IMG/VR virus record: IMGVR_UViG_3300045970_000225
Coordinates: 1 to 20,913 of that record
Source: a virus
Reading direction: 5' to 3' (one strand)
Length of the DNA: 20,913 nt
In this document: piece after piece, positions 1 to 20,913 of the stretch
Position numbering within the stretch: position 1 is the first letter of the stretch
Layout: each line of letters begins with the position of its first letter
Notes under the pieces: generated by a model
The model's database searches: none
What the model was told of the DNA's origin: nothing
Seen by the model: only the letters and a program-made list of their open reading frames with translations
Position numbers and translations under genes: made by a program

Positions 1-342
1 GACCGCGCTGGCTGCTGCATTGGTGGCGCTGGTGGCCGCGCCGGTCGCTTGGGTGGTGGCCGTGGCCGCGCTGGCTGCTGCATTGGTGGCGCTGGTGGCC
101 GCGCCGGTGGCTTGGGTGGTAGCCGTGGCCGCGCTGGCTGCTGCATTGGTGGCGCTGGTGGCCGCGCCGGTGGCTTGGGTGGTGGCCGTGGCCGCGCTGG
201 CTGCTGCATTGGTGGCGCTGGTGGCCGCGCCGGTCGCTTGGGTGGTGGCCGTGGCGGCACTGTTGGCCGCCCCGGTGGCCTGCGTGGTGGCCGTGGCCGC
301 GCTGGCCGCTGCATTAGTGGCGCTGGTGGCCGCGCCGGTCGC
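1..342 (-). repeat. In-phase 63-bp tandem repeat inside the tail fibre gene
   Basis: Near-identical 63-bp units lie at 280-342, 175-237, 112-174, 49-111 and 1-48 (partial at the window edge). A shortened 42-bp unit sits at 238-279, where 7 residues are missing. All unit lengths are multiples of 3, so the reading frame is kept. Units differ by a few bases, for example GTC versus GTG and GGT versus GGC in the third positions read on the plus strand. Because the repeat is rich in G and C and lacks stop trinucleotides, it is also open in plus-strand frames; those ORFs are not genes. The array may continue beyond position 1. Confidence 0.95.
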
Positions 343-711
343 ATACGCCGGAATTGTGACCGCAGTCCCCAACACAGCAACGCTCGCCGCTGCCGCTGCT
401 GCACTAGCCGCCGCGCCGGATACAGACGTATCAAGATTATTGAGCAGCGTTGCGGTCTGTGCGGACAGGTCCGCGATGATCGATTGCGTTTGCATGATCG
501 CGTATCCGCCAGCCCCTGCTGTGGCACCACGGTAAGGGGCTGTTAGGGTGATTTGCGTACTGCTATTGATCGACTGCACTTCGTATATGGCGCCGTCGAC
601 GCCGACGAAGGCGAAGCCTGCTCGCACATTTGCAACAAAATCGGTGCCTACGCCGATGATTGTTGCACTGCCATTTGTTGTTGTTACTGTCCCGCTTCTG
701 TACCAAGCCAT
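1..711 (-). CDS. Tail fibre protein with 21-residue Ala/Thr repeats, N-terminal part (runs off the window)
   Basis: The last gene of the late operon encodes at least 237 residues and is open to the window edge. I chose the ATG at 711 (MAWYRSGTVTTTNGSAT) because AAGG lies 7 nt upstream; an in-frame ATG at 717 sits too close to that site. Residues 1-70 form a beta-rich head of the kind seen at the start of many tail fibres and side-tail fibres, which attaches the fibre to the tail. A short helical stretch follows (about 75-120). From residue 124 onward the chain is almost only A, T, S, N, G and Q in a 21-residue repeat (unit ATGAATSATNAAASAATATTQ, split as ATGAATSATNAA then ASAATATTQ). The repeat is probably an elongated trimeric shaft; that is inference. 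The receptor-binding C-terminus lies outside the window. The gene starts 19 nt after the DUF4376 gene ends. Confidence 0.82.
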   Translation of the reverse strand, partial: MAWYRSGTVTTTNGSATIIGVGTDFVANVRAGFAFVGVDGAIYEVQSINSSTQITLTAPYRGATAGAGGYAIMQTQSIIADLSAQTATLLNNLDTSVSGAAASAAAAAASVAVLGTAVTIPAYATGAATSATNAAASAATATTQATGAANSAATATTQATGAATSATNAAASAATATTQATGAATSATNAAASAATATTQATGAATSATNAAASAATATTQATGAATSATNAAASAV

Positions 712-730
712 ATCCATACCTTAAAAAAAT

Positions 731-1339
731 TTATACAGGCCACACCACTGCGTCAACAGCGGCCACGCTGGCACATTGATCAATCCGTGCGCGCAATTCA
801 TCGCCCAGGCCGCGCACGGTTGCATTGCGGGCATACAATGCCGCCGAGACGCCTTGTATGTCGGCGCTGGTCAGCAGCACCAAGCTGTTGTCCAGGAGCC
901 GCCATTGCACGCAAAATCCGGGATCCTGCATCGAGCGTAGTGCTGCATCGTTGATCGATGCAGCGTCGGCTTGATAGATCCGGCCAGCGCATGCAAACGG
1001 CGCGGCCTGCGCGCTGTCTCGCGCTGCTTTGATGCGCGTCCAGGCCTGCGCGCGCGCATCTGCCAGCGTGCGCATATCGACGACGATGCGCTGGGGCATC
1101 TGCCAGAGCTGGCCGGGTTGCAATCCGGCACGGGCGGCAAGTTCGGCGGCGGTGTAGTCGGTGATGACGCCGTTGCAAACATACTGCGTCGCAGGATCGG
1201 CCCGCCCGACCAACACGCCGTCGCCTTGCATATCGAGCATGTCAGCGGGCACGCTGCCAACGTACAAGATGACGCCACAACCGTCATGCTTAACGAAATC
1301 GACGACGCCGGGCGTCTGGAGGACATCTTGATCAATCAT
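731..1339 (-). CDS. DUF4376-type phage tail-associated protein
   Basis: This 202-residue protein is encoded between the host-specificity gene and the tail fibre. The C-terminal half carries what I recognise as a DUF4376 domain: a helix ARAQAWTRIKAARDSAQAAPF (its first 20 residues are about 115-134), then a short beta segment with CAGRIYQADAASINDAA, a WRLLDNSLVLLT segment and a closing helix that ends VAAVDAVVWPV. DUF4376 is common at or next to phage tail-fibre and tail-tip proteins, but its biochemical role is not established to my knowledge. Residues 1-90 are less typical and may be an attachment domain. The ATG overlaps the stop of the preceding gene as ATGA, so translation is probably coupled. 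A role in fibre attachment or fibre assembly is an inference from position. Confidence 0.75.
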   Translation of the reverse strand: MIDQDVLQTPGVVDFVKHDGCGVILYVGSVPADMLDMQGDGVLVGRADPATQYVCNGVITDYTAAELAARAGLQPGQLWQMPQRIVVDMRTLADARAQAWTRIKAARDSAQAAPFACAGRIYQADAASINDAALRSMQDPGFCVQWRLLDNSLVLLTSADIQGVSAALYARNATVRGLGDELRARIDQCASVAAVDAVVWPV

Positions 1340-4300
1340 CGTTTGACTCCCAAAATGGTAATGGACCAGTTACCAAGGTTGTATGATCCACTGGGGTAAT
1401 TATTGCCAAAGCTGACGGCAAAGGTGTAGCTTCCGGGGGCCAGATAAATCCGACCGGTTGCGACGTGCGATGTGCTTAAGTTAGCCGGTGCCGAATCGGC
1501 GGCTGTGAGGACATTTTGTCCGTTAGCCGTGACAGACACCGTGGTATTCGTGGCCGCGCCCGCTGTCACTGCCTGCCAACTGACGATGGCGACGACGTTG
1601 GCGAAATCATTGAAACTGCCACTGATCGAGCCGACGACCACGCTTTGGCCGTTGACCAGATTGGACGCGCCACCGACACCGCCGACGTAGAGCGGCACTG
1701 TTACTGCACTGCCCGCCAATTGCAAGGTATCCACTGCAAGATTGCCGATTTTTGCGGTCGTGATCGATGCGTTGGCGATAAACGCCGAGCTGATGAACAC
1801 CTGGCCGTTTTGCACTGCAAACGGACTGGTCAGGCCGCCATCGGTCTCGTTGATGATCGCGACCCGCTGTGCAGACAGCAGGATCTGTGACTCGACCACG
1901 GGGCCGTTGGCCTCGACGCCGACGCCGATCCCCGCCAGATAGGTGCGCCCGCCGGTCGTGACTTGCGTCTTGATGGTCGTCAGCGCGGACAATTTGCCAT
2001 TTGTGCCGACCAGCGCGGTCGAGGTGGTCGCGGCGACTGCGCTGGCCCCGTTGGCGACTGCCTGCACGTTGTCGATGCGCTGCCCGAGCGCCGAATCACT
2101 GCTGGCCCGCGCAAATTGCTCAGTCTGGACCGCCGCCGCCGCCGTGCCGACCGCAGCAACCACGGTATCGATACGCTGACCGAGGGCCGAATCACTGCTT
2201 GCACGCGTAATTTGCTCTGCGGTGATCGCGCCTTCGGTGGCCGCTGTCCGCGATGACAGCGCGGTGATTTGGGTCGCGGTGGCGGCGTTGGCATCGGTGC
2301 GGGCCGTGGTTTCGGCGGTGATCGCCGCCGTGTTGGTCGCGGTGGTTGCCGCGACCGTGGTCACTTGGCTTGCCAGCGCAAAGACGGCGTTGGTGCGGGC
2401 GGTGACTTCGGTTTGGACTGCCGCCGCCGTGGTGCCGTTTGCCGCGCTGACGGTATCGACGCGTGCGGCCACCGAATTGATCGCCGTTTGCGCGGTCTGC
2501 TGCACGGTCGTGATGGCCGCGCCGCGTGCGGTCGCCTCGATCAATATTGCATCGGCCCGCGCTTGGCTTTCCTTCAGCGCCGCGTTGTGGGCGGCCAGCG
2601 TGGCGGTCAGATTGGCGGCGCCGATGCCGTCGCGGATCGCATCGAGGCCGCCGATCAGATCCACCACCTGGCGCAGATCGCCACCAAGCTGCGTGGCGGT
2701 GATCTGCCCGGCCAGCCAATCTAAGATGGCTTTGGCATCTTTGCTGCTTGCCCCCTGCACGCCCGCGCCGCTCGGAAAATACGGGCCGACATTGCCCATT
2801 TGATCGATCAGACGCACCCAAAAAAAGAAGGTGTCGCCTGCGTGCAAGCCGGTGATTGTAAAACTGGTTTGCGGGCTGGCGAACGCGCCCAGCTTGGTTG
2901 CGCTGGCGCGGTCGGGTGTTGCGCTGTACCACAATTCGGCATAGCCGAGATAGTCCGCGCTGGCCGCTGGCACGCCCCAATCGAGCGTGATCGCGAAAAC
3001 CTTGGCCGTAGCGTTGAGGTATTGCACCACGCTGACTGGCGCACCAGCAATCGTGTGCTGATAGGCTGGCACGGTCGAGATGTCTTGCAGGCCGTTGCCA
3101 AACCGGTTAAAGCTGGTCAGCTTGATCCATACCGTTTTACCGACCCACTCACGTGGGTATGCATAGCGGAAAATGGCGTTGTCAAGGAAAACGAAAGGCG
3201 CACCAACCGGGTGCGCACCGGGCGCACCGCCGAACGCACCACGCACCAGGTACGTCAGGCTATAGGCAGATGGACCGGTCAGCGCTGCATGGGCGTAGGC
3301 GATGTATTCGCCATCGACATAGCAGGCCGTCAGCAGGTCGCGTGCGTTGTCCTCTGTCACATTGGACAGTTGGCCGTTTGAACGGGTCAGATCGACCGCC
3401 AGCACGCCCGTACTATCAATTGCCGCCCCGCCCGCCAGTGCCGCAGACAGCACGCCCATTTGCGCACTGGATCGGATCGTGCCAACGCGCTGGTAACTTC
3501 GGTTGTCGGTCGATACCCACACCACAGCGCCGCCCCATAACGGCCCGCCCGCTGTCGCCAGCCATAATTGCGGCACGCCGCCGGTAAGCTGGCCGGGCGG
3601 CTCGAAGAGGATTGGGGCAACGGCATTGCCTGGCACGGTCGCCGAGTTTGGCGCGGTACTGCTGATGTCCGGCACCGCTTGCAGGCCAGCACGGTTGCTC
3701 CCGATTGGGTAATCTTCGGCCATGATTGTGAGCAGACCGTCATCATCTTCTTCGATGGATGTGATCAAGACCGGGGCATGGTCCAGGTATTGGCGCGGAT
3801 ACGTTAACGTCACGACGTCCATGGGTTCCAGCCGTATATATGACCAGGGCAGGCGAAATTCATAGGTGTTGAGCACGTACAGGGCACGATGCAGCAGGAA
3901 ATCTGCGACCTTTTGCGCTACGGCCGCATCCGCAATCTCGGGCATGTCGATCACGTCCATCGGGCGCGCGCCGTTTTGCTCGATGTCCGCATCATCCGTC
4001 GATCCGGCCATGTTTGGGTCATATGCGTTCGCACGGTCGCGGAACTTGATGCGGACCGAATTAAAACAGTCCTGCGCCGATTTTTGCGTGATCTTGATGA
4101 CGCTTGATCCGCCATCGATCAGATCATCCTCGCCGAGATCCGCAACCGGGGCGATGGTCGGCACATAATTGCCGAGGGCAGAGCTGACGGCCACGTCGCT
4201 GTAGGGCACGACCTTGAATTTACCGGCGGAATACACGCAGTCCGCGAACCCGATCATCAGGAGTGTCTTGATGTATTCGTAGGCGCTTTTTTGCTCGGAA

Positions 4301-4974
4301 TATGCCGGGCTGACCCACAGCCCGGACGCAAGGCAAAATTGCCGGAAGGCGGACAGGTCGCCCACGGCCGACGGGTCCAGGCCGACGCCTTGCTCAAGGT
4401 CGGTCAGGATCGCGCTGATGACATCGACCGGTTCTGCGTCCGGCACCGTTGCCCCTGCATACGTCGCCGCTATGCTGCCGCTGGCCTGCACCTCAAACGT
4501 GTGATTGCCCAATGCTGCCGTGCTACCCAGGTCGTAGGCACCGCTGGCGACATACGACAGACCCCGGTACGATAGCGCCCGATCCGGGTGCTTGCTGATT
4601 AAATAGGGGTAGGCGGTCTGGTTTGGTGCGCCACTATAAAAATCGAGCTTGGCGGCGGCCAACGTGGTGACTTCCTTGTCGCGCCAAACCGTGCCAATGC
4701 TGGCGATGGTGCCGGATGCCAGCGCCATGACGGCCGCCACGCTGTAGGTGTAATCGGTATTGCTTGATCCGCCGCCGCCACCCTTGCCGGTCTTTTGGGT
4801 GGTGGTATGCGGGATCGACGTAAAATCCTCGTATTGCACCAGATTCGGGGCGACGCGCATGCGGCCAAAAATCCACGGCACGGCACGGCCAAAGCTCGAT
4901 GTCTGCAACTGGATCGATGATATGACCGGCGCGGTGTTGCTGACGCCCTTTGCACCGCCAATTAAGCTACCCAT
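1336..4974 (-). CDS. Tail tip central fibre / host specificity protein (GpJ-like, with DUF1983)
   Basis: At 1212 residues this is the largest protein here and is the expected product after an NlpC/P60 gene in lambda-like and gene-transfer-agent-like tail modules. The N-terminus (about 1-450) resembles the Phage-tail_3 / GpJ baseplate-hub region, beginning MGSLIGGAKGVSNTAP with a flexible GGGGGSS loop near 65. Residues of about 650-750 look like a fibronectin type III domain. About 800-990 is a long Ala/Thr coiled coil with a duplicated 32-residue motif (RASSDSALGQRID occurs twice; the DNA copies are 96 bp apart at about 2091 and 2187). Residues of about 1000-1100 match DUF1983 (AGIGVGVEANGPVVESQILL, then VQNGQVFISSAFI). 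The last ~100 residues form a beta-rich tip. Such proteins form the trimeric tail spike that contacts the receptor. The start codon lies 3 nt after the preceding stop. Confidence 0.88.
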   Translation of the reverse strand: MGSLIGGAKGVSNTAPVISSIQLQTSSFGRAVPWIFGRMRVAPNLVQYEDFTSIPHTTTQKTGKGGGGGSSNTDYTYSVAAVMALASGTIASIGTVWRDKEVTTLAAAKLDFYSGAPNQTAYPYLISKHPDRALSYRGLSYVASGAYDLGSTAALGNHTFEVQASGSIAATYAGATVPDAEPVDVISAILTDLEQGVGLDPSAVGDLSAFRQFCLASGLWVSPAYSEQKSAYEYIKTLLMIGFADCVYSAGKFKVVPYSDVAVSSALGNYVPTIAPVADLGEDDLIDGGSSVIKITQKSAQDCFNSVRIKFRDRANAYDPNMAGSTDDADIEQNGARPMDVIDMPEIADAAVAQKVADFLLHRALYVLNTYEFRLPWSYIRLEPMDVVTLTYPRQYLDHAPVLITSIEEDDDGLLTIMAEDYPIGSNRAGLQAVPDISSTAPNSATVPGNAVAPILFEPPGQLTGGVPQLWLATAGGPLWGGAVVWVSTDNRSYQRVGTIRSSAQMGVLSAALAGGAAIDSTGVLAVDLTRSNGQLSNVTEDNARDLLTACYVDGEYIAYAHAALTGPSAYSLTYLVRGAFGGAPGAHPVGAPFVFLDNAIFRYAYPREWVGKTVWIKLTSFNRFGNGLQDISTVPAYQHTIAGAPVSVVQYLNATAKVFAITLDWGVPAASADYLGYAELWYSATPDRASATKLGAFASPQTSFTITGLHAGDTFFFWVRLIDQMGNVGPYFPSGAGVQGASSKDAKAILDWLAGQITATQLGGDLRQVVDLIGGLDAIRDGIGAANLTATLAAHNAALKESQARADAILIEATARGAAITTVQQTAQTAINSVAARVDTVSAANGTTAAAVQTEVTARTNAVFALASQVTTVAATTATNTAAITAETTARTDANAATATQITALSSRTAATEGAITAEQITRASSDSALGQRIDTVVAAVGTAAAAVQTEQFARASSDSALGQRIDNVQAVANGASAVAATTSTALVGTNGKLSALTTIKTQVTTGGRTYLAGIGVGVEANGPVVESQILLSAQRVAIINETDGGLTSPFAVQNGQVFISSAFIANASITTAKIGNLAVDTLQLAGSAVTVPLYVGGVGGASNLVNGQSVVVGSISGSFNDFANVVAIVSWQAVTAGAATNTTVSVTANGQNVLTAADSAPANLSTSHVATGRIYLAPGSYTFAVSFGNNYPSGSYNLGNWSITILGVKR

Positions 4975-4977
4975 TGA

Positions 4978-5409
4978 TCAATCCTTTAAACAATAAAAAC
5001 CACGCAATCTGGCGCTCAAGCCTGCGCTTTTTGTCACATCGGTTTGCACCACCGCGCCGTGTTCTATGTACGCGTGTATGACCAGCGGCCACGCGAGGAC
5101 GATGGCCCCGTGACTGACGCACCGCCCAAACTGGAACAAGGCGATATCGCCGGGCAACGGGATGGCGGTCGGGACGGCGCATTGCTCGATGCCGCCCAGG
5201 TACAATTCCTCACCACGGTGCATGTGCCAGTCGTGTGGATACGGGCGCGGGTCTGGCACGGCAGGCGCGAGACCGCAGGCGCGGTAGACCTCGATCATGA
5301 GCATGACGCAATCGACGCCTACGCCCTTGATGTTGCCTTGGTGATGATACGGTGTGCCTTGCCAGCTTAACGCCTCTTTGACGACGTTTTGGCGGGTTGC
5401 CGGGGTCAT
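4978..5409 (-). CDS. NlpC/P60 family tail tip peptidase
   Basis: This 143-residue single-domain protein carries the NlpC/P60 papain-like fold signature. The likely triad is Cys34 (in GVGVDCVML), His100 (in CVSHGAIV) and His112 (in VIHAYIEHG). The segment LPGDIALFQF at about 85-94 matches the conserved 'GDL..F' strand before the first His. These enzymes cut peptide crosslinks in peptidoglycan, and tail-borne forms open the wall locally during DNA entry (lambda gpK, RcGTA g14). The ATG overlaps the stop of the DUF2163 gene as ATGA, and the next gene starts 3 nt after its stop, so it sits in the tail-tip operon. Because it is the usual tail peptidase, it should not be taken as the lysis endolysin. 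Confidence 0.9.
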   Translation of the reverse strand: MTPATRQNVVKEALSWQGTPYHHQGNIKGVGVDCVMLMIEVYRACGLAPAVPDPRPYPHDWHMHRGEELYLGGIEQCAVPTAIPLPGDIALFQFGRCVSHGAIVLAWPLVIHAYIEHGAVVQTDVTKSAGLSARLRGFYCLKD

Positions 5410-6257
5410 ATTGCGACCTCGGGCGGGGGGATGAAAGGGGTGCCCTTGAAGTTGTCGAGGTTGGCGAACTTTGTGCAGCCGTTTGGCCCGCGCGTGCGAT
5501 CACAACCAGCGCGCAACACGAATGCATCGCCCAGGGCGAGATCGAGGACCAGCGGATACGACAGCGTGATGACCCCGCCCTGATGCAATTTGACTGCGCG
5601 CCGGACCCCGGCATTTGCGCCGCTGCTGAAAATCACTTCGCCAAGGGCAAAATATCCGTCTGCTTGCGGCAACGCGACCCCAATTGTGTAGCGGTTAGGG
5701 GCAGTTTGCACGGTCGTGGTGACGCTGTACGCGCTGCGTGATACGCCGCACCCTGCATCGTATAGAGTGCGCATGCACCCTGCCTGGAACACCAGACGCG
5801 GCACTTGCGTATTGAGCCGGTTGCTGTCAGAGACAACGGTCAGCGTCACATCTTGCTCACCGATTGCGCTTTCGTTCACCGCCCCGGAAAAGGTAACCAG
5901 GGATTCGGCTGGCTGGCCCCAAGCCGGTAAAAATGCTTTGGCGACGACGATTTGCGCGTTTTTGAGCGCGCCGGATCGGGCCGCCACGGCCCAGGGCACG
6001 CCCGCGATAAGGTCTTGCGGCTTGACCAGCACCAGCAGATCGAGCGTGCTCACTTGCATGCCGCGCACAAGCGCGTATTTCGCGCCGGATATGCTGGGGC
6101 CGGTGCTGTCATACACCTGGCCGTTGGCGACTATATCAATATCGGCATCGGTCCAGTAGTAGACGATGCCGCTGCCCAACGTCAAAGTAAACAGGTTGCA
6201 TTTGACAAAGGTCTGACTTGCGAGTAGTGCGGCCATGGCGGGTGTCACGTCTCTCAT
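5406..6257 (-). CDS. DUF2163 / phage_BR0599 tail tip hub protein with four paired cysteines
   Basis: This 283-residue protein fits the DUF2163 family with its C-terminal phage_BR0599 domain, the counterpart of RcGTA g13 and functionally of lambda gpL. The N-terminal domain (about 1-150) includes YYWTDADIDIVANGQVYDS. The C-terminal domain ends in AGCDRTRGPNGCTKFANLD and then GTPFIP, a typical family ending. Four cysteines fall in two CX8C pairs: Cys161/Cys170 and Cys252/Cys261. Lambda gpL is known to hold an iron-sulphur cluster on C-terminal cysteines, so a cluster here is a reasonable inference. The gene overlaps both neighbours by 4 nt (ATGA), as expected for a stoichiometric tail-tip set with DUF2460 and NlpC/P60. 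Confidence 0.88.
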   Translation of the reverse strand: MRDVTPAMAALLASQTFVKCNLFTLTLGSGIVYYWTDADIDIVANGQVYDSTGPSISGAKYALVRGMQVSTLDLLVLVKPQDLIAGVPWAVAARSGALKNAQIVVAKAFLPAWGQPAESLVTFSGAVNESAIGEQDVTLTVVSDSNRLNTQVPRLVFQAGCMRTLYDAGCGVSRSAYSVTTTVQTAPNRYTIGVALPQADGYFALGEVIFSSGANAGVRRAVKLHQGGVITLSYPLVLDLALGDAFVLRAGCDRTRGPNGCTKFANLDNFKGTPFIPPPEVAI

Positions 6258-6859
6258 ACACGTCTCCCAAGGCTGGCAACCAGCTTGATGGTTTTGGCTT
6301 CATACAAATTTTTTAGGAAGCGCTTATATTCGTTTTGGTCGGCCTCGAACCGCGCCCGGTAAAAGTAGCTGCCGGTCCAGGTGATCGGCACCGACACGGC
6401 TGGGGCGACGGTGAAGGTGACGAGACCGGTATTTGACAAGGTGTAATCAGTGTTATTGACCTTTGCCACGCCACCCACTTTGATATTGGTCACGGTATCG
6501 ATGTTTTGGACTGGCTCGGCGAATTCGCCAAAGCTACGCACTAGCTGGAACACCTTTGTTTTGCCGTCGCCGCTGGCGATTGGCTGGTCAGTGACCGCGC
6601 TGTCATCGTCGTATCGATATAAAAAGTTGTCAAACGCGCCGCGCCGGGCAAGGAAGAACCCGACGAACAGGCGTAATTCATTCAGCCCGGTGTGACGGAA
6701 AAATTCATATTCCATTGTCAAAAAATAAATTGGATTCGCCATCAGCGTCGCACGATATTCTTTGCCACTGACAGCGGTCTGAATTTTGGTATTGAACATC
6801 GGCGCCAGCACAAGGCTCCAGGTCAGGCCCGGCATGATTGGAAAAAGGGTATCACTCAT
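6254..6859 (-). CDS. DUF2460 distal tail protein
   Basis: This 201-residue protein matches the DUF2460 family by length, by its opening (MSDTLFPIMPGLTWSLVLAP), by the central RLFVGFFLARRGAFDNFLYR segment (about 63-82) and by the ending in a YKRFLKNLYEAKTIKLV helix. DUF2460 proteins are distal-tail (Dit-like) ring proteins: in the RcGTA particle this family (g12) joins the tail tube to the hub. The gene lies between the tape measure and DUF2163 genes with ATGA overlaps at both ends. This DUF2460-DUF2163-NlpC-GpJ order is the gene-transfer-agent type of tail tip rather than the strict lambda M-L-K-I-J order. Confidence 0.9.
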   Translation of the reverse strand: MSDTLFPIMPGLTWSLVLAPMFNTKIQTAVSGKEYRATLMANPIYFLTMEYEFFRHTGLNELRLFVGFFLARRGAFDNFLYRYDDDSAVTDQPIASGDGKTKVFQLVRSFGEFAEPVQNIDTVTNIKVGGVAKVNNTDYTLSNTGLVTFTVAPAVSVPITWTGSYFYRARFEADQNEYKRFLKNLYEAKTIKLVASLGRRV

Positions 6860-9492
6860 GATTTTTTAGCATGGTCCTGTAACGCTTTTGCAATTAGGCC
6901 AACGTTGCGGCGAATCGTTGCCGGACTGAGATTGCCTGTGTGGTCGTGATAATTGATGGTGTGCCCTCCACCACCGCCGCCGTCAGCCATATCGCGGATG
7001 ACCTGCGCCTGTTTCTTCGGCAAAATCATTTCCTGCTCATGGACCTGAACGATTGGGTTGAGGTTTGCAGGGATGTCATAGCCACCGCGCGCCGATGCCA
7101 AGCTTAAAAAGCCCAACGCCGCGCCGGATGCAGCCACCCCGGCTTCGGGCGCGATGGCCCAGCCGTAGACAGGGATGGCGGCCGCTGATGCTGTGGCCGC
7201 TGCACCGGCCACCCCTGCGTTGGCGCTAATCTGGCTGATCGCCGCGACTTTTGCGGTCGTTTGCGTCAAAACGAGGTTGGCAAGCCATTTTGCGGCGCTT
7301 TGCGCCAACATATCGATTACCGCGCCGGTCACCACTTGCAGCATGTTTTGCAGCAATGATGAGACTTTGGTGGTGCCTTGCGCTGTACTGGACAGCACGC
7401 GGGCAAAACCGGATTCGATGCTGGCATACGCACCCAATTGCGCACGGCTTTGCAGTTGGGTGGCTTTTGATTTGATCGCGGTAAGCTTGGCTTGGTGCGC
7501 GGTCTCTGCTGCTTCGATTTGCGCATGGATCTGAGCCAAGGCGGTCGGGTCTTGGTCACTGCCATGCAACAAGGCTTCTGCTTCTTTGAGTGCCTGCGCT
7601 TTGATTTGGTAGCGTTTGGCCTCAAATCTTGCTTCCAGATCGAGCAATTTTTCTTCGGTGATCTGGTGCAAGGACAGTTTTAGTTCGGCATCTTGTTGCG
7701 CTGCATCGATTTCGGACAGATCGGCGTTGCGCTGGGCTTCAGCGACCACCTTGGCGGTCGCAATCGACTGATCTGCAAATGCCCGTTGCTCTTTATAGAC
7801 CTCGGCCAAGGCTGCTTTGGCCTCTTTGCTTTCGGCACCGAAGCGCGCCACGTTTTCGGTGTAGATCTTGTTGGCGATGTCCAGGCGCGCAAGGTAGTTG
7901 TGTCGGTACGCTTCAAGACTCAGCTTTTCTGCTGCGATGTCGTTTTCAAAGTCGTCTTTACGCACGGCTGCGGTTGCTGCATAGTATTTTTTCTCAACTT
8001 GCAGCTTTTCTTCTTTTGAGATGCCGACTGTTGCCAATATTTTGCGCCAATACGCGACCTCCTGCGCATGGCTGTATTCTTGCGCCGTCCCGGCGATTGC
8101 TTGTGATTTTGCGTAGGCTTCTTTTTCGGCTTCCAGTTTGCCTTCCCATTCTGCGGTGCGGCCTTTGTCCTTTTCGTCCTTGCCCTCTTTGGCAAATTCG
8201 TAACTCGGGCCGCCATGAATCTGCTTATCCTTGATTTCGGGGCCACGTGCAGGCGCGCGCAAGGCTATATCATCGAGCTTGGCCTTGCCGTCTGACGCGA
8301 TCTTGAAGAGCTTATCGACGTGTTTTTGCTCGATGTCCTCGATAATTTTGGTGCCGGTGGTCCATGCCTTTTTCGCACCGGAAAAATCGAGGGCAAACGC
8401 ACGTTCGGCGACCGAGGCAAACCGCAGCACGTTGGCGACACATAGCTCAATTTGCGCAACGACAAATAAAATGACCAGTTGCACCGCCACTTTTAGGCCC
8501 AAGAAAGCGATTTCAACCACCTTCAGCCCGTTTTCAAAGGTTGTCATTGCGTCCGGGGCTTGGGTGCCGAATACGGCGCTGGTTAGGTCGCCAATCTGGC
8601 CCCAACCGGACCGGATCATGCCCCACAGCTCGTTAACCACATCGCCACCGGTCCCGATGATGTTAAACAGAGACGTTAGGGTGAGCCCCATCACTTTGCC
8701 TGCCGATGGACCGGCACCCGACAACCAGCCGCCCAGACGGGCGAAGGTTGGCAGCAAAACGCCGCCCGCCTGCACTTCTAAAGAGGTCACGACCAGCTTC
8801 ATGTCGGCGAGCGATTCTTTGTATAACCTCACTTGTGCAACACCTTCTTCGCCGACAACCAGCCCGAGATCTTTTGTCTTTTGTTCCGCTTTTTTGATTT
8901 CTTCGGACGTCAATTTCATGGACGCCCTGACTTCGCCCCAGGCTTTGCCATAAATCTGCATGCCTGCGATGTTTTGTGCAATCGGGTTTTTGATTTCTTT
9001 GAGTTTACCGTTGACCTCGCCCATCACATCCAGTACGGGCCGGTATTCGCCAGCGCTATCCTTGACTTTGACGCCCAGGGTGTCAAAGGCCTGGCCGTTT
9101 TTGTGGATCTGTTTTGCCATGTTGGTGGCGGCCAACGTCACAACGTCGGAATCCAAGCCTAGATGACGCATGGCAACCATCATGACTGAGGCGCGCTCAG
9201 TCGTGATCCCCAATTGCACCGACAGTTTTTTGGCTTCGCCGGTCCAATTATTGGATGCGCTGATCAGTTCCTTGAAGGCGGCGCCGCCAGCGGCCACGGC
9301 GGTGAGCTTCCCAATCCAGCCGGTCAACAGGCTCAGTGTGCCACTCAGTTGTTTGGTTGCGTCCTGAATGGTATCGATACTTGAACGGATGTTCTTGCCC
9401 GCTTTTTGCGCGGCAAGTTCTGCCGCTTCCATACCTTGCGTAAATTTACTGGGGTCTGCCGTGACTTCGTATTCCGCTATTTTGTCAGTCAT
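6856..9492 (-). CDS. Tail tape measure protein
   Basis: At 878 residues this is the tape measure that sets tail length and is ejected with the DNA. The N-terminus (MTDKIAEYEVTADPSKFTQG) is typical of the family. About 30-300 holds helical segments with Gly-rich turns. Hydrophobic stretches occur near 330-365 (VAVQLVILFVVAQIELCVA) and near 750-800 (Ala/Gly rich). About 430-700 is strongly charged and should form long coiled coil. The C-terminal VHEQEMILPKKQAQVIRDM and the Gly run followed by HTINYHDH are common endings for this group. At about 0.15 nm per residue the tail would be roughly 130 nm (inference). The ATG at 9492 lies 25 nt after the GT stop, with no strong Shine-Dalgarno site; the stop overlaps the DUF2460 start as ATGA. 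Confidence 0.92.
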   Translation of the reverse strand: MTDKIAEYEVTADPSKFTQGMEAAELAAQKAGKNIRSSIDTIQDATKQLSGTLSLLTGWIGKLTAVAAGGAAFKELISASNNWTGEAKKLSVQLGITTERASVMMVAMRHLGLDSDVVTLAATNMAKQIHKNGQAFDTLGVKVKDSAGEYRPVLDVMGEVNGKLKEIKNPIAQNIAGMQIYGKAWGEVRASMKLTSEEIKKAEQKTKDLGLVVGEEGVAQVRLYKESLADMKLVVTSLEVQAGGVLLPTFARLGGWLSGAGPSAGKVMGLTLTSLFNIIGTGGDVVNELWGMIRSGWGQIGDLTSAVFGTQAPDAMTTFENGLKVVEIAFLGLKVAVQLVILFVVAQIELCVANVLRFASVAERAFALDFSGAKKAWTTGTKIIEDIEQKHVDKLFKIASDGKAKLDDIALRAPARGPEIKDKQIHGGPSYEFAKEGKDEKDKGRTAEWEGKLEAEKEAYAKSQAIAGTAQEYSHAQEVAYWRKILATVGISKEEKLQVEKKYYAATAAVRKDDFENDIAAEKLSLEAYRHNYLARLDIANKIYTENVARFGAESKEAKAALAEVYKEQRAFADQSIATAKVVAEAQRNADLSEIDAAQQDAELKLSLHQITEEKLLDLEARFEAKRYQIKAQALKEAEALLHGSDQDPTALAQIHAQIEAAETAHQAKLTAIKSKATQLQSRAQLGAYASIESGFARVLSSTAQGTTKVSSLLQNMLQVVTGAVIDMLAQSAAKWLANLVLTQTTAKVAAISQISANAGVAGAAATASAAAIPVYGWAIAPEAGVAASGAALGFLSLASARGGYDIPANLNPIVQVHEQEMILPKKQAQVIRDMADGGGGGGHTINYHDHTGNLSPATIRRNVGLIAKALQDHAKKS

Positions 9493-9517
9493 TGGAAAAC
9501 CACTTTTTCAAAAGTTG

Positions 9518-9772
9518 TTACGAAAACATTGCTACCATATCGTCAACCGTCATTTCACGATCCGCCTTTTCTTGCGGTTCGTAGCTAAGGTAGGCAGCGA
9601 CGAGGATATGAACCGGCGGATGCAGCCGCCAATATTTGTTTTGTGCCTGGATCGAAGGGATATCCCACTCGGTCCAGGCCTGCTGCGGCGTGCAGCCAGT
9701 GCTGGCAATAAGGTGCGCTATGAGGCTGTCAAGCCCATCGTCGCCATCTGTTCCTGCACTCGCCGCGCCATT
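9518..9772 (-). CDS. T domain of the GT tail assembly chaperone, read by -1 frameshift
   Basis: This stretch has no good start of its own. It is open in the -1 frame relative to the upstream G-like gene and encodes 84 residues from the slippery site to a TAA at 9518. The peptide begins NGAASAGTDGDDGLDSLIAH, contains QQAWTEWDIPSIQAQ followed by NKYWRLHPPVHILVAAYLSY, and ends MTVDDMVAMFS. Fused to the first 98 residues of the G-like protein it gives a GT product of about 182 residues. In lambda the GT form bridges the tape measure and tail tube subunits during assembly and is absent from the finished virion. It fills an otherwise empty gap of about 225 nt before the tape measure, exactly where T belongs. 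Confidence 0.87.
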   Translation of the reverse strand, partial: NGAASAGTDGDDGLDSLIAHLIASTGCTPQQAWTEWDIPSIQAQNKYWRLHPPVHILVAAYLSYEPQEKADREMTVDDMVAMFS

Positions 9773-10065
9773 TTTCCCGCTTGTTCAACCAGGCCGGATA
9801 TGTTCATCAAGACTTCCCATACATCGAACATATTGCCGTAGTCGATCATTTCTTCGACTACTGCGATGGTGATATCTGGGTAGTTGCGGCGCAAACTGTT
9901 AAAGGCCAATTCCGCGACCAGGCCGATGTCGGGGAGGCCGCCGACGAAGACGTTAGCGATTTTGTCCCGGTATTGTTTAACGGCGGCGGCGTTGAGCGGT
10001 GCCAGTACATAATCCTGACCGCCCAACGGGAGGTTTGTGCCGGGCACTTTGACGGCGGGCGTCAT
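9718..10065 (-). CDS. Tail assembly chaperone (G-like, unshifted form)
   Basis: This 115-residue helical protein lies between the major tail tube and tape measure genes, the invariant place of the lambda G gene. It starts MTPAVKVPGTNLPLGGQDYV, with a core of short helices (VAELAFNSLRRNYPDITIAV and IDYGNMFDVWEVLMNI), as in phage tail assembly chaperones that bind the tape measure. Codons 97-98 are GGA AAA, preceded by G, giving the slippery heptamer G GGA AAA. Ribosomes that slip there make the longer GT protein; those that do not stop at the TAG at 9718. The ATG overlaps the tail tube stop by 4 nt. Family assignment rests on position, size and the frameshift, since these chaperones diverge strongly. 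Confidence 0.85.
   Translation of the reverse strand: MTPAVKVPGTNLPLGGQDYVLAPLNAAAVKQYRDKIANVFVGGLPDIGLVAELAFNSLRRNYPDITIAVVEEMIDYGNMFDVWEVLMNISGLVEQAGKMARRVQEQMATMGLTAS
9772..9778 (-). promoter_or_regulatory. Programmed -1 ribosomal frameshift site GGGAAAA
   Basis: On the coding strand the G-like gene reads GCG GGA AAA ATG, so the heptamer G GGA AAA fits the X XXY YYZ rule for -1 slippage. Lambda G/GT uses the closely similar GGGAAAG. After slippage the next codon is AAT at 9772-9770, and the -1 frame then stays open for 84 codons. The unshifted frame ends 52 nt further on at 9718. Confidence 0.9.
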
Positions 10066-10814
10066 GCGCTTTCGCTCCAGGTTTTGATTTTGCCCTGCGC
10101 GTTAGCGATTGCCATCATGTCCAATTCGGGCATGATGAAATCTTGCAGTTTGGACGAGTACGAAAACTTGCTTGAAATCACTCTGTGATATGTGAATGTT
10201 AGTACCTTACCATTGCGCATCATGCCGAAGTCCAGCGAGATGGTTGGATTGAGGCCCATCGGCGGATTATTCATGACGAATGTTTTGCCAGCAGAAGCCG
10301 ACATCACTTGGAAGTCAATGAAGACAAGCTTGCCGAAATCCGCCGCCGCAAAGGTGTAATTACCAGCCCCATCGCACGTGTATTGACCGGTCGTCGGCGC
10401 GGTGGCAACGCGAATCATTGGTGTGCCGTAAATATCAACGCGCACGCCCATATTGGCAAAGTAGGTGGTGCCAACAGGCAGGGTTACTGCAATCGTTGCA
10501 GCGGCAACTTGACCGGTATTGTCATTGATCGACGTGATTAAGCCGGTGGTTGCGGACTGCCCGTAAAATGCTGCTGCGTAAGGCAAGATGCTGATGCTGG
10601 CGGACTTAGCCTTGATGTTCACCGTACCTTCGCCGCGCGCGGCATCGACGGGGATACTATTTTGCCCACGCAGCAAGTGCTGCGAAAAGCTTTCGTCGAA
10701 TGATACGTCTTGCAAAATACCAAATTGAAACGGGGTCGGCATCGCAATTGCGCTGCCGTAGGCATCGGTTTGTGGTGTTGCCCACAAAACACCACTACCA
10801 AAATGTTGCGCCAT
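10062..10814 (-). CDS. Major tail tube protein
   Basis: This 250-residue protein precedes the G/GT chaperone genes and has the look of a siphovirus tail tube subunit (the place of lambda gpV). It begins MAQHFGSGVLWATPQTDAYG, a usual opening for this family, continues with beta-rich sequence such as GILQDVSFDESF and GTVNIKAKSASISILPYAAA (about 30-85), and has a second beta-rich half with FGKLVFIDFQV and GKVLTFTYHRVISSKF. Hexameric rings of this protein stack to form the tail tube. A strong ribosome site (AAGGAGTAATC before ATG) suits a highly made structural protein. The stop overlaps the chaperone start by 4 nt. I see no C-terminal Ig-like domain of the gpV kind. Confidence 0.82.
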   Translation of the reverse strand: MAQHFGSGVLWATPQTDAYGSAIAMPTPFQFGILQDVSFDESFSQHLLRGQNSIPVDAARGEGTVNIKAKSASISILPYAAAFYGQSATTGLITSINDNTGQVAAATIAVTLPVGTTYFANMGVRVDIYGTPMIRVATAPTTGQYTCDGAGNYTFAAADFGKLVFIDFQVMSASAGKTFVMNNPPMGLNPTISLDFGMMRNGKVLTFTYHRVISSKFSYSSKLQDFIMPELDMMAIANAQGKIKTWSESA

Positions 10815-10827
10815 GATTACTCCTTGA

Positions 10828-11265
10828 TTACGTTAAATTTAGGCCCAAGTCACGGGCGCTGGATAAGTAGGTGACGCTGTATTGCAATGCATCGCTGCCC
10901 GCCGTTGCGTCGGCGTCTTTGCCGTCCCACTTGCGACCGGTCTTGCGAATTTCGGTGACCAGGGACAGTAATACGGGGTCGGCCATCAGGATTCGGTGAA
11001 CCTGCACCGCTATCGGGTCTGATACGGTGCGCCAGGGGTCGCCACGGACGAGGATTTCGACCGTGATCGTGACGGTATTTTGATCGACCCATTCACTAAA
11101 CTTTTTTGAGTCTTCGTTATCGGGCGATTCAATTGCGATGCATGGCAATTCGTCACGCTCGATAGCCGTCTTGCGCGAGTCAAAGACACGCTCGCCCACG
11201 TCCGTGGCGCCGGTTAGCGCGGCCAGCATCTGGCTAATAATGGTTTGGGTACAGGATGCGCTCAT
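10828..11265 (-). CDS. Tail terminator-like protein (gpU position)
   Basis: This 145-residue protein is encoded directly upstream of the major tail protein, the position of lambda U (131 residues), whose hexamer ends tail tube growth and forms the face that joins the head. The sequence shows the alternating helix-strand pattern of that fold: a first helix with TIISQMLAALTGATDVGERV, a strand ELPCIAIESP, a long strand QNTVTITVEILVRG (about 62-75), a helix with DPIAVQVHRILMADPVLLSL, and a final strand QYSVTYLSS. The ATG overlaps the stop of the preceding head-tail joining gene (ATGA). The assignment rests on position, length and secondary-structure pattern; no catalytic motif is expected. Confidence 0.7.
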   Translation of the reverse strand: MSASCTQTIISQMLAALTGATDVGERVFDSRKTAIERDELPCIAIESPDNEDSKKFSEWVDQNTVTITVEILVRGDPWRTVSDPIAVQVHRILMADPVLLSLVTEIRKTGRKWDGKDADATAGSDALQYSVTYLSSARDLGLNLT

Positions 11266-11549
11266 AATTTAGACAAAGTTAGCTGTGTAAATGCCCCGTC
11301 ATCGAGCAGATCGGCAGCACGCACCACGTATCCAATGCTGTCGATATCGATCACGGTTTCGTGCTTGATCGCCAAGCCATTCGCGACCGACGTTTTGACC
11401 AGCAAGCCGTAGTTGCGCGACTTGACCGCTGATTGCCCGAACGAGAGATCCGCGTCTGCCTGATCGAGGATGCCGACGAACTGATTTAAGCCGATCAGAC
11501 AGGGCTTGCCGTGATCTTCGAAGAATGCGTCAAGATCCTCGTCAAACAC
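11262..11549 (-). CDS. Head-tail joining protein (gpFII-like)
   Basis: This 95-residue protein opens FDEDLDAFFEDHGKPC, then a beta-rich part (ILDQADADLS, YGLLVKTSVA, KHETVIDIDSIGYVVRAADL). The pattern matches the small joining proteins of the gpFII / Phage_attach type, which sit at the neck and let the finished tail dock on the head. Position, between the FI-like protein and the tail terminator, agrees. The start is GTG at 11549, only 2 nt after the preceding stop, with no clear Shine-Dalgarno site, so translation is probably coupled. The stop overlaps the next ATG by 4 nt. Confidence 0.72.
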   Translation of the reverse strand: MFDEDLDAFFEDHGKPCLIGLNQFVGILDQADADLSFGQSAVKSRNYGLLVKTSVANGLAIKHETVIDIDSIGYVVRAADLLDDGAFTQLTLSKL

Positions 11550-11551
11550 GC

Positions 11552-11995
11552 TTATTTGCCCGTTTTAGCCGGTGCATCGGGCTGTTTAGCGGGATCATCG
11601 GCAGGTGCTGGCGGTGCGGCTGGTGTATCGGCTTCTTTGGCCGGTTCGGCGGCTGGTTTCGGCAGGATTTCGGGGATTTTTGCCAGTTCATCGACCGGTT
11701 GAGGACGGTCATCAACACCGTCGAACAGGCTACGTGCCTGCTCCCGCAGCATGTCAGCCTGATGATACAACGCCCTCGACTGCTCATCCAGCGCGTCCGC
11801 TTGCTCATACATGACCTTTGCTTTGCCTTTCGGGTCAATCTCAGCGCCAAGTAAGCCTGTATCGAATTCTTCCAACTTATGCATGTGCAATTTTGCAATA
11901 TCAACGGGCAATTCGACGATATCGCCGCCGACTTTGACTTTATTGTCTGCGGAAACGAAGGAAAAACCCACACGGATTATGTATTTCTTAAGCAT
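11552..11995 (-). CDS. FI-position head protein with acidic/Pro-Ala tail (function not recognised)
   Basis: This 147-residue protein is encoded directly after the capsid gene and before the FII-like joining protein, the place of lambda FI. Residues 1-50 are a compact beta-like segment (MLKKYIIRVGFSFVSADNKV then ELPVDIAKLHMHKLEEF). About 50-95 is predicted helical and charged (VMYEQADALDEQSRALYHQA and EQARSLF). Residues 100-147 are a low-complexity tail rich in Pro, Ala, Asp and Lys, probably disordered. Lambda gpFI also acts between capsid and terminase during packaging, but I see no sequence motif that proves the same role. The ribosome site is GGAGTAATC before ATG, nearly the same leader as that of the tail tube gene. 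Confidence 0.65.
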   Translation of the reverse strand: MLKKYIIRVGFSFVSADNKVKVGGDIVELPVDIAKLHMHKLEEFDTGLLGAEIDPKGKAKVMYEQADALDEQSRALYHQADMLREQARSLFDGVDDRPQPVDELAKIPEILPKPAAEPAKEADTPAAPPAPADDPAKQPDAPAKTGK

Positions 11996-12026
11996 GATTA
12001 CTCCAAATTTTTAATGCATTTAGGAA

Positions 12027-12049
12027 ATAGGGCGTGGTCGAAGCCCTAT
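12027..12049 (-). other. Hairpin just after the capsid gene
   Basis: On the coding strand ATAGGGC and GCCCTAT form a 7-bp stem around a 9-nt loop (TTCGACCAC), beginning about 5 nt after the capsid stop codon at 12054. Only three T residues follow, so it is a weak terminator at best. It could also protect the 3' end of a capsid message or lower read-through into the FI-position gene. Confidence 0.5.
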
Positions 12050-12053
12050 CAAA

Positions 12054-14027
12054 TTATCTGACCAGGGCATCGCTTTTGACGGCGAAGGCTTCCGGATGGC
12101 GCACAGCAACGTCGATACTTTGCAAAAGACGCAACTCGATCGCGCCAGCTTCGTAGACACCGGCGATGTAGGGGTTAGGCAGGATTTCCATTGCGCCCCA
12201 TTCCCCGACAAGCACTTGCTCCCAATCGCCGAAAAAGATTTCGGACAAGAGACCGATGGCTGTCCCTTTAGAAAGATTGGATCTGGCTTGGTTTGTGCGT
12301 CCGACTGGGTACGCGTTAATCTCACCTGGCGTCCCATCACGTTGACCAACGGGCGAATTGGTCCACAGATAGGCACCGGTGGTGGTTTTGAGTTTCTTCA
12401 GCGCGCCAATCACAGCCGCGTTCGTCAGGTAGCCAAGCGATGATCCATCTGCGTTCGCGGTGGTAACCAATGTTTCCAGGTCAATAAAGTCATCAATGCT
12501 GATCAAACTACCATTTGCGCCCCCGACCACAGACCCAATCCCCGTTTGGTTTGCGATGCCGAGCGGCTGTCCGCCAGCGCCGCTGCCATACAGCACGGCT
12601 GCGTCAATACCTAATGCAGCCGTGCGCAGCATATCTTGCCGCACCAGCATTTCGACGTCGGGCGTGGCCTGCATCAACATGTCGCGCGTGATGACAGACA
12701 ACATGCCCATCGTCTTTTTTGTCAGACTAATTGAATCAAAACCGCCGCCGCTCTGCGGCACTACGCCGTTTTCACTTACCCAAAAAACTGATCCAGCCGC
12801 TTTTTGCCGGGGAATGGTGACATTGCCGACCAAGCCGGACAGCATGCGTGCGCCCATCGACAACGCCAAAGATTTATTGCGCAGCAACTCAATAAAATTT
12901 TCGGCCATCAATTGTGTCGATACCAAATTTGCACCGCCCGACGTCGCGCTCAACCCTGCGCCGGTGCCGATGCTATAGTCAGCCGCTCGGCCTGATGCGA
13001 ACTGGATGTTCGTCGGCATGTAAAAACCTGCCGTCCGTTTTCCAGATGCTTTTTCAATCGCCAACGAAACTTCGCGTTCAAATCCTGCGTCGCCCCATGC
13101 GTCTTTGACATTGGTCCGCTCGTTAAAGGATGCATTGATCGCGCGGATCATGCTGTAACGTGCCTTTTCACGCTCGGTCAAGTCTGGATTGGTATTGTTA
13201 CCCAACGATACCGCCCCGTTACTACGTGCCATTACGATGTCCAAAACGTAGCCACGTGCCGCGTCAATCGGTGCGTGCAGCGTAATCATGCTATTGCGCA
13301 CTTCGTCCGGGATCTTGTGCGCTTTGCACATAGCGTCGATTTCCGCAACACGGGATGCTTCTAAAGCGGCTTTATCAACTGGTGGTTCGGTGATTACGGT
13401 CATTGTGATTCCCTTCGGTTGTTCGGCCACTGGTGCCGGGTTGGATGCGGATCGCGTGACTAACACGTCCATCAAATTATTTGCTGCGCCCCGGCCCACA
13501 CCCACCGAGACATCGGCTGGCACGGTGCACAAGGTTATTTCGTAGACTTCCCAGGATGTGGCTGTGTAGATGTCGCTATCCACATCGGTGGTATAGGTAT
13601 AGACCCGGTACATAAACGAGACGTTTTGCAAGATGCGGTCATTGACCTGCATCATTGCCCATTCGCCCCGTTCGTCTTTGCCAAAGCGGACGGTGCAATA
13701 GCCGCGCTTGTCGGCGCCGATCCAGGCCTTTTCAACTACCCCGAGAATGTCATCGAGATCGTGGTTATAGAGCAATGGCCCGCCGGAATTGATCCGCGCC
13801 AAGTTGGCCGAACCAGCCTGATGGCTCAGTATTTCGGTGCCATACCACATGTCCACCGCCGCTTCGCTTGAAAACGAAAAAGTGACGGTGCGTGTCTCGA
13901 TATCGACAATGCCGACCGGCACCTCTGTTTCAGCACCGCCTGCGTCCGCCATCAGCCGCACATACCGCGTCAACGGCCCGAGCTGGTTGACGCCGGATTC
14001 AAGTTTGCGTTTTGCAATTACCGTCAT
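12054..14027 (-). CDS. Fused prohead protease and HK97-type major capsid protein
   Basis: This 657-residue protein joins two functions. Residues 1-185 resemble the S78/U35 prohead protease: His89 (in PLLYNHDLDD), Ser137 (in RILQNVSFMYRV) and Glu163 (in WEVYEITLCTVPAD) are the likely catalytic residues. After a linker with helices (about 205-300), the HK97-fold capsid protein follows from about 325, with VTIPRQ, AVLYGSGAGGQPLGIANQTG and a C-terminal WGAMEILPNPY. The protease should remove itself and the delta-like linker during head maturation. I place the start at the ATG 14027 because GGAG lies 9 nt upstream (14037-14040); a TTG at 14042 would lie on top of that ribosome site. The cleavage site is not identifiable by eye. 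An intrinsic terminator directly precedes the gene. Confidence 0.92.
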   Translation of the reverse strand: MTVIAKRKLESGVNQLGPLTRYVRLMADAGGAETEVPVGIVDIETRTVTFSFSSEAAVDMWYGTEILSHQAGSANLARINSGGPLLYNHDLDDILGVVEKAWIGADKRGYCTVRFGKDERGEWAMMQVNDRILQNVSFMYRVYTYTTDVDSDIYTATSWEVYEITLCTVPADVSVGVGRGAANNLMDVLVTRSASNPAPVAEQPKGITMTVITEPPVDKAALEASRVAEIDAMCKAHKIPDEVRNSMITLHAPIDAARGYVLDIVMARSNGAVSLGNNTNPDLTEREKARYSMIRAINASFNERTNVKDAWGDAGFEREVSLAIEKASGKRTAGFYMPTNIQFASGRAADYSIGTGAGLSATSGGANLVSTQLMAENFIELLRNKSLALSMGARMLSGLVGNVTIPRQKAAGSVFWVSENGVVPQSGGGFDSISLTKKTMGMLSVITRDMLMQATPDVEMLVRQDMLRTAALGIDAAVLYGSGAGGQPLGIANQTGIGSVVGGANGSLISIDDFIDLETLVTTANADGSSLGYLTNAAVIGALKKLKTTTGAYLWTNSPVGQRDGTPGEINAYPVGRTNQARSNLSKGTAIGLLSEIFFGDWEQVLVGEWGAMEILPNPYIAGVYEAGAIELRLLQSIDVAVRHPEAFAVKSDALVR

Positions 14028-14040
14028 AAAGTAAAACTCC

Positions 14041-14076
14041 AAAAGAAAAAGCCCGCGCTATTGCTGGCGCGGGCTT
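14041..14076 (-). terminator. Intrinsic terminator between portal and capsid genes
   Basis: On the coding strand AGCCCGCGC and GCGCGGGCT form a 9-bp GC-rich stem with an 8-nt loop, followed at once by TTTTTCTTTT. The T tract abuts the GGAG ribosome site of the capsid gene. It lies 19 nt after the portal stop at 14095, in the middle of the structural operon and pointing along it, so unmodified polymerase should stop here. Confidence 0.85.
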
Positions 14077-14094
14077 CTGTGTGATCAATCAATG

Positions 14095-15684
14095 TTATTC
14101 GTTTTGGGGGTCGGATGCCGCTTGCTCTGGTGCCGGGTCGGGGACTTCTTGGCCTTGCACCGATCCCTTCAGATCCGTTTGGGCCGGGTCTGTATCAAAC
14201 ACAAGGCCAAGTTCGGCAATCATGTCCAGTTCGCGCCGTCGATTTTTAAGTAAGTCCTCAAGATCGGCATGTTCGGATGTCTGGCTGATGACTGAGTCCA
14301 GGGTCATAAAGCCACCTCGTACCGCTGCTTTGTATGCGGCAACTTCTTTTTGCGGATCGATCCACGACCAGCCGCGCGGTTTGAATAGAACCGCCCGATA
14401 TTTTCGTATCTTCGTGAAGTAGTCATTAATCGGCAACTGCCCGGACAAGACGGCGGCCCCGAGCCAGTCGCGATGAACGCCCCGGCGAAAATTGCGAATG
14501 TACCAGCCTTGGAGGATGCGCCACATATCACGATCCTCCAGCAGGGACAGGCGCGAAGCACTGTAATTTGACTGCGAATAATCACCCGACACGCTGGCAT
14601 ACGACACGCCGATACCGACAGCGAACGCCCTGAGCATATAGCGCATGAATGGATCAAGCCCGGCGTTTGGACGGGACGGGTTAAATCCGGTGAATTTTTC
14701 ACCTGGTTGCAGTTGCTGGATCGTGCCTGGCTCCATCGAGATCGTCGGCGCACCACCTTCATCTTCCGGGTTATCCGGCGTCAATCCTTCCTCACTTTCG
14801 ATGAGGCCGAAGATCGACGCCGCCGCACGGGCCGCTACAATTTCCGCTTCTTCGTAGCCTTGCATGTTATGCAGGCGTTTCAGGGTGGCGTGCAGCCACG
14901 GCACGCCACGCGTCTGGCCGATCCGGTCAGGGATGAAGAGATGGATCATGTCTTCGGCTGGCACGCGGATCAAGGCGCTGGCAACGAACGTGCTGAATTG
15001 ATAATCACCCGGATGTGACGGGTAGAGCCAATAGGCGACCGGTCGGCCCCATTGATTTTGTTCGACCCCCATGCGAATGACGTTACCGTTTTCAGCGCGG
15101 GCAACGCTCCATTGGTCAATCAGCCGGTCCGCCTCGATCAGTTCAAGTGCATACGGAATATTCGTGTCGCCAAACGGCATCCGCACCTTGCGGATCAATA
15201 CTTCCCCGTTTTCAACAATTGACCGGATAATCAATCGCTCCATGTCGGCAAAACACAGCTTCCCGGCTGGATCGCACGTATCTTTATCCGTCCATTCCAG
15301 CCATTCGTCCTCAATCAGGTCATTGATGCGAGTCATCAAGCTGCCGTCAGCATTGGTCACTTGCGCCTGCATCCCCACGCCGGTGCCGATCACGTTGTTG
15401 ACAATGATGCGGACCGCCGCCTTAGCGTATTCATTGTCGCGGATCAGCGCTCTGGACCGCGCCCGCAACTGGCGCAAGCTGGTGATGATTTCACTGTCGG
15501 CTGACGTATTCTGTGCCGACCAATCACCAGACAAGCGCCCCATCTGGGCACCGGCATACATACGCTTGCTGGTGTTCGCCTTGCTTAACAGCGCCTTTTG
15601 CGCAGCACGGTCGGCGTTCCACTTGGCGAGGACCACAGACCCCGGCTGACTTACCCGTGACTCGTCATAAAATTTTGTGGTCAT
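14095..15684 (-). CDS. Portal protein, lambda GpB family
   Basis: At 529 residues this protein fits the lambda-type portal family (PF05136). It forms the dodecameric ring at one capsid vertex through which DNA enters and leaves and on which terminase docks. Recognisable features are the early RSRALIRDNEYAKAAVRIIV (about 74-93) with NNVIGTGVGMQ, then WTDKDTCDPAGKLCFADMER, NGEVLIRKV, IHLFIPDRIGQTRGVPWLHA and the SGDYSQSNYSASRLSLLEDR region that is highly conserved in the family. The acidic Pro-rich end (about 505-529) is probably flexible. The ATG overlaps the stop of the gpW-position gene (ATGA). The lambda portal is longer and is followed by a separate protease; here the protease is fused to the capsid gene instead. 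Confidence 0.93.
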   Translation of the reverse strand: MTTKFYDESRVSQPGSVVLAKWNADRAAQKALLSKANTSKRMYAGAQMGRLSGDWSAQNTSADSEIITSLRQLRARSRALIRDNEYAKAAVRIIVNNVIGTGVGMQAQVTNADGSLMTRINDLIEDEWLEWTDKDTCDPAGKLCFADMERLIIRSIVENGEVLIRKVRMPFGDTNIPYALELIEADRLIDQWSVARAENGNVIRMGVEQNQWGRPVAYWLYPSHPGDYQFSTFVASALIRVPAEDMIHLFIPDRIGQTRGVPWLHATLKRLHNMQGYEEAEIVAARAAASIFGLIESEEGLTPDNPEDEGGAPTISMEPGTIQQLQPGEKFTGFNPSRPNAGLDPFMRYMLRAFAVGIGVSYASVSGDYSQSNYSASRLSLLEDRDMWRILQGWYIRNFRRGVHRDWLGAAVLSGQLPINDYFTKIRKYRAVLFKPRGWSWIDPQKEVAAYKAAVRGGFMTLDSVISQTSEHADLEDLLKNRRRELDMIAELGLVFDTDPAQTDLKGSVQGQEVPDPAPEQAASDPQNE

Positions 15685-16244
15685 TTGAACCTCACAAGCA
15701 AGCGACGTGGATTTTGCCCGCCATTGGCAATCACCTGGCGCGCGCGCTCACTGTTGACACGTTGTTGCCAGAATTGCCTTAGTGCCATCAAGTCAATAAG
15801 GCTGTGGAATTCGGTCTGGCGCGTACCGATGGAATAGCTTTTGATCTTGCCGCCCGACCCCTTGAACGATGCCAACGCGGCTTCACAATCGGCCAGGGCA
15901 CGTTCAGCAACCGAGCGCGCATCTATTGCACCATCGCCCGCCGACAGGTCAGCGCTGACCGTCAGCGTACCCTGGCCGATGGTCATGCGATGGTCTTGCA
16001 TGGACAGCTTTGCAGACCACGCATACTGGCCGGGCAACAGGCTGGCGCTGTCTGTGGCGCTGATGCTGCAATGCCAACCGTCGCCGTTTGCCACGCCGAC
16101 GACAGTCAGTTGTGACGGGCCTCTCAGGTAATAATTGAGGGTCCATTCGGCGCTGGTGTACTGCTCATGGGATGACGATAAGCACCATGGCGTATCGTCC
16201 CAAGAACCCGAATCACCGGCCACCATCATTAATGGTATTTTCAT
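15681..16244 (-). CDS. gpW-position head protein with a possible gpW-like C-terminus
   Basis: This 187-residue protein is encoded between large terminase and portal, where lambda has W (68 residues). The first ~100 residues are beta-rich and look like an immunoglobulin-like fold (SAEWTLNYYLRGPSQLTVVG, SISATDSASLLPGQYAWSAK). The C-terminal ~70 residues are helical: VAERALADCEAALASFKGS, then a KSYSIGTRQTEFHSLIDLMA segment and RQFWQQRVNSERAR. This helix, beta hairpin, helix order is like gpW, the connector that seals the packaged head. The gene could thus be a gpW extended by an N-terminal domain; that is an inference. I chose ATG 16244, which follows GGTGA at the terminase stop; GTG at 16250 or TTG at 16253 are possible. 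Confidence 0.62.
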   Translation of the reverse strand: MKIPLMMVAGDSGSWDDTPWCLSSSHEQYTSAEWTLNYYLRGPSQLTVVGVANGDGWHCSISATDSASLLPGQYAWSAKLSMQDHRMTIGQGTLTVSADLSAGDGAIDARSVAERALADCEAALASFKGSGGKIKSYSIGTRQTEFHSLIDLMALRQFWQQRVNSERARQVIANGGQNPRRLLVRFK

Positions 16245-16246
16245 AA

Positions 16247-18331
16247 TCACCAACTATTGGCAGAGAATCCACCGACCCGGCGTTGTTGCCGCAGCTTCGG
16301 TGTTTTAGGTTTAAGAGCTGGCGTTGGTTCAGCCGCTGGTGCTACTGCCTGCGGCTGTGCATCTTCATTTTCTGGCTCCTCGGAGGCGAGGGGCACAGCC
16401 AGAGGCACCGGATCGGCAGGGAAAAACATTTGCTTTTGCCGCAGTTGCATATCAATGGCATCCCAATACGACGGTTTCAGGAGATGCAGTTTTAGCGACA
16501 TGGCCGCGTGCAGCGCGTACACCTCACAATCCAACGCTTCGTTGCGCACACCGGCGCGAGGGGTCCAAACAAAGCGATTCCGCTGCTTTTTGTGTGGCGT
16601 TTTAACCTCGCTTGTGATCTGATCCCAGTAATCGGGACGGACCGACTTGTACCAATGCAGACGCCCCGGCCCTTTCCCCGTCAGCGACAAGCGCCCATCG
16701 ATCATTAAATCTTTGGCCCGATTCGTGCCGACGATGTACGGGCGCACGCCCGAGGGATGCGGCGTGTGATTGCCCCGCACGTCAATCGATTGCGACGGCT
16801 TGGCAAAAATTTCTTTGGCGGTGCCGGATTGTTCCGATGCACCTTTGATCGCCATGTAATTGCGCCCGGCCCGTTTGCGGACATAGGCATAGACTGCATC
16901 GGTGGTGGTCCCATCAGACGAGTCGACCGATACCGCGCTTATCGGCATTGGGTTACCGCTGGCGTGGAGAATCTCGCTGTTCAGCAGCGCGTCCAGGTCG
17001 AGCCATGCACCGCTGTTTTCGATGAGGGTTTGGCCGTAGATCTCGCCCCAATAGACTAACCAGGACTCCATCCCCCTGCCCCACGCTCTTATCACAATCG
17101 CAAGCCGGTTATGCTGCACGTCCACGCCAACAGTCAGTCGGCCACCGCCCCAAGGCACTGTCATTTCTGGATAATCTTCAGCGCGCGCGGCCAAGGCGTC
17201 CGCTTTGGGCACGTCGCTTTTATACTCGTATGGCAAGCCTTCGGTACTATTGCGAAACGCCCGCATTTTTGTGTCATCACCAGCCCGGAGGAGGTGATCG
17301 GCAACCAGGAATTTTTTCATCAACTCCTGCAAAACGCTACCCGGAAACGGGGAATACAACTCATTGATGTAAAAACCGGCGATGCCATAAAAAGCCGCTG
17401 TTGCAATCCATACGCCCTTGGTGACGTTGTGGTTTTTTTCGGCGTCATTCCATGCCGCACCGCAGTGCGGACAAATATAGCGCGCCGTCTCTGGTCGGGT
17501 ATGCCCAAAATTTTCATGGACGAATTCCGGGTCTTCCGTTGCCGTGACGTTTTCCCAGGCGAGGACATGCGTTTCACCACAATGGTGACAAGGGATAAAA
17601 AATTTCCGCTGGTCGCTCGACAGGTACGCTGTTTCGATCTTTGAGACACCTTTAACTGTCGGCGTCCCCCCGAACACAACCTTACTGCGCGGGAATGTCT
17701 TGACGCGCTCTTCCAGCAGCGTGATCGTGTCGCCTTGCTCGCGCACATTGTCGTTACAATCGTCCGGTTCTTCGACCGCGACAATCGGTGCCGGGGTCGA
17801 TTTCACAGAACTGGGCGAATTCGACCCAACCAGTTTCAGGAAACCGCCGCCAAAACTCTTGTAATCCCACCGGTTATCACTATTTTTGCGCCGCTGAATC
17901 TGCAATTTCGCGGCCAGCCGTGGCGTAACTTCGGCCATCGGAACGAATTTTTCCTCGGAGAATTCCTTCGCCGCCTTTTCTTTGGCGAACATGATGATCA
18001 TCGCGCATGGCTCTAGGTCAATTTTTTTCGCGACGTAATTGAGCAGGACGCCATCGGTCCATGCAATTTGCGCACTCTTCATCGCCACCATTTTTTTGAC
18101 CAGCGGATCATCCAATGCGTCGTGCATGCCGCGAACCCAGGGCGTTCTGTCCGGGTTGTAATCGCCCGGCTCGGCGGTGGTCTTACTCGACATCTTCCGG
18201 TGGGCACGGGCCCAATCGGTCAACGAGATGCGTTCCGCTGGCTCAATCAGCCCCGCTATCCGGCACAACAGCGATATGACGGCTGGCATCGTATCGAGCA
18301 AGGTGTCGGAAGGCGGCGTGCGTAAAGTCAT
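16247..18331 (-). CDS. Terminase large subunit, GpA family
   Basis: This 694-residue protein is the packaging motor and cos/pac nuclease of the lambda GpA type. Motifs in order: a Walker A-like KSAQIAWTDG at 85-94 (compare KSARVGYSKM in lambda), a Walker B-like IVAVEEPD at 183-190, a ...VVFGGTPTVKGVSKIE coupling segment near 218-233, a zinc-ribbon-like CHHC (248-251) with CPHC (287-290), and nuclease acidic residues Asp404 (VGVDVQHNRLA) and Asp470 (AVSVDSSDG). The C-terminus is Pro/Ala/Glu rich and probably disordered until the final RQQRRVGGFSANSW. The ATG 18331 follows AGGT by 6 nt and overlaps the small terminase gene by 89 nt, an unusually long but plausible overlap. An inner ATG at 18289 has no ribosome site. 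Confidence 0.94.
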   Translation of the reverse strand: MTLRTPPSDTLLDTMPAVISLLCRIAGLIEPAERISLTDWARAHRKMSSKTTAEPGDYNPDRTPWVRGMHDALDDPLVKKMVAMKSAQIAWTDGVLLNYVAKKIDLEPCAMIIMFAKEKAAKEFSEEKFVPMAEVTPRLAAKLQIQRRKNSDNRWDYKSFGGGFLKLVGSNSPSSVKSTPAPIVAVEEPDDCNDNVREQGDTITLLEERVKTFPRSKVVFGGTPTVKGVSKIETAYLSSDQRKFFIPCHHCGETHVLAWENVTATEDPEFVHENFGHTRPETARYICPHCGAAWNDAEKNHNVTKGVWIATAAFYGIAGFYINELYSPFPGSVLQELMKKFLVADHLLRAGDDTKMRAFRNSTEGLPYEYKSDVPKADALAARAEDYPEMTVPWGGGRLTVGVDVQHNRLAIVIRAWGRGMESWLVYWGEIYGQTLIENSGAWLDLDALLNSEILHASGNPMPISAVSVDSSDGTTTDAVYAYVRKRAGRNYMAIKGASEQSGTAKEIFAKPSQSIDVRGNHTPHPSGVRPYIVGTNRAKDLMIDGRLSLTGKGPGRLHWYKSVRPDYWDQITSEVKTPHKKQRNRFVWTPRAGVRNEALDCEVYALHAAMSLKLHLLKPSYWDAIDMQLRQKQMFFPADPVPLAVPLASEEPENEDAQPQAVAPAAEPTPALKPKTPKLRQQRRVGGFSANSW

Positions 18332-18728
18332 TCAGTACCTGTACATCGAGATTAATTCCGTACAACTGATCCAGGTTGGCCTTGATCTTGTCGTCACGCG
18401 CCAGCAACTCGGTTTTCCATGCGCCGACCATCTGCATCAACGCCGGTTCAAGCTGCGCCACGTTGATCAATTGCGCCTTCTTTTCCGCGAGCACTAATTG
18501 TTTCATTTCGCGCTCAACGCGCTCGGTGAGAACGCGCTCACTCACCAGGTCGGCGCCGGTGCTGCTCACATGCCCGGACGCCTGCGCCCGCAATTGGCGG
18601 ATATACGCAAACCGCACCTCATCTAGCGTGGCGGTACGCCAATCAAAATCCGCTTGTTTAAAGAAGCGGCTAACAGCAGATTGATCCAGGTCGAGATGGG
18701 CAGCGATTTCAGTCTGAGTCAGTGCCAT
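18243..18728 (-). CDS. Terminase small subunit (Nu1/DUF1441-like)
   Basis: This 161-residue protein is encoded just before the large terminase. It begins with a helix-turn-helix (MALTQTEIAAHLDLDQSAVS, RFFKQADFDW), a winged-helix start typical of gpNu1-type subunits that recognise the packaging site. It continues with a long helix rich in Glu/Lys (ERVEREMKQLVLAEKKAQLI) and ends in VQVLNDFTHAAFRHLARY, probably the contact to the large subunit. I chose the second ATG (18728) because AAGGA lies 5 nt upstream; the ATG at 18734 overlaps that site. Family naming rests on the N-terminal HTH, the length and the neighbour. Confidence 0.82.
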   Translation of the reverse strand: MALTQTEIAAHLDLDQSAVSRFFKQADFDWRTATLDEVRFAYIRQLRAQASGHVSSTGADLVSERVLTERVEREMKQLVLAEKKAQLINVAQLEPALMQMVGAWKTELLARDDKIKANLDQLYGINLDVQVLNDFTHAAFRHLARYDASRHIAVVPDSGAD

Positions 18729-18866
18729 AAACATCCTTGTTTGGGCCTGAATATGACCCCCTTACAATGCAGCAAAATAAAGAGTTTTCGGGGTCTTCGT
18801 ACCCGCAGTGTCGGTGTGTCCGGTAAGTACCTTGGGATTTTTTAGAGGCTGGCGGCTGCATCAGGC
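18729..18866. other. Noncoding gap upstream of terminase; candidate packaging site
   Basis: About 138 nt separate the gpZ-like gene from small terminase, and I see no gene in them. On the plus strand there is an inverted repeat GGTA-ag-TACC at 18822-18831 and a GGGT-cttcgt-ACCC hairpin at 18791-18804, besides the AAGGA ribosome site of the small terminase. In lambda, cos lies just before nu1, so this is the natural place for a packaging initiation site, but no cos sequence is recognisable. Confidence 0.3.
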
Positions 18867-19451
18867 CTAGCCCTTGCGACCGAAGCGCTTGATCTGCGCA
18901 CGCAGTAGCTCAGGGAACTTTTGCCCAATGAATGCAGTAACCGCATCGACCACGGCTTGGTTGTTGGCGGCATCGGGGATGCTGGGGCCGTACAGTTCTT
19001 TGATGGGTAAGCCGCTCCATTGCGTGCGCCCATTCTTGCTGACCTTTTTGTGGGCCTTGCCCATCCTCACGTACACACCACGGTGGCCGTTGGGCATGGT
19101 GGCGATGAATGCGCCTGCAATGACCTTACGACCGTTAAGGACCGACACGGACACACCGCGTGCAGTTTGGCGGGCACCGTACTTGACCAAGGATAGCGGG
19201 CGGCCCTTGGCCGTTATCTTCGCTGTCAGCTGGCCTGAGCGGGCCGGGCGAACTGTCAAGCCATCCTTGACATCGCCAATCTTGAGATTGTAGCCAACTG
19301 CCTTGATTTGCCGGGCTGTTTGATTCTTTGCCTGCTCGATTGTCTTGTTGATTGCTGCTGGTAGTGCAGCGTCGAGCACATCACGCCTCACTGATCGCAG
19401 ATCGGCGATGATCTTGCCCATGTCGCCACGCACGTCTACTTTGATACCCAT
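18867..19451 (-). CDS. Minor tail protein Z-like (GpZ family)
   Basis: This 194-residue basic protein closely fits the prophage minor tail protein Z family (lambda gpZ has 192 residues), which acts at the head-proximal end of the tail during joining. Typical parts are the N-terminal MGIKVDVRGDMGKIIADLRS, the AALPAAINKTIEQAKNQTAR helix at about 28-47, the RPLSLVKYGARQTARGVSVS segment, the AFIATMPNGHRGVYVRMGKA segment, and the closing VVDAVTAFIGQKFPELLRAQ helix followed by IKRFGRKG. The ATG follows AAGG by 6 nt. Its location is odd: it lies before terminase instead of between the head-tail joining and tail terminator genes. Confidence 0.82.
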   Translation of the reverse strand: MGIKVDVRGDMGKIIADLRSVRRDVLDAALPAAINKTIEQAKNQTARQIKAVGYNLKIGDVKDGLTVRPARSGQLTAKITAKGRPLSLVKYGARQTARGVSVSVLNGRKVIAGAFIATMPNGHRGVYVRMGKAHKKVSKNGRTQWSGLPIKELYGPSIPDAANNQAVVDAVTAFIGQKFPELLRAQIKRFGRKG

Positions 19452-19500
19452 GGCACACCTTGAAAGCCCCGCCGACCATCAGGCCAGCGGGTAGCACCGA

Positions 19501-19851
19501 TTACGAAAAGGCGAAACCGAAGCCGGATGGAAGCCACTGCATCTCAGCGGTGGCGGTATCGCCACCCTGCACCGTGGCTGTGTCGATGATGGTCGGTACA
19601 GTGCAGGTATCGCGGATCGCATCGCAGACGGGCAGGCCATCGGCTGTCACCGGTTGGGCAAACACCGCGTAATCGCCGCCATCGACGCCCTTAAAATCGA
19701 CTTCCCACAACTTATCACCGTCAACGGTGATGGTTTCAACGCGGGGAATGCTCGTTGCAACCGAGACCAGCGAAATCATGATGGCTGCACAAACCAAATT
19801 GTTTGTGATTGGACTGCGCTGGCGTTTCAGAATAACTTTTACATCGACCAT
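19501..19851 (-). CDS. Hypothetical protein, 116 residues, with an N-terminal hydrophobic segment
   Basis: I do not recognise this protein. It begins MVDVKVILKRQRSPITNN, has a hydrophobic stretch LVCAAIMISLVSVATSI (about 19-35) that could be a membrane anchor, then a beta-like domain (TITVDGDKLWEVDFKGVDGG, DYAVFAQPVTADGLPV) with two cysteines nine apart (CDAIRDTCTVP), and ends GFGFAFS. I chose ATG 19851 because GAGG lies 5 nt upstream; the frame is open further upstream but that part is unlike a protein and runs through a terminator. It lies after two tandem terminators and 49 nt before the gpZ-like gene. It could be a minor virion or membrane-associated protein. Confidence 0.6.
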   Translation of the reverse strand: MVDVKVILKRQRSPITNNLVCAAIMISLVSVATSIPRVETITVDGDKLWEVDFKGVDGGDYAVFAQPVTADGLPVCDAIRDTCTVPTIIDTATVQGGDTATAEMQWLPSGFGFAFS

Positions 19852-19875
19852 ATATACCTCAGAGTTGGTACTGCG

Positions 19876-19898
19876 AAAAACCCGGCAAAAGCACCGGG
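19876..19898 (-). terminator. Second, weaker terminator of a tandem pair
   Basis: On the coding strand CCCGG and CCGGG form a 5-bp stem around TGCTTTTG, followed by TTTTTCGC. It comes 5 nt after the T tract of the stronger hairpin at 19904-19936 and 25 nt before the start of the 116-residue protein. Confidence 0.5.
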
Positions 19899-19903
19899 GG
19901 AAT

Positions 19904-19936
19904 AAAAAAGCCCGCTGGTCATGACAACCAGCGGGC
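19904..19936 (-). terminator. Strong intrinsic terminator inside the late region
   Basis: On the coding strand GCCCGCTGGT and ACCAGCGGGC form a perfect 10-bp stem with a 7-nt loop, followed directly by TTTTTT. It lies 30 nt after the stop of the 58-residue membrane protein and before the 116-residue ORF, pointing along the late operon. Confidence 0.88.
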
Positions 19937-19966
19937 CAAGGCTCCAAAGCTGGGAACCGGAGACGA

Positions 19967-20143
19967 TCAGTTGCAGCCAGCGACGCCGCGAAACGCCATG
20001 CTCGACAGCCAGGACCACAGCGCCAGCACGCCCAACAGGCCAGCGACACAGAACCAGCACGCCAGCCGGGCGAGCATCTCGGATGTGATCCGGTCGCGCG
20101 CCGCCTTGAGCTTCGAGACAATCCAGTTTGATAATTTATTCAA
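19967..20143 (-). CDS. Small membrane protein, 58 residues, one transmembrane segment
   Basis: The start is a TTG at 20143 that overlaps the stop of the preceding small ORF (TTGAATAA), with AGAGGA 8 nt upstream, so coupled translation is likely. The protein has a basic N-terminal helix (NKLSNWIVSKLKAARDRITS) and one hydrophobic segment near the C-terminus (LACWFCVAGLLGVLALWSWL, about 29-48). Lambda has its holin and lysis genes at this place, between the late promoter and terminase, and small membrane proteins are common here. It could be a holin-like or superinfection-exclusion protein, but no family is recognised and no endolysin is next to it. The same frame is open up to an ATG at 20320, but the extra part looks noncoding. 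Confidence 0.5.
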   Translation of the reverse strand: MNKLSNWIVSKLKAARDRITSEMLARLACWFCVAGLLGVLALWSWLSSMAFRGVAGCN

Positions 20144-20306
20144 TTTTTTTATCCTCTTGCGAAGGTGTGGCGGGCGCGGCGGCTTCGTATTGCCAGTGCA
20201 GCAGATGCCGGATTGCTGGACCATCGGGCGGTATTGTTTTGGATGCGCGCCGCGCTGCCAGATATGCCGCCAATTCCGCCCTTGTGGGCTTGTGGATGAT
20301 CTGCAT
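20136..20306 (-). CDS. Hypothetical protein, 56 residues
   Basis: A short hydrophilic protein (MQIIHKPTRAELAAYLAARR, continuing to HLLHWQYEAAAP and ending QEDKKIE) of unknown function, with a predicted helix at about 9-22. The ATG at 20306 follows an A-rich stretch with only a weak ribosome site. An upstream TTG at 20330 would fall inside the terminator stem and is unlikely. It is the first gene after the promoter and terminator, and its stop overlaps the start of the next ORF. Its codon use and amino acid content look more natural than those of the overlapping 117-codon frame, so I prefer it. Confidence 0.5.
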   Translation of the reverse strand: MQIIHKPTRAELAAYLAARRASKTIPPDGPAIRHLLHWQYEAAAPATPSQEDKKIE

Positions 20307-20328
20307 CTTTTTTTTGACATGTAAACGC

Positions 20329-20356
20329 AAAAAGCCCGGCTTTTAGGGCCGGGCTT
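20329..20356 (-). terminator. tR'-like intrinsic terminator just after the late promoter
   Basis: On the coding strand AAGCCCGGC and GCCGGGCTT form a perfect 9-bp stem with a 7-nt loop (CCTAAAA), and the T tract (TTTTT) continues from the stem. From the predicted start near 20388 the stopped transcript would be about 60 nt. This is the short leader expected of a Q-controlled late promoter. The plus-strand side also ends in CTTCTTT and may act weakly in the other direction. Confidence 0.85.
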
Positions 20357-20367
20357 CTTTGGACGGA

Positions 20368-20423
20368 ATTATGAGACTTATCAAATTAGTGCCCATAATC
20401 GAGGTATTACATCGGTTTGTCAA
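20368..20423 (-). promoter_or_regulatory. pR'-like late promoter with possible pause element
   Basis: On the coding strand a perfect -35 box TTGACA (20423-20418), a 17-bp spacer and GATTAT (20400-20395, 4 of 6 matches to the -10 consensus) form a strong sigma70-type promoter. It starts 8 nt after the stop of the Q-like gene. Transcription should begin near 20388. A second -10-like hexamer, CATAAT (5 of 6 matches, 20373-20368), lies about 15-20 nt downstream of that start, where lambdoid late promoters carry a sigma-dependent pause signal. Promoter calling is direct; the pause role is an inference. Confidence 0.78.
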
Positions 20424-20430
20424 GAATTTC

Positions 20431-20847
20431 TTAAAATTGCGCGCCGACCGGCCCATTCTCGAATGCCGCATCGAGCCGGGTCATCGCATCCTTTTCAATG
20501 TTTTTAAGCGCCTTGGCGATGGCTTCCGCGTAGCCTTTGACCGTGGTCGGGTGCAGGCCGCATTGGGTTGCGATTTGCTTCAACTGCTTTTTATCGTCTT
20601 TGCGCTCGAAGAAGCGCACAACACATTCGCGCCGCACCAGGGCGTCAGCGCGGCTGATGGCCGGGATCGCCACACGGACATAATCGGTCAGCAGTGCAAT
20701 CGCGGCTGTCCATTGCCTGTTTGGCTTGATCCCAGCACAGCACGGCGATGTGCAGTCACACGCGAAAGATCGTTGCACCATCTTGGCAATGATCACAGCC
20801 CGTTCTGGTTCGGCTGGCAAAGCGTTTTCAAACCGCGCTTTGATCAT
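20431..20847 (-). CDS. Putative late antitermination protein (Q-like)
   Basis: This 138-residue protein heads the region. A cysteine cluster, Cys30, Cys32, Cys36 and Cys37 (FACDCTSPCCAGIKPNRQW), could bind zinc. The C-terminal third holds a likely helix-turn-helix (KQLKQIATQCGLHPTTVKGY at about 87-106), similar in shape to a sigma70 region 4 or DNA-binding domain. Small Cys-rich, HTH-bearing proteins of this size at the end of the delayed early region are often annotated as Q-type antiterminators. The placement strongly supports this: a promoter starts 8 nt after its stop and an intrinsic terminator follows, as in lambda Q-pR'-tR'. The ATG 20847 has a GGCGGG-rich leader; the frame is open to the window end, so a longer N-terminus is possible. 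A general HTH regulator is the alternative. Confidence 0.6.
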   Translation of the reverse strand: MIKARFENALPAEPERAVIIAKMVQRSFACDCTSPCCAGIKPNRQWTAAIALLTDYVRVAIPAISRADALVRRECVVRFFERKDDKKQLKQIATQCGLHPTTVKGYAEAIAKALKNIEKDAMTRLDAAFENGPVGAQF

Positions 20848-20913
20848 GCCCGCCTGGCCGCCACCGGCCTCGCCACCCAGGCCGCGCCCCGGCCTGCTTG
20901 GCTCTACCGCTAA

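Follow-up and report, generated by a model that had tools for sequence, protein, structure and literature searches.

A terminator directly before the capsid gene is conserved in a group of temperate phages whose late operon may be antiterminated

An intrinsic terminator, as judged by sequence and fold, separates the portal gene from the capsid gene in the late operon of a 20.9-kb virus record, and most of the relatives of this virus carry such an element at the same junction. We analysed the whole stretch of 20,913 nucleotides, which is referred to below as the window. The reading that we slightly favour, drawn from the anatomy of the operon, is that late transcription is antiterminated, and that the element would be passed in lytic growth and would stop unmodified polymerase. 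The parts of this reading that can be seen in the DNA are the hairpin with its T tract, its recurrence with compensated stems, and a promoter and leader terminator behind a gene encoding an HTH protein; termination activity is predicted. These parts are ordinary in themselves. What is new, as far as the literature searched shows, is the conserved placement of terminators around the capsid gene together with an AlpA-like gene before the late promoter. Despite deep divergence the terminator has stayed at one junction as its sequence changed, and other genomes beside these lack it. The group is a natural comparison set for weighing the tuning of stoichiometry against a backstop that limits leaky late expression in lysogens.

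The portal–capsid junction

The late head-tail operon lies on the minus strand, as do all the genes and elements of the window that are located below, and its order is HTH gene, two short genes, gpZ-like gene, terminase small subunit (TerS), terminase large subunit (TerL), joining protein, portal, protease–capsid fusion and tail genes. The gpZ-like minor tail/neck protein, an early gene of the late operon (18867..19451; PF06763, phrog_27), is followed by TerS (18243..18734; phrog_57), a TerL of the GpA type (16247..18331; PF05876, PF20454), the head-tail joining protein (15681..16253; phrog_5774), a portal protein of the lambda family (14095..15684; PF05136, E 1e-112) and a 657-aa fusion of prohead protease and major capsid protein (12054..14027; PF04586 and PF05065, phrog_617). 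Scans placed two tandem terminator-like hairpins (19937-19909 and 19898-19881) on the 5' side of the structural genes. Among the tail genes, a 225-nt gap (9492-9718) separates a 115-aa tail gene from the tape measure gene; this is the place where the reading frame of a frameshifted tail chaperone would be expected.

The portal stop codon TAA (14097-14095) and the capsid ATG (14027-14025) are separated by 67 nt, and the terminator occupies positions 14078-14041 between them. It is composed of a 12-bp stem with the arms AGAAGCCCGCGC (5' arm, 14078-14067) and GCGCGGGCTTTT (3' arm, 14058-14047), an 8-nt loop (14066-14059) and the T tract TTTTTCTTTT (14050-14041; 9/10 T), which runs directly into GGAG, the capsid Shine-Dalgarno sequence (14040-14037). 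Both hallmarks of an intrinsic terminator are present, a stable GC-rich hairpin with a short loop and a nearly uninterrupted T tract after the stem, and a pattern scan of the window ranked the site among the two strongest terminator-like sites. The predicted minimum energy of the hairpin is -22.1 kcal/mol, against a shuffle mean of -10.0 +/- 2.4 (z -5.1), and none of 200 shuffles folds as well; these shuffles and the comparison with other head junctions (see below) rule out a chance hairpin. An earlier note on this DNA had proposed a terminator here, pointing along the operon and touching the capsid ribosome site, and on both counts the sequence, the fold and the scans bear it out. The 9-bp GC stem of that note is obtained if one A-U pair is counted; the GC core itself has 8 bp, and the stem reaches 12 bp with all A-U pairs.

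The terminator is oriented along the operon only, and a bidirectional terminator is ruled out by the poor tail on the opposite strand (TTCTGTGTGATC). The hairpin has no Rfam match, which speaks against a known structured RNA, and its single copy in the record speaks against a repeated element. Two further suggestions made beforehand were abandoned. A promoter that had been missed between the two genes is not supported by the scans of the window, which found no promoter-like site there, and only 13 nt lie between the T tract and the ATG, leaving no room for one. Masking of GGAG by the hairpin, suggested as a way in which ribosome access could change, does not appear in the predicted folds, where GGAG and the terminator stem do not pair. 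On the 3' side of the capsid gene no terminator was found in the window.

Control of the late operon

The upstream end of the operon has the layout of a Q/AlpA-type antiterminated late operon, namely a regulator gene, a late promoter and a close intrinsic terminator. The regulator position is taken by a 138-aa HTH protein (20431..20847), a candidate Q/AlpA-type antiterminator on account of its location and a weak AlpA match. The putative late promoter TTGACA-17-GATTAT (10/12; 20423-20395) begins 7 nt past the stop codon of this gene, and about 37 nt downstream of the promoter lies a tR'-like leader terminator, GAAGCCCGGCCCTAAAAGCCGGGCTTT (20357-20331), recognised by its sequence, by the scan and by the pairing of promoter with terminator. 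The HTH gene has no significant Pfam or PHROGs match, AlpA was absent from the sequence search with its protein, and a scan by DNA pattern confirmed no relatives of the gene. Comparison with the AlpA-like family A2 gave a weak hhalign match (P 0.0055, Prob 6.6%), and the top two Foldseek matches of a low-confidence model (mean pLDDT 55) were the AlpA structures 7xyb and 7xya (E 0.13 and 0.23). The link between the window's own HTH protein and the AlpA-type regulators is weak.

In relatives, too, regulator, promoter and terminator precede the late operon in this order. Of 35 upstream regions, 5 have a promoter matching at least 10/12 positions with a terminator no more than 120 nt away; the corresponding figure for shuffles is 0.0. 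An AlpA-like gene stands directly upstream of the promoter in L095 (1766-2731), L096 (2252-3217), L110 (2652-3347) and L145 (2697-3350), and in this set the promoter spacer and the stretch after the hexamers are conserved. The gene belongs to phrog_17923, which is listed under 'unknown function'; an alignment of this type matched AlpA in the PDB (profile E 1e-6), and the model of one such protein from a relative found AlpA at a Foldseek E of 1.9e-5. phrog_17923 is probably a family of phage late antiterminators, and we flag its AlpA-like proteins as such. The candidate regulators of L101, L098, L119 and L114 have no significant Pfam or PHROGs match, and those of L101, L119 and L114 have no PDB sequence match. 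The promoter with its leader terminator was seen in 9 of 20 relatives that carry the capsid terminator and in 1 of 5 that do not, figures that do not establish statistically that antitermination and the capsid terminator go together.

Among the three options that the earlier note had put forward, an antiterminated late polymerase is the best supported, considering the promoter and leader terminator behind the HTH gene and the AlpA-like gene of the relatives. During lytic growth a Q/AlpA-type protein would load at the late promoter (20423-20395), and the modified polymerase would run past the leader terminator, past the two hairpins at 19937/19898 and past the terminator at 14078, and would continue through the capsid and tail genes. 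If the antiterminator were missing, polymerase would stop at 14041, before the capsid gene. Such unmodified polymerase could stem from lysogeny, from read-in from host or early promoters, or from starts inside the terminase or portal genes. The terminator would be a backstop that keeps the capsid and tail genes off and not a switch during lysis. The selective force acting on a terminator that the antiterminated polymerase ignores is one that we infer only.

Several known systems resemble this arrangement in part. The pR'-tR'-Q region of lambda and the Q-like control of Pseudomonas phage YA3 (PMC7326022) share with it the series of regulator, late promoter, leader terminator and late genes; they differ in that the HTH gene described here has no recognisable Q-family match and an additional conserved terminator precedes the capsid gene. 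AlpA of Pseudomonas aeruginosa (PMC7969949, PMC9371919), a proven antiterminator, is loaded in the region from -35 to -10 and overcomes intrinsic terminators that lie 26-54 nt downstream (PMC7969949). The phrog_17923-type regulator of the relatives matches it in sequence and fold, and here too the promoter is followed by a terminator 20-45 nt later, whereas AlpA serves a lysis pathway instead of a phage late operon and the window's own protein matches it weakly. Salmonella phage L has a predicted intrinsic terminator at the edge of the head module in an antiterminated late operon with a single promoter (PMC8022706), but that site marks the end of the procapsid module of a single genome, while the terminator studied here lies before the capsid gene and is recurrent and compensated group-wide. 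According to the authors of the phage L study, the roles of terminators inside the operon are not known, and partial termination or the stopping of spurious transcription was proposed (PMC8022706). GafZ passes terminators inside the phage-like structural cluster of the Caulobacter gene transfer agent (PMC11150451); the likeness lies in a terminator within such a cluster that is bypassed by a dedicated antiterminator, although the terminator there is of a repeat type, stands after the first gene and is served by a different protein.

Conservation among relatives

Relatives of the capsid gene were gathered from viral contigs and genomes and made non-redundant. A terminator is located at the same junction in 40 of these 63 relatives, or 40 of 56 in the ingroup, as counted by an automatic hairpin finder with the state set by hand for L094 and L119, where the start codon had been chosen differently. 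Under a strict filter the portal–capsid junction carries a terminator in 34 of 56 loci, a number that includes L158 and probably L151, whose hairpins look like chance or coding ones, and that misses L117, L119 and L165. The other head junctions gave 3/55 (TerL to joining protein), 0/55 (joining protein to portal) and 0/36 (TerS to TerL) under the same filter. Portal–capsid gaps of 40-120 nt, a class partly defined by the terminator itself, contain one in 24 of 27 cases, against 0.8 expected by shuffling.

The 40 hairpins represent 20 distinct stem bases, whose sequences differ and whose pairing is kept. Within these 20 stems the two arms are paired at 97% of the six lowest positions, against 60% when the arms are swapped between genomes and 75% in the best of 2000 swaps. 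As far as sequence can show, the terminator appears to be kept by selection, and it persists through the ingroup on the capsid tree. On this unrooted tree its state changes about 11 times, a figure that includes two rows cut at the capsid start and in which gain and loss are indistinguishable. The statement that a stop signal is missing from this stretch in most phages holds for the nine annotated distant cousins that were checked, none of which has a terminator at the junction; in the window's own group, on the other hand, the terminator is the rule. The presence of an integrase in 15 of 19 relatives indicates that the group is temperate. Relatives such as L107 and L122 carry an integrase and have no terminator at the junction, and therefore the terminator is dispensable.

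In most relatives the T tract ends at GGAG or a few bases from the ribosome site, and in nearly all of them 15-26 nt separate the end of the hairpin from the ATG. The loop is of the GNRA or UNCG type in about half of the hairpins (21/40). Together with the T tract that abuts GGAG, these features would agree with a role in the mRNA, where the hairpin would end a processed portal message or protect the 5' side of the capsid message and the U-rich stretch would aid ribosome (S1) binding, uncoupling capsid translation from that of portal. The same can be said of the relatives that lack the hairpin, in most of which the portal and capsid genes overlap or nearly do so. However, compactness of the genomes would also lead to tight spacing, other terminators of these operons likewise abut the ribosome site that follows, and the canonical T tract exceeds what an mRNA hairpin needs. 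We consider this role unlikely.

Terminators around the capsid gene

Both sides of the capsid gene are visible in 52 ingroup genomes. A terminator is located just 3' of the gene in 29 of them; both flanks carry one in 22, at least one flank in 46 and neither in 6. Among the distant cousins, the hairpin finder reported a terminator only after the capsid gene in VP882, phiHAP-1, Persinger and RcRhea, and Mica has one there by its own annotation, which the finder did not report at the threshold used. It is conceivable, if doubtful, that fencing of the capsid gene by terminators is itself the conserved architecture, isolating a capsid cistron that only antiterminated polymerase could reach. If this were true, a possible reason would be that stray capsid protein is harmful in lysogens or triggers host defences.

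The bracketing of the capsid gene in these genomes, and the terminators after it in the five cousins, could also point to partial termination, in which some late polymerases stop before and after this gene and packaging, capsid and tail proteins are made in graded amounts. In T7 a terminator, T-phi, borders the major capsid gene: it directly follows gene 10, and readthrough accounts for the expression of genes 11-12 (PMC5592923). With GafZ, too, only part of the polymerase gets through. T-phi differs, however, in being located after the capsid gene and in acting on a phage polymerase with partial readthrough, and the site in the window, being upstream, is not T-phi-like. A stop before the capsid gene would lower capsid relative to portal and terminase, which is the opposite of what is needed, and the three serial sites of L105 and L142 would starve the tail genes unless they were read through. 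The setting of protein ratios, another option of the earlier note, fits the terminators after the capsid gene better than those before it, where the direction is wrong, and survives as a rather unlikely rival of the backstop.

The late operons of L105 and L142 each have three terminators, before the capsid gene, after it and before the gene for the major tail protein, and each of these runs into or near the ribosome site of the next gene. In L105, nearly identical hairpins precede the capsid gene and the tail gene.

Inserts between portal and capsid

Inserts of about 0.6-3.1 kb separate portal and capsid in 14 ingroup genomes, and the insert state changes about 9 times on the unrooted capsid tree. 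In 10 of the 14 the terminator lies 3' of the insert and still directly before the capsid gene, which ties it to the capsid gene and not to the insert. Since in several relatives a cargo gene stands between portal and terminator, the element is not simply a moron scar.

It could nevertheless be the remnant or docking edge of a moron or cargo slot, which would have taken up a cargo gene together with the terminator of that gene and later lost the gene. Such an origin would agree with the ten terminators that follow inserts and with the observation that morons are usually independently expressed insertions in phage operons (PMC2629481). We hold it to be very unlikely: the terminator is present without an insert in 26 ingroup genomes, the window's own clade has the terminator and no insert in all members whose portal side is visible (6/7), the stems stay paired over long divergence, and in many cases the inserted genes overlap with the stop codon of portal. 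A moron in the window itself was rejected, as portal and capsid have no gene between them and the scans found no promoter-like site in the gap.

The site between portal and capsid is possibly an exchangeable slot for head-bound enzymes. Large proteins are encoded there in L012 (3389-4897), L016 (3021-4901), L027 (3465-4844), L125 (1814-3181), L146 (6142-8967) and L094 (3004-4908). They have in common an N-terminal stretch like NPWTVPDxLAxELVNRxxA, and their C-terminal parts differ, some of them being GDSL lipase-like.

Follow-up and report, generated by a model that had tools for sequence, protein, structure and literature searches.

A conserved promoter-terminator unit behind a phage regulator gene: a likely late-gene control system of the Q/AlpA type

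Introduction

A promoter followed within about 60 nt by an intrinsic terminator, and both placed between a regulator gene and the late operon of a phage, raises the question of how RNA polymerase reaches the late genes and whether the adjacent gene encodes the protein that lets it do so. Such an arrangement is present in the window studied here, the whole stretch of DNA that was analysed, which is a 20,913-base IMG/VR virus record with a tailed-phage late operon on the minus strand. Three phage Q families have been described, plus AlpA and GafZ. In late promoters of the lambda type, sigma region 2 is retained by a -10-like sequence soon after initiation, and Q loads while the polymerase is paused there (PMC6606751, PMC9371919). 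A site between the -35 and -10 elements plus a -10-like pause sequence is common to AlpA, 21Q and lambda Q (PMC9371919, PMC6606751), and AlpA is a demonstrated antiterminator (PMC7969949), its N-terminal part forming a ring inside the RNA exit channel (PMC9371919).

Organization of the window

The features of the locus, all on the minus strand, are the following.

20431-20913, minus: regulator gene, 3' part (160 codons and stop; 5' end past the contig), encoding a CxC..CC motif and, at the C-terminus, an HTH; a Q/AlpA-type antiterminator is proposed
20433-20431, minus: stop codon TAA of the regulator gene, read from the sequence
20418-20423, minus: -35 element TTGACA, perfect, 8 nt beyond the TAA; in 50/52 units the position is occupied by TTGA/C or TGAC
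20417-20401, minus: promoter spacer of 17 bp, read from the sequence
20397-20417, minus: spacer dyad AACCGATG-TAATA-CCTCGATT, with 5/7 inner pairs matching; proposed regulator binding element, from its fixed place and covariation
20395-20400, minus: -10 element GATTAT; its second and fifth positions are A in 50/52 units
20377-20382, minus: GATAAG at ~+7 to +12 of the predicted transcript, a proposed -10-like element at which sigma would cause a pause; TA kept in 47/52 units at a fixed distance from the dyad
20361-20365, minus: CGTCC motif, proposed pause location; conserved in the 62-nt profile, 14-15 nt past the TA of GATA across the units and, in the window, 15 nt past the T of this TA
20329-20359, minus: intrinsic terminator (tR'-like), hairpin AAGAAGCCCGGC-CCTAAAA-GCCGGGCTTTTT with T5 at 20333-20329; -19.7 kcal/mol, z -4.5
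18243-20328, minus: start of the late operon, with small ORFs, a GpZ/neck-like protein (19451-18867) and the terminase small subunit (18734-18243); Minor_tail_Z E=1.9e-12, phrog_27 1.4e-27, phrog_57 8.3e-17
19881-19937, minus: two more terminator-like hairpins within the late operon; folding energy of 19937-19909, -23.5 kcal/mol
16247-18331, minus: terminase large subunit (GpA family), with more late ORFs downstream on the same strand; PF20454 E=1.6e-81, PF05876 E=9.8e-71, ORF list
14047-14078, minus: terminator-like hairpin between the large late ORFs 15684-14095 and 14042-12054; -22.1 kcal/mol

A sequence-only reading of this DNA had described, behind an HTH gene, TTGACA and GATTAT separated by 17 bp and followed by a GC-rich hairpin and a T tract, which was confirmed on the minus strand at 20423-20329. 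The predicted promoter, matching 10/12 consensus positions and being the top promoter-like match within 12000-20913, gives the same start (~20388) and leader (~60 nt) as proposed there. The 9-bp GC-rich stem of that reading stands as a hairpin, its GC core having 7 bp and reaching 9 bp if two A-T pairs are included. By itself, this arrangement is weak evidence; promoter-like sites alone are only weakly above chance (11 found vs 5.5 +/- 2.4 expected).

The hairpins inside the late operon would be obstacles to late transcription, bypassed by a processive antiterminator. Regarding the remainder of the window, a 662-aa ORF (12054-14042, minus strand) lies at the place of a head gene, with a length that would allow a fused protease and major capsid protein, and positions 3-342 hold 63-bp tandem repeats (96% matches) and related periods, possibly from a repetitive tail protein.

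The regulator family

The window regulator is truncated, since its frame is open to the contig end and its homologues start ~30-35 residues further upstream; the 138-residue protein assumed earlier came from an arbitrary internal start in a frame of 160 open codons. Family members have ~185-210 residues, with a G-rich conserved N-terminal motif and a C-terminal HTH, and the Cys residues (CxC..CC) are invariant in the main alignment. The window protein is a lone branch, with 25-39% identity to other members, and used alone as a query it found no close relatives among viral contigs.

Relatives found by tblastn, all of them unnamed proteins, are present in phage Bcep176 (gp2), Shewanella phage QDWS and Bordetella phage PHB09, where the regulator gene closes the early region and the terminase genes come next. 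In profile-guided scans, viral contigs yielded at least 205 stretches, of which 80 were kept, and bacterial genomes yielded 24, the bacterial carriers being mostly Burkholderiales and other betaproteobacteria, going by genome names. When grouped at 85% identity, the homologues form 63 protein clusters. The best reading is that the family is widespread in betaproteobacterial phages. A distant 233-aa relative is encoded in Edwardsiella phage ZHS (L004:5689-6390), where a unit scoring weakly, at 18.9 bits, lies 1.3 kb downstream, and the family may reach past temperate betaproteobacterial phages.

As the sequence-only reading had expected, the regulator is unlike lambda Q: when profiles of the Q families were searched (Pfam, NCBIfam and PHROGs, including DUF1133), no Q model was among the matches listed for the 63 members, which gave only weak generic HTH/sigma region 4 matches to family models. 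Literature searches, with most subscription papers outside their coverage, found no description of the family.

Conservation of the 62-nt unit

Alignment of the DNA downstream of the regulator genes revealed a unit of four parts, namely the dyad in the -35/-10 spacer, the GATA element 25 bp further on, the CGTCC motif and the terminator, which was scored with a leave-one-out 62-nt profile. The unit occurs downstream of the regulator gene, on the same strand, in 54 of the 63 protein clusters, at a distance of up to 250 nt in 40 of them and of up to 2 kb, past inserted genes, in 14. Only two matches to the profile were found on the other strand in ~0.8 Mb, both weak. No unit was scored in the other nine clusters, two of which (L033/L035/L110 and L107) show one by eye.

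In the window, the unit is the sole profile match, scoring 42 bits, compared to -1.4 for the runner-up; the best of 1,260 shuffled regions reached 6.5 and reverse complements at most 2.1. A chance promoter-like match beside an end-of-operon terminator could be proposed, given that the consensus matches of promoter and terminator, each by itself, show no clear excess over shuffles, but a leave-one-out match of that size to a profile from other phages, together with the conservation of the unit across the clusters, makes such a coincidence hardly credible.

A reverse test with DNA patterns alone retrieved six contigs, five with the gene next to a full unit and the sixth with neither; this test is only partly independent, because several of the contigs were already in the set. 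Two stricter patterns matched zero or one contig. Late genes or HNH were detected within 3 kb in 21/63 clusters by phmmer, with few late-protein queries and short flanks.

Different genes are found between the regulator gene and the unit. In L068 (3584-4184), two small genes resemble a RelE-type toxin and an HTH antitoxin; L012, L041 and L047 likewise have inserted genes at this place; and in Achromobacter phage CF418P1 (L027:3650-3736) an annotated tRNA-Val separates both elements.

Initially transcribed region and terminator

The placement of the GATA element fits a sigma-dependent pause element by analogy with the lambda-type promoters. Its hexamer matches the -10 hexamer only in part, so that the element is a candidate for such a pause.

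A strict terminator, beginning ~22 nt past GATA, is present in 46/52 units, compared to 1.3% of random 67-mers. This count was obtained by allowing loops of up to 20 nt; with loops of up to 10 nt, split-stem hairpins were missed and the count was 28/52. A clear terminator is absent from two units, L098 and L100.

As a promoter and a terminator yield a short RNA by default, the unit might instead be a small-RNA gene, composed of a promoter, an RNA of ~60 nt and its terminator hairpin, and weak Rfam sRNA matches point in this direction. Every one of these matches is, however, under the gathering score, the window leader has no stable fold apart from the terminator, and what is conserved is the promoter dyad and the elements in fixed register with it, while the hairpin sequence varies, so that a small-RNA gene seems very unlikely.

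The spacer dyad and its recognition

The dyad is an inverted repeat with a 5-nt centre, constantly 25 bp upstream of the GATA element, and 51 distinct sites were compared. A first test with free -10 placement gave a blurred result, because the -10 moves up to 3 bp relative to the dyad, and a later test anchored on GATA resolved it. The arms pair at 4.63/6 positions, vs 2.86 for arms exchanged among different phages (z=11.9, 51 sites), and the signal appears at a single centre among the 40 tested. The half-sites vary by lineage (GTGCA, CCGCA, CGACA, GGGCA, GTGAT and others), and every variant comes with its complement in the other arm. The window dyad is imperfect and, taken alone, not significant (p=0.19).

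Among 155 variable protein columns, the top mutual information with the dyad belongs to the recognition-helix residue before the conserved Thr (z 14.5, next 9.1). The identity of this residue follows dyad positions 8/22 and 10/20, which are symmetric, with N paired to TGnG, D to TCCG and Q to TCGA, and the symmetric dyad positions remain the top DNA columns with 17 representatives under 50% identity. The window protein has Thr at this specificity residue, and its half-sites are CCGATG/TCGAGG. As the arms covary and the recognition-helix residue predicts the half-site, the regulator very probably reads the spacer dyad, judging from these sequence comparisons. In L028 and L031, the -10 element is 2-3 bp further from the dyad with an unchanged dyad-to-GATA spacing, which suggests that the register of the pause counts for more than that of the promoter.

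An HTH protein reading a spacer dyad would also fit a repressor or a spacer-binding activator, and the regulator could be an ordinary late-promoter protein of this kind, the hairpin just ending the early transcript without being a target of antitermination. The promoter is, however, already near consensus, so that no activator is needed, and the terminator occupies a near-fixed place between the promoter and the late genes in most units, so late transcription must pass it. In addition, such a protein would leave the GATA and CGTCC elements, downstream of the -10 and in fixed register with the dyad, to be explained. Ordinary activation or repression is thus regarded as improbable, and late control by antitermination is preferred.

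Predicted structure of the regulator

Two AlphaFold2 models were compared with solved structures, one for a full-length member (pLDDT 88.6) and one for the window fragment (pLDDT 87.4). For both, the top Foldseek match in the PDB is AlpA in RNA polymerase loading/loaded complexes (7xya, 7xyb), with probability 1.00, TM 0.54-0.68 and modest E-values (7.8e-3), the next-best probabilities being 0.47 and 0.75. In the viral structure library, the third match is a protein annotated as 'Antitermination protein Q', with probability 0.98. Solved structures searched by sequence profile gave only generic HTH matches, and no similarity to AlpA was detectable in this way. The regulator is thus predicted from the models to have an AlpA/21Q-type fold, with an N-terminal ring-forming segment and a C-terminal HTH. 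In the models, the AlpA match spans most of the chain, which also argues against an ordinary activator or repressor.

Comparison with known antiterminators

Similar to the unit described here, the AlpA system of Pseudomonas aeruginosa (promoter PalpB, terminator tB) has its binding element in the -35/-10 spacer and a terminator shortly downstream, and the -10-like sequence early in its transcript has a candidate counterpart in the GATA element (PMC7969949, PMC9371919). The AlpA residues K138-S139-T140 of the HTH, located in the major groove, would correspond, going by the motif only, to the regulator residue that precedes the conserved Thr. Besides these similarities, AlpA controls a cell-death operon, compared to the phage late-gene position found here, and its site is a single GGGACG, not a dyad.

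The lambdoid Q systems (lambda Q, 21Q, 82Q; pR'-tR') resemble the regulator in that the gene ends the early region with the promoter right behind it, and the unit in having a site in the spacer, a leader terminator and the late genes beyond it. In its Cys motif the family is reminiscent of lambda Q, which reportedly possesses a zinc finger, and the leader of ~60 nt differs from the 194 nt of the lambda late leader. The 21Q sites are direct repeats (PMC6606751), whereas the dyad of the regulator is inverted.

GafZ of Caulobacter crescentus also has a palindrome between the -35 and -10 elements, required for its binding, and terminators are read through in a phage-like late cluster (PMC11150451). 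GafZ differs in having GafY and IHF as partners, and joint action with NusA/G/E has been proposed for it.

Proposed mechanism and significance

The unit and its regulator are, with high likelihood, a phage late-gene control system of the Q/AlpA type with an uncharacterised antiterminator family. The comparative evidence supports the conserved unit, its binding site, an HTH that reads this site and a fold predicted to be AlpA-like, and from them we infer antitermination by the family. As the best reading, the order of the genes, the place of the site and the fold predicted for the protein all fit the Q/AlpA functional class, with the family outside every described Q sequence family testable here. 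The earlier suggestion of a less studied Q family with a promoter-terminator pair therefore gained support from the co-occurrence in the 54 clusters, the residue-dyad covariation, the AlpA-like models and the lack of a Q family match.

In the proposed mechanism, the regulator would be produced at the end of the early operon and bind the spacer dyad of the promoter behind its own gene, probably as two protomers in two-fold symmetry. RNA polymerase would then pause as sigma region 2 re-binds the GATA/TA at ~+8, with the active site near CGTCC; the pause itself is predicted at ~+22 to +24. The regulator would load onto the paused polymerase, its N-terminal segment acting as a nozzle in a narrowed RNA exit channel, and polymerase modified in this way would pass the terminator at ~+60 and the hairpins in the late operon; without the regulator, only the ~60-nt leader would be made. 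A broader proposal, which we hold to have about even chances, is that the family is homologous to AlpA, that two protomers occupy the spacer inverted repeat, that one recognition-helix residue (N, D or Q, with the half-sites given above) sets the private late-promoter specificity of each phage, and that AlpA is a host-adopted member of these phage late regulators.

More Q-like antiterminators are expected to be found by structure (PMC9371919), and the regulator family looks like one of these; its members are numerous, each has a defined DNA target, and the specificity rule can be tested. The family would give a name to genes annotated as 'hypothetical protein' where early and late regions meet in many phages of Burkholderiales and other proteobacteria, as well as locate the late promoters of the phages carrying the regulator. 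In addition, it would supply natural protein-site pairs for learning how antiterminators choose promoters, and the short leaders may simplify in vitro work.
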